A DNA stretch of 64,000 bases from Siphonodentalium dalli (taxonomy: Eukaryota > Mollusca > Scaphopoda > Gadilida > Siphonodentaliidae), in the NCBI GenBank assembly GCA_032622095.1, contig CP136067.1, positions 135,225,990 to 135,289,989 on the forward strand, in the 5' to 3' direction. Shown here piece by piece: positions 1 to 64,000 of this stretch (within the stretch, counting starts at the first letter, position 1; every line of letters starts with the position of its first letter). The notes under the pieces are model-generated. The model searched no databases. It was not told where the DNA came from and saw only the letters and a program-made list of their open reading frames with translations. The position numbers and the translations under genes are program-made.

Positions 1-1284
1 GTCGTCTGCTCGGGTTAGGGTCTTCTTGCGTCCTCATCAGTTGGGCGTGTCTGCTTGTTGTCTGCTCGGTTGAGTTCCGGTTGAGTTCGTCTTCCTGTCG
101 TCTGCTTCGCTTCTTCGTCGGCACATTGGGGTAGCGTCGTTAGAAATACAAGATTGTAATGTTTACCTTGTATTCCTATCCATGTTCCCGACTGGAGATC
201 CTAGCTGTCTTCTTAGCGCCACGAGAGTCGTTGGTCACATCTTGTAGCTCGTTGGGAACTGTGTATCGTGTCTCGGTTTGCCCGTGTCTAAATACAATGA
301 GGGGATTATGCTGGCTCGATGCGCATTTCATGGTGCATCAACAGGGGCGTTCCTGGGTTAATCGAGCAGCGTCGTTTTCCTATATATATGCGTTCCTTAG
401 ACTGCTCTTCTCGTCCAGCGCGCTGCATTAGGTTTCAATAGTCTTCTCTAGCAAGGCATCTGGTCTCGCTAATCCCGAAATTGTTCCGTTTACTCCCCCA
501 ATTCTTCTTCTCTATATGTATCACGCTATAGGTATGTATACGTGCCCACTAATCTGCTTTTGGTGTCCAGTATTTCGCAATCACGATTTAGTCAACAGAG
601 GCGCTGATATGTGTGGTAAATCGAGCAGCCCCCGCGAACCAGAGATTGTCTGTTTTCCCGGGTTGAGGGTTGTGTCCTTGGGGTTATCTTGGTACCCGGT
701 GCTATATGCACCATTGTGTTGGGTAAAAGTGTATGGATGCAAGTTGGCATGACATTTTAGAATTAAATGTATTGATTAAGAAATTTGCTTGCATGCATGT
801 GTTCAATAACCTATTGGTCTGACATTCTGTGAGCATGGAACGCAAAAAATGTCAGACCAACTTGCATCTACCTCCAATAGAAAGCAACAAAAACAACACC
901 CTATCCTTATATTTAATTTCGCACTCAACTGGTTGATTAATAGAACATTTTATAGCCGATTTTTAACGGTATTCTGGTAGCTGTTTGGGACATTGGTTCT
1001 ATACAATATTAAAACAAGGTGGGGGCATGTCCGTGACGTCACGTGGCGTGATTTCAACCAACCAATGTCCCCCATTCATCTTAAGAGTGTGAATTTTAAA
1101 AACCCTTTCTATACTAAAGCATCATCACTCCTCGCGCCGGATCTGTGCGTTGCGGTGGGTCTGTGTATAGCGTTACAGTTAATGCGGTTAGAATTTTCGA
1201 CAATTGCTACATACTTTCCCTGGATATAGTGTTTGGGTAGTAACTTGTCGGTTTTATTCACTGAAATAAGAGCAAAATATATCT
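1..1284. other. No gene recognised
   Basis: The first ~100 bases contain imperfect repeats of 'TCGTCTGCTCGGTTGAGT', suggesting the end of a degenerate tandem repeat cut by the window edge. Open frames here are short and show no family resemblance. One small inverted-repeat element (735-868) is listed separately. Confidence 0.5.
735..868. repeat. Small inverted-repeat element
   Basis: The left end, ATGCAAGTTGGCATGACATTTT, is matched by the reverse complement of 846-868 with two differences, giving ~22-bp inverted ends around ~90 bp of AT-rich DNA. A second 'GGTCTGACATTCTG' motif lies inside. It looks like a MITE; no clear target duplication was seen. Confidence 0.55.
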
Positions 1285-1288
1285 TTAA

Positions 1289-1665
1289 ATGACGTGAAGC
1301 ACTCTAGTATAGCTTGATCAGATCGAAATGGGGAATAGATAATCTTGCTCAAAGTAGTTATATTTACAGATATTATATCCACTTTGACAACACACACACG
1401 GTAATTCCTGTATATTAACTAATTGCATGCAGTGACTCTCGATGGCGAAATCATTATCGTTAGTTTATCGCCGATAGTTGCGTACCGAATCAGAAGAAAT
1501 ATTTACAAGTGAGCGTAGCTCAGAAGATGTTTTCTGTGGAGTAGTACGGTCGATTTGCTTGAGATTTTCGGCCACGTTAGCAGAATGCTACATTACTCCA
1601 GTTGACTTGGTGCCTGAATACTAACTTATCAGTTTCACGCAACCGAAGAAGTCCATAAGCTCTCT
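1289..1665 (+). mobile_element. TTAA-flanked element, family T3 copy 1
   Basis: Begins after TTAA (1285-1288) and ends before TTAA (1666-1669). It matches 15091-15456 (same strand) and 26084-26443 (opposite strand) along its length, sharing blocks such as 'GTGAAGCACTC', 'CTTGCTCAAAGT', 'GATGGCGAAATC', 'TTTATCGCCGATAGTTGCGT' and 'GAAGTCCATAA'. The two ends are not inverted repeats of each other. It has no coding capacity. Confidence 0.75.
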
Positions 1666-1669
1666 TTAA

Positions 1670-2844
1670 AATCAAATCATGAAAAAATATAATGGTCTAA
1701 ACAGACAAGAGACTTTAAGTTAAATCACTAACGTGGCGGTAAGCTGAGTATTATAGCTACCTCCAGTCTTAGCCAGAGATGTTTATCTCGTTACGGCGCT
1801 CGTAATACCAAAGTCGTGGAAGATAAATTATCTACTGAAATGAATTATAACAGAATGTAACATTTCTTCGCGTGCCTCACGTGACCTTGGTGGTATATTG
1901 CACCATTCATGCTCTCACTCGCTCCCCCTGACTATACTGATGATGTCCTGAGCAGCTGTTGTGAACAATGGCGCAGCATTCAGGTTGAATGGAATAACAA
2001 ACTGATACCTGACAGAACTGATACAGGAATCAGGGAGCTAAATGTGTTCTAGAGTCGGGGAGCGAGTACACCGTGGAATTCTAAAGGTGAAGGTAACTGA
2101 AGAATGACCTTCACCTGATACATGCGACACGTTATTAAAGGATGACATCGCGTTTATTTGATTTGTACATAATATCTAAATAATTTAAACTGGTGAATGA
2201 ATGGGGGAATGGATTTTTGTGAGCCAGAAATTTATTTAATTAGCTGCTGTAGTTCTGGGTTTTTCCAGATCAAATTTGGTTGTGAGATAGCCCTGTCGTA
2301 GACTTGGGGATTTATTTTAAAAAGTAAACACATGACATATGATTTTTCTTGCATTTTCGTGATAAACTGGTGTCAATCTAGCTGGGTAAACATCACTGGT
2401 ATGGCCTGCAGGCTTCAATTCAGTGAATTTGGCCGAAACGTTAACACTGTCGCCTATGGGAAACCATTTAGTTCAGTGATTCCTACAAACTCTACCTGCA
2501 TGCATGGAGCCGCGTGCCGCCCAACAAGCGAACGTGGTTTGTTACCATGTACATGCGCAGAGACGTTGATAAATTTACAGCTCTGTCAGCTGGTTTTATG
2601 TATACCTCGCAGGTTATTAACATTGTGGTGTGATGATACGTTTAGTTTATATGATTGTGACGAGATTGCATAGCTTCTGAATCAATCTGCGATGAGAAGT
2701 CACTTAACAGCATTACGGCAAAAAAGGATATTGGTGTCTAAACACATAAGAAAGTAGGTCAACCTGATATTTTCGAGGATATCTCCAGATGTGGTATCAA
2801 AATGCGATGAAACTTTGGGAAGATAATCACTTATATGCATGTGA
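1670..2844. other. No gene recognised
   Basis: AT-rich unique-looking sequence. The longest open frame (2332-2673) has no motif, signal peptide or splice context that I recognise. Confidence 0.5.
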
Positions 2845-3235
2845 CCATGATGATGATGATGACTATCATGATGATAATGATGACTATGATGATGATGATG
2901 ATGATGATAATGATGACGATGTTGGCGATGATGAGGATAAAGATGACATCGACGACAATGATGACGACTGACGACGACGATAACAACGTCGACGATGCTG
3001 ATGATAAGGATGATGACTGTGACGATGGGATAATGATGACGATTGATGATGACAGAGATTGATAAAGAGGGCGACAAAAATGTCGACGATGGTGATGATA
3101 CGGGTGATGATGATGATGATGGTAACGATGATGATGACGACGACGACTACGACGATGATGACAATGATGTTGATGATGATGGTGTTGGTGATGACGGTGA
3201 TGATGACGACGATGCTGATGATGATGACGATGTAC
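2845..3235. repeat. Imperfect (GAT)n/(GAC)n trinucleotide tract
   Basis: Almost entirely GAT, GAC and GAA triplets with scattered interruptions. All six frames therefore give long low-complexity Asp/Met or His/Ile runs, which are not genes. Confidence 0.93.
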
Positions 3236-3589
3236 CACACCGTATCTCAAGAACCCGGGGAAACTTACTTACTTTGAGGTGTTTATATTAATCAGTTTGA
3301 CTAAGATATAATCACGAGTTTGATTATACCGGCATGTGTTAACGCTGAACATTTCTTTGCAGCTATTTTATGGGAAATATGTCGGTTTCAAAAATTAACG
3401 TTGAGACTTAAAACCACAAATTTCGGACATAAACCAGCTGCGTTGACCATGTTGTTACACGTATACGTATATACCAATATGCTTAGTGATTGCCCACATC
3501 ACTCCTATGTCAGATATTTAATTTGCATGGTTCTGGCAAGGTGAGTTATTCGACACAGTGGGGAATAAAAGTACAGGGATTCCTTGAAT

Positions 3590-4400
3590 TCCGGCATATT
3601 CCGATGGGATTCCGGTAATAGTTCGGAACCTTTTGAGATTTGGGAAATAGACCGGAATTTCATAGCAATGTGTTTATCCCGATGAGAAATGAACGCGCTT
3701 ATATGCATAACGATCAAGTGACTCCTCTCGATTGGCAACTAGTTTGGCTAATACATAAGTAATAGTAAAATAAATCAAAGCGTTAATTTTAAATTTATAA
3801 ATCATACTGATATACACAGAGCAGTGATCATCTCATTTTTTATATTTGTCTATATGTCTTGTTTCCTTTTTAATTCCTTAAATTCTACCTTTACTTCTAC
3901 TTGTTTCCTTTTTAATTCCCTAAATTCTACCTTTACTTCTACTTGTTTCCTTTTTAATTCCCTAAATTCTACCTTTACTTCTACTTGTTTCCTTTTTAAT
4001 TCCCTAAATTCTACCTTTACTTCTACATCCATTCCTCTGTTTCCCACTTCATATATTTTGTCTCCCACCTCTCGAGCTCTAGTTCTATCTTTCCACTACG
4101 CATATACATGTATACTGTTCTTTTCTGGGGAGATGGCTCCACTGGCGCTTGATGTCAAATCCTCTTCTCTCTCAGACTTACCATACCTACACATATATAT
4201 ATATGAACATCAACTTGTAAATTGTTGTATAAATCTGGGATACAAAAATAATAATGTTTACACCAAATGAACGAGCTAGATACCGGTCCGGAATTTCATA
4301 GGAATGTGTTTATCCAGGTGAGACATTAGTGGGCAATGAACGAGATCCCGGTCCGGAAATTTGTCCAGATGTATCCCAATATTTAAATTAACCGGGATTC
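3590..4400. repeat. Duplicated 'CCGGAATTTCATAG-AATGTGTTTATCC' blocks around a minisatellite
   Basis: Related segments at about 3650-3690 and 4288-4320 share 'CCGGAATTTCATAG' and 'AATGTGTTTATCC' and flank the 42-bp array, as two copies of a dispersed repeat would. Confidence 0.45.
3859..4026. repeat. Minisatellite, 4 x 42 bp
   Basis: Four nearly identical 42-bp units starting 'TTGTTTCCTTTTTAATTCC'. The unit length is a multiple of three, so open frames run through on both strands, encoding a 14-residue peptide repeat. That is a by-product, not evidence of a gene. Confidence 0.95.
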
Positions 4401-6004
4401 AGGAATCCTTTGGGTCCAGAATACATCCAGTATAGTGATCTCGAAACGAGTATCGACTTAAAGGGAATATTTGGTTTGAACACATGATATAGGATGTCTG
4501 GCCGGATTTGTCATCTTTAGACGGCTATGGGTGGCACCAAACACATATGCAAGGGTTGCTATCATGGTTCTGGCCACAGCATCGATTTAGCAAAATAAAG
4601 TACCATATCTCACCCCATCCAGGCACGAAATCAGTCCAATTTTTAAATTTTGAATGCGACTATTTGGCAGGGTTCCTCATTTTGGAAGGCCATGGGAGTG
4701 GCACCGCACACATATGCAAGGGTTTCCGGTGAATATACTGCATGTGGTTTTGGCTACAGAGATGTACGAACGATTATCTGAGAATACGAAACTTGGAACC
4801 GGTAACGAAATGCACCGAGCAACAGCAAGTGTATTGCAGTTCTCTGCTCCGCCGAATATTAAGCTTTTCAACCTCTCACGGATAATGTACTTGTAATGTA
4901 TTTATGCTAACGATGATCGAACTAAAGACCACCAAAGCAGAAGTTGACTGTGTAGTGCGAAATAAACGGCTTCTACAACCCTTGGCTAATTGGATGTCGA
5001 AGCATAAGCACAAATGTATGTCCAGTAATTAACTATAATAGTAATCAGCATAGCGCCTATAATAATGATAAAAACGGATGGCAACTATCGGCACTAGAAT
5101 CTTAATTATGTTAGATCGTCTTTTTTTGGTGCATTTTTTATGTGTTTTCGTTCATCTCCTATACTGAGGCGAGTCTATAGTCACTAGCCAGGTTTAGTTA
5201 CATGTACGTGTGACGCGTAACGTAAGTTGTTGTAGCATTGCTATGTAATTGCGTCTGTAAAACCACCTGATATTTGTGGCCCGCGGTTAAGAGATCTGAG
5301 ATTGAAATACATCAAACCGTAGTACTACAGTCGAGCTAACGTAATAAAACTTCATGACATATTTACCTCTAGCGGTACGAAATCTATGAAAAACCTATCA
5401 ATATTTATCAAAAAGGCCCAGCGTGAGATAAACCACTCCTGGAACTTAACAACGTGTTATTGTCCCCCTCTTAACAACGTGAAACGTCATCACATGTTTA
5501 TAACAACTCCCCTCTTAACGTGAAACGTCATCACATGCTTATAGAAGCCGATGTTAGTTTCACGTCACATTTGTTTATTTAAAGTATGTCTTATCAATGT
5601 TTTGAGTCATGTATAATAAATAGAATCTACCACTCGTCCCAGTTGATAGCGGAATTTACAAAACTCGTCCAGTAAATTAGGTCTAGACCTCGCCAAAAGC
5701 AATTCAGTTATTTGTTAACTAACTCGTTTAAACACCTTTGTGAACTTAATTGTTTAAATAAGTTTCAGAAGTGTAAATATGTGGCGGCTCTACTATGCTA
5801 GCTGCCGTAGACATGTCTGCATATCTGTTTATCGCTCCCTTTAACTGGGTTTCGCACCCCCACCCACCCCCCCCCGTTTACCCCCTCCCTTTCTTTCGGA
5901 AACGGAAACATGTAGAGGGAGGAACCGAAATCATGGAATTTTATATAAAGACGTGTTGGGATCGAATCTAACACGTCGTATAACTATATACATTTTGTTT
6001 TCAG
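4400..6004. other. No gene recognised; short direct repeats
   Basis: Contains a pair of related ~180-bp segments near 4520-4560 and 4680-4730 ('GGCACC..ACACATATGCAAGGGT') and a direct repeat at about 5466 and 5516 ('ACGTGAAACGTCATCACATG'). A C-rich tract lies at 5855-5890. Missing 5' exons of the receptor should lie here or beyond the window edge, but no ATG exon ending in the required phase could be supported. Confidence 0.4.
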
Positions 6005-6087
6005 TTTGCGGAGGGATTGTATACTCCTATTATCCGGCGATTGAGTCGGGTTTGTTAATTCTGGATATCAACAGGCTAGTCGATTTG
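6005..6087 (+). CDS. Cys-loop receptor, exon A (extracellular strand beta-1), partial gene
   Basis: Internal exon between acceptor 'CATTTTGTTTTCAG' (AG at 6003-6004) and donor 'GATTTG|GTACGT'. It starts with two bases completing a split codon and ends in phase 0. The 27 codons end in L-D-I-N-R-L-V-D-L, which continues directly into exon B's D-T-K-T-G-V-L. The combined string fits the receptor family's beta-1 strand and following turn (L-x-L-x-Q-I-I-D-V-D-E-K-x-Q-V-L). The frame runs upstream without an in-frame ATG, which favours an internal exon. It is the shortest and least certain exon; its support is the correct phase and the homology across the junction. Confidence 0.62.
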
Positions 6088-7610
6088 GTACGTATATTGT
6101 TAAATTATATTAAAGATGATCTATCACTTCCGAAACACGCTTTATATATATATATATATAGTTTTCAGGGTATAACTAATAGATATGAGCCGAATACACC
6201 TGTCCGGAAAAGCTTCTATAAATTAATATTTATTTATATCGACATTTTCTTATATAATGCGATAATAATGTGGGCCTATTTTTTGAATTTGTATATAAAG
6301 TCATCCCGTATAGTACGCTCCGAAAGAACGCGAGCCGTAAAATGTCCTAATTTGATTGCATGTATATGATACCAGATATTAATTGATAGAAGCGTTTACA
6401 GACAGTGGTCTTCGATTCATATTTATAATTTTATAACCAGGAAACTATATAAATCTTGTTATAGGAAGAGATAGACCATCTTTAAAAAATACATGAATAC
6501 ATCAGCAGGCTAGATGTCTTTGTTTGTGAGCTTCCAACTGCATCCCCTTTAAAGATACGGGCGGCGTTGGCGGTGGGTATGCTGTTAAAATATTCACCTC
6601 CGTCAAAAACCGCCATTAACAGAAAGAATAGTAAAATATAGACATACTGTGTTCTTACACCAATCAGAAATATGGCATAAACAGAATGTTATTGTCAATT
6701 TCCCCCCTTTGTTATGTAAACAAAAGCAAAAAAACGTTACGTTACCTGGCTTTTGTTTAGATCCGGATATGGTAAACATAAAGAGCGTTATTGTTACTGT
6801 TTTCCTGATATGGAAATAATAAAGAGCGTTTATATCATTTGTGTATGATTAACCAATAGAATTGCGCTGTGTTATGTAAACAGAAGCACAACTTCTGTAA
6901 CATGAGCAGGCTCTTGTTTACGTACACCATCGTATACGTCTTGACGACAGTATACTATTTACACGCTGATTATGTTTGGCATATGAACAAAACTATATAT
7001 AATTTAATATTCCTTATGTTGATGGCGATTTGAACGAATATGAATATTTCTTCAACGAACGCCGCCCGTGCCTTTAAGACCAAAGATACCACCCAATTAT
7101 GTTCTGGGAACTAAAAATTTCCAACTGTTGGAAACGTCAAACCTATAATAGCCCCATGCATGGAAATTCTCAAACCGATGACCATTCCAGTCTAAAATTT
7201 TGACGGAAAGTACCGGGGTTGGAAAATTTAAATTTGGGATCAACGTCTACTGATGTTTGGTTTCAAATTGATGTTGGTTCAAGCATGATATGTTTAACTG
7301 TTGAGAATTTAAATCTAAGTTGGTGGGTGCGGCCGGTGTGGCGGTTAAATCTACCCACCGCCCTGTCACCACAACCATTTACGTCAGTATTAGTCACACA
7401 AAAAAAATTTGCTTTTAAAGGTACACGTTTGTAAATTGATACAAATTAACCATTTGCACGTCAAATACTCATTTACGAGTAGTTTCCTTATGAGATAATA
7501 AGAAAATAAGTTAAAAAAGCGACCATTTATATTATCTGTCGTCTGCTTATTTTTGTGCAAACCTCCTCCAGGTTTACACTATATGTGCCACAGCGACCAG
7601 AGCGCCGAAT
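6088..7610. other. Intron A, proximal part
   Basis: Intronic by the gene model. It holds repeated 'GTTATGTAAACA-AAGCA' blocks near 6712-6740 and 6870-6900, facing 'GGCTTTTGTTTA' and 'GCTCTTGTTTACG', so a small inverted-repeat element is possible. Otherwise nothing is recognised. Confidence 0.4.
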
Positions 7611-8110
7611 CCCTCAATAACACACACACCCACTACATTCATTTAACCCTTTACCCAACAGAAGGGCCCTGCGCCAATGCATTCTCTTATATATGCGAGT
7701 CGACCATAGGTCGCCTCGCATATATAAGAGAATGCATTGGCTTAACACATTAAAAATTATAAAATTGTTAAAGAATGTAAGAAAAAATGGTAAAAAGTGT
7801 TAAAAAAAGATTTTTTTTTAGGCCAATGCATTCTCTTATATATGCGAGGCGACCTATGGTCGACTCGCATATATAAGAGAATGCATTGGAACAGGGCATA
7901 ACTGTAACTATCACAATGTGGTCAAGGAGCCGGTTCCAATGATATCCATATTTGTATGGTTCTATTGAGACAGACCGAAGATATTTTAGGCTGTTGAAAC
8001 TTTATTTGGCCGGTTATGGCCGGTTTGTTGGGTAAAGGGTTAAAAACAAAATGTATATAGCCTTTTGATGATTTATTCCCATAAACAAGCTGAAAGTATT
8101 CTTATTTATT
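7610..8110. repeat. Dispersed repeat split by a T2 insertion
   Basis: The flanks ('AACACACACACCCACTACATT' shape on the left, 'ATTTATTCCCATAAACAAG' on the right) match 47815-47890, where they are contiguous apart from ~30 bp. The later copy therefore shows the site before the T2 element entered. Confidence 0.72.
7647..8039 (-). mobile_element. TTAA-flanked double-hairpin MITE, family T2 copy 1
   Basis: 393 bp between TTAA (7643-7646) and TTAA (8040-8043), with terminal inverted repeats CCCTTTACCCAACA. The CCCT start plus TTAA target is the classic piggyBac-type end. It contains two 67-bp palindromes at 7674-7740 and 7823-7889. It is in the opposite orientation to copies 2-4. No open frame for a transposase. 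Confidence 0.88.
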
Positions 8111-8330
8111 TTCATAAAATCTGCCGAGAATTTGAGACCAGGCCATGCAGAAATGTAAGTCAGCCCAATGTTCGCTTGAGTTTCACCTGTGAATTGTCGA
8201 TCGATTTCCCTGTTCTGGTCACGTGATGCCACGGGCGATGTATTTCAACTGTGAGGGGGGAAATGACATTGTCGATTCTGTTTTTGTGTGATGTGTACTA
8301 TAAAAGACAAATTGCCACACATTAAGTGAC
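8085..8330 (+). repeat. Dispersed repeat, intact copy (partner at 53581-54345)
   Basis: Shares 'AAGCTGAAAGTATT', 'ATTTTCATAAAATCTGCC', 'CTTGAGTTTCAC', 'GTTCTGGTCACGTGATGCC' and 'ACTATAAAAGAC' in the same order with 53581-54345. Here 'GAGTTTCAC' is followed directly by 'CTGTGAATTG', whereas the later copy has a 556-bp insertion at that point. Confidence 0.75.
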
Positions 8331-8930
8331 CTGACTAGTTGATATGAACACAACTATGTTTTAAGAGTTATGGAATATTTATGTTTTTCTCCCACTGTCG
8401 ATAACCGACATTTAGTTTGTTGCGTGGAAAGAGAACGGCGATTTCGATAATATTTGCGACCACTAAACCAAGCACTCAGTAACGATCACGTGATCGACAT
8501 AAATAACTGGCTTCAATGCAATTCAGGGGTTCGTGTTACGGCCTTTGTTTTATTGGGATATAAAACGGATGACACTTGGCAGTTAGTTCACCAAACACTG
8601 AACAGGATTTAGAGTAACACAGACGGGCTATGTAAATATATAGTTGATTCTTGTATGGTACTCTGCATCTCAACCTCTTCATGCTATGTGGGGAATATGT
8701 TTGATCATGCCTTAGATAATGCTTCATTGTGTATTTCACCAATATTCCACGCTGTATTTAGAGCATTTGAAAAACACGCCAAATAAATGGTATCACTGGT
8801 GTGCCTATTTTAGAATCCTTTCATTGATCCCCAGATTCCAAGAATATGAAAATTCAAAAGAAATATGTCACTAATTTGTATTTTTAGTAAACTACATTCC
8901 TCTGAAGTATATAGTTTAATCTATAATAAA
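8330..8930. other. Intron A, no feature recognised
   Basis: Unique-looking AT-rich sequence. I see no exon-like frame with splice sites and no repeat partner elsewhere in the window. Confidence 0.4.
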
Positions 8931-8934
8931 AGAG

Positions 8935-9118
8935 TAGGATCTGTCTGTCCGTTTAGTGTGGTGAATCGGGGTACCCTGACGGAAGTTATAACGGCGTTCC
9001 TTTTTCAGAATTGTGATATAAAAATATTTTAATTAAAAACAAACAAACATGTTTGTTAATTTGTGCCAGGAGCTCAATCTAAAAAAAAAAGAAGATAAGA
9101 TAAGATAAGATAAGATAA
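8935..9118 (+). repeat. 'GTAGGAT..GTCTGTC' dispersed repeat copy 1 with (GATAA)n tail
   Basis: Matches 11995-12165 in the same orientation ('GAGTAGGATC-GTCTGTC', 'GGTACCCTG', 'GTTATAACGGC', 'AGCTCAATCT' then an A run). A third copy lies on the opposite strand near 39095-39185. It ends in an A run and about five GATAA units (9090-9118). Confidence 0.7.
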
Positions 9119-9424
9119 TTTTAATGCATGAAACACCAGTAACATAGGCTGTATGCATACAATGATTATATGATATATAACACAAATAGTATAAAACCTG
9201 AAATGTATATATGAATTATCACGAACTTTTATTTTGTAAAAATATTGTTCGCTTGTCGAAGTATTGACGGATCACGTTGCAGATCTTTCCACAGTTTCGG
9301 TTCTCGTTTGTCATAATTTTAATGAATTTATCGTTTTCATAAATGTAATAATTATTTTTTTTTTAAATCGAACTGTTTAAACGATCAAAATGTGCACGAA
9401 GCGCGCAAATAAGCGCCTCTGTCT

Positions 9425-11960
9425 AAAATCAATAACATAACATAACATTTTTATTGACATAATACACCCACGCGGGGCAGTTGTCATAATACAGATAATT
9501 TAAACACAAGTCAAGACAATTTCATATAAAATATATATATAACATGTATTTGTAACTCAACACTATATTCTCATTTATTTGCGGAAAACTGCCGAACCAT
9601 GTTACAGATCAGATTGCATATACTCGGGTGTTCAGCCTTCATGAGGAATATGAACTTTTCTATTTCATCAAAGTTTACGAAAATTGGTTGGTGAACTCCT
9701 ATTTCAGTGAAAAATCTCTTCCGCAAATGGTTATGTTTTTCACATCTCATTATAAAGTGTTCTTCCGTTTCAATTTCATTTGCTTCACATTTTTTACATA
9801 TGCGTTTCTCGTAAGGTATTTTTGGCTGAGCGTGTCGCCCAACCTCTACCTGCAACTTATGATTGCTTACTCTAAGCTTACTGAAACACGATCTCGTATA
9901 AAAATTAGTAATTTGGAGTAAGTATGGTTCAATTTCATCGAATATTTCGTTTTTGAACGTTAGAATATGAACGCATTTTAATTCTTCCCGGACTTTATTG
10001 AGATATTCCAGCGATAGGTTATTCTCTAAATCGCTTATTTTTGGCATGTGAAGTGCTTCTGCCAAAAACGGTGGAATTATATATTCCTCGCATATTTGGG
10101 CAGAATTCTGAAGTAACATATTCGGTTTTCTTTCAGACAGTTTAAGCATATATCTTACAGCATTCATTATCGCATCATGTGCTATCGGAAATCTGCCCAA
10201 TTCTGCTCTTGTCGCGTGATTAGACGCCATTCTATTTAAACCCAACACTGATTTACAAAATTTAACATGTGTAATTTCACATGGAATAGATTCGAGCTTG
10301 TTAATATTAATATGCGATGCCCATATTTCGCAACCATGTAAAACGATAGGTTTTATCAGCTTGTCAAATAGTTTACACCAAATGCTTACTGAGAAAATTT
10401 CATGTTTGCGCAAGGATGACATTAAACTATGCATTGTTTTTAACCCTTTGTTGTTAACATCTATCTGGGCTTTGCAAAATTTTCCATTCGCACAAAATTT
10501 AATACCAAGATAGGTATATTCCTTAACTGTTTCCAACGGAGTGTTGCTTAATTTAAAGGCAGTTAGTTTTTGTGTTGCTCGTTTCCTGAATATCAGGCAT
10601 TTAGTTTTCTGAAGATTCACTTCTACTTTGTTCCTTATGCTGTAATTCTCCAATTTATTCAAACATCTTTGCATACCTTCAGCAGTTTCAGATAGCATAA
10701 CCAGATCATCTGCAAATAGCATATGACTTAGAGATTTTTCGCCAACTTTAACCGGTTTGCACGAATCATCAAATTCGGCGCTAATGTCATCAATAAATAT
10801 TTTTAAAATTGTGGGAGAAATAATACATCCTTGTCTAACGCCAATATTTGAAATCATATGAGGCCCATAACCTTGGCTAGTTCGTACCGAATAAGCACTT
10901 GACGCATACATAGATTCAATAGTTTTCATAATATTGCCATTGATACCAACATGTTTCAATTTAGTAAACATTGTCTCTCGGTGGACAGTATCAAATGCCT
11001 TACGGAAGTCTACAAATACTGCATATAGAGGTTTTGCCTCTTTCAGGTACTTAGTAGTTAGCGATTTTAAAATGAACGCACTATCAATCGTGCTTCTATT
11101 TTTTCTAAATCCATATTGATTATCACTTATAATATCATTATCATCCAAAAATTTGGAAATTCGTGTATTGATTATTTTGTTAAATATTTTACTTATAGAA
11201 CTGCTCAAAGCTATAGCTCTATAATTGTTTGGATCGTGACGATCACCTTTTTTATAGATAGGTGTCAGTGTGGACTCGCTCCAACATGTATGATAATATG
11301 AAGAGTTCAGAACCAAATTAAATAACTTTGTTAAATCTTGTGCCATAATCGGTCCGACGGCTTTCAATAGTTCATTCCGCAGCCCGTCACTGCCTGGAGA
11401 TTTATTATTTTTCAAACTCTTCAGAACGCCTATTACTTCCAGGGTCGAAATTTCATCATTATTGAGATCGCAAATGATCTTAGGTTTGTCTGTTTTACAT
11501 ATAAAAGTATCTTTATCCCGATTAGCGCTATTGCAATATAAATCATTAAAGAATTTAACACTAATGTCTGGATCAAGATCGTCGTTATCTTTCCTACTAT
11601 CATCTCTCATTTTTTTTAATAAACTTCCTGTATTCACTCGGATCTGACGTTTCCATGTTTTCAAGTTCTATTGCAAATTTGTGTCGGAATAATTTAGCTC
11701 TATATTTAGTTTCCCTTTTATATGCTTTTTTGGCTGCGCAAAATTTTTCAATTAAACTTTTGTTCAGCGGCTGCTCTCTCATTTCGCGCACAGCTTTTTG
11801 CATTATGCATTTTAGTGTTTTACACTTATCATTAAACCACCTACGTTTTTTATATTGCTTAATTTTACCATTCTTTACAGTTTTGGATGCCGACTTATTC
11901 AATCTTTTAAGAAGTTCCGTAAAGTCAGGCCCTCCGTCGGGGCCGTTGCTGAATAAAGGC
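9425..11960 (-). mobile_element. LINE (non-LTR retrotransposon), 5'-truncated, frameshifted
   Basis: A minus-strand element carrying most of a reverse-transcriptase ORF, a short 3' UTR and a 3' tail of ~3 TGTTA-type units (AACATAACATAACAT on the + strand near 9436-9451). The endonuclease domain upstream of RT is absent. The 5' end abuts a copy of the 'GTAGGAT' repeat at ~11990, and another copy lies beyond the 3' end at 8935, so the LINE may have inserted into or next to that repeat. It sits inside intron A of the receptor, in antisense orientation. Confidence 0.9.
9571..11960 (-). pseudogene. LINE ORF2-like reverse transcriptase with C-terminal CCHC motif, one frameshift
   Basis: The long open frame (stop at 9571) holds RT motifs in order: S-P-G-S-D-G, Y-G-F-R-K, the D-F-R-K-A-F-D aspartate, G-V-R-Q-G-C, the catalytic F-A-D-D (about residue 317-320 of the frame), then the thumb motif Y-T-Y-L-G-I-K-F. 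A C-x2-C-x10-H-x3-C motif near residues 623-641 is typical of several LINE clades. The upstream part (to ~11960) is a linker rich in Lys and Arg in another frame. The frames meet in a run of eight A at 11610-11617, where one base gained or lost breaks the ORF. The frame's first codon is not an ATG. Without endonuclease and with this break it is unlikely to be active. The clade (Jockey/CR1/RTE-like) is not resolved. Confidence 0.9.
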
Positions 11961-11994
11961 TTCCAAAGCGAGCCTGTTTCAGCTCCTCTATATA

Positions 11995-12165
11995 TAGGAG
12001 TAGGATCAGTCTGTCTCCAAGATCCTTGGACCGATTTCAACCAAATTTGGTGTGTTGACTCGAGGTACCCTGGCGGGTGTTATAACGGCACTAGATTTGT
12101 TTTGTTTTTTATCATTTTGATTTAAAAAAAATTAAATTGTTTAGAGAGCCCAATCTCGAAAAAAA
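11995..12165 (+). repeat. 'GTAGGAT..GTCTGTC' dispersed repeat copy 2
   Basis: Shares its order of blocks with 8935-9085 and carries an extra segment ('GACCGATTTCAACCAAATTT') that also occurs in the reverse copy near 39120-39145. It ends in a run of A. Confidence 0.7.
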
Positions 12166-12169
12166 AATG

Positions 12170-12895
12170 AGGGCGCCGCTGACTATATAGACTCTGTCTA
12201 AGATCAAAATGTGCGTGAAGCGTACGCAGGGCGGCATGCCTCTAACGCACAAAGGGGCCGGCGCATGCCCCATTTGTGTAGGGGGCCGCAAATCCCTCCG
12301 ACGCCGAATAAAAGCTCCGGTCGTCGACCGAAATGAGTCTGTTTCAGCTAATGTAGTACTCTAATTAACAATAAATATTCAAGATATCATTATAATGAAC
12401 GTTCTCCTTTCCTTGGTATGATTATATCTTCTAAGCACACTGGAGTCGAAGTTACAAACATAATCGCGAAGCGAAGTTTTTACCACCATTTCGCACTGAT
12501 CATTGGCGTGCATGCATGCAAGCAATGATGAAAATCTCTCTGTGTCTGTTAGATTCACGAAATCCAATCAAGTTCACGAACACCGCTAGGTATCACCCTG
12601 TCCTACTTCTGAGACTTTTTATTTGATTTATTGGGAAAATACACGATAATTTGGCTTTGATTTGGAAATGTTCCAAGGACTTATGTCGTTGTACGTTGTG
12701 ATGCGTTCGTCTCTGGCAAACATTACGGAGTTCTGGCATCATTCTCTCCATTGTTGTCGAAATAATGAAAGATTTTGTCACTTTGCTTCATGTACGCGCA
12801 TCATTATTATCACTCATGCACAACTCATATAACATCTATATCCAATCTACTATACGGCATGTCGTAATAATCTCCTCGATCAGAGCCGTTAAATT
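12170..12895. other. Intron A, no gene recognised
   Basis: A locally GC-rich stretch (12215-12330) resembles the sequence beyond the LINE 3' end ('GATCAAAATGTGC-GAAGCG' at both 9386 and 12203). The rest is unremarkable. Confidence 0.4.
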
Positions 12896-15590
12896 AACTC
12901 TTTGATTGCAGCCAATCCCGTTCTGAAAGCATACATTGTTTTGCTTCATTATCGTGAGGAATTTTTACATGTATGCATGAGCAGAAAATATTGCAAAGAA
13001 AATCCCCATGGATTCTAAGGTTGCTTGTTGAACTTATTATCTGTGCACGTCTAGAAATTGATGACTGCATGGGGATCTTGTAAATACCCACCCCGCGCGA
13101 CTATCCAATTATCATGGTTTAATACTCTAATGCCTGGCATGACGCTTATAAGAACGCTTATCCATGCATATTTCCGCGGTGTTTTGTGTACGTTAAGACG
13201 AATGGCGTGCGTGATCCGTATATATGTTATGGTACGTGTGTATCATTCTTTTTTGAACGATTTCTCGTGCGTCCGGTCCATTTCCAAGTTCTGACATCGT
13301 CCATTTAGCTATGTAGACATGCACGCTTACGATTGGTGCAAGATGTTTGGATTCATACGGGCATTCTGCAAGTAACTTGTTCTGCGAATGCAGCCGATAA
13401 ATCATCTCTTTGATTCGTGCCAATCCCATTCTAAAAGCATACATTGTATTGCTTCATTATCACGAGGGATGTTATAATATATGCGGGAAAATGTGCAAAG
13501 AAAATCCCCATGGATTTCCAAGGTTGTCTGTTGAACTTATTATCTGTGCACCTCTAAACAAATGGATGACTTGGGGATCTTGTAACTACCCACCCCGCGA
13601 CTATCCAATTATCATGGTTCAATACTCTAGGCATGACGATTAAGAACGCTTACCGATACATATTTCCGCGGTGTTTTGTGTATGTTAAGACGAATGGCGC
13701 ACGTGATCCGTATATATGTTATGGTACGTCTGTATCATCCTTTTTTGATCGATTTCTCGTGCGTCCGGTCCATTTCCAAGTTCTGATATCGTCCATTTAG
13801 CTATATATAGACATGCACGCTTACGATTGGTGCAAGAGGTTTGGATTCATACGGGCATTCTGCAAGTAACTTGTTCTGCGAATGCAGCCGATAAATCATC
13901 TCTTTGATTCGTGCCAATCCCGTTCTAAAAGCAAACATTGTATTGCTTCATTATCGCGAGGGATGTTATAATATATGCGGAAAATGTGCAAAGAAAATCC
14001 CCATGGATTTCCAAGGTTGTCTGTTGAACTTATTATCTGTGCACCCCTAAACAAATTGATGACTTGGGGATCTTGTAACTACCCACCCCGCGAGTATCCA
14101 TTTATCATGGTTCAATACTCTAGGCATGACAATTAAGAACGCTTACCCATGCATATTTCCGCGGTGTTTTGTGTATGTTAAGACGAATGGCGCGCGTGAT
14201 CCGTATATATGTTATGGTACGTGTGTGTATCATTCTTTTTTGAACGATTTCTCGTGCGTCCGGTCCATTTCCAAGTTCTGACATCGTCCATTTAGCTATA
14301 GACATGCACACTGACGATTGGTGCAAGAAGTTTGGATTCATATACGGCATTCTGCAAGTAACTTGTTCTGCGAATGCAGCCGATAAATTATCTTTGATTC
14401 CTGCCAATCCCGTTCTAAAAGAATACATTGTATTGCTTCATCATCGCGAGGGATGTTATAATATAAGCAGAACAAAATATGCAAAGAAAACCCAATGGAT
14501 TTCCAAGGTTGTCTGTGAACTTATTATCTGTGCACCCCTAAACAAATGGATGACTGAGGATTTTGTAACAGCCCGGTATACCCACCCGCGACTATCCAAT
14601 TATCGTGGTTTTATGTGTTCTATAGTGCCGGGTTTGACGCTTGAGATCACATACCCATGCATATTTCCGCGGTGTTTTGTGTATATGTTCAAACGAATGG
14701 CGTACGCGATACGTAAATATATATGTTATGGTAAACATCTATTCTTTTTGGATTTCTCGTGCGTCCGGTCCATTTCCAAGCTCTACCAGCGTCCTGCTGA
14801 TGACGGATGGAAGAGATTTATATTCACAGGGCATTCTGCATGTATAGCTTGTACTGCGAATGCACAGAAGACACTCTGTAGTCAGTGTAGTGACAATACT
14901 AATCTAATATATATGGTACATCTATTCTTTGTTTTATCTCATGCGTCCGGTCCATTTCCAAGCTACACCAGCGTCAATTAGCTATATATCCTTCTGATGG
15001 TGGATGCAAGATATTTGGATTCGTACGGGCATTCTAGCTTGTACTGCGTTTAATACTCTAATGCCGGGCATGACGCTTGCAAACGCTTAAAGTGCCGTGA
15101 AACACTCCGGTAGGGTGATACAATAGAAATGGAGAATAATCTTGCTCAAAGTCGTTATCATTATGAATGTTAATACAAATTTACAACACACACTGTCAGT
15201 CTTATATATTCTTAAATGCAATGAGTAGCGATGGCGAAATCGTTTGCGATAGTTTATCGGCCATTGTTGCGTCCCGAATCGAGATGTAAATATTTACAAT
15301 TGAGCGTTGTTCAGACGGTGTTTTCTATGGAGTTGTATGGTCGATTTCTTTGAGATTGTGGACGATGTTAGTACAATGCAACATTCCGGCAGTTGGCATA
15401 GCGCCTGACTACAAATTTATCAGTTTCGCGCACCCGAACAAGTCCATAATATGTCTTTAACATGCGTATTTCCGCGGTGTTGATGTGTGTATCCGTGATC
15501 CGTGTATATGTTACGGCACGTCTATTCTTTTTTGGATGATTTTTCGTGCGTCCGGTCCATTCGCCAGCTCTCCCAGCTAGAGCTATAGGT
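12896..15590 (+). repeat. Satellite-like tandem array, ~490-508-bp units, interrupted
   Basis: The anchor 'CCAATCCC' recurs at 12912, 13420, 13914 and 14404, giving periods of 508, 494 and 490 bp. Units share 'CCGCGGTGTTTTGTGTA', 'CGTGCGTCCGGTCCATTTCC', 'CATACGGGCATTCTGCA' and 'GGTTGTCTGTTGAAC'. The array decays after 14800 and resumes as a partial unit at 15457-15590 after the T3 element. Open frames through it (for example 14304-14981) are repeat read-through. Confidence 0.93.
15091..15456 (+). mobile_element. TTAA-flanked element, family T3 copy 2, inside the satellite array
   Basis: Lies between TTAA (15087-15090) and TTAA (15457-15460). The left flank ends '...CAAACGCTTAA' and the right flank starts 'TTAACATGCGTATTTCCGCG'. 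Uninterrupted units read 'AACGCTTATCCATGCATATT', so one unit was split by the insertion and the boundaries are exact. Confidence 0.85.
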
Positions 15591-15595
15591 CCCAT

Positions 15596-15611
15596 CGGGG
15601 GGGGGGGGGGG
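15596..15611. repeat. Homopolymer G run
   Basis: About 15 consecutive G just upstream of exon B. Its length is likely to vary between alleles or reads. Confidence 0.9.
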
Positions 15612-15732
15612 ATAAACCCGACTTCACACGTCCAACGTTTGTCTCGTGGGTTCTTTTTTTTGGGAACTCAAATTAACATCAATATTTTCTTCTCATGTTT
15701 TCTTTGTGTAGATATAAATCCATCATTTTCAG

Positions 15733-15866
15733 GATACAAAGACTGGTGTACTGGAGGTAGATGTTACCATAACAACCGTGATATTGGGTGAGAGGGAGCA
15801 TGTTAATGACAACGAAACAGTTCCAGACCAGTCAGTTTTTGGTCTTAGTATTGAACTTACAAACGG
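15733..15866 (+). CDS. Cys-loop receptor, exon B (extracellular beta sheet, loops D to A)
   Basis: Acceptor 'CATCATTTTCAG' (AG 15731-15732), donor 'AACGG|GTGAGT'; starts in phase 0 and ends in phase 2. The 44 codons run from D-T-K-T-G-V-L-E-V to the V-P...L-x-N-G segment. With the next exon this aligns with the family's V-P-S-x-x-I-W-x-P-D-I-x-L-Y-N-N-x-D-G block at identical spacing over 20 positions. The loop D and loop A tryptophans are not conserved (F-G-L-S-I replaces W-x-P-D-I), and the W-x-D-x-x-L-x-W stretch is shortened by about eight residues. One N-E-T glycosylation sequon is present. Placement is supported by phase match on both sides. Confidence 0.8.
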
Positions 15867-16959
15867 GTGAGTATTGAGTCGGAATGGATAACTTTAAAAC
15901 TAAATAATAAATAAATAAAAATAAAATAAATCACCGCCAATTTTAACGCTGTGGGAAATTGAAAATAATGCATATGAGATAAGGAGCTCCAACCAGAGGC
16001 CTTTTGACGATGATGGTGCACATGGTGGTACTTACATTAATTGATAGATTTTACAATTTACGGCAATCTTTTGACAGTGGCAGGGGAGCATACTTATGTT
16101 ATTAGTTATATCCAACAGCACCTCTTCGTTACTCATGCATTTATTTCCGTAAATACGTCATAAGCAAAGACTTTTTTTTCGGAAATTTCAGAAGTATCTT
16201 TTTATCCTCGATTTAAACGGAAAAGGAAGTTATAAATAACGTGCACTGACATTAAACAACTAGGACTGTCCGCTTGCTATAACAAAACGGTCAAACTGTT
16301 AAACACATTGGATGGCTATGATCGGACATTTGTAAGATCACTAAAATTCACCAATAAGTCTGATGGTATACCATTTTGCAACAAGTAACGTACAATTGTT
16401 AGTTTCATATTCGCCGTGTCTTCAGGCGGCAATCCGATTGCGCGAAATGAGTCTGTTACTATAAATATAACAAGAATAATACATGTAGGCGACTAGGAAT
16501 CCAACTGGGGTACTATCGTCAAATAGTATAGCAGTGTGCAGCCAATCAGAACGCGAGAAAGTCACATAAGATAATATAGTTGAATAGCATGGTTCTACCT
16601 GGTCCGAAACTGCGACTTACATTACCCAAAAACTAACGCACTAACATGAACCCATCAGCAATCGCATCCTGGTCTTTGCGGTTAACGAGCCGAAACGTAA
16701 AGTGACATGCGCTTAGCACATACCTCTAATGAATACCTATAAAAATCGTCTCCTGGAATTTGCAGGTAACGAGCGGAAACGTAACGTTACACGCGCTTAG
16801 TGTGACATGGAGTCAGCAGTCTGCAACTGATCACGATCCTATCAAAATAGTTTGGCATCTTTTCAACTCATTGGGAGTAAATTAAAAAAAAAGGTTTAAA
16901 TTCTACTTTTGGCATACATAAAATCAGCTTTTTGGGGGTACGTTCTGAAACCCTTTTAA

Positions 16960-19900
16960 AAGTTCCATTATTGGTCGACCTCTGCACCCCCACGCCAGGA
17001 CTCAACTTCACCACACTAATTTTCTTTCTTAATGTCTCCTCTAATTTTTTTCGTTTGTTAACAAGAAAAAAAAGTGGCCGCAGAGTCTCCAGACAAGATG
17101 GTGTCCATCATGGCGGCCATTTTTTAAATATGCACAAGGTCTCTTTCATCGCCGTTATAGCAAAGATGATATCACATACGGTCTCGGTTTCCGTTCGATT
17201 CGTTATGCTAATATAAAACCCTTACGAATTAGCCAAAAATCCGACACCAAACTCCAATATGGCGGCCAAGATGGCCGCCGAAATTTGAAAAATAGCTTTT
17301 CTGACATTTCACCACCTTTCGTTTGTCTCTGTGGGAAATTATAGGCATCTTGGCGTGATTTTATACATTCATCGTATAGCAGACATAATGGGACCATAAT
17401 ATACATTCCTTGCTGGATACGTTTGTCCGATATCACGTTTTCCCAAATGCCGGTATAATCCGGTCATAGCCGAATCGACGCTAATAACGCGATGTCTGTT
17501 TCGAATCAATGAATGTTGTTGCTATCATAACAACCCCCATGCATATATATGTGCAGGAGATACTCGAGCTAGGATTCCTCTTATACCTGAGTTTAGGAAT
17601 ATTTACCCAAATCCAAGATGGCGGCCAAAATGGCCACCAGAAATAGAAAAATCTCCGAAAATCGCTGATTTTAATACCAGTGAGCGTTATTGCCACGACA
17701 ACTCCACACATGCTTACTATTGCGAGTGGGGAACACTGAGGCGAAGAACTGTCCTTATATCACATCCAAATAAAAGTCACCCAAATCCAAAATGGCGCCC
17801 ACAATGGCAGACAAATTTTGAAAACTCACCGAAATTTCCCCATGTTCACATCATTGGCATTATTGTCGAGACAATTCCACAAATGCTGACAATTGAGTTG
17901 GAAATACTGAGGTGAAGTAATTACCTTGCATCTCATGTAAGAAATTGTTTTCCAAATCGAAGATGGCGGCCAAAATGGCGACCGAAATTTGAAAACAAGC
18001 TTACATTCATTACTTTCTTACGATGGGCGTTATTGTTACGCGAATTCTACCTACAATTACATGTTTATATGGAATATTTATATGAAGTATTCATTTGAGT
18101 TTGGCAATTGATGCTCACAGTCAAGCTGGCGGCTAAACTGGCGGGCAGAAATTTAAAAGAATTCGATATTTTGACATACTGATTTCAACTTTTTGTCATA
18201 ATATCGATATGTATCGTCGAAACCATACACAAACCATCTATTTGTTCAACTTAAAACGTCTCAAAACGCATAACATAGCTCATATCCTTCTCGAAGGACA
18301 AAAGCCCACACTTAATAATCGCGATGTGGCATTTCGAAATCCATTCTCTACTTAGCGCCGATAATGGCGTAACCGTAGGTGCGTCGATTAGTCATATCAG
18401 AACAATTACCTGATAATAGATTCTGATTTACCACGTGCATACTTATCTGGACCAGCTTCCACTTCTTTGTCTGATAAATATAGGTCGCTCACACCGACAA
18501 AGTATTGAACACTTCCTGTGAGAAGGGTATCTCTCATCGTATTGTTTCAAACAATTCATTTTCCAGTGTCTAGCTTACGATTTTAAATATTTGCAAAATA
18601 TGGGATTTGTGCGTCATCTTGAACTAGAAAGTCATATGGTCGATGAGTATACAAGCTTACAGAATTCCATCCCTATGTATGTCTGTCTCATACCCCATGG
18701 GGCTAACCGCATGTACACCTGGTGAACTTCACAGTTAGCTAGTCACTTTTCAATATATGGTTCGCCAACTCACAAACTTAGCGAACGCAATAGCATACGT
18801 GGACAACTTCAGCAGTGTTTCGAAGGTTGCAAGCTATCTCATTGGACATTGGACAGATGCCTATCTGCTAAGGAGAAGACCATAATGTACGGACACGTCT
18901 TGACTTCTTCGCGGTGCTAGTCTGTGGACATGCGCCATGATAGTGGGAATGAAATGGGCCAAGTTATACACCACCCCTACACTAGGTGCATATTTCAGAT
19001 ATAGAGTGTCAAGCGTGTCGGTGTTTTTGGTGTGGTAAGATTTTATTCCTCATCCGTTTCGAAGCCGGTTTGAATCAACTTGACCGGACGTATAATGAAG
19101 GTATGCGTTGTTCTTATCCTCTCTCAGGGTTAGTGTCAGTAAGTGGGCGTATTATTAAAGAAAATGTCAGGAACTGTGGTGCATATTTGCTAAGGCGCAG
19201 AAGACCATAATGCATAATATACCCACACTATGATATGTCATACTCGCGCTGGGTGGTGGTTGGTATGGTTCAAGAAAAAAATGCCACCACAAGGGTGAAA
19301 TGTTCAACGCGAAGAACATCCAGAGGAATGGGTACACCAAGTGATTTCTTGGTAACATCACCATTCCGACCATTTCCCTCATGAGACATTAACAACTATA
19401 TTCTAAAGTTATATATATAAAGCTCTATGATCATAAAGGGCACGTTCGACCTTTGAAGGATTTCCCCATCGTTCACAACCAATGCCGTCGAGACTGTAAA
19501 TTGTTCTTTAAATGCAAAACAAATGTGAAATAAATGCAAAACAGTTCCTGACATTTTCTTGAATACTACCGCCCACACTCTGACACTAACCCTGACAGAG
19601 GATAAGAACAACGAATACCTTCATTCTATCAAGACATTATCCTTTAGCTCATCCGACTGTTCTGTGGGTGGCTAGCATAGTATTATCCAGACAAAATTAT
19701 ACGTCTGGTCAAGTTGATTCAGAACGGCTTCGAAACTGATGGAAGGTAATTACTTCACCTCAGTATTTCCAAAAGGGAATTTCAGTGATTTTTCAAAATC
19801 TGTGGGCGCAATTTTGGATTTGGGGGACTTTTATTTGGATATGTTATAGAGACAGTTCCTCGCCTCAGTGTTCCCGACTCACAATAGTAAGCATGTGTGG

Positions 19901-20640
19901 AATTGTGACAATAACGCTCACTTATGTTAAAATCAGCGATTTTCGGAGATTTTTCTATTTCTGGTGGCCATTTTGGCCGCCATCTTGGATTTGGGTGAAT
20001 ATTCCTCAACTCAGGTATAAGAGGAATCCTAGCTCGAGTATCTCCTGCACATATATATGCATGGGTGTTGTTATGATAGCAATAACATTCATTGATTCGA
20101 AACAGACATCGCGTTATTAGCGTCGATTCGGCTATGACCGGGTTATACCGGCATTTGGGAAAACGTGATATCGGACAAACATATCCAGCAAGGAATGTAT
20201 GTTATAGTCCCATTATGTTTGCTAATGACTCTGCCATACGGTGAATTTATAAAATCACGCCAAGATGCCTATAATTTCCCACAGAGACAAACGAAAAGTG
20301 GTGAAATGTCAGAAAAATATTTCGGCGGCCATATTGGATTTTGGTGTCGAATTTTGGGCTAATTTGTAAGGGTTTTATATTAGCATAACGAATCGAGCGG
20401 AAAACAAGACTGTATTTTGATATCATCTTTACTATAACGGCGATCAAAGAGACCTGATACATATACAAAAAATGGCCGCCATGATGGACGCCATCTTGTC
20501 TGGAGTCTCTGCGGCCACTTTTGTTTCTTGTTAACAACCGAAAAAATTTAGAGGAGACATTAAGAAAGAAAATTAGTGGGGTGAAGTTGAGTCCTGGGGG
20601 GGGGGGTTGCAGAGGTCGACCAATATTTCCTGGACTATTA
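16960..20640. repeat. Giant foldback: two ~1-kb inverted arms with 1.8-kb loop, inside intron B
   Basis: The left arm (about 16965-17935) is matched in reverse complement by the right arm (about 19743-20632). Paired blocks include 'GGTCGACCTCTGCA', 'TTAATGTCTCCTCTAA', 'AGTCTCCAGACAAGATGG', 'GTGATATCGGACAAAC' and 'GAGGTGAAGTAATTACC'. I judge identity as high, with scattered indels. The arms contain several 'AAGATGGCGGCC' motifs. The right arm ends only ~80 bp before the exon C acceptor. No transposase frame was seen. Confidence 0.88.
19051..19742. repeat. Inner inverted repeat within the foldback loop
   Basis: 19051-19185 pairs with 19545-19742 ('TTCGAAGCCG', 'GAATCAACTTGACC', 'GGTTAGTGTCAG', 'AAAATGTCAGGAACTG'), and the right arm carries ~85 extra bases. 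It joins the outer right arm directly, so the outer and inner pairs may be parts of one nested element. Confidence 0.75.
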
Positions 20641-20716
20641 TCTGTTCTTTTGCTATTATAAATGGGACGATTTAAATTCGATGCATTTCTCAGTCTCAGT
20701 CTCCTGGTCTTCGCAG

Positions 20717-21135
20717 GTATGATGGTAACATGGAGATAGTTCTGCACCGAGAGAAACCCATACGCACGGATGTTGGAGAAATCACCACACAGAAAAGAAT
20801 ACGCCTGAGATCACTCTGCCTGTGTCAGCTCCAGGATTTCCCGTTTGACAGCCACAACTGTGCCCTTAACTTTAGCGTGTCAGAAACTTTTGGTGCCGAA
20901 TGGAATTTTACAGCACAGAAGCCTTCGTCAAGCGGGGTATCAGATCTGAGTCCATGGGCGCTTCATAACTTTTACATTTCCACGGTAACAAACGAAACGT
21001 TCTCTTATAACGTATCGGTGTCGAGGAAGCCAGGAATGCTGCATCAAACCATGGTTCTTCCCGCCGTATTATTAGCGTTTTCCATTCCATTCCTATTTCT
21101 TCTGCATCCAGAAAATAGGGACAGAATTGTGATAT
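20717..21135 (+). CDS. Cys-loop receptor, exon C (Cys loop to TM1)
   Basis: Acceptor 'TGGTCTTCGCAG' (AG 20715-20716), donor 'GATAT|GTAAGT'. The 419 bp start with the last base of a split Gly codon and end in phase 1. The signature Cys loop is at 20817-20861: Cys, 13 residues, Cys, with the hallmark F-P-F-D. TM1 follows near 21043-21105, with the conserved proline in V-L-P-A-V-L-L. Four N-glycosylation sequons (N-F-S, N-F-T, N-E-T, N-V-S) lie outside the membrane. The loop B tryptophan motif and a loop C vicinal Cys pair are absent. This is the strongest exon. Confidence 0.95.
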
Positions 21136-21590
21136 GTAAGTACACAGTTATGTTCTTAAGATGAGACCTTAAATTGGAATTAAGATTTCTTCTTTTGTGT
21201 TAGTATACCCAACGCTCTGTTTGGCAGTATAGGATTCTGTCAGAAATATTATAATATTTCGCAGTCAACCACAACCCGAGAAAGTCTTATCAGAAATGAT
21301 GTAATTAAGTAAAACATTGGTTCAATGAAAGGATATCAAACGTACTCATATTTTCTGACCATGCGCTTATATACATGAAAATACATGTACATGAACTTTT
21401 ATGCCAATATTCGACAATGGACCAATGACAAGATCAATCGAGCGATGTTTATAAATTATGGATATTTCGAATTCTCAAACCTCAATATTTGAGAAACAGC
21501 TCTCATCAGAAATTGAATGTCCGTTATCCACGAATTAGTTGTGTTACTATACTAACTGACTGAGACAACCATGTGTGACTAAATGGGAAT

Positions 21591-21908
21591 TGTACACTAA
21601 ATCCGGCCATTTATAGGACCATCTCCTATTATACTCGACAGAATATATGCAATAAATGATTAGAGTTGAGCCAAGGATGAGTGCAAAATAGAAATGATGT
21701 AAACAACGTGTTAATTATAATGTAAATGAGTTATGGCTTCGAGCCATAACATAATTTTCATATTATAATTACGATGTTGTTTTACATCGTTCATGAATTA
21801 AATGACTGAATTTTGCACTCATCCATGGCTTAAATTCATTCATTTGTTGCATATAGTATGTTGAGTATAATAGGAGGTGGTCCAATAATTGGCACTATTT
21901 AGTGTACA
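21591..21908. repeat. 318-bp foldback element in intron C
   Basis: The outer ends TGTACACTAA and TTAGTGTACA pair, as do the arms all the way to the central 'GTTATGGCTTCGAGCCATAAC' turn. Arms are ~150 bp with a three-base loop and some mismatches. Further pairing ('ATGTCCGTTA'/'TAACGGACAT') extends outside to about 21519-21928. Confidence 0.88.
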
Positions 21909-22386
21909 GCCCCCCTTTAACGGACATAGCTCATTCGAGCTTCCAAATTTTGTCTACGTACTTTGGAAGCCGGTATAAAATAGGTTGACATATGCACGAA
22001 ACATTGATATACCGGCTTCACATGCTCTGAAAAATACTTCCGTGGTCACAGCCGTTTTCCAGCTGTTTTTCAATTTTTTCGCACAGAAGTGAAACAAACG
22101 ATCTTTATTTCTACCATATCGAACGCGCTTTTCTGTTCAATGTCATGCACATACCTGTTGTTTGTTTGCATGAGACCCAAAAACCGTGTTCAAATTTGCA
22201 TTTTTTTTTATGTTTTTGTAACTTCAATGCGTATTTCTGGGGCATATATTGCCCGTAGAAATTTAGGTTTCAAATTCAAGTTCAAGTATTTATCGACCTA
22301 TTTCGATACCGGGAAAATTCAAACACAAATATTATTTGGTGTAGTTTGGAGCGCAAACTGCCATGTGGCTTTAAAACTGAATTTAA

Positions 22387-22778
22387 CCCTTTACCCAACA
22401 AACCGGCCAAAACCGGCCAAATAAAGCTTCAACAGCCTAAAATATATTCGGTCTGTCTCAATAGAACCATACAAATATGGATATCATTGGAACCGGCTCA
22501 TTGACCACATTGTGATAGTTACAGTTATGCCCTGTGCCAATGCATTCTCTTATATATGCGAGTCGACCATAGGTCGCCTCGCATATATAAGAGAATGCAT
22601 TGGCCTAAAAACAATCTTTTTTTAACACTTTTTACCATTTTTTCTTACATTCTTTAACAATTTTATAATTTTTAATGTTTTAAGCCAATGCATTCTCTTA
22701 TATATGCGAGGCGACCTATGGTCGACTCGCATATATAAGAGAATGCATTGGCACAGGGCCCTTCTGTTGGGTAAAGGG
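22387..22778 (+). mobile_element. TTAA-flanked double-hairpin MITE, family T2 copy 2
   Basis: 392 bp between TTAA (22383-22386) and TTAA (22779-22782), with CCCTTTACCCAACA ends. Hairpins lie at 22537-22603 and 22685-22751. Intronic. Confidence 0.9.
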
Positions 22779-22929
22779 TTAATTGAGAAGGACTTTTGTT
22801 TTTAGATTAAAATTGTTACGTTGGTGCCGGTCCGTCAATGTAATCATGAACTGGTCAGGTTCTATACAATCTGCAACATAATTATGATAACGATGTTTGA
22901 TTGGTGGGAAGATTTTAGAAGTTAGAAAA

Positions 22930-25020
22930 TACTACAGAGTTGTTATTTCTTGGGAATCTGGATACAGAATCTGGATTCAGATTATGGATTAGTCCCCGTA
23001 CGACTTGGTTCGGTAAACGAACAGACCAGAATCAGTAAACGAACAGACCGTAATCGTATTCTCGTGGTATCCAGATTCGGATTCGGATTCCGATTACGGA
23101 CTCAAACGTTCATAATGTAAACAAACCGAGATTTCGCCACCTCGGAGTTTAAGAACACAATAAAACATAAGAACCCGTCCCTTGTGTACAAATTATTGCA
23201 TAATATAAACGATCTATATCAAAGAATTTTAAATGCGGAGACAAATTTGTTTTATTGAGTGTAAACTGGGAGAATATTACTGAAATTAGCCAAATAATAA
23301 CTCTATTGATAGTAACGCTGGGCGAGCACTTCGGTTGATGGCGAACTTGAAGCAAAGCATTGCCAATTTCATTGTCACTTTCATCATATCATGTTCATTT
23401 CATAATTCCATCCATAAAATACCGTCCGAACGCATGTCGATTTCAAATTCTGCAGATACGTCACCATTGACCGAATTAACGCGAACCTGCATGGATATGC
23501 CTTCTGCTTTGTTCGTTAGTATATGTTCCTTCTTATTCAAGAAATAGTAGGATTATATTATATCGATGGATTATCAGATATGCGTATGTACTATCTAGTC
23601 TTATAGCAATTTCATATTTAAAATGTGTTGTTTCGTTAAATGCAGTCGTTTTGCATAATAGTCTCTGTATAGTGCAGAAACACAGGCATTTTTGGCCAAC
23701 ATTAGTTGGAAAATAAAGCTTTGCCCATGAAGATAATGTTGTGGTCTTGTGATCGCACGTGAACTCATCTCCCAATCGCAAAAACACAAATGTAAAGCTT
23801 ATTCTAGGATCTCAGGACTATATAGTACATATGTCAGTCAATTTATTGATTAAGTACCCACACGTACAAGTTCTAGTGACGTTGCTAGAGGTTTCCTCAA
23901 ATTTCCGACCAACTGCACCCCCCTTGAACCAAACATCAATTCCATTTTCACCCCCTTGGAAATATCCAACTTGACACACCCTAAGATTGGAAAATAGCCA
24001 ACTTTTACTGGTTGAATAAAATCAAACAATGAGAACAATTCCGACCTATATATGGTGTCAAATTAATGTCCGACTAATGTTGTGTCATAACTGCTGGAAA
24101 TGTACCAAAGTTTAGTTTAGACACATTTATTTTAAAATATTTGTCAAATTTAGATAACACGTGAAATATAACACATACATCTGTTTATACAGACAATGGG
24201 ATTGGATGACAAGTGCTGACTCACTTTATGGTACCCCCTCTCCCATATGTTATTACACTGACAAACTAAATAATTAGTAATGGCAAAGCAACATGACTAC
24301 AAAAACAAGTTGAACATATATACAGATAACCTGTTACCCCCTCCCCCGAGTTAGTCATAATTTAAGTTTGTATATGTTTTTATCTAAAATCGGGTTTGTT
24401 TGTTGCGTTTGCTGGCTTGTACGTATCCTTATTTGGAACAGTTAGTCAAAAATAATCCCGATTTGCCTCACGTATGAATGACTGTACAGCTAAGAAAATT
24501 GTACCAAAGTTCGGGGGGGGGGTCGTGACACCCTAACCAACCCCTGTCGCCACGCCCATGTACAACTACCGAGTTTCATGGGTTCTCCACAACGTCTTCG
24601 GAATTTGATTCAGGATACCTAGAGCTGTTAGAAATTCTTGCCCTCAACAATAAACACACTTTAACTTGAAAAAAAAGAAGATGCGATTAAGTCGGATTGG
24701 CAGCTAATTATGTTCCATGTATATACACATAGAAGCAACGCATGACTTTCACAACAAACATGAACTTTATAAATATAAGATACAAATGATACGTGTGTCA
24801 AATAAACGAGTCATGTTTGACGCTGGGAGAACATTAAACCTAGTATCGGAGACAAAGTGGATTTCAAAATCTGACCTAGAATCGGGAATTAGCCACGCCC
24901 CCGTAATCGGATTCGGATTCTGAATCCGGATTCTCACGAAATAACGACTCAGGGAAAACATGCTCGTGACATCTTTTGTAGCTATTGTCAGCGGTGATAT
25001 TGTAATTTTTCTCGTTCCAG
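22930..25020. other. Intron C, distal part; fragments only
   Basis: Short motifs 'GTAAACGAACAGACC' (repeated at ~23012 and ~23035) and 'CGGATTCGGATTC' occur at 23080 and 24908. Sequence near 23990-24110 ('AATGAGAACAATTC-GACCTAT') resembles 48015-48090, a dispersed repeat. No further exon is required by the phases, and none was found. Confidence 0.4.
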
Positions 25021-25107
25021 ATGTCATCATCATGGCGATTCTGACGTATTTGCTGTGTTACGTCCGATCCATCGTTGGTGACAACACGCCGGTGACACCT
25101 AATCTAG
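25021..25107 (+). CDS. Cys-loop receptor, exon D (TM2 pore helix)
   Basis: Acceptor 'TTTTTCTCGTTCCAG' (AG 25019-25020), donor 'CTAG|GTGAAC'; phase 1 in and phase 1 out. Joined to exon C it reads R-D-R-I-V-I-Y-V-I-I-M-A-I-L-T-Y-L-L-C-Y-V-R-S, then G-D-N-T-P-V-T-P-N-L. A second possible donor at 25140 (ATG|GTGAGA) would add 32 bp and break phase with the next exon. With the 25107 end, the distance from the TM2-TM3 proline to the R-S after TM3 is exactly the family's 31 residues. Pore positions are unusual (see findings). Confidence 0.85.
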
Positions 25108-26083
25108 GTGAACATCTTACCTTACCGTACAGACAGATGGTGAGACATCAAGTATCGATCAATCGAATAAGGGTATAACAAAGAGGAATGTCGCATAAAG
25201 CTTACATGTATATATATATACATGTACAATGAAAATTTGGAGGCATGACACTCACTCAATATCGGTACCACAAATGTTCCACCATATTGACAACATTACT
25301 GGAAGATTAAGAGTTAGAACTTTTCAACTAGAAAATAGGTTGAGATGAATTAATTTCCCCACCAATAGTTAGTGATAGGTATGAGATTATAGACCGACCG
25401 AATATTGGATTTAGCATCCCAGTTTTCGGATGAAATTTTAAAATAAAAAAACTTGAGGTACAAGTCGAAACATTAAAACCTAGTGGTGCTTTTCCCGACA
25501 TTGGTCTTGTGCAAGGAGGTAGCAACTGACAAATCGGATCGAACCCCCATCGTGGAAACACAAGCCACGTCTTAAACGTCAAGACATAGTTCTGCCCATC
25601 GCTACACTAGGCAGGTCTGACTACTTCCATTGGTGACATCCACTTTTATGGATTTCCCGAACTTATCATATTAAAAAATTATACTCTATGACACGTGAAG
25701 ACTGTGTTGTATCCATCAAAGCCAAGGGACATTACTCTGCATTGCTGTTTGGCCACGTCCCTTCTTTGTTGTAAACTGGCTCCTGAGCTCCAAGTGAACT
25801 TTTGTCTGGCAACTGTACTGTTTATTATGACGATGTTTCTCAAATGTTATGTTATGGATGGTGTGTATCTCGGTAATGTGTCTATTATCTGATACCAAAT
25901 TGTACTTACACAATAACAACAAACACATTGCATAACTTTCAGTCTAAACAACGTATTGGGTTGTTCCCAAGGTATCTTTGAACAAGCCGCCAGGTTTGCA
26001 CAGGAAGTATTTCCGCTTTTCAGCCAGACTCAGTTACACGCACATGTACCATCTAGCTTTGACCTGGAGTTGGTTCGGATTAA

Positions 26084-26443
26084 AGACATATTATGGACTT
26101 GTTCGGGTTCGTGAAATTGATAAGTTAGTACTCAGGCGCATTGCCAACCTGTGAAATGTAGCATTCTACTAACATCGCCGAATATTTCTAAGAAATCAAC
26201 AATACCACTCTGTTGAACACATCGTCTGATGTACGCTCAATTGTAAATATTTACATGTAGAATCAACTATCGGCGATAATCTAACGCAAATTATTTCACC
26301 ATCGAGAGTCATTGCATTTAATTATTATATAAAAATGACGATACGTGTTGTCAATTTCTATTAATATTCGTACAAATAACTACCTTGAGCAAGAGTATTC
26401 TCCATTTCTATTTGATCACCCAACCGGAGTGTTTCACATCACT
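26084..26443 (-). mobile_element. TTAA-flanked element, family T3 copy 3
   Basis: Between TTAA (26080-26083) and TTAA (26444-26447), reverse complement of copies 1 and 2 ('TTATGGACTTGTTCGGGTTC' on the left, 'GGAGTGTTTCACATC' on the right). It lies in intron D. Confidence 0.8.
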
Positions 26444-27207
26444 TTAATGTGTCTATAGTGTAAGGGATAATTCGGCCCATTAGAGAAGTGTCACAGGTGT
26501 TGTGATGAAAAAGAATATTGAATATTTTGTGGAAACTATGCACTGGGCAGTCTCAGATTCAGAGCTGACAAACAGTTTTTGTTATATTTTAGCACCTACA
26601 AGGAATATAGACTATCGCATACATTCAGGCTAAAACATGGATATTTTGTAGATAAACAAGTTGTTTTTTGGAGTTCCTGATAGACTCCCGTTTCCTTGTT
26701 CTATTAACTAGTTTACGTGTGTTTCAACATCTAGCGACTCGAGGATAAAGTTCGTTTATGGTTTACTACGTCGATTTACGCCCACGTTCTCGGCAAATAA
26801 AAGTATGCACACATTCTATTTCTAGTTATGTTGTCATAAACATAATATATGTTATTAATTGGTTGTTTCCATATTGGCCGCGTTATGAGGCCGAGGTCTG
26901 TCGTATTGACTTCCCTTCGTTGATACTATCGAGTTATACATCAAAATAAAGGAAAATTCATGGCCAATAAGACACAATGAAATATATTGTGACTGAGAGG
27001 AACGATTTTGAGAATCTATGACGAATATGATAGATGGTGTATTATCGGACTTGTGAACCTTGTCACTGTTATAATATTGGTATATCTGGTATTTAACCAC
27101 AGGGGCATGTGTACAGTATCCTACAAGAAAACCATAGTCAGAAATGGTAACGCCACCAAAATCATATTATTAGCCATAAATATAAATTATAATATAATTA
27201 TAATATA

Positions 27208-27263
27208 AAAATATTATTCATTAGCTAGCGCTAATATAGGCGCTAACTAATGAATAATATTAT
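27208..27263. repeat. Short near-perfect palindrome in intron D
   Basis: AATATTATTCATTAG...GCGC pairs with GCGC..CTAATGAATAATATT around an 8-bp centre. Confidence 0.8.
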
Positions 27264-27851
27264 TTGATTGACTTGTTAAATAACATCTAATAAATATTCA
27301 TCTTATTCACAACTTTAAGGAGTCCTTCTGGCACACACGAGAATATTTATCGCCGTTTGATTTGCACCAAGTGAACTCGGCGCATATATAATTGATAGAA
27401 CAGACCTCTATTATGATGATCGTGTCGTTATTTGTTTAAGATGCGTATCAATTGACATATACGCACCGTTCCCTCATTAAAATCTACATATATCGCCCAT
27501 TTTAAGTGACCTCCGCGAATTCGGGGTCTTCCGCAAAGTGACCTCCACAAATCGGGATCTAATGCAAATCGTCGCACCCAATGCAATTTGTAAACAAATA
27601 CGATTGACATGCGTTTTAACGAGGTGAGCTTTAATTAAATGAAAGAAGCATTCTACATAAACTATTTGTCATGGACTCAGCCAGTGTGCCATATATATGT
27701 GTCAACTAAGGTCGCTTTGCGTGGTAAAAGTGAAAAGTGAAAGTGGAAAATCCTATTGAAAATGAAAGTAGCCTACAATATTGGGAATTTCGCGGCAGAT
27801 TGCAGTGAATCTATACTATTGGAAGTGAATGTACAATTCCTGGAATTCTAT

Positions 27852-27936
27852 CAGATATCGCGACTCTGCTCGTTTTCGTGATCATAGGTTATATAGGGCC
27901 TATATGACCACGAAAACGAGTCGAGTCGCGATACAT
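27852..27936. repeat. Palindrome in intron D
   Basis: 'ATCGCGACTC-GCTCGTTTTCGTG' pairs with 'CACGAAAACGAGTCGAGTCG', with arms of ~35 bp including 'ATATAGGGCCTATAT'. Confidence 0.85.
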
Positions 27937-28487
27937 CCATCGGTACAAACACATTGTGTATACGATACAATTTTGACTTGATGACCAGAAAATAAATATG
28001 GCGGTTACTCCAAGTCTCCAACAGAACAGACATGCGCGCTCCAATTAAAATTACCCATAATTCACTTCACTACACCAGGGGTTCCCAATGGGTTATACAT
28101 TATTTTCAGGCTATCAGATTATTTATATTTTCAAGAACATATTATTACACCGGTGACTTTAAGTTTACAATTTCAGCCTGTCCTGACTCTATCGGTATGT
28201 TTGAGTTATATTTTCAAGAACATATTATTTACGGTGGCGTTAACTTTACAATTTCAGCATTTACGTGATTCTATCGGTACGATTGAGCAAGGTACAAAAA
28301 ACCTATTCTCTCACAATGTATTCGCTCACTGCTCCACAGATTATCAAAAACTGAAAAACAGCTTACACCACCTTGTGGCGTAATAATCGTATTAGTAACT
28401 CTACTGCCTCTGATAGCCGTGTGCCCTGTGCACAGGCACAGTCTATATGTTTAGTTATAGACGTTGTCTTGCTCTTTTCACTTGCAG

Positions 28488-28606
28488 TATCTTATTATGC
28501 AACCACCATAGTCATCGACGTCATATGTATGCTGTTATCTATAATCGTCACACAGATGTATAGCAGGAGCGGGAAAAGGGGGCGTGTTCCATCAATGCTT
28601 AGACCG
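28488..28606 (+). CDS. Cys-loop receptor, exon E (TM3)
   Basis: Acceptor 'GCTCTTTTCACTTGCAG' (AG 28486-28487), donor 'AGACCG|GTAAGT'; phase 1 in, phase 0 out. It encodes S-Y-Y-A-T-T-I-V-I-D-V-I-C-M-L-L-S-I-I-V-T as TM3, followed by a basic stretch (R-S-G-K-R-G-R) at the start of the cytoplasmic loop. The R-S after TM3 aligns with the family's H-H-R-S. Confidence 0.88.
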
Positions 28607-28661
28607 GTAAGTCAGACTGAACGTGCTGGTGTGATACCAGCATGCAAGTATCGCACATTAA

Positions 28662-29119
28662 AGGTACTCCATCCGATCAGACGGTCCCCATATCATCAAA
28701 TTTTAACAACAACATCAACAACATTTCTTCAAAATACGCTTCAGTTATCAGAATCGATTAATTACAACAAAATAATGCAAACCGCTGTCAACTATAAATT
28801 TTCCCTTTACGTGATATCTATCAACATGTTGTTCAACGAAATATGGCCGTATTAGCACTTGAGTATCGCGACATTTGACCGTATTACACTTGATTTTTGA
28901 GTTATCCACCTTCATCCGGAATTTTGTCCGAGACCGTCGGTTTGACGATTTTTTTTCTGGGCCACAAATAAGTACACATTTCGAGAAATAACAAATATCA
29001 CATATCTATATCTGATCACACTGAGCTTTGATGGGTGGATTCATCGATGAACCAAATATTTCTAATCCCCGAAGCCAAAGAAATAGTAATTTGGGAGCGT
29101 GATTTCGGATTATTCACCT
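28662..29119 (+). mobile_element. TTAA-flanked MITE, family T1 copy 1 (intron E)
   Basis: Between TTAA (28658-28661) and TTAA (29120-29123). The left end is AGGTACTCCATCCGATCAG and the right end is its diverged complement. It begins only ~55 bp after the exon E donor. Confidence 0.8.
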
Positions 29120-29123
29120 TTAA

Positions 29124-31367
29124 ATAAAATAGAGTTGTCCCGTTGAAACAAGAAGCGTCGAATGAGTGTAGTTTACAAGAAAAAAAAGCACGTGTTCATA
29201 ACGAAATTGGATATATATTACTGTTATAAACTACAAAGAGACGCAAACCTACATGTATAAAGTGTTGATGATAAAAATCTTTAAAAGTCACAAGACTTTT
29301 ATTATTCTTTTTTAGGAGTAGAAAAAAATGTACCTGAAAAATCTGACTGAATTTATTTATTATAAGAGTCCGTCCAAAACCTTTGTTGTCTGATAACTTG
29401 AAGAATAATAGTCGACATAAGTTTATGAAACTTGGTTGTATGGGCTTCATGTTAGAAAGTCCCGGCCAAGTTCGAATTTTGGTCCACTTCGACCATTTCT
29501 GATGGAGTTATGCCCCCTTTCGACTTCCAATTAGCTAATTGTGTTGTTGCCAGAATGATAACTTGTGTATTATTTTGTGACGCATGTTTCTAGAATTACA
29601 GCGTTCTTGCTGTGTCGTATTTGCACATTCGAATGCATCACGTGGTCCAGCCGCATCCGGTTGATGTCACGTAACGTAAACGACGTTCGCCTCAGCCAGG
29701 AGACCAGAACTTTATTGACGGATTCTAGGACGGATGAATGTGTAATAAACACACAACACGAATGTTAATGGGTTTGTTGACATGGCACTTGCGCCATCGC
29801 ATTACAGAACTCGAGGCTATGCCTCTCGTTCTATTCTTCCGTGGTTACACTCGTGTCGTATTAACAAACCCATTAACTCTTTCGCCACCAAATTTATAGA
29901 GTCCAAATTGTCCAGGACACCGGGTTTGCAGCAGTTTATATGGAAATTCAGTGTCTCACATGTGGGGCATTCATACTAGTATTTATAGATGAGGTAGGTA
30001 TGGATACCCATATATTGTCATGACCAGTGACAACTGCCCATCAATTTGAGCTAACTGCCGATGGATGACGTCATATAATTGTGATTATATCACCATGGTA
30101 ACGCATACCATATGTACCAGGTGCGTAAATACATTTGAAATCAATATTTACTGTTACAGTTAACGTTATTTGCAATATTTCACCACACAAGTATATTGAC
30201 CAAACTCACATTCAAATAGTTAGCACTATATACATCACATGTCGTTGATTTAGCATATGTGGTGATTAAGAATGAAATTAGAAGGCGTACAATGAGCATA
30301 GTGATGAGAACAGACCAAGTGTATGCCCAAGAAGGCTTTATTTAACCGAGATAGACCCATTTTCCCGGATTTAAGCCCACGTGTATTCATCTGTAATAAT
30401 GCTAAGCAATTATGAATAACTTTCCAAACACAACTGGCAATGATCTCATTGCATGCCCAAAATGTGTATGCATGTCAATATCATGCTTACAACCGTGATG
30501 ATGCACTCGCAGCTATTATTGAAGTCGCAGTATTGCACGGCACGGTGAATTTCGTAACATTACGTCGAAAATAGGAGACACTAGACGGTTACCACAGAAA
30601 ACGTCGCTAGAAAGGGCAACAATCTTCTTTATTTCACAAACATGTGTTATCGCAATGTGTTTGTCATAAACAATAACACACGTAATCAATCGGTACATGT
30701 GTATCTGATATTAAAAATCCACACCTGGCATTGCTTCGTCAGCATTTTTGGGGGAAACCCAGGGAAACCCCACAATAGTAATTGTGACGTCATACATCTA
30801 CTGTATATATTTAGGTCGGGAACATCTCATTGTGGCTGTATTTGTCAGGTATACGTGTTCCACAGTAAATTAGTATTGATACAGAATATCACCAAATGAT
30901 ATCTAAGTCGCCAGTCAATAAAATCATTAGTATATATATCCCCGCAAACGTGATATTATTGCCTGTTATTCCCGAAAATTATTTTATGCCGGCTAAAGCG
31001 GGCAGCGGTGTTGAACGTAATTTACGTCGTGCCCGCTAAAGCGGGCTGCGGTGTTGAAAGAGTTAACATACTCGGGTCGGTCTGTGTGTATATAGACCGA
31101 ATTTCATGAAACGTCTTAATATGTGAATGTGCCCATCAAGTGAAAATTTAGGTCCGACCTAGCCATTTCTGATGGAGTTTTAAACCCCCTTTCGACTTAG
31201 AATATGGTTGCCCTGATGATAACTAGAGATGTAGCTATAAAATTTAGCACAGGCAAATATGGACCCAAAAAAAGTCCACCGGGGCGGGGGGGGGGGGGCG
31301 TGTGTGTGGCCAAGAGCCATTTAATTAAAATTACAATTACTAATGCGATCTTCATACTATTTTTCAG
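29124..31367. other. Intron E, remaining part; scattered repeats
   Basis: Holds inverted pieces at ~29755-29785 and 29858-29876 ('GTTAATGGGTTTGTT'), and related blocks at ~29498 and ~31160 ('CCATTTCTGATGGAGTT'). A tandem pair of ~40 bp at 30988-31065 carries 'GCTAAAGCGGGC.GCGGTG'. A G-rich run lies at 31279-31301. No exon is required here. Confidence 0.45.
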
Positions 31368-31523
31368 ATGGGATGTACCAACTCAGTTTGTTTCCTGGAT
31401 AGTTTCCATGTAAGGTTATACCAGCCTATAGCCATTCACGTGAAGCCCAAGAAACATGATGATCATGATCCAGAGGCAGGACACACTGACCACCATCTTG
31501 CCCATTCCAACGAGATCGTTAAG
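31368..31523 (+). CDS. Cys-loop receptor, exon F (His/Asp-rich cytoplasmic loop)
   Basis: Acceptor 'CATACTATTTTTCAG' (AG 31366-31367); phase 0 in and out, 52 codons. The donor is AAG|GCAAGT, a textbook GC-type 5' splice site. The loop is short and rich in His and Asp (K-K-H-D-D-H-D, then H-T-D-H-H-L-A-H) and ends N-E-I-V-K, which runs into the MA helix of exon G. No kinase or export motif was recognised. The last 15 bases of the exon are also the start of the tandem repeat that fills the following ~640 bp. Confidence 0.82.
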
Positions 31524-32150
31524 GCAAGTACATATATAGAAAACGCACCATAGCTACGCGATCGTTAAGGTACGTACATACAGACAAAATCCACCATATC
31601 AATTAAATTAGTAAGGCAAGTATAGATACATATAAAACCCACCATAGCAACGAGGTCGATAAGACAAATACACCCGGATATAACTCACCACAGAAACGGG
31701 ATCTTTGTGGCAAGTGCACATGGATATAACTCACTATAACGCGCGGATAGAACCCACCATATGAACGAGATCGGCAAGCCAAGTACGCACGGTTAGATCT
31801 CACCATAACAGCGGGATTATTAATGCTAGTACATGTACACGAATAGAACCGCCATAGCAACGATATCGCTAAGGCGAGTACACAGTACACACGGATAGAA
31901 CACACCAATAGCCACCATATCAAGGGGGTAATCATTATTGAAAGTACACACGGAAATAACTGACCCTATAGCATCGATATTGAAAAGGGAAGTACACGTG
32001 GGTAGCAGCAACGAGATCGACAAGTCGAATACAAACGGATATAACCCACCATAGCAACTAGATCGTTAGGGAGATAACCTATTATGTGGAGGAGCGAGAT
32101 CAGCAAGATAAGTACACGCATAGAATATACCATTACATTGAGATCGTTAA
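31509..32150 (+). repeat. Degenerate ~46-bp tandem repeat starting inside exon F
   Basis: About 13 units with the approximate pattern 'CGAGATCGTTAAGGCAAGTA' followed by 'CACACGGATAGAACCCACCA'. The first unit overlaps the last 15 exon bases and the splice donor, and later units carry decayed copies of the donor. It ends where T1 copy 2 begins. Confidence 0.85.
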
Positions 32151-32435
32151 AGGTACTCAATCCGATCAGACGCTCCTAAATTACTATTTCTTTGGCTTCA
32201 GGTGTAAACAATATTTGATTCGAGTTGAGGAACCCCACCCTTCAAAGCTCAGAGTGATCAGATATCTATTTTTGAAGTTTGTTATTTCTCGAGATCGGCA
32301 GTAATAAGTGGCCCACCAACACGTGGTGAAAAGGGCGGTCTTGCGGATGAAGATTGTAAACTCTAAAATCAAGTGGTTATTATTACCACTTGATTTTAGA
32401 GTCATCTTTCTATCAAATATTTGTGGCGCCATCAG
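32151..32435 (-). mobile_element. Family T1 copy 2, truncated at its right side (intron F)
   Basis: TTAA (32147-32150), then AGGTACTCAATCCGATCAG. Body blocks ('AAATTACTATTTCTTTGGCTTC', less than the full element) match other copies in reverse. Contains an inner palindrome at 32359-32402 built on 'CTCTAAAATCAAGTGG'. A right terminus with TTAA was not found. Confidence 0.7.
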
Positions 32436-32439
32436 TCGT

Positions 32440-34289
32440 ATTCACCAGTGGGACTATTTTAAAAACCAGGTGGTTTATTTCGTAGCACCTCAACGCACAA
32501 TGTGTATGTGGTCTTCGATATATAGTGTTTGGAGTGTAACCCATTGGTTTGATTGTCCCATCGTAGCAATGAATATCAGATCGAGGACCACAGATACTCT
32601 GGCTATTGAGTCTCGCCCAGAATAAACCACGTGGTTTATAAAATGGACTAAGCTGGTGATTGTTACTGCTATTTTTCTGTTAGAAACTTACGAATTGCAG
32701 CTCGGCAGCTGTCAACGAAGATATGTTGAGCTCTATCCGCGCTACTGGGCGTCACAACGGTCCTAGGTTTCGGGTTAATCGTATTGCGACTGTAGAGTTA
32801 AACGCTGTTCAAGTTTCGCGCCTATTGGTGACCTTTGAGCAAGATTACTCGTGTTGTGACTGCTTCGCATCACCCATACTTGACAAGAAACGTATTTTAT
32901 TTGAAAATAATACAAAAGGAATGGGGGCACACGTTTTTTCAACTTATGAAGCCCATCTCCCAATACAGTCGATTTAGATACAAAATGTTTACAAGATGAC
33001 AGCTGAACATATTTACATGCATGATTTTATTATTTTATGGTGATTGGTGTAGTGCCTTCCAGAGCATATTGCTATATGGGTTATGGCTAATTTGGTAGCA
33101 ATAACATTTGGTGGGGTTTGTGTGATTTTTGTTCGTTTAACTAATGTTGGAGCAGGGTTTTATGCAAAGGGGTATTTTCTTCATATATATATGTTAGTCA
33201 AGTGTTAGTCAGCTACTCTGGAAGACAGTACATACGGTAGATCAATGTCATAGAGAACTGGTGATTGAGTGGGGGAGTAGGTCCATAAGCGGGGAGCCAG
33301 TTGATTACTAAACTGCGTAGTTCCTATATTTACCGGTGTACTTAGACAATTTGTAGTCCTTCCTTGTGAATGTATTTTGTTTTAAATTCAGTTATCGAAA
33401 CGCTTTGTTGCTACAATATATTGCTGAATTATATCGAACCGTTTCTTATTACTTTGGGACGAGATATATGGTATTCCGAAAAGAATTTCGTTAATATTGA
33501 GAATACTTTAAGGGAGTACTCGCTTCGGTGTCGATATATCTTGTCAGTATGCTAATCTTGATATGTACAGTAGAAAGCTGTGTTGTCCTGTGACCGAGGT
33601 AATAAATGATGTAAAGTGAATTGTAATTCGACCTTGCCTAAACCTACATACAAGGCTCGTCCTGATTGGTCAATATCCTGTGTTCCCATGGAAACACGAC
33701 TGTCGTTTTGAAATGTGAAATGTGAAATGTGAAATGCTGCCAACGCCTCAAACTTTCAGAAGTCAAGCAACACGGGCATTGGTTAATGTCATGCTATAGA
33801 CCGAAGCAAGAGACATATAATGACTACCTACTGTACTAGACTGAAGTTTATTGTGGTCGGATATGGTGTCATGTGAGGCGAAGTGAGATCAATATTAGGC
33901 GAGGCCGTAGATAGAACAAAAACAAGTCTTAACTGAATTTTTTTTGCCAAAAAGGCAATGAAAATGGGTTCAACAGTGACGTCATGTTTGACGTTACAGT
34001 TCTAAGAGAAGAACTGTTTGGTGAAAAATCATACCACGCAGAGCTAGAAACTGGGCTATTATATAGCAGGTTGAACGTATGCCATTACAGTTTCGACAAA
34101 AACATACAGTCGAATTACAGAAACTGATTGTATGACTCCGCTTCGCATCGTCCTATACAATCAGTTTCTTTGCGTTCAAATTCTACTATATATACACGCG
34201 GATGCGCAGTGCATTTATTTCTTAATTGAAACTTTAATTCGCTGTGTAAATTGCTCGTTTATTTATTATTGAATAAATCTCATCCGCAG
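32440..34289. other. Intron F, distal part
   Basis: A palindrome at ~34098-34172 ('GAAACTGATTGTAT' facing 'ATACAATCAGTTTC') has a ~25-base loop. 'ACCAGGTGGTTTATTT' (32466) faces 'AATAAACCACGTGGTTTAT' (32622). 'GTGAAATGTGAAATGTGAAATG' is a simple repeat near 33716. No exon is required. Confidence 0.45.
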
Positions 34290-34442
34290 GCTCTGAAGGA
34301 TCAGGACACTAAACACCAGGTGGCTGTCGCCGCAGATGACATGCGCGACGAATGGCGACAGTTCACTTTGCTCATCGATAGAATACTGTTTGTTGTATTC
34401 TTTTGCATCTTTGTTGTGTACACGTACTCTCTGCTTGGATGA
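34290..34442 (+). CDS. Cys-loop receptor, exon G (MA helix, TM4, stop)
   Basis: Acceptor 'AAATCTCATCCGCAG' (AG 34288-34289), phase 0, stop TGA at 34440-34442. The amphipathic segment A-D-D-M-R-D-E-W-R-Q-F leads into D-R-I-L-F-V-V-F-F-C-I-F-V-V-Y, the family's W-x-x-x-A-x-x-x-D-R-x-x-x-x-x-F motif and TM4. Only seven residues follow TM4. This is a typical C-terminal exon for a nicotinic-type subunit. Confidence 0.92.
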   Translation, partial: ALKDQDTKHQVAVAADDMRDEWRQFTLLIDRILFVVFFCIFVVYTYSLLG

Positions 34443-34579
34443 CGTCATCGCTGCCTATAGTCTTGAGTTGGAAAGATTGCAGCCTTTGCAGTCCGGTGCA
34501 ACACAACCTTCAACCAAATGCGCAGACGTCACGAGTGAGGTGCGCCTCAGATGACAGGAGGGGAGCATGCATGGATACA

Positions 34580-34836
34580 AGCCTTGAAATAGCGTGTCTG
34601 TCATTTGCAGAATGAGGTCCACAGAGGGTGAATTTAGTGATGCTACCCGCATAGCGGGCTAGCATCACCAAATTCACCCTCTGGGAACCTCATTCGGCTG
34701 AGGTGTAAGCAGAATGGGGTCCCCACAGGGTGAATTTGGTGATGCTAGCCCGCTATGCGGGATAGCATCACTAAATTCACCCTCTGTGGACCTCATTCTG
34801 CAAATGACAGACACACTATTTCAAGGCATGCATGGA
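34580..34836. repeat. Nested (four-arm) palindrome just after the stop codon
   Basis: The outer arms 'GCCTTGAAATAGCGTGTCTG' and 'GACACACTATTTCAAGGC' pair. Each half is itself a palindrome ('GGTGAATTTAGTGATGCTA' against 'TAGCATCACCAAATTCACC' and the converse). A related fragment lies at 48405-48515. It probably falls in the 3' UTR if the transcript extends this far. Confidence 0.88.
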
Positions 34837-35261
34837 TACGTTTGGTGTTTGGTAATGAATAAGGGACGGTTCCAGCCAATTATCAAGTCGATGTGAAGGT
34901 GAAGGATTGGGAATGGATACGCGTGTCCGTGTGCTTCGAAGTACACGAGGTTAGAATCGCAAAGTTGAGAACAGTGGACCAGATCGAAGTAACATGAAAT
35001 GCATGTATGCGCCACGTACGAATATAATTGAACATATATGCCAAGAGATCATCCCCGGTTAAATCATCCTGCTACGATTTAAGTGATGGTTCCTGCTGAT
35101 TTAGCTATGATGACGGTGGGGGGAAATAATGCTGTTGAGAAATAGGTACAGTTTTTGTTGAAATTGTCATTTTAGAGGTCTTTGGCTAAACGGAACGATT
35201 CAAAGAAAAGCCATTACATGTACAAAACATTCAACAACATATATACTTTAAAATAATTTAA

Positions 35262-35605
35262 ACGTACTCAATCCGATCAGACGGTCCCCATACCATCAAG
35301 ATACAACAAGGACAACATTTCTTCAAAATACGCTTTTGTTATCAGAATTGATTTATTGCAACAAAATTACCACTTGATTTTAGAGTTATCCATATTCATT
35401 CGCAATTTTGTCCGAGAACTTCCGTTTGACCACGTGTTTCTGGGCCACATATTATCACACATCTCGATAAATAACAAACTTCAAAAATTGATATCTGATC
35501 ACTCCGAGCTTTGATGGGTGGGTTCCTCGAGTCAATTCAAATATTGTTTTACCCCCGAACACAAAGAAATAGTAATTTAGGAGGGTCTGATCGGATTGAG
35601 TACCT
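35262..35605 (+). mobile_element. Family T1 copy 3
   Basis: The left end (C)GTACTCAATCCGATCAGACG follows TTAA (35258-35261). The right end 'GTCTGATCGGATTGAGTACC' is followed by TTAC, so one flank has mutated. 344 bp, with an internal deletion relative to copy 4. Confidence 0.82.
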
Positions 35606-35704
35606 TTACTAATGTCTGAGTTGGTTGTTACAAAGTCACAATAATCCAGATGGCTGTTTCGATCGTTTTTCGACAACAAGGGCAGCCATTATTTCCATTT
35701 AAAA

Positions 35705-36096
35705 CCCTTTACCCAACAAACCGGCCAAAACCGGCCAAATAAAGCTTCAACAGCCTAAAATATCTTCGGTCTGTCTCAATAGAACCATACAAATATGGAT
35801 ATCATTGGAACCGGCTCCTTGACCACATTGTGATAGTTACAGTTATGCCCTGTGCCAATGCATTCTCTTATATATGCGAGTCGACCATAGGTCGCCTCGC
35901 ATATATAAGAGAATGCATTGGCCTAAAAAAAATCTTTTCTTAACACTTTTTACCATTTTTTCTTACATTCTTTAACAATTTTATAATTTTTAATGTCTTA
36001 AGCCAATGCATTCTCTTATATATGCGAGGCGACCTATGGTCGACTCGCATATATAAGAGAATGCATTGGCACAGGGCCCTTCTGTTGGGTAAAGGG
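35705..36096 (+). mobile_element. Double-hairpin MITE, family T2 copy 3
   Basis: Same body as the other T2 copies, with hairpins at 35855-35921 and 36003-36069. The flanks read AAAA and TTAT rather than TTAA, so the target site is degraded. It carries an AATAAA (35738-35743), the first I see by eye downstream of the receptor stop codon. Confidence 0.88.
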
Positions 36097-36227
36097 TTAT
36101 AATTTATAATCATGCTCTTAAATGTTTCACACAGACATGCACTAGCTTTTCGCTGGGATTTTCCAAGGATAAAAAAATAATAATTTGAGAAAAATAACGG
36201 CACGTTTTATTAAGAGCATCATATTGC

Positions 36228-36376
36228 CCCGCCAACATCATAACTAAATCATTATGACCCACCAACACCATTGCAAATTAGCAGCAACAACCAACATCAT
36301 AACTAAATCAGTATGACCCACCAACATCATAACAAAATCAGGAGAACCCAGCAACACCATGGCAAATTAGCAGGAC
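36228..36376. repeat. Degenerate tandem repeat, ~30-40 bp units
   Basis: Variants of 'CCAACATCATAACTAAATCA' and 'CAACACCATGGCAAATTAGC' alternate four to five times. Confidence 0.75.
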
Positions 36377-36837
36377 AACTTTACCGGGTGGAGATGTTCG
36401 AAATAACGAGGACAAGATAGACGCATTCCCCGTGCACCTTATGCACGAATAAACGATTATTTTCCGATATTCGGATTACGTTTGCTTGCGTGTGGAGTGA
36501 GAAGAATTGATTCCACTTGCTGGATAATCAGATGTTGTTAGTGTCCCACGTGTAATATGTACCTTTCCAGTGTATTGCGCGAAATCTCATATATTACAAC
36601 TGAATTTCGCATCCAAATCGATAACTTCTCATATCCTAATCCTATCCTGATTGAACATTAAACTCATCACCGATATTCGTTATATAGGAAACCCAATTTA
36701 CTTACAAACATGTTATATATAGTGTGTGATAAGTTTTGTGGTGCACCATAAACTGTGTTCATGTATTCGCTGGAGTCACCGTTGGTGATTTCTAGCTTAT
36801 TATTATTTCTGTCCTTATCACTGAAACATTACGTTAA

Positions 36838-37230
36838 CCATTTACCCAACAAACCGGCCAAAAACGCGCAAATAAAGCTTCAACAGCCTAAAATATCTTC
36901 GGTCTGTCTCAATAGAACCATACAAATATGGATATCATTGGAACCGGCTCCTTGACCACATTGTGATAGTTACAGTTATGCCCTGTGCCAATGCATTCTC
37001 TTATATATGCGAGTCGACCATAGGTCGCCTCGCATATATAAGAGAATGCATTGGCCAAAAAAATATCCTTTTTTTAACACTTTTTACCATTTTTTCTTAC
37101 ATTCTTTAACAATATTATAATTTTTAATGTGTTAAACCAATGCATTCTCTTATATATGCGAGGCGACCTATGGTCGACTCGCATATATAAGAGAATGCAT
37201 TGGCACAGGGCCGTTCTGTTGGGTAAAGGG
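36838..37230 (+). mobile_element. Double-hairpin MITE, family T2 copy 4
   Basis: Between TTAA (36834-36837) and TTAA (37231-37234). The left end is CCATTTACCCAACA (one change). Hairpins at 36988-37054 and 37137-37203. Confidence 0.9.
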
Positions 37231-37674
37231 TTAACCATTTCTATACTAAATACTCATTGACGAATATTTCTCTCAGGAAATGTTTAGTTAAAGGCCCACT
37301 TAATTTTTGAATGCCCAGATGACATTGTCCCCATATTCGGTTGTAACTAGCAATCTGATTGGCTACAACTCCAAGTTTAAATCACCATGTCCCCCGTCAC
37401 CCTTGACAGCGGGGTATAAGAGAACGTGCGCCAAACATCGGGGGTATATGAGCACGTGAAACATCGGGGGTAGGCCTATATGAATGACCCTTGAACTGGC
37501 AGTTTCCACCAATCGTGACGTTGCTCTCGTACGCCGAATTTGACGTCACCTGACGCCGGGTCCTTAGGTCAGCTACTGAATTATTCTTATTGGTGTGAAT
37601 TAATCGGATTACCTATGAAAAACACACTTAAATTAAGGAGACATGGTTATTGTTGTGGGGACAAAATCGTTATC

Positions 37675-37802
37675 TCCGGCAACATCGTGGGGTACATGGA
37701 GATTTAATACCTGGATGTCTCTTTTTGAACCCATCGGCTCCGCCTCGGGGTTCAAAATCGACATCCAGGTATTAAATCTCCATGTACCCCCGATGTTGCC
37801 GA
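37675..37802. repeat. Long palindrome (~58-bp arms)
   Basis: 'CCGGCAACATCGTGGGGTAC' pairs with 'GTACCCCCGATGTTGCCG', and the match continues to a ~15-base loop at 'ATCGGCTCCGCCTCG'. Confidence 0.9.
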
Positions 37803-38027
37803 AGTTAACTAATATTATACACAACATATTCTATAGTATATGCCATTTGGAAGAGGAAACAAGCATGCATATATATATATTCCACCAGAATACGGAACAA
37901 ATGAGGTCTATGGACCTCCGTCAAGTAATAGATATTATCAAATTCACACCAAGACTTCCCCCGTAATTTACCACAGAATGAACCATAATTCACAACTCAT
38001 CAGTACAGACTATAGATCAAAGCACAT

Positions 38028-38076
38028 AACACACATCGGCACATAACACACATCGGCACATAACACACATCGGCAC
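38028..38076. repeat. Short tandem repeat, ~18-bp unit x3
   Basis: 'CACATCGGCACATAACA' recurs three times. Confidence 0.85.
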
Positions 38077-38159
38077 CTTGACAAAAAAAACATGTTCATA
38101 GTTTATTCGACCGGATACGTTGATAATACAATGTTTCGGAGCTTCCTCGTTCAAATGAT

Positions 38160-38318
38160 ATATAATACGGAATATGTTGTATATAATGTGATCTGTTGTA
38201 TATAATACGGAATATGTTGTATATAATGTGATCTGTTGTATATAATACGGAATATGTTGTATATAATGTGATCTGTTGTATATAATACGGAATATGTTGT
38301 ATATAATGTGATCTGTTG
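38160..38318. repeat. Minisatellite, 4 x 40 bp
   Basis: Four near-identical units 'TATATAATACGGAATATGTT' + 'GTATATAATGTGATCTGTTG'. Confidence 0.95.
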
Positions 38319-38495
38319 ATTCGATAATTAAGTTGAACTTATTATCTAAACATTTCCCAACAATGGATATGAATTTTTCTGGATTGTATTATCATTTCGT
38401 CTGGCTGTGGTCTGCTCATATATCCATAACATCCCTGCAGTGAATAATAGACCATTCCAATGTAGACAGTTAAAGAGCACTATTTCAATGATTAA

Positions 38496-38949
38496 AGGTA
38501 CTCAATCCGATCAGACGGTCCCCATACCATCAATATACAACAACAACAACATTTCTCCAAAACTAGTTATCAGAATCGATTTATTGCAATAAAATAATGT
38601 TAACCATTGTAATATATGGTATCAAGTTTCCCAAAACTTGTTATTTATCAACAAAATATATTCAACAAAATATGGCCGTATTATCACTAAAGTATCACGA
38701 AATTTGACCGTATTACGACTTGATTTTAGAGTTATCCATTTCATCCGCAATTTTGTCTGAGACCCTACGTTTGACCACGTGTTTCTGGGCCACACACTAT
38801 TACACATCTCGATAAATAACAACTTCAAAAATCGATATCTGATAACTCTGAGCTTTGATGGGTGAGTTCCTCGACTCGAATCAAATATTTGTTATCCCCG
38901 AAGCCAGAAGAAATAGTAATTTAGGAGCGTCTGATCGGATTGAGTGCCA
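38496..38949 (+). mobile_element. TTAA-flanked MITE, family T1 copy 4
   Basis: Between TTAA (38492-38495) and TTAA (38950-38953). Ends AGGTACTCAATCCGATCAG and 'CGTCTGATCGGATTGAGTGC'. 454 bp, a good reference for the full T1 structure. Confidence 0.88.
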
Positions 38950-39094
38950 TTAATTGCACAACATAATTATGTCTGATCCTAGAAACCAATTTATTCTGGT
39001 TTTCATTTTCATTATATCAGTGTGCTATTCCTATTATGAGCTATACAGATCCATGTAATTCTCAACAGACAATGTGTCCAATGGATTCCGCTGA

Positions 39095-39190
39095 GATACC
39101 TCGAGTCACCACACCAAGTTTGGTTGAAATCGGTCAAATGGTCTAGGAGAAAAATCGCGAACAGACAGACATATCCTACTTTTAAATTAT
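39095..39190 (-). repeat. 'GTAGGAT..GTCTGTC' dispersed repeat copy 3
   Basis: Reverse complement of the family at 8935 and 11995: 'ACCTCGAGTCACCACACC', 'TTTGGTTGAAATCGGTC', 'GACAGACATATCCTAC'. Confidence 0.7.
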
Positions 39191-40275
39191 ATTAAGGCTG
39201 GAGCCATTAATTAAATTACGAATTTCCATGTACAAGGCGTAATCAAAATTAATTGAGGGATAGTGGATTGGTAAGCGCATGACACTCATTATCGTGTAAA
39301 ACATTACAACTCAACCCACTCACTGACTATAGTGGCTATACAATAACTTAAATGAGTATATGGACTAGTATGCATATAATATAACTTTTATTTGATACAT
39401 TTACTTGAAAACTGTACACAAATTACTCGACAACCACAATTTGTATTTTCGCATTCCGACTAATTATTTTGCCATCCGTAACATTACTTCGTACTCAACA
39501 GACTTTCAAATAATGGGAAAATTGTTATCTTATTCCACGACTCGGAGACTATAGAAAACAACATCAACAGTTGAGTACAGTATCCCTTTCACACTGAAAG
39601 TATGCACGGATTTAAAAATTAGGGTGAACAAATAATGTTCATTGCAGAAAGCGACCGACTCAGTCGCTGATTGGAAGGAAATGGCAACTAATAGTTTGAT
39701 TGACAGCTGCGGAACGGTCCATTCTTTATCCGTCAATGAATCGAAGGGAATTGCACAAAAACACGTTACAGTCCTGGCGGCCCGGTGAATTTGTATGGGA
39801 AATTAGAATGTTTATAGACGCTAATGCTTGTATTCACCAACTGAGTTTATTTTATAAACCTGATAATTTATGACACACACTATCGTCCATATGATTGACC
39901 AAATTTATCATTTGCCATTTATCAATCGACACCGCATCACGAAATCGCGAACACTCACCGGATAAAATCCGCAAATACGGGAAGGGATTCAGACTAAATC
40001 TTTTGGTGGAATGATAGCTGAAGATATAGTTTGGCTGGTACATGTATAAATTTCCCGTCCCTATTTACAAGAATTTGGGCGTTCGTACATAAAAATTCTG
40101 CCCATTATTGAAATGAACGAATCATGTAGACTGCTATGTGCGAAGCCAATCAACATCTGTGACCAATATATGATATCCGTCAAATCCTCTTGATTGGATT
40201 AAACCGATCGACGACCAAAGATAGCTTCGCGTCGAGCCTCCCCCGATATAAACTACAAAACCGGACTATAGAGGA

Positions 40276-40435
40276 TACCTGCTGCGAGTGAATATACCAG
40301 AATTACCTCATGAGTGGCTACAGTGGAATATAACTATTCCCACGAGCGGCCTTGGCCGCGAGTGGGAATAGTTATATTCCAATGTAGCCACGAATGAGGT
40401 AATTCTGGTATTCACTCGAGAATCGCAGGTATTCT
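40276..40435. repeat. Long palindrome (~75-bp arms)
   Basis: 'GAATATAACTATTCCCAC' pairs with 'GTGGGAATAGTTATATTC', and the match extends outward through 'ACCAGAATTACCTCAT'/'ATGAGGTAATTCTGGT' to 'GATACCTG'/'CAGGTATTC'. The loop is almost nil (GGCCTTGGCC centre). Confidence 0.92.
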
Positions 40436-41187
40436 GTTTATTATATGCTAAACAAATTAGCTATAGTCCCCGGTGACCACGCCAGAATGAAGAGAAACCA
40501 TTCAAGTTCGAAATATTCAGCAATTTGTGAACAATTACCTCGAACAAAACAATAGAATTGCTTATCTTCAATAAATGATTTGATTATTATTAAGCATAAT
40601 GAACAATTAACAACACAAAATGTTCGTTCCATTTGGAAATACCAAAATCCCAATTACTGATAATACTTCCGCTTCGCAGTTTGGAGTGGAAGTTGAAGCT
40701 GCAGGAACATGCTGGTCAAATATAGAGTCACTATTCTGAACACAAACTTGTGGGTCCTTATCATTATATTTACCTAATTTTTCCAGTAAAGAGTCCCAAA
40801 ACACATCGCCTTCTGGCTTCCATGTCTATTTCAAATCCGTCTTCCATATTTTACTTTACGAATGACGTCGCTAATGTAAACAGGCGTCTGTAATGCAGTT
40901 AAGGGGGAAATTCTATAATCTCACGCGCAAAAGTGCAAATAGTCCGTATCGCTTCAGGCGCATGAATATCAATTCAAAATTTAACGGAATTACAAGTGAT
41001 TCGCCCCGATTGGAGCTAGCGTTTAATATAAGTAAGCTAGCGTGTAATATACGGAAGCTAGCGTGTAATATAAGGATCTACAGTTGAATATAACGTTGGC
41101 GCACAGTTGGGAGCTCCATTAGCGAAATATAGCTTTTTACTCGGAACAAGAAATCAATAGAATTTGATAGGGAAGCATATAATAAAT

Positions 41188-41353
41188 AGATAGAACCGTA
41201 TGAGTGTCTGGATTTTAACGAAATTATCGCACGAGATTTGTTGGCGGAGCGATACCTCGAGTGCGGGACGCAGTCCCGCACGAGAGGTATTGCGTTCCGC
41301 CAACAAATCGAGTGCGATAATTCATCAAAATCCAGACACTCATGCGGTTCTAT
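41188..41353. repeat. Long palindrome (~80-bp arms)
   Basis: 'AGAACCGTATGAGTGTCTGG' pairs with 'CCAGACACTCATGCGGTTCT'. The arms converge on 'GTGCGGGACGCAGTCCCGCAC'. Long open frames on both strands here are palindrome artefacts. Confidence 0.93.
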
Positions 41354-41764
41354 TTTTATTACATATCTCCGTATCATAGTAAGTTGCCTCACAATCGTAC
41401 ATCTCCGGTACAGAAAATGTGAATTTAATTGAGTTTTAACACTGAATGAAATAGTTCCGTCGACAGATTGCACTAGTGCGATTCTGAGAATTATCACACG
41501 CCTGGAAACTCGTGCGATCATGCGAATTACGTTGATAGATATGTTATAAATATAATTATTACACTTCCATTGAAAACGCCGTTAATTAAAAATGGTAATG
41601 TCACTAGTGAATTATGTAATTTCTCGTGACGTCATTGACGTTACGTCGCTTACTTGTCTAGGCTGAATTTTCGATTATTGATCTTTCTCCACATCGGGTC
41701 TTTCATTCATTAATTCTGTGTGTTTTAATAATATTTGGCGAACCAAATTGATGCAGAAGTGTAA

Positions 41765-41905
41765 TAAATAGAGTAATCAATTTGTTCCGAAAATTACGTT
41801 AAATAATTCCCTTGATGCTAAGGCGCACTCGTTTCTTACCAACATATCTCGCCTCTCGTGAATTATTTAACGTAATTATCGGAACCAATTGATTATTCTC
41901 TATAT
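41765..41905. repeat. Palindrome with ~55-bp arms
   Basis: 'GAGTAATCAATTTGTTCCGA' and 'AATTACGTTAAATAATTC' pair with 'GAATTATTTAACGTAATT' and 'CGGAACCAATTGATTATTC'. Confidence 0.85.
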
Positions 41906-42278
41906 AAACTCGGTTGGTAAATACGAGCGCATGTCTGATGGTGATTGCTACGAGTTTAGTATTTGAAGTATCGAAGTTTGTCTTTAAAGTAATCACTCTG
42001 GGTTATTCAGATCGACGGTAGCCATGTCGACAGACTGAAGTGTGAAGGATCTAATCCTGATTAATCTGTCATATCTCGTCATAGAGACGGCTGTCTTCAT
42101 GTTCATTGTATCAATTACGTGTTATATATAAATATATCCCCATGCCAATCTGGTCTTATTTCATTATTTCATATTTTTCCGCTGCATATATTCCAATGTT
42201 TCGAAGTCCAAATGCTCTGAAGGTTCGTTATTTCGAATACACATTTAAATTAATACCACTAGAATCCATTGACACAAG

Positions 42279-42494
42279 ATGCGTACTCTGAAATGTGATA
42301 CTGTTGTAGATCTGTGTTTTCTTGTTTTATGTAATGCCTTTCCGGTTCAGAGTTTGGAATGGAGTGCATCTGGAGAAGGCATATCGATCAGGTTACAAAC
42401 AGCTAATTATTTTCCATTGGCGACAGTGTTAACTATAAGTATCGCCGACCATGAGTTAAGCTATTTGAACATCAAGTGGTTAATTTTCCCTTAG
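42279..42494 (+). CDS. Unrecognised 71-codon frame with signal-peptide-like start
   Basis: Opens with a true ATG and encodes a plausible signal peptide (hydrophobic core L-C-F-L-V-L-C-N-A-F), followed by a short alternating polar/hydrophobic segment, ending in TAG. No family was recognised, no splice sites were convincing, and there is no promoter evidence. It may be chance in AT-rich DNA or a stray first exon. Confidence 0.2.
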   Translation: MRTLKCDTVVDLCFLVLCNAFPVQSLEWSASGEGISIRLQTANYFPLATVLTISIADHELSYLNIKWLIFP

Positions 42495-42899
42495 AACGTC
42501 ATCCGATACACCAGTCTGTGACAACAAACGCGCCCTTTTCGATATAATCTTTCATTTCCACAATTACCCCATTTACTGCACAAAAAATCAGCAGCATAAA
42601 ATAATACACAGACAACTTCCGTAACATAGGAACCCTACCAGGCATTTCGTGGCTAAATTATCGCCATATGTACGTAGACTATGATTTTCAGTTCCGCTTA
42701 GTGAATTTTCCCTCAATGATAATCGACCAATCAGCAGCCAGATTTTTTTAAATGCTGACTCGAGTTTCCCCCAACACAAATTCCATACACACATGCAGGA
42801 AGCGTAACACTATATAATTAGTTGCTTTTTCCATCAAATGCGAAACGGATCTTTTAATCGTCGCTAAAGTTAGGTATTTTGAATCATAGAACATTGGAA

Positions 42900-42917
42900 C
42901 CCCCCCCCCCCCCCCCT
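42900..42917. repeat. Homopolymer C run
   Basis: About 17 consecutive C. Likely to vary in length. Confidence 0.9.
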
Positions 42918-43011
42918 GTATCCGGCTTCCGGTATATTGTGGATACCACAAATGCGATGTAATAAAATATTTTACATATCGACACGTGGTCACTATATAT
43001 TGAGGGTTATT

Positions 43012-43320
43012 AGGGTCACAATCCTAACTTAACATTTTAATTCTAACTTAACATTTTAATTCTAACTTAACATTTTAATTCTATTTACATTCTATTTATA
43101 TTCTTTTTACATTCTATTTACATTCTATTTACATTCTATTTTAATTCTAACTTAACATTTTAATTCTCATATTTTAATTCTAACTTTACATCTTAATTCT
43201 AACTTGATATTTTAATTCTTACTTAATATTTTAATTCTTATATTTTAATTGTAACTCTAACTTTATATTTCAATTCTTACTTAATAGTTTTATTTTAATA
43301 TTTTAAATCTACTACAAAAA
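43012..43320. repeat. AT-rich degenerate minisatellite
   Basis: Repeats of 'TTCTAACTTAACATTTTAA' and 'CATTCTATTTA' variants, ~11-19 bp. Confidence 0.9.
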
Positions 43321-43329
43321 GGTCTAATG

Positions 43330-45830
43330 TTGGAATTAAAATATTAGAATTAAAATGTTTAAATTGGAGTGAACATATAACGGACCTCAGAATTGAAACG
43401 CAAAAATGAAAACAGACATAAAACGGATACTGTAAGTTGGAATTGGACCCCAATAACACGCCTGCACTTCTATAACTTCTATCGAAAGACGTCGCCGCGA
43501 TCGGACGGCGGAAATTGCCGATCTCGCAAGCTTTCCCGGTGTTCTGCTTAATAAGTACGTCCTGCCAGATAAGTCAATATTTCTAATAATAGTAACGTGG
43601 ATGCATAGCCCCGCCCTCGGAGAAATATCGCTGCAATTACGACATGGTCGTTTGGCGTTGCCTAGTCAATAAATTTGTAGTGTATGACGTACTACGCACA
43701 CCATATCGAAAAAATGCTTCCGTGATCTGATTTTTGAAACGTTTTTACGCGAATAAAGGTTTAAAATCAACTCCCCGGGCAAATTTCTTCGTATTGGGGA
43801 CAGGGAATGTGTTTATACATATGGCATCGCTGTTGATAAGAATAAATTCACAGTTATGCAATGACCTACCCTAACTTATGATGTCGATTAATAAATATGG
43901 CCCATCGATTGCTAATTATGGCAAAATAATTAAATGCTTCTGAGAATTTAGCATTGAATGAGAAAACAAAGGTTATTACCCCCCCCCCATTGTTGATAAC
44001 TACTGTATTTTTGGCTATATTACATTCTTTGAATGGTCGTATAGGCTATAGGCTATATTAGCCTATATATAGCCTACCGTAATTATCACGATAACCCCTT
44101 CGGTGGCTACATGCATCACAATGAATGTGCATTGATACACAGGAAGAATCACAACCAGTTTTGAATACGTTACTAAAATGCTTTAACAAATTCGTAACAA
44201 TGGATTGGTCAAGTACGCTTGTATTAAAGATCCTCCAGAGTTTGATACCGCGCGCTCTGTACTCTATTATACTACAATCCACGGAAACATGCGAATTTCA
44301 CTGAATCAACCACAACATAATCACAAACTTTGAGTTGGTGGTTATATACTGATGCTGCTCGTAGTTATATATGAGAGCACACATATCAATATATAGTGTA
44401 CTATATTTGCATTCTTGGCAGCTATAGTGTAAACCATCGATCGAATCTCCAATAAAGAGCAACCGAGGCGACATCGTGCGAAAAAAAAGTCACTCAACCA
44501 TGTTCGGTAGCATGCCTACACCTATATATGTATGGATCCCATGCAAAATATCCCCTATTCATTTCGTTAACTCCGTGTTTGTGTGACTGTCTGCTGTGGC
44601 AGGTGGTTAAGCGTGCCTGTATATAGGCCTTCGCATCCACAAATCCCAGCCTATATTAGGAATTGATAAGTTGTATATACATCGTTGGGTGGATAAACTA
44701 TATACGTATATGTCTGAGGGATGAACCATTTATATCAGAATCGCGATAAAGGTTATACGGTGAGCAAACTTATATTTAAAACATATTTAGGCCCTATACA
44801 TGAACGTGTCTAGAATGTTTCCGTTTTGGTGCAAAAAACTTGGAATTTCTAAATGCACCACCTTTGATCGAACCAAAATAATTCTCAAAATTGAAGAAAA
44901 GCTATATAATTGCACAATGCTATGGCCACATATTGGAAATTTATAATCGCCTACTGCACACAAACCTATTAGTGTATTGGACTTCAAAGTTCAAACTGTT
45001 GATTTTTTTCACCAAAGTGGGAAGGGGAGACACCACGACCCCGTCCCGTGTCAACACGTCCGTGCATGCATATACATAACTGATATCGTCAATGCTACTG
45101 CATTTTCTCCCCCGCCGCATGCAGCACAAGTTACATGCATGGGGAGGGGGGGGGGGGGTCTGTGCTAAATGAATTACTGTATGTTCAACTCAATTGCAGA
45201 ACATTCTGCAAATAAAATATTGTTTGTATGAATTTATGCGTGGGAAAACGAAATACCATTTACGAAAGTAAGTTCTATATGCATTTCTACCCCGCCCCAT
45301 TTCCACAGAAGAATGCCCATTGCATCAATTTCGAGTAGTGGTTTGGACGACCCAAGTTCGTCAGTTCTATGTTCTTGTTGTTTTACCAAGAACTCAACGA
45401 ACTAACAATCGAGTATTCAATAAAAGAGAATTAAGTGCGAGTTTACACACTGTCGAATTATGGATTGCTCGATAATAAATTACTAACGCAAGCGCGATTG
45501 GCTTAAGGACTACATATACTCAAATTAAACAGCAGGAGGTAGTACCATGCCTCTTGGAAACTAGTGACACAAGATTATTTACTGCAGATGTCACTTCCTA
45601 AAGAAATGAACTGGAAAATATTTCATTTGACTATACTAAGTTATTATAAGTGAGCAATTACTGGTAGCGTGATAAAAAAAATCCCAGACAAAAGAATTTT
45701 GCTAATATAAAATATTATCACCTGAGCGCATATTTAGGCCTATGTCAGAGATAAGCACCTTGAAATTGGAGTTTTCTTTAGTAAAATTATCTAACTCAAG
45801 TTAGAACTCTGACATATATTAATAAAAACT
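43330..45830. other. No gene recognised
   Basis: AT-rich with small palindromes ('GGCTATATTAGCCTATATATAGCC' region near 44050, AT-rich) and a G run at 45144-45160. No supported gene. Confidence 0.45.
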
Positions 45831-45834
45831 GTTT

Positions 45835-46560
45835 GTCTGTCTAGACGACCAAATGGCTGGACCATTGGTGCTAAAAAATGTACATATGGGTCAATTGACC
45901 CGGGGAGTGTCATGGGATTGCTGCCATTGACATCAGATGTCTTAAAATGACAATAATAATTAATTATACACCCAAAATGGTCGGAATTTTGTAATAAAGA
46001 TTGCTTCGCATGGGTCAATTGACACGAGATAGGTGTTGTTAACATCTGATTCAGACGACTTAAAGCGGCATAAACAATTCTAATTTAAAAAATGAATTAT
46101 ATACACAAAATGGTTAGACTCTGGTCGCTGGAAATTGGTATACAGGGGTAAATTGACCCGGGCAAACTTAAAGGGGAACTTATAGACTATATTATAGAGA
46201 TGAGCAATTCGTATCAGCTTAAACAATATGTAGTAAAAGTGGTACACATGGGATCCCATGACTAGGGGAATGTCATGGGATTGGCGCCTTGGACATCAGA
46301 TGACATAAAGGGATGTTTGTAAATTATGTTAACATAGCTTATCAATTAAAAACATTTATCATCTCAGAAAATATATGGGAAAATTGGTACAGAGATAAAT
46401 TGGGCGTGTCATGGGATAAGTGCCGTTGACCTCAGATGACTTAAAGAAGTACTAATAATTAGCAATAAAGAGCGTTTATTATCAACTTAAAAGTAGAGGT
46501 AAATTTATCCAGAGTTTCATGCAATATATATGTGATGCTTATCTCAGGTGACTAATAAAT
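45835..46560. repeat. Degenerate tandem repeat, ~130-180-bp units
   Basis: 'GGGTCAATTGAC', 'GTGTCATGGGATT' and 'GACATCAGATG.CTTAAA' recur in order about five times (near 45890, 46012, 46145, 46265, 46405) with heavy divergence. Confidence 0.7.
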
Positions 46561-47810
46561 AGTTTAAATGACTGGAGGGGGCACTAATAATGTGTTCATT
46601 CTTTACCTGAGCAATGCCAGGTACCCTATCTAGTAATTGATACAGATATGATGGACTTATTTTTTGTATGGTGGAATGATTAGGTCCCGCGCTGACAGCA
46701 CCCCTCCTCTCGTGCAAGTTTCCTCACCAAGCAGGTACTCACTGTCTGATGGCTCTATTTTCATATTTTAAAATCACCTCCATATCACCTTATTGTGAAG
46801 TGCATCATTGATCTACCATTTAGTAAAGGTATCCCACAAATTTGTCATAAATGTACTTCAAATATATTACTGTATGCAGACATCTATCCAATTATTGGAG
46901 ATCCTAACACAGGCTTGTCTGTCAACACACAATTGATACAAACGCTTGCCATTCAAGGCACATATCTAAATTATTGTTCCTTCAATACATTGAAACTCCA
47001 CAAGTACAACAGGGCATCAGATGAATATTTAAACTAAACTGTTTAAAAAATGGAAAGATTCTTTGCAAACTTCAAGCTTCTGTTGGCCCATCAGAGGAGA
47101 TACTGTAGGGAATCTTTTTGACCAAACCACTTTGATTTGAAATGGAAGTGCGCGACTAAAATATTGTAATCTGTGGGTAACATCAGGTGTGGTTTCTTCA
47201 CTGCTTCAAGATTGCTGACTAATATTGATTTGAATTTATAGATATTGGGATGAAATATCTCCAAATATTGACAGTAGAATTCTTGTCTATAGGCTCTATA
47301 AAAACTGGTAATTTAGTAACACAGCTGGGGGATAATACAAATGGAAACACTTTAGAAATGACCTATTGAAAGATGCAATTGCCCACATGCCTGTAAATAT
47401 ATTCATTATTGACTGAATGTAATGCAGAACCGCATGCACTGTATCTGTAATTGATAAACATCTTGCAATGGTTATTTCATTTATAACACTGGTTATACAT
47501 TTTGGTATATCTTAAAAGGATAAGATATAAAAATGTCGTTTCATCTCATCGATAGAGTCAATATTATTTTCATCTCATGCATCCATGAAATGTTGGAAGG
47601 TCTTCTCCCCAACTGTTTTCAGAGGCCATATATCCAGGACAATGGAGAGAGAGAGAAAGAGAAATACTGTCAAAATTTTTATTCAAATTCGGGAAAAGTC
47701 CATAACAACAATATCTAATATGTGCTCTATAGTAGTACATACATGTATATATTAAAGTATGGAGCTTCAAAGATAACATGAGAGTTGCACAAAATATTGT
47801 ATTTAAGAAA
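46561..47810. other. No gene recognised
   Basis: An 80-codon frame at 46795-47037 shows no motif that I can name. The GA-rich tract near 47645 is simple repeat. Confidence 0.4.
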
Positions 47811-48090
47811 TGAATAACACACACACAAACCCACTGCATTCATTTCTTTATTTATATAGCTTTTTTTATTGTTTATTCCCATAAACAAGACCAAAATCAC
47901 CAACCAAATAAAGTTAAAATTTGTGGCCAATTTGGTCCAACAGTTTAACCTGAAGTAGGAACATATTCCATTATGGACTGTTGGTTAAAAAACATACATG
48001 AGGGAAAAATAAACCAAACTATGAGAACAATTCTAACCTATTTTTTATGTGAACATCTAATCTACAACTAATGTTATACCAGGCATGAAA
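47810..48090 (+). repeat. Dispersed repeat, empty-site partner of 7610-8110
   Basis: Carries 'ACACACACAAACCCACTGCA', 'CATTCATTTCTTTAT' and 'TTATTCCCATAAACAAG' without the T2 insertion present at 7647-8039. The distal part resembles 23990-24110. Confidence 0.7.
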
Positions 48091-48404
48091 TTTTCAACTG
48101 TTTAAATTTGGATCAAATAGGGGGTCAAAACTCCACCGCTCTACACTCCTTCCCTGTTGCCTCCAACATTGCCCCCACCCAGGCTTCCTAGAAATCAATA
48201 TTATTATACCAGTACCAAACAGGATAGAGAGCTAATCTCTTATCTCTGCCCCTATTAGAACAAATGTGAATCCCCATCTATGAGATCGATTCATCTAGTA
48301 ATATCAATATACCCCCACTATCCAATAGGGTATGATTTCACCTGGATAAGTGGTGGTTAACAAAATAATATTGGGACAGCCAAGTCTGTATTTAGAGTGT
48401 CTGA

Positions 48405-48515
48405 CCTCTGCAGAATGAGGTCCACAAAAGGTGAATTTAATGAGTCATGACACTATTCCCCCAAGGTGGAATAGCACAACGTATTCACCCTCTGGGGATA
48501 TCATTTCCTAACGAG
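48405..48515. repeat. Fragment related to the nested palindrome at 34580
   Basis: Shares 'GCAGAATGAGGTCCACA', 'GGTGAATTTA' and 'ATTCACCCTCTGGG' in the same order as one half of 34580-34836, but diverged in the middle. Confidence 0.7.
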
Positions 48516-49139
48516 AGGCCAATCACGACCGACAGATGTTTAACCCATACCTTGGCGATAGCGATTAGCTATAACTGATAATTGGTCTAAGATATGATCA
48601 CAGTAATACATATATCAGTACTTAAACTTAAAATCAAAAGCTCAAATAATTTGTCTTAAGGGGTAAAAGTATTTGGGGTGGGGGAGGAGTCTATTTAAAT
48701 CTCATAACTCTGTCCCTATTCACACAATGACCTCTCACTGTGAGATCCAATGGTTTAGCCATTAATAAATTTGACAGATAGGATAAACAATTATCCAGCC
48801 AGCAGATTGTTTGTCTTTACCTTCATACAACCACCCCTAGAGCTTTGTAACATATGTCACCACTTAATTAATAACAGATTTCGCTTGGAATGACATCTAT
48901 TAAAGGTACTCTCATATACTCTGGATATTGGATGTTCACATGGCAATTTATTGCTATCATTATATTACATGCAACTATTGCAATAAAATCTTCATATCTT
49001 CAAAAAAGATCATCACACCTAATTAATGGTATACAACTAAAACAAATTAGTGTCAATGAATTTTTTTTTTTTAATTAAATATTTTTTTATTATTTAATAT
49101 AAAAGTTTTTTAATATTTTTTGCGTGTTAAATTGAGCGA

Positions 49140-49545
49140 GGAAATTCAATCTATAAAAGGGTCATAACTCCTTTAAAATAAATCGGATCAAACCCAAATT
49201 CGAACTTGATCTGTATTTTGGGCTGACAATCTCACATACCAAATTTTTTTAGTTATGGCAGCATGTGTAAATTCTGAGTAAAAAAGGGCCATAACCAGCC
49301 CAAACTGTAAAAAAAAAAACTCGAATCAAACCCATATTCGAACTCGAACTGTATTTTGGGCTGAGAAACCTATATACAAAACTTGGTTCCGATCAAATAG
49401 AAAATGTTAGAGCTATCGCATTATGCCTAAAGTGTCTACGGACGGACAGACAGATGGATGTACAGATGGATAGATGAACAACGAGTGGTCAATCCGGACA
49501 TTGACACTATGTGTACCATACTATGGTATAGGTACACATAAAAAG
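49140..49545 (+). repeat. 'GGGTCATAACTCC' dispersed repeat copy 1
   Basis: Internally repeated ~110-130-bp blocks ('GGATCAAACCCA.ATTCGAAC', 'GTATTTTGGGCTGA') end in 'GACGGACAGACAGA' and 'GTGGTCAATCCGGACA', then 'TACCATACTATGGTA'. Matches 51815-52345. Confidence 0.85.
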
Positions 49546-50361
49546 TTTTATCTCATGCAGAGTACAAGAAAATGTATGAAAGTTCAAACCTGTTGTGCCT
49601 TTTTAATATTTCTATTCACATTTGTAATCAATTGAAATCAATGTCGAAAAAACTTTCCATTAATATATAAATAAAACAAACTAGACCTACAGTTATAAAA
49701 GTGTTTTGAATAATTATTTTGTTCTCATAGACTGAGATTAAATCATCTTAATTCCAACATCGTGTCTCTAAAACGTTCTTTAGAATCTCGTCCAGTTAAA
49801 CCTACTATCGATTGTATGACGTGGTAGGCTCCTGCGAATATTCGATATTCGATTCGAGATTCGATTCGAAAGTCAAATTCGATTCGAATTCGAGTCGAAA
49901 TTGCCAACTCGAAATTTTGAATATACTTTGACGGAAACGTAAGCTGTTTACGGACAAGTACACATGTCGATCTTAGCTGTTTTTGTGGCATTTAATTCCA
50001 GAAAATTATGTATATATACACCTAATAATTCTTATTCTACATCGCGGATGTTCGCATGCTATTAAATATAATTATATCCAGCAATTAGCCACTATAGGAC
50101 AACTAAATACGACGGGAATTATAGCTTTAAAATGGTAGCAAAAGCTCGGAGATTGCCGATGGACCGATGACGCGAGTAGTAGTGCTCAGTCTCATAACAA
50201 CCGATAGGGTTATCCATCGTCTATCCGTCTCAGATTCCTCGTTATGTAATATCGTTGAGACTGTAAACAACACGTGTTCCCGATGTTGAAAAGAGCATTT
50301 TGGCGGTGTTTTCTTTTGAAGTTGTCTTTCAGTTTCGGAGCTTTCGTTTACACTGGACAAA

Positions 50362-51010
50362 ATGTCGACAGTCATTCATGTTTATTTTAAAGGTACTCAA
50401 TCCGATCAAACTCCTCTCAATTACTATTTCAATGGCTTCGGGGGTCAAAAATATTTGATTCGAGTCGAGGAAGTCACCCATCAAAGCTCAGATTTGTTAG
50501 ATATCGATTTTAGAAATTTATTATTTTTCATTATCGGGAATACTTTCTGGCCCAGAACTCAGTCAAAATTGCGTTATTATTACCACTTGATTTTAGAGTT
50601 ATCCATCCTTGTCTGTTTGAATAGATTTTGGTGTACACATCCCGAGCAGATTACGGCAGTTGAAGGCAATTATTAGTACTCATCTCGAGTAAATAACAAA
50701 TTTCAAAAATTATTAGTACTCATCTCGAGCAAATAACAAATTTCAAAAATCAATATCTAATAACTATGAGCTTTGTTTGATGGGTTCCTCGACTCGAATC
50801 AAATATTTTTTACCCCCAAAGCCAAATAAATAGTAATATAAGACCCTCTGATCGGATTGTTGTTGTTGGAATCTGTTGAGATGGGGACCCTCTGTTCGGA
50901 TTGAGTACCTTTAAACATGATAAAGCTTCAGGCAGTGCAGGGACTTACACGTGTGATGAATGCAACATGGTGTATAAAACGCAAGCATCTGGGACAACTA
51001 CCCATCTATG
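50362..51010 (+). pseudogene. hAT BED-type zinc-finger coding region, interrupted by a MITE
   Basis: A real ATG at 50362 opens M-S-T-V-I-H-V-Y-F, cut at TTAA (50387-50390) by T1 copy 5. The frame resumes at 50911 with K-H-D-K-A-S-G, then a BED-type finger: C-x2-C (C-D-E-C), a spacer with S-G-T-T, and H-L-W-N-H. Counting one TTAA, both sides are in the same frame and give the family's F-x...C-x2-C order. The downstream frame leads nowhere recognisable. BED fingers bind transposon ends or promoters as DNA-binding domains. Confidence 0.72.
50391..50910 (-). mobile_element. TTAA-flanked MITE, family T1 copy 5, inside the hAT element
   Basis: Between TTAA (50387-50390) and TTAA (50911-50914). Ends AGGTACTCAATCCGATCA and 'CGGATTGAGTACCT'. 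It has an internal duplication ('ATTATTAGTACTCATCTCGA' twice, ~50670 and ~50708) and a doubled right end (~50848 and ~50889). Confidence 0.88.
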
Positions 51011-51814
51011 GAATCATCTACCCTGCGACTGTTGTTGCGTCTTCAAGTTTATAACAACTAGTGTTTCCGAATGCCGAATTGCAATTTTGCATGTACATGC
51101 AGACTATATAAATTTTGCGTGATTTTAGTTCCGATAATCCGTTTAGTGGTAATATATTAATTGTTGTGATGGCAGCATGGACGTTTTAATTTGTTTTTGT
51201 TTTTCTCGACAATTATAAATCGAAGTTAATAGTATCACAAACGACGGTTCATCGCCACATAAGTTGTGATGGAACTTCATGCATGTAGTTCATAGAACGT
51301 TTCACAAATCGTCTAATCGTTAACAAAACATGCCTAATTGAGAAGCAACACACATATATGATTCGATTCGATATTCGATTCTATATTCGATTCGATTTCG
51401 TGGATTCGATTCGATCAAAATATCCAATTCGCAGGACCCTATGACATGGTTTTAAAAAATTTGAAAACCAAAGTTGTCCTCCCATGCAACCAACAAATCT
51501 ACTAAACACAATCACATTATTAACCCCCAATAGTAATGCTATTAAACAATAAAACCAGATTATGCCTTTAAGATGAAATTTAAATAACCATGCATATAAA
51601 ATATAAAAGCATAAACATTCCATCTATGATATCTCATCATATGGCCAACACATCTGCTAGCAGTTAATTAACTCAATGCAAGAGAGAGTCATTGTCACTT
51701 TATACTATCTCTGTTGCTCAATGTGAGAAGACAACTTCATGGCATTGTAAACCTGATTTATTAGATTCTACCTGGACAGTGCAAACTGTGTATCTTTGAT
51801 ATATTTTAGAGATG

Positions 51815-52347
51815 AATAAAATAATCAAAGGGTCATAACGCCCGCCATTAAATAATATCGGATCAAACCCATATTCGAACTCGATCTGTATTTTGAGTTG
51901 AGAAACTCACATACAAAATTTGGTTTCTATCAGTTGGAATATGGTTGATTTATCGAAGCATGCATGAATTCTATGTCAAAGGGCCATAACTCCATTAAAA
52001 AATATCGGATCAAACCCATATTCGAACTAGATATGTATTTTGGGCTAAGAAACTCGCATACCAGATTTGGTGACGGTCAGATAAATTTTTTTGAGTTATG
52101 GCAGCATGCATGAATTCTAAGTCGAAAAAGGGCCATAACTCCATAAAAAAAAATCTGATCAAACCCATATTCGAACTTGATCTGTATTTGGTGCTGAGAA
52201 ATTCATATACAAAATTTGGTTCTGATCAGATAGAATATATTTCAGTTATCGCACCATGCGTAAAGTGTCTACAGACAGACGGACTAACGACGAGTGGTCA
52301 ATCCGGACAACGACACTATGTTTACCATACTATGGTATGGTTAAACA
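51815..52347 (+). repeat. 'GGGTCATAACTCC' dispersed repeat copy 2
   Basis: Three to four ~120-bp internal units ('GGGCCATAACTCC', 'ATCGGATCAAACCCATATTC') and the same tail as copy 1 ('GTGGTCAATCCGGACAA', 'TACCATACTATGGTA'). Confidence 0.85.
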
Positions 52348-52353
52348 TAATAT

Positions 52354-53029
52354 AAGTGTCAATGACACTGTAGCTCAACTTAGGTAGGGGAATAATTTAA
52401 TGGTTGACAGTAAATGGAGGAATAGGAAAGGTGCCAATTGAAATGTCTAACCTAGCTGTGCCAAAGGATTTAGTCATGTAAAGAGTAAAATCCAAGATGG
52501 CTGCTGTCTGCCATGTTTTTTGGCCGAGCGAGCCCAAAATGACTCGTTCCCATCCACATGTCATTGTTAACATCCATGACAAATTTCATGAAGATCCGAC
52601 TAAAGCTACGACCTGCAGCCCGCGCCAAAGGATTTAGTCATGCGAAGAGTAAAATCCAAAATGGCTGCTGGCGGCCATGTTTTTTGACCGAACGACCCCA
52701 AAATCACTCGTTCCCATCTACAATGTCAATATGAACATCCATGACAAATTTCATGATGATCAGACGAACAGTACGATCTGTAGCCCGCGCCAATGGATTT
52801 AATTTTGAAATCCAAGATGGCCACCAGTGGCCATGTTTTTTGGCCGAATGACCCCAAAATGACTCGTTCCCATCTACATGTCAATGTCAACATTCATGAC
52901 AAATTTCATAAAGATCAGACCAAAGGTACGACCTGTAGCCCGCGCCAAAGGAAATTGTTGACAGACACACATACACACGGACGACAACTCATGGCAATAG
53001 CTCAAACTTACAAAGTAAGTTGAGCTAAA
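52354..53029 (+). repeat. 'TAGCTCAACTT' element copy 1 with three ~155-bp units
   Basis: Ends 'GTAGCTCAACTTA' and 'TAAGTTGAGCTA' are inverted. Inside are three tandem units starting 'AAATCCAAGATGGC' and including 'GACTCGTTCCCATC' and 'ATGACAAATTTCAT'. Matches 56133-57141 in ends and unit type. Confidence 0.82.
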
Positions 53030-53580
53030 AATGACCCTATTTGAACAAATCTGAACCCGGTCACCCAAGGCCCATCCATACTGAATATAATTTACTTTCA
53101 TTAAAGATTAAAGTTTCATAACTCTGCAGATGTTATAATGGTGTTACCATTTTCAAATTTTAAAACATGTTTAAAAAAAAAATTATGTTTGTTAAATTGA
53201 GCAAGGTGAAAATTCCAAAAAAACTGAATTAAAATTTTTTATTTATTTTTTAAGTTATATCACTGGCTCCGTCAACATTTGAACCAGTGACTTCATTTGA
53301 ACTAATCTTAATCACAGTCCCCCAAGGACCCTTTGTACCAAATATGAACCCATTCGCCCCAATGAAATTTGAGAAGTAGTCATTTTAAAAATTACTAAGG
53401 TGGAAAAGAGTTATGGTTCATTTGAAAAAACCTGAATGTGATTCACATAGGGAACATCCACACCAAATATGAACCCATTCTGTCTTACGGTTTTGGAGGA
53501 GAAGATGATTCTTGACGGACGGACGGACAAGGAGTGATGATTATAGCTCCACCGGAAACTTCGTTTCAGGTGAGCTGAAA

Positions 53581-54345
53581 AGCTGAAAGTATTTATTTTC
53601 ATAAAATCTGCCAAGTATTTTTAACCCACACAGAACCAAGTCAGTCCAATAATAGCTTGAGTTTCACTAGACCAAGTCTTCTCAGTCCACAACAGCTTGG
53701 GACATCTGTTGGGTTGATGCTGTTTTGGAAGAGTCCCCTCCCATTACTCTTCTATAACAAACTTTACATCCATAATTGTGTGTGGGAGTTATCTTGCTTA
53801 TGTCTTCAGATGAGGTCAAATGGATGCTTTGTGTATATGAACATAGATGGCAGCCTTTCCCAAGCACGATGATACAAAAGTATCAAACATACATAATTAT
53901 ATCAGAGGTCCATTAAATGTCAGAGCAACAAAATTGATAAGAAAACAAAGCTTTGTTTTCCAGAGAATTTTGATTTGTCTCGCTATCAGAAAATGTATTT
54001 AAACAATACATGAAACGATCATATCATCACTTTACCTTTTCTATCAAGATTATTCTGTCAGATTATTTATCACATTCAGGGGTTCATGTGAATGTCCGGG
54101 CTTCACATGTACATATAGTACATATTTTGAATGAAAGTCCATTATAGAAGAGTAACGGGAGGGGACTAAAACAGCATCATCCCAACCGATATCCGATGTT
54201 GTGGACCGAGAAGACTTGGTCTAGAGTATCAGCTGTGAATTATCAATCGATTTCAATGTTCTGGTCACGTGATGCCACGGGCGATGCAGTTGAACAATGA
54301 GGGGGAAAATGACATTGGAGATTTTGTTTTTGTAATGCGTACTAT
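53581..54345 (+). repeat. Dispersed repeat (partner of 8085-8330), interrupted
   Basis: Same block order as 8085-8330 but split after 'CTTGAGTTTCAC' by the element at 53668-54223. Confidence 0.78.
53659..54232. mobile_element. Foldback element with ~85-bp inverted ends and 9-bp target duplication
   Basis: The element is 53668-54223. Left end TAGACCAAGTCTTCTCAGTC; the right end is its complement, and pairing continues ~85 bp ('GATGCTGTTTT', 'CCCCTCCC.TTACTCTTCTATA'). Flanks GAGTTTCAC (53659-53667) and GAGTATCAG (54224-54232) are a 9-bp duplication with two changes. Long inverted ends plus 9 bp point to a Mutator-like element, but no transposase is present. Confidence 0.75.
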
Positions 54346-54929
54346 AAAAGACGAATGGAGCCCTCAAATTAATGTCCTCATAGTAGTGAACATCCCTACC
54401 AAATTTCATTGAGATCCAAGCTACTGTTCAAGTTATGATATGAAAAGACATCAGACGTACGTCCACACGTCTGACGGACGGCTAGACAGGTGCAAAACAG
54501 TATACCCCACTTTTTTTTAATAAAATATGTGTACACATATGAAAATAATGCATGAACATTATGTATCACGCAGCTTGAAATAATTATAGCTTCCACATCA
54601 GTAATCAAATAATATAATATGTTCTTACAGCGAATTGCCCATTGTCAATGTTTGTAACATTTGTCTTGCTTGTAAGCAAAATATAAATTTTATTTTGAGA
54701 AGTTTGAATTGGTTTTAGGAAAACGTCCGATATCCTAAAGTTCTTCATAGTTTCATAATTTTGGGAATCTGTGCCCCATTGCTTATATATTACAGCATCA
54801 AAGGGACGGAGTTTACAAAAATTGTGAAGTTACAAGTCGAGGCATGATAAAACTTATATATACTATGGCAAGTGACAATATCATATTAATATTAACACCT
54901 AACACTACCATACATTGTGACTATTTGCA

Positions 54930-56046
54930 ATAGGTCCCCATTTGCAGAATTCCCCTAAAATGGCGAAAAAGAGAGATTTGAAGGGGAACAGTTGTGTATA
55001 TGTCAATTGAGACTGATTTTAAATGAATAACGACATGATAATAGTGGCTTGTTCTATCAATAATATCCGCCGATGTCACTGGTGCAGACCAATATGATGA
55101 TAAACATTCGCTATGGGCATACAGTGGCATATATGCCTACCTTACTCGTATTTGAATTTGGTGCAGTACTAATTTTTGCACACCCATCGATGTGCAAATT
55201 TAAAACTGAGCAAAAACTAGAAGGAATCCTGAGTTTACATCAAACCACATGGCAGACAGAATGGCTATGTTGATGTATTACACACATTACTAAATGTTAG
55301 ACTGAATGGACAAATATAGGTCTGCATGTATGCCAATAGTTTCATACAAGCAACAAACATCAACACAATTACCCATATGTGAAGTGACAAAACATGGTAA
55401 CATTGATGATGTTGAAATACATGTGATTGTTAAGAAGTACACATGATCCAGACTGATGGTGCGCGAAAGCACGACCTACAACCATGGAGTGACACCTTCC
55501 CTGACCAAATAGCCTGAATTAGTTATGTCAACACAACCTGCAGACAAGTAGCATATACACGGTTGTGGTTTTACTTCTTTCTAGTTCATTTCAATGATGT
55601 CTATAACTATTTCAGTGTCCGAATAATTATTTCGAGCATATAAATTTAACACACATCTTCACAACAAATTGATGACGCAGTTATGTTTTACACTATGTAA
55701 ATCTGTCTTGATGGTGTTTAAGATATACATGTATCTTCGGGAATGATTAAGCACTTATACTGTAATCAGATCCAAGATATTTACAAAAATATTTGTGTCC
55801 GTTTTAAATTCGCCCATTTAAAACTGAGCAAAAAAATAGTGCTGCACAAATTTAAATACAAGTAAGGTATACACAGCAAATGTTTATCAACCTTGGCACA
55901 TATTTTTGATAGAACAAGCCACTTTTATCGATTATTGTATCATTTTTCGTTTAAAATATGTCTCAATTGAGATATACATACACCCATTCCTCCCTTCAAA
56001 TCTTTTTTTTTCGCCCATTTATGGGACCTACGCAAATGGGGATATA
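54930..56046. repeat. Diverged inverted repeat, ~230-bp arms
   Basis: 'CCCCATTTGC', 'GATTTGAAGG', 'TGTCAATTGAGAC' and 'GTGGCTTGTTCTATCAA' on the left pair with 'TTGATAGAACAAGCCAC', 'GTCTCAATTGAGA', 'CCTTCAAATC' and 'GCAAATGGGG' on the right, around a ~650-bp centre. Confidence 0.7.
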
Positions 56047-56132
56047 CTAATTTGGATAACCAAATCAGCTTTTTGTGAAATTCCATTGTTGTTGTACTGG
56101 ATGATATGGGGATTATGTATCTTTAATAATGA

Positions 56133-57141
56133 AAGTGTCAATGACACTGTAGCTCAACCTGGAGAGGTGATAATTCATACATTACAGCCAATGGAGATAC
56201 ATGTATAAGGAATGCGGAAAGTTGTTATTTTTAAGTAGCGTTCACCAGAGGTCAACCCGAAGCACCTTATGAAGTTTGGGATCAATGAGAAAAAAAATCA
56301 TGTTGTCAGTCAAGGGCATGAAAAGGTATTTAGTGATGCAAAGTGTAAAATCCAAGATGGCTGCCGGCAGTTCTTTGAATATTGTTCAAATTCAAGAGCT
56401 GCCATCCAGAATTGATCGTGAAATGCCTGTAAATTTTTTGAACATTTCTCCAATAAACGTCCGCTGCAGGGTGTACCGATGTATTAATTTGTGAAATCCA
56501 AGATGGCTGTATGTTTGTTTTTAACAAAATTTGGAAAAAATTTGATGGCTCCCATCTAGTGACAATGAGGGATGTGGCCTGTAGGGAATGGCGAAGGATT
56601 TAGTTATGCAAAGAATAAAATCCAAGATGGCCACTGGTGGCCATGTTTTTCAACTAAATTTAATGACTCTTTATCTAGTGGTTCATATGAAGTTTGGTGA
56701 CGAATGGATTATGGATGTGATCTCTAGCCTACTGTAGGGCGCCAAAGAATTTAGTCATGCAAAGAGTAAAATCTAAGATGGCTGCCAGCAGCTATGTTTT
56801 TCATAAAAATTCATTAAATTTTGATAGCCACCACCCAGAGGTGACCCTAAACATGGCTGTAAATTTTCAAAACATTTTTCCAATAAATACCAACTGAAAG
56901 GTGTGCCGATGAATTCAAATTTGAAATCCAAGATGGCTGTTTTAAACGAATTTCGGGAAACATTCATGGCTCCCATGTAGAGGTCACTCCAAAGATCCTT
57001 ATGAAGTTGGTGATGATCGGATGAGAGCTGTGACCTGTAGGGTGTGCTAAAGGAAATGGTTGACAGATGGACGGATACACGCTCAGACAAACGCCATCCC
57101 ATGGCAATAGCTTACATTTTACTTTGGCAAGTTGAGCTAAA
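56133..57141 (+). repeat. 'TAGCTCAACTT' element copy 2
   Basis: Starts 'GTCAATGACACTGTAGCTCA' and ends 'CAAGTTGAGCTAAAAAT'. Inside are about five units with 'AAATCCAAGATGGC', more diverged and longer than in copy 1. Confidence 0.8.
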
Positions 57142-58795
57142 AATTGCACCTAAACAAAATAGAGCAAAATATTTTATAACAGACATATGCACAAGACCGA
57201 CAGAACTGATTTCAATATCTCGCACCAAACCTTGCAAATCCTTTGCATTGAAGTGGAGTATAGGAGAAGGATGAATCATAAGTTTGTCTTTTACACAGCC
57301 TTAGGTGGTGTCTTCTCTTGAGAAAGTTTTGTTCTCATTTTTTTCTTTATACAGTATAGTGATATATGAACTATTCTTCGGTCTTCAGTGTGGTGACTGG
57401 TAATATGTATATTTATTACATGGTCCTACCCTTATTCCATTTTCATATCCCGTGATTTAGAGAGAAATATCTAGCTGCCTCTACAAATACTCACCCATCA
57501 TGACATCACCAGGTGACATGATAATCAATATTATATGCCCAGAATCTTGTTATTGGTATTGATCAGTCCTTCCCATGAGGAAAACACAGCGAGAGCATTT
57601 ATTTGCTCTCGCAATTCAGAAACGGGTGTAATTGCACGCATAATATAACTTTAATTTCGGATTTTCTCAAACAAAATGTCATTGTAGGATAGACCTATGT
57701 CCAGTTACACTTTTACATGTCCATAATTTAAGTGAGATGGAAAATGTACCTTCAAATAGTTCAATAATGAATCAACAATTACAGTGACCATCAACATTTT
57801 GACAAGATGTACGAGTGCAAATTTTACCAACCGTGAATTCTAAATTGCGAGTGCATACGGGTGCGAGAGCAATCGATCCCGTCTCGTGAGAAGAACTGTG
57901 GTATATTCATGAATAAAATAAATAGCACCATTCAAATGGATATTTAGCAGTGTTAACATACTAACGGATCAGTATCTTGGAGGTCAGTGTTAATATAGTC
58001 CCTGCAGCAGCCAAGATCTGGAAGCTGTCAGCAGATCACTTGAGAAGATGCGATAGTTGTATCGGTAAGCTTGTCCAAGGTGGGGATTAAGAATTGTCCT
58101 CCTGAAATATGAATTTAGATATACAATGTACTATAGCCTACATGTACACTAGCCACACAACACCGAATCTACAGGTGCTATTATTCAGGTAATAATGGAA
58201 TTAATTTATTGGCTTATTCAGTCTGTTAGCATCCCAAAAGCATCAAATGACCTACTATAAACTGACAAATGTTCAGCAAATTTAACTGTACATATATACT
58301 GTACATGTATGTACAATGTAGGTATACCTATCGATACATGTAGTTAACTTTGTAAGTTGTAGTTTACAAGTTAGCATCAGTCCGAAGGGATCATTGTCAT
58401 CTCATTTTGGTCTTGCCTGAAAAGGTGCTTTGGGTACCCAGCTTGACCTTCAGTCCTGTTAAAGATGCATTATCCCATTAAACACCCTTATTTCTGCATG
58501 AAGAATTGAAGACTTATACTGAGCCTGTGCCTCCATTTCTCTGATACAGTATATATAATCTATAGACTGATATTTCTGGATGGCCACACATACATGCAAG
58601 CTCAACCACCTGTCCCAGCAGAGGGTCACACAAACAAGGAGTCAACAAAATGTATAGTGGATGTTTGTATAGGCTCCATTTCAGTATACATGTAGCTGTA
58701 GGCATATCTACCCTGCATGGTTGAGTGATTATTTTTGCATGGTATCAATCTTTATTATATGCTTCCCCATTAAATAGTAGGAAATTGCCGTGGCG
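57142..58795. other. No gene recognised
   Basis: AT-rich sequence with a short palindrome at ~57592-57616 ('GCGAGAGCA' facing 'TGCTCTCGC'). No exon-like frame is supported. Confidence 0.45.
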
Positions 58796-58814
58796 TAGAG
58801 TGTTATATCCATCG

Positions 58815-58883
58815 CCTGGACCGACTCGATGGATAACACTGACCGACTCGATGGATAACACTGACCGACTCGATGGATAACAC
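58815..58883. repeat. Tandem repeat, ~23-bp unit x3
   Basis: 'GACCGACTCGATGGATAACA' plus CT, three times. Confidence 0.93.
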
Positions 58884-59265
58884 AATAGTATTACTTTTTC
58901 GGAGATTACTTCCGGTTTATAGCGGCGAATCACATTAAGTTTCAAAGCGTATCAATAACAGCCGGACTATTGTTGTAATTATTGATTTTCACGGTTCATA
59001 AACTGTTATTTAATTGTTATAATGTTAACTCATTTGTTTTAATATATTCTTATCACTAAATTATGTATACATTAATTTTCTCGCATCATTTCAGAATAAA
59101 ACAATGGGGACTATTTCTTATGGCGGCTATGCTCGATATTTGTCATTCGGTGGTGAGCAAATCAATTGATGGAATGTAAACAAAATGCAAATGTCGAAGC
59201 TTTCTAACAATTTGAAGTGAACTGTAGGACAAAATTAGCAGTTTTGGTGCGGTTTATAGCACATA

Positions 59266-59408
59266 TAATAAAAAGAAAACCTACGGGTTTTGGTTGAATA
59301 CCCGGATTATCTCATTGCAGCCGCTCGTGGAAATTCTGTACTTCCTTGCACCCACTTATGAGATAATTCGGGTATTCAACCAAAACTCGTAGGTATTCTC
59401 TATTTATC
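59266..59408. repeat. Long palindrome (~55-bp arms)
   Basis: 'GGTTTTGGTTGAATACCCGG' and 'ATTATCTCAT' pair with 'ATGAGATAAT' and 'CGGGTATTCAACCAAAACTC'. The ends 'ACCTACG'/'CGTAGGT' recall those of 40276-40435. Confidence 0.9.
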
Positions 59409-60960
59409 TACCATTTCCTATGAAATTCCCTAATAAAATTAGCGATAACGAATTGGCGATAATAAATATCTGCACCGTTACTGTACGGTGGTTGCGATAC
59501 AAGGCACCCATGACGCTGTTGACTGGTTCAAGATTATGAATGAACTGACGTCACATCAATCGCATGAATAATCAAAGCGACATTGCAGCGTATATTCTTG
59601 CGAACTATAAACAAATACCAACATGCCTACCATAATGGGTATTATGGTATGACATATCACAATTCACAAAGTAGCTAATATGTATTTGTTGGGTATATAA
59701 AACATGCAGTGTAAGGGATTTTGTCCATTGAATTCAATTTGCGTCAAGAATATTCGAGTGAACTTGCAGATTAGGAGAATTTAGCAAAGCGAGCTACATG
59801 TAATCGCGTGACACAGATACCTTTGCAGGCTAGGAGAATTTCCTCAAGAAAGCTAATCGTCGTTTCCATGGCCACATAGTGACTCGGCGACCAAGTCGCT
59901 ATATGGCCTTGAGTAGATCTGGGAGTGGGACGAGCTGGCCCGTTTCCAACCAGCCAACACACCAAAATGTGGCAACAATATCAATGACCCCTGAATCTGA
60001 ATAATTTCAACGCATGGCCTTTTAGTTTTATGCATTTCAGCGTTTAATTGTATCGAGGAGGTCAGTTGTAATAACTTACTAAGTAACCTAATTTCGCGTC
60101 AATGACAATGAATTATATTGAATAGAATTAATTGAATGTTTTCACGCGGAAAACACTTAAATATTATAATATATAAATTATAATACAGACTATTACTGTA
60201 TTAGTATTACAGTAAATTATACTCACTTTGTGATCATCTTGTTTCAAGTTCGATCTGTATCTGTATGTTGGTCGGTGTAGGAGCCTTGATTTGGCTGTAG
60301 CCTGTAGGATCACCGTTGGACGACTTACGCTGTTAATGTTGTTGTTGATGTTAAATCACATGCGCTGGCCGTGTCCTCCATGCAGGTGGTTCCATTCAAT
60401 GATTGTTTTGACAAAGAATGAGTTTTTTACTGTTTGTCCTTATTGTTTCATAGGAAAGCTTCAACTAGTTATAAGAGGACGAAAGTCTTGTAAATATTCT
60501 TAGATCTATCTTCTATTCAGGTTGAAATGAAAATCAGTGAAATTTGCCCGCGTGAATTAGAGTTTGGCATCCGCAGGACACCTGATTCTCAAAGAACACA
60601 GAATCTTGAGTGACAGCAAAATAAAAATTTGGCAAAATGTATTATCCCCGACACGGAGTATGACCTTTACCTTTATGTACAGAGCCAATCAGAGCACGTC
60701 CATAGCACATGTGCCCACCGGGGCCTATGCTTAAGCCATTCTATTTTTAGATACTGAGTTATTTGGCAACGTACTTATTAAGCAGAACACCGGCGTCGCT
60801 ATCTTTGTCGTTGTGGTGTTTCGATACACATGTCATCATTGCACGTTTAGATGTTGAAATCAATTGGGAACAAGACATACAGGCGAGGATAGTGTAACAT
60901 TAATTGGTTAATTATCTATACTCCTATAATCTCCACGAAGTCTATACATTCTAACTATCT
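59409..60960. other. No gene recognised
   Basis: Open frames at 59771-60035 and 60291-60503 lack start context, splice sites or recognisable motifs. AT-rich near 60160. Confidence 0.4.
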
Positions 60961-60966
60961 GGTTAA

Positions 60967-61355
60967 AGGTACTCAATCCGATTCGATGGTCCCCATATAA
61001 TCAGATTCCAACAACAACAACAACAACAAAAACATTTTTAGAAATGCCGCTTCATTTATCAGAATCGATTAATTGCCCAAAAATAATGCTAATTCACTGT
61101 CAACTATAGTATAAAATTGCCCGAAACGTGTTATTTATCAACATGTTGTTCGACGAAATTTTGCCTTATTACCAACACAAAGCCTCTTGATTTTAGAGTT
61201 ATTCATCTTCATCCGCATTTTGGTACGAGACCGTCGACTCGTGGACTTTATATTGGGCCACTTATAAGTCTCGATGGTCAAATAGATTTCAAAAATCGAT
61301 ATCTAATAACTCTGAACTTTGATAGGTGGTTCCTCGACTCGAATTAAATATTTTT
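60967..61355 (+). mobile_element. Family T1 copy 6, right end missing
   Basis: TTAA (60963-60966), then AGGTACTCAATCCGATTCGA. Body blocks ('TTGATTTTAGAGTTATTCAT', 'ATCGATATCTAATAACTCTG') match other copies. The match stops near 61355 with no right terminus. Confidence 0.78.
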
Positions 61356-61359
61356 GGTG

Positions 61360-64000
61360 GATTGATCTTTATTAATGCATTTATAAAATAAATTGGTAGT
61401 ATCATAACATTTATGTCTTGCCCTGTTATAGGTGAGCGGCCAGGACCCAAGAATGGTCGTATTTAAGGAGTTTAATATACCTATGGTACTTAAGCGATTT
61501 TTATATTTCATATAAAAGGTTAGATTATATGCCTCAAGATAGGCCCTGTCAAAAAAATTGAAAGTGGTGCGGTAACCATGGAAACGGTGACACGACTTTC
61601 GTGAAATTAGCAATGATTGTAGCCGCTATCACAATAAAATACAGTTCATGTTATACTGTTCCACTAGAATGAGGACCAAATGTGTGTTGTATTACGACAG
61701 GCTCATTTTCCAAACTACCCTGTGCATTCAAACTTCATTCGCTTCTCTTTTTGATGTTTTTCTGAAATTTTTCGTCATTTTGGTGTGATTTAAGTGATTT
61801 AAGTGTTTTGTTTATGGGGAAACTGGTGAAAATTGGAATGACATTCCTTTGTGAGAATGACAGTTTATCTATCAGAATGTAATGTTATTTGAATTCACAG
61901 AAATGACAGCATGGAATGTGTGGGAAGTTTTTTTAGGGATTATGGGCTAACGATGTAATGACGTTGGCAACGTAATGGTATCACGTGAGGGTTCAAACAC
62001 CTTGTTGAAACCGGATGGAGTATTAATTACATAGTGGAGCAGCAGAGACCAGAAAAGGGCCTTATTTTTTTTACTAGTTGAATCATGTCGCCAACCACCA
62101 AGACGTATTATATATCAAATTGTTCGCACGGATATGGGGAATATGAAAACTGAGTTAGCAGAAGCCTAAATCTGTGCGAACAGAGATTTTTTGGGAAAAC
62201 CACTTTTTTGTATATATATATATTTCTGGAGGACGGTGCTCGTTGTGTGTCAAATGACATCGTCACTCAGGCACCGTTCTCCAAACACCAGCTTATTTTA
62301 CCAGCTTCCCGTAACATCACCATCTTCATATTTATTAACAGCTGTTTACCAAGGAGTGTGGCTCCCGTGAGTTTCGTATCGCGTTGACAGATCCCCTGCG
62401 CACCAACATTGTTGACTGATATAATAAACTGGTATGTAATATTAATGTATGTACACTTGCGTCACAATAACTAGGTGCAACTGCATTCCATGTAAATACG
62501 ATATGCAGTTCATTGTAAAATTTCAGATGATATGCGTGAGAGCATCAACCGTTAATATAAATCATTGTTTGGTGAATAATGTATTCTGCCAAGAGACGCC
62601 AACACAACAATATGTGATATTTCGGCGTTAGTTTATTATTGAGATTGTTGTGTATATGTGGCTTTCATTTCAAGCAATGAATAAAGTCAGGGGATCAAAT
62701 TTGTCTCGGGTCACCGGTGGTGTCACCATTTTGAGGTATATGGGATTGGGTGTTCCATTATGGTGTCAGTTACGCCCTGACGTGTCGTATTTGGGTGCAA
62801 CACCATCTACAGATAAAACTGCGCAGTTGGTAGGATGGAGTGTTAGTGTGGGTTCGTTATGTAAAACATTTTCGGTCAGAAATCCAAAACGGCGCACATA
62901 CGTCCATGGACTGATCGAATAGGCGCGATACATATCACATAATTATTTAACATTACTGAAACTACATACTAGCGGACCCACCATATAAATTCGTCGTCAT
63001 GGACATGACGAAGTTATCCTGAATGGGGGGGGGGGTGCCCATGTAAGAAAATCCGATTGCATCACACTAGTCATCAATGGATTCACAATGTTCATCCCCT
63101 CTCGGATCCCCATATTTCATAAGTAATGAAATTATATGGATATTGTTTGCACCATGCATCCCTCGTTTCTTAACTTGGACCACAATTAATCCTCATGTTT
63201 CGACTAATCAGACCAAACCATATGAACTACAATACATTTTATTCTAACACACCCCTTTGGGTCGGAATTTTCCAGTTGGGACCCTAACAAGTATTTTGAG
63301 GTTTCCCATAACAAATCAAAATGTGGACTACAGTCTATTCGAAAGTTAAAAATTAAAAATTAATATAAAATTAAAAAAATTAAAAATTAAAAACAAATTC
63401 GACAAGTTTTAACTCTGAAATTTCCTACTGAAGGCTGCTGGAGGATCGGAATTTCCTACTATTAGTATGGTTGTTTACCAAATGGGAGGGGGGTACAAAC
63501 GCCATATCGCCACATCCATGTTTGTATGTATACATATACGATCTCGATTGTAGGTGTGTGTAAAACGGCGTTAGCGAAGTAGTGTGGTCGTTGAAGCAGT
63601 GAACCTATAACAAATTCATAATAAGCTATTTTAGGGTATTTCTTTCTGGCTGAATCTGGGGAACAACATATCCAAAATCCTCTGAAATCCGCTTTGTGGA
63701 ACATTTTCTAGAGATCATTGAAAAAAATGTCCAATTTATGGCTTTTTTGTAACATGTTCCATTTCTGATGGAATAGACACTTCCATGACATTTAAATTTA
63801 AGTTATAAATATGGCAGAAACATGTAACAAAAACATATTATTATAGTTGTCATGACTGACATGTCATTCCGTGTACCATTAGATTGTCACAATCCAAAGA
63901 GTCGGACATAAGGGAGACCGGAAGTGGTACATTTTGGCCAATTTTCGCCAAATTTCACCGAATCGTTTTCATTTATAAGAAAAGTAATGTGTTAAATGGT
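61360..64000. other. No gene recognised
   Basis: A small palindrome at 62224-62283 ('GGAGGACGGTGC' facing 'GCACCGTTCTCC'), an A/T-only repeat at 63345-63395 and short unconvincing frames. Confidence 0.45.

What the first reader, a model, noticed from the sequence alone, without database searches (positions are those of the whole stretch)
20717..28606. Cys-loop receptor with a rebuilt pore: 9' Leu replaced by Ala
Joining exons C, D and E in phase puts the TM2 helix in register by the D-R at -1'/0' and by the exact 31-residue TM2-TM3 spacing. In that register 2' is Val (usually Thr/Ser), 6' Ile (Ser/Thr), 9' Ala (the gate Leu), 13' Tyr (Val), 17' Tyr (Leu), 19' Arg and 20' Ser (Glu). The polar rings of a conducting nicotinic pore are nearly all lost. 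It may be a modulatory subunit, a channel with unusual selectivity, or a non-conducting receptor.
Basis: partly seen in the sequence, partly recalled or inferred. Interest (0 to 1): 0.75.

Follow-up and report, generated by a model that had tools for sequence, protein, structure and literature searches.

The report
Receptor gene lacking the usual gate
A divergent animal gene for a neurotransmitter-receptor-like ion channel carries alanine where nearly all relatives examined carry the leucine that forms the channel gate, and a few related genes in the same genome share the change, so it looks like an evolved variant and not a reading error.

Summary
Confirmed: exons C, D and E encode TM1-TM3 of a Cys-loop receptor, and the register is right (D-1' R0' I1' V2' ... 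I6' ... A9' ... Y13' ... Y17' V18' R19' S20'). TM1-TM3 aligns without gaps to nicotinic subunits. The codon-4' intron, the 87-nt TM2 exon and the 119-nt TM3 exon recur in two distant paralogues. I add a TM4 exon, 34290-34442. A9' is exceptional: 66 of 67 loci read with an uninterrupted TM2 have L9'. It is not unique: of 14 genes with the codon-4' intron, TM2 was recovered in 10; 9' is Ala in 5 (window and four loci at C7:204-205 Mb, with two distinct TM2 sequences, both R19' S20'), Leu in 4, Val in 1. Between the two A9' types dN/dS is 0.44-0.48 (no significance test). The window gene has also lost the loop-C Cys pair and loop-B Trp. Best reading: an intact, fast-evolved accessory subunit with a weakened 9' gate. 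N-terminal exons were not found; no transcript or orthologue was available, so recent decay is not excluded.

The parts
20717..21135 (+). exon C: end of ligand-binding domain (Cys-loop C-x13-C with FPFD, degenerate loops B and C), TM1, TM2 positions -1' to 3' and first base of codon 4'
   Evidence: Pfam PF02931 E 4.1e-9; phase-2 acceptor as in L015; phase-1 donor in codon 4' as in L015, L016 and L018
25021..25107 (+). exon D: TM2 from codon 4' (A9', Y13', Y17', R19', S20'), 87 nt, phase 1/1
   Evidence: an 87-nt exon at this place in nine other genes
28488..28606 (+). exon E: TM3 and start of the cytoplasmic loop, 119 nt, phase 1 to 0
   Evidence: matches the TM3 exons of L016 (score 76) and L015 (score 56)
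34290..34442 (+). last exon: MA helix, TM4 and TGA stop; joins exon E in phase 0. A further cytoplasmic exon between 28607 and 34289 is not excluded
   Evidence: family HMM E 2.8e-4; match to 8bx5 goes from E 8.3e-10 to 5e-13 with it, though the TM4 stretch alone has E 0.91
18739..18882 (+). tentative only: open stretch resembling the beta2 / loop D segment (ASYLIGHWTDAYLL); no GT donor before its stop
   Evidence: E 0.61 and 0.14, not significant

Best explanation
The feature is the 3' part (end of the ligand-binding domain to the stop codon) of a real, fast-evolved Cys-loop receptor subunit gene, in an animal genome with a very large nicotinic-like expansion. In trees it groups with other multi-exon genes that have a phase-1 intron in codon 4' of TM2, among which 9' is either Ala or Leu. 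The subunit most likely does not make a receptor alone. It has lost the principal-face ligand residues and is proposed to join a mixed pentamer with a family member that keeps the ligand site. There its A9' loosens the hydrophobic gate, so the mixed channel opens more easily, while bulky Y13' and Y17' and R19' alter conductance and outer charge; D-1' keeps the inner ring cation-type. Shown here: gene structure, register, A9', A9' in four other loci, loss of loop B and C residues. Inferred: expression, assembly, gating.
For: Gap-free TM1-TM3 match; TM4 exon; intron position, phase and exon lengths shared; 258 codons open, while simulated neutral substitution keeps them open in 6% of runs at 0.1 per site (stops only, no indels); A9' with R19' S20' in four other loci, dN/dS 0.44-0.48 between their two types; window in a group with L015, L016, L018, L095 and two of the four A9' loci at 96/93 and with all four at 93/89; loop C shortened and without Cys, loop-B Trp aligned to Ser. 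L9'A raises unliganded gating and agonist sensitivity (PMC11601209 and PMC3639424, passages).
Against: No transcript, orthologue or selection test for the window gene itself; it has the longest branch in both trees (3.8 and 3.0). Loop A and beta1-beta2 exons were not found within 50 kb upstream. A clade of window plus A9' loci is neither shown nor rejected (p-AU 0.233), so A9' may have arisen twice. The codon-4' intron is not private to the group: three C5 genes have it and fall outside. Nothing here tests assembly or current.
Confidence: 0.45

Rival explanations
1. A gene in recent decay: an old receptor whose constraint has relaxed, so that pore and ligand residues drift.
For: Longest branch in both trees; best-scoring match elsewhere in the genome only 31% identical; 5' exons not found; both ligand site and pore eroded; Pfam membrane domain far below its cut-off.
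Against: Four exons fully open, splice sites intact, exon lengths and phases shared, Cys-loop FPFD, TM1, TM3 and TM4 kept; neutral drift of 0.1 substitutions per site would have given a stop in about 94% of simulated copies.
Confidence: 0.25
2. A homomeric or self-sufficient channel whose gate has moved outward from 9' to the Tyr rings at 13' and 17' (or Cys 16').
For: The closest solved structure by sequence, Alpo4 (8bx5), is narrowest at Met 16' and not at 9' (PMC10338036, passages); the window has bulky Y13' and Y17'.
Against: Alpo4 keeps L9' and gave no agonist response in the passages I saw; the window subunit lacks the principal ligand residues; the four A9' loci have Val at 13'.
Confidence: 0.15
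3. A non-conducting receptor or dominant-negative / chaperone subunit.
For: Polar 2' and 6' rings replaced by Val and Ile; Arg at 19'; ligand residues lost.
Against: Acid retained at -1'; the A9' loci keep T2', the loop-B Trp and one or two loop-C Cys, so A9' itself does not go with loss of those features there.
Confidence: 0.15

Closest known systems
Alpo4 of Alvinella pompejana (PDB 8bx5; PMC10338036, PMC4801368, passages)
   Same: Best sequence match in the PDB over TM1-TM3 and TM4; orphan nicotinic-like lophotrochozoan receptor with an unusual pore
   Different: Alpo4 has E-1', T2', G6', L9', L13', M16', D20' and a loop-B Trp; the window has D-1', V2', I6', A9', Y13', C16', S20' and Ser for that Trp. 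Grouping unstable: with the window's group 93/89, outside it
Lophotrochozoan expanded nicotinic receptors (PMC6896357, passages)
   Same: Same superfamily; this genome shows the same kind of massive expansion
   Different: The window gene keeps introns, including one inside TM2, and lacks L9'
A9' loci of this genome (L091-L094, C7:204.4-205.0 Mb)
   Same: A9', R19', S20', codon-4' intron, 87-nt TM2 exon
   Different: They keep T2', loop-B Trp and one or two loop-C Cys but have lost FPFD in the Cys-loop; the window is the reverse
Laboratory L9'A nicotinic mutants
   Same: Same residue at the same place; passages in PMC11601209 and PMC3639424
   Different: Engineered single changes in otherwise normal pores, not natural sequence with many other changes

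Membership tests
Cys-loop receptor superfamily | Cys-x13-Cys loop with FPFD in the ligand-binding domain | tested here: met
   CLCQLQDFPFDSHNC; PF02931 36.6 bits against a cut-off of 26
Cys-loop receptor superfamily | TM1-TM3 block and TM4 with MA helix | tested here: met
   Gap-free alignment and TM4 match; but Pfam PF02932 is absent and stays below its cut-off (12.4 of 28.1 bits)
Cys-loop receptor superfamily | Pentamer with a gated pore | not testable with these tools
   needs expression or structure
Nicotinic alpha subunit | Vicinal Cys pair in loop C | tested here: not met
   loop C shortened, no Cys
Nicotinic receptor | Loop-B Trp | tested here: not met
   aligned residue is Ser; the motif's role is recalled knowledge
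Nicotinic receptor | Leu at 9' of TM2 | tested here: not met
   Ala; 66 of 67 loci with uninterrupted TM2 have Leu
Cation-type pore | Acid at -1', no Pro-Ala motif | tested here: met
   D-1' (Asp, not the usual Glu), no insertion; criterion from passages of PMC4055736
Genes of this genome with a codon-4' intron | Phase-1 intron in codon 4', 87-nt TM2 exon | tested here: met
   these genes are not one clade
Alpo4-like clade | Groups with Alpo4 in a tree | tested here: inconclusive
   with it (93/89), not

The most novel reading that the evidence does not exclude
A lineage of natural Cys-loop receptor subunits has abandoned the 9' Leu gate and fixed A9' R19' S20', giving channels that rest close to opening or gate further out, at 13'-17'; the window gene is its most extreme member and works only in mixed pentamers.
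Probability: 0.25. Interest if true: 0.75.

Novelty: new variant of a known kind. Interest (0 to 1): 0.5.

Why it matters
Leu 9' is described as highly conserved in these channels, and its mutation as raising unliganded gating (PMC11601209, passage). Natural genes that lack it, with dN/dS below 1 between paralogues, would allow a direct test of whether a pentameric channel can close without that ring, and where its gate then lies.

Tried and rejected
Other splice sites for TM2: rejected, because the same intron place and an 87-nt exon recur in nine other genes. Length was free (L015, L016, L037), five lengths from 81 to 93 were allowed, and L018 was found with the length held at 87 (score 30, next site 19). 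A unique pore: rejected, because four other loci have A9'. An anion channel of the Lymnaea / schistosome type: no Pro-Ala motif in the window gene. N-terminal exons: patterns, local alignment, a loop-A profile with phase-2 donors, and an HMM gave nothing clearly above background; two upstream pieces scored 48 against 42 for the best piece of the minus strand and 46 downstream. One of the two, at 12006, lies antisense to an ORF (11603-12079, minus; no Pfam match) that overlaps a reverse-transcriptase ORF, and I treat it as chance. The best HMM candidate, 18739-18882, had E 0.14 (best minus-strand hit 0.99). In one search the pattern misread TM2 in L005, L049 and L079; one search replaces it. 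The choice rule gave credit for small residues at 2' and Ser/Thr at 6', so those counts lean that way; it gave none for 9'. In one search I placed the TM4 exon one base off; one search repeats it correctly. Papers PMC10338036, PMC4801368, PMC6896357, PMC3639424, PMC4055736, PMC12005716 and PMC11601209 were seen as passages; the others only in listings; no paper was read whole. My searches nearest to natural changes at this leucine were made, and I saw none in those listings; that does not show that none is in print. The species was not identified.

Full report
What was checked. The window lies at C7:135.2 Mb of an unnamed 2.2-Gb animal genome in nine contigs. Exons C (20717-21135), D (25021-25107) and E (28488-28606) have canonical splice sites and join to 208 open codons. 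Pfam finds the ligand-binding domain (36.6 bits). The PDB comparison finds nicotinic receptors, best Alpo4 8bx5 (E 8.3e-10), and aligns 112 columns over TM1-TM3 without a gap to a muscle beta subunit, which puts Ala at 9'.

Independent support for the splice sites. In L015 and L016 the intron also falls after the first base of codon 4', and in L018. The TM2 exon is 87 nt, phase 1/1, in the window and in the genes of L015, L016, L018, L037, L081, L084, L086, L087 and L088. The TM3 exon is 119 nt, phase 1 to 0, in the window, L015 and L016 (lengths in the two loci counted from the printed exons). In one search the TM3 of L016 scores 76 against that of the window, that of L015 56.

A fourth exon. 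34290-34442 encodes the MA helix, TM4 and a stop, in phase 0 with exon E. Adding it takes the E-value against 8bx5 to 5e-13; the TM4 stretch alone has E 0.91 and E 2.8e-4 against an HMM of 14 proteins of this genome. Exons upstream of C were sought in 20.7 kb of window and, in 30 kb of flank, without convincing result.

How unusual is A9'? I read TM2 in 67 loci of this genome with an uninterrupted TM2: 66 have Leu at 9' and one (L019) has Phe; counting distinct TM2 sequences, 54 of 55. At 6', 66 of 67 have Ser or Thr; at 13', 60 of 67 have Val (one locus, L051, leaves the family pattern after 9'). These 67 are 17 loci chosen from the lists, plus 50 of the 60 loci fetched so as to hold the best 67 rows, which counts 151 matches; they are not a random sample. 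The window differs at all three positions.

It is not alone. Thirteen of those best 67 rows have an exon that ends in a phase-1 donor in codon 4', and with the window that makes 14 genes. TM2 was recovered in 10 of 14. For the genes of L022, L030, L032 and L035 it was not found in the 6-7 kb fetched downstream. The 9' residue is Ala in five (window and the loci L091, L092, L093 and L094 at C7:204.4-205.0 Mb), Leu in four (L015, L016, L018, L095) and Val in one (L098). The four A9' loci are two pairs with identical TM2 proteins, so they give two distinct TM2 sequences; both share R19' S20' with the window. Between the two types dN/dS is 0.44 (L091-L093) and 0.48 (L092-L094) over exon C plus TM2, 185 codons each; within the pairs it is 0.27 and 0.29, from 10 and 6 changes; for L016-L095 it is 0.67 (no significance test). 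I read this as purifying selection on A9' receptors.

Place of the window gene. A tree of 15 proteins with TM3 where known puts it with L015, L016, L018, L095 and the two A9' loci included, L092 and L093 (96/93). A subgroup of window, L016, L095, L092 and L093 is weak (61/90). Window plus L092 and L093 alone is not rejected (p-AU 0.233) and not shown. A tree of 21 without TM3, with all four A9' loci, gives the same group (93/89) and adds Alpo4 to it (93/89), which one search does not. In both trees the three C5 genes with the codon-4' intron (L098, L099, L100) fall on the other side, so that intron is older than the group or arose more than once. The window branch is the longest in both. Its best-scoring match elsewhere in the genome by exon C is 31% identical.

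What it has lost and kept. Kept: the Cys-loop with FPFD, an acid at -1', R0', TM1, TM3, TM4. Lost: the Trp of loop B (Ser), the vicinal Cys and several residues of loop C, S/T at 2' and 6', L9', V13' and the acid at 20'. It is therefore not a nicotinic alpha subunit by defining features.

Is it alive? All 258 codons of four exons are open. In simulated neutral substitution 54% of copies stay open at 0.02 per site, 22% at 0.05, 6% at 0.1 and 1% at 0.2 (stops only). Long-standing decay is unlikely; recent decay is not excluded. No selection test on the gene itself was possible, since no close relative was found.

How it may work. L9'A in known receptors raises unliganded gating and agonist sensitivity (PMC11601209; PMC3639424; passages). 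A subunit that lacks the principal ligand residues but keeps the Cys-loop and an acid at -1' is best read as an accessory member of a mixed pentamer, whose A9' weakens the gate; Tyr at 13' and 17' may narrow the outer pore. The outward gate of Alpo4 at 16' (PMC10338036) is a precedent for a gate elsewhere, but Alpo4 has shown no agonist response in the passages I saw. All of this step is inference.

Verdict. Observation confirmed; interpretation partly supported; new variant of a known kind. What makes it of interest is the set of A9' genes, more than the window gene alone.

Noticed in passing
whole genome G000: Very large nicotinic-like expansion: 150 of 822 (PF02931) and 150 of 1304 (PF02932) first-look candidates were scored and all listed rows pass the cut-off. 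Most of the 150 rows lie in open frames of about 340-500 aa, so look single-exon, often in clusters (for example C4:40.0 Mb, C7:187-188 Mb).
   Followed up: partly
C7:204.4358-204.4361 and 204.9589-204.9594 Mb (L036, L032): Partial extra copies of the loop C-TM1 exon just downstream of the full exon in one A9' gene (L036/L092) and in a sister gene whose TM2 was not found (L032/L096); possible alternative exons.
   Followed up: no
7674-7889, 22537-22751, 35855-36069, 36988-37203: Four copies of a double-palindrome element: 16 exact matches to a 26-base arm, none in 100 shuffles; one copy lies in the intron between exons C and D.
   Followed up: partly
9574-11667, minus strand: 698-aa open frame with a reverse-transcriptase domain (PF00078, E 4.9e-38), probably a retroelement.
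   Followed up: partly
12884-14569 and 51845-52259: Tandem arrays with periods of 493 and 149 bases.
   Followed up: no
L098, L099, L100 (C5:117.59, 124.42 and 145.83 Mb): Three codon-4' intron genes read P-A-K at -2' to 0', i.e. the Pro-Ala motif tied to anion selectivity in PMC4055736 (passages): candidate acetylcholine-gated chloride channels. L098 also has Val at 9'.
   Followed up: no
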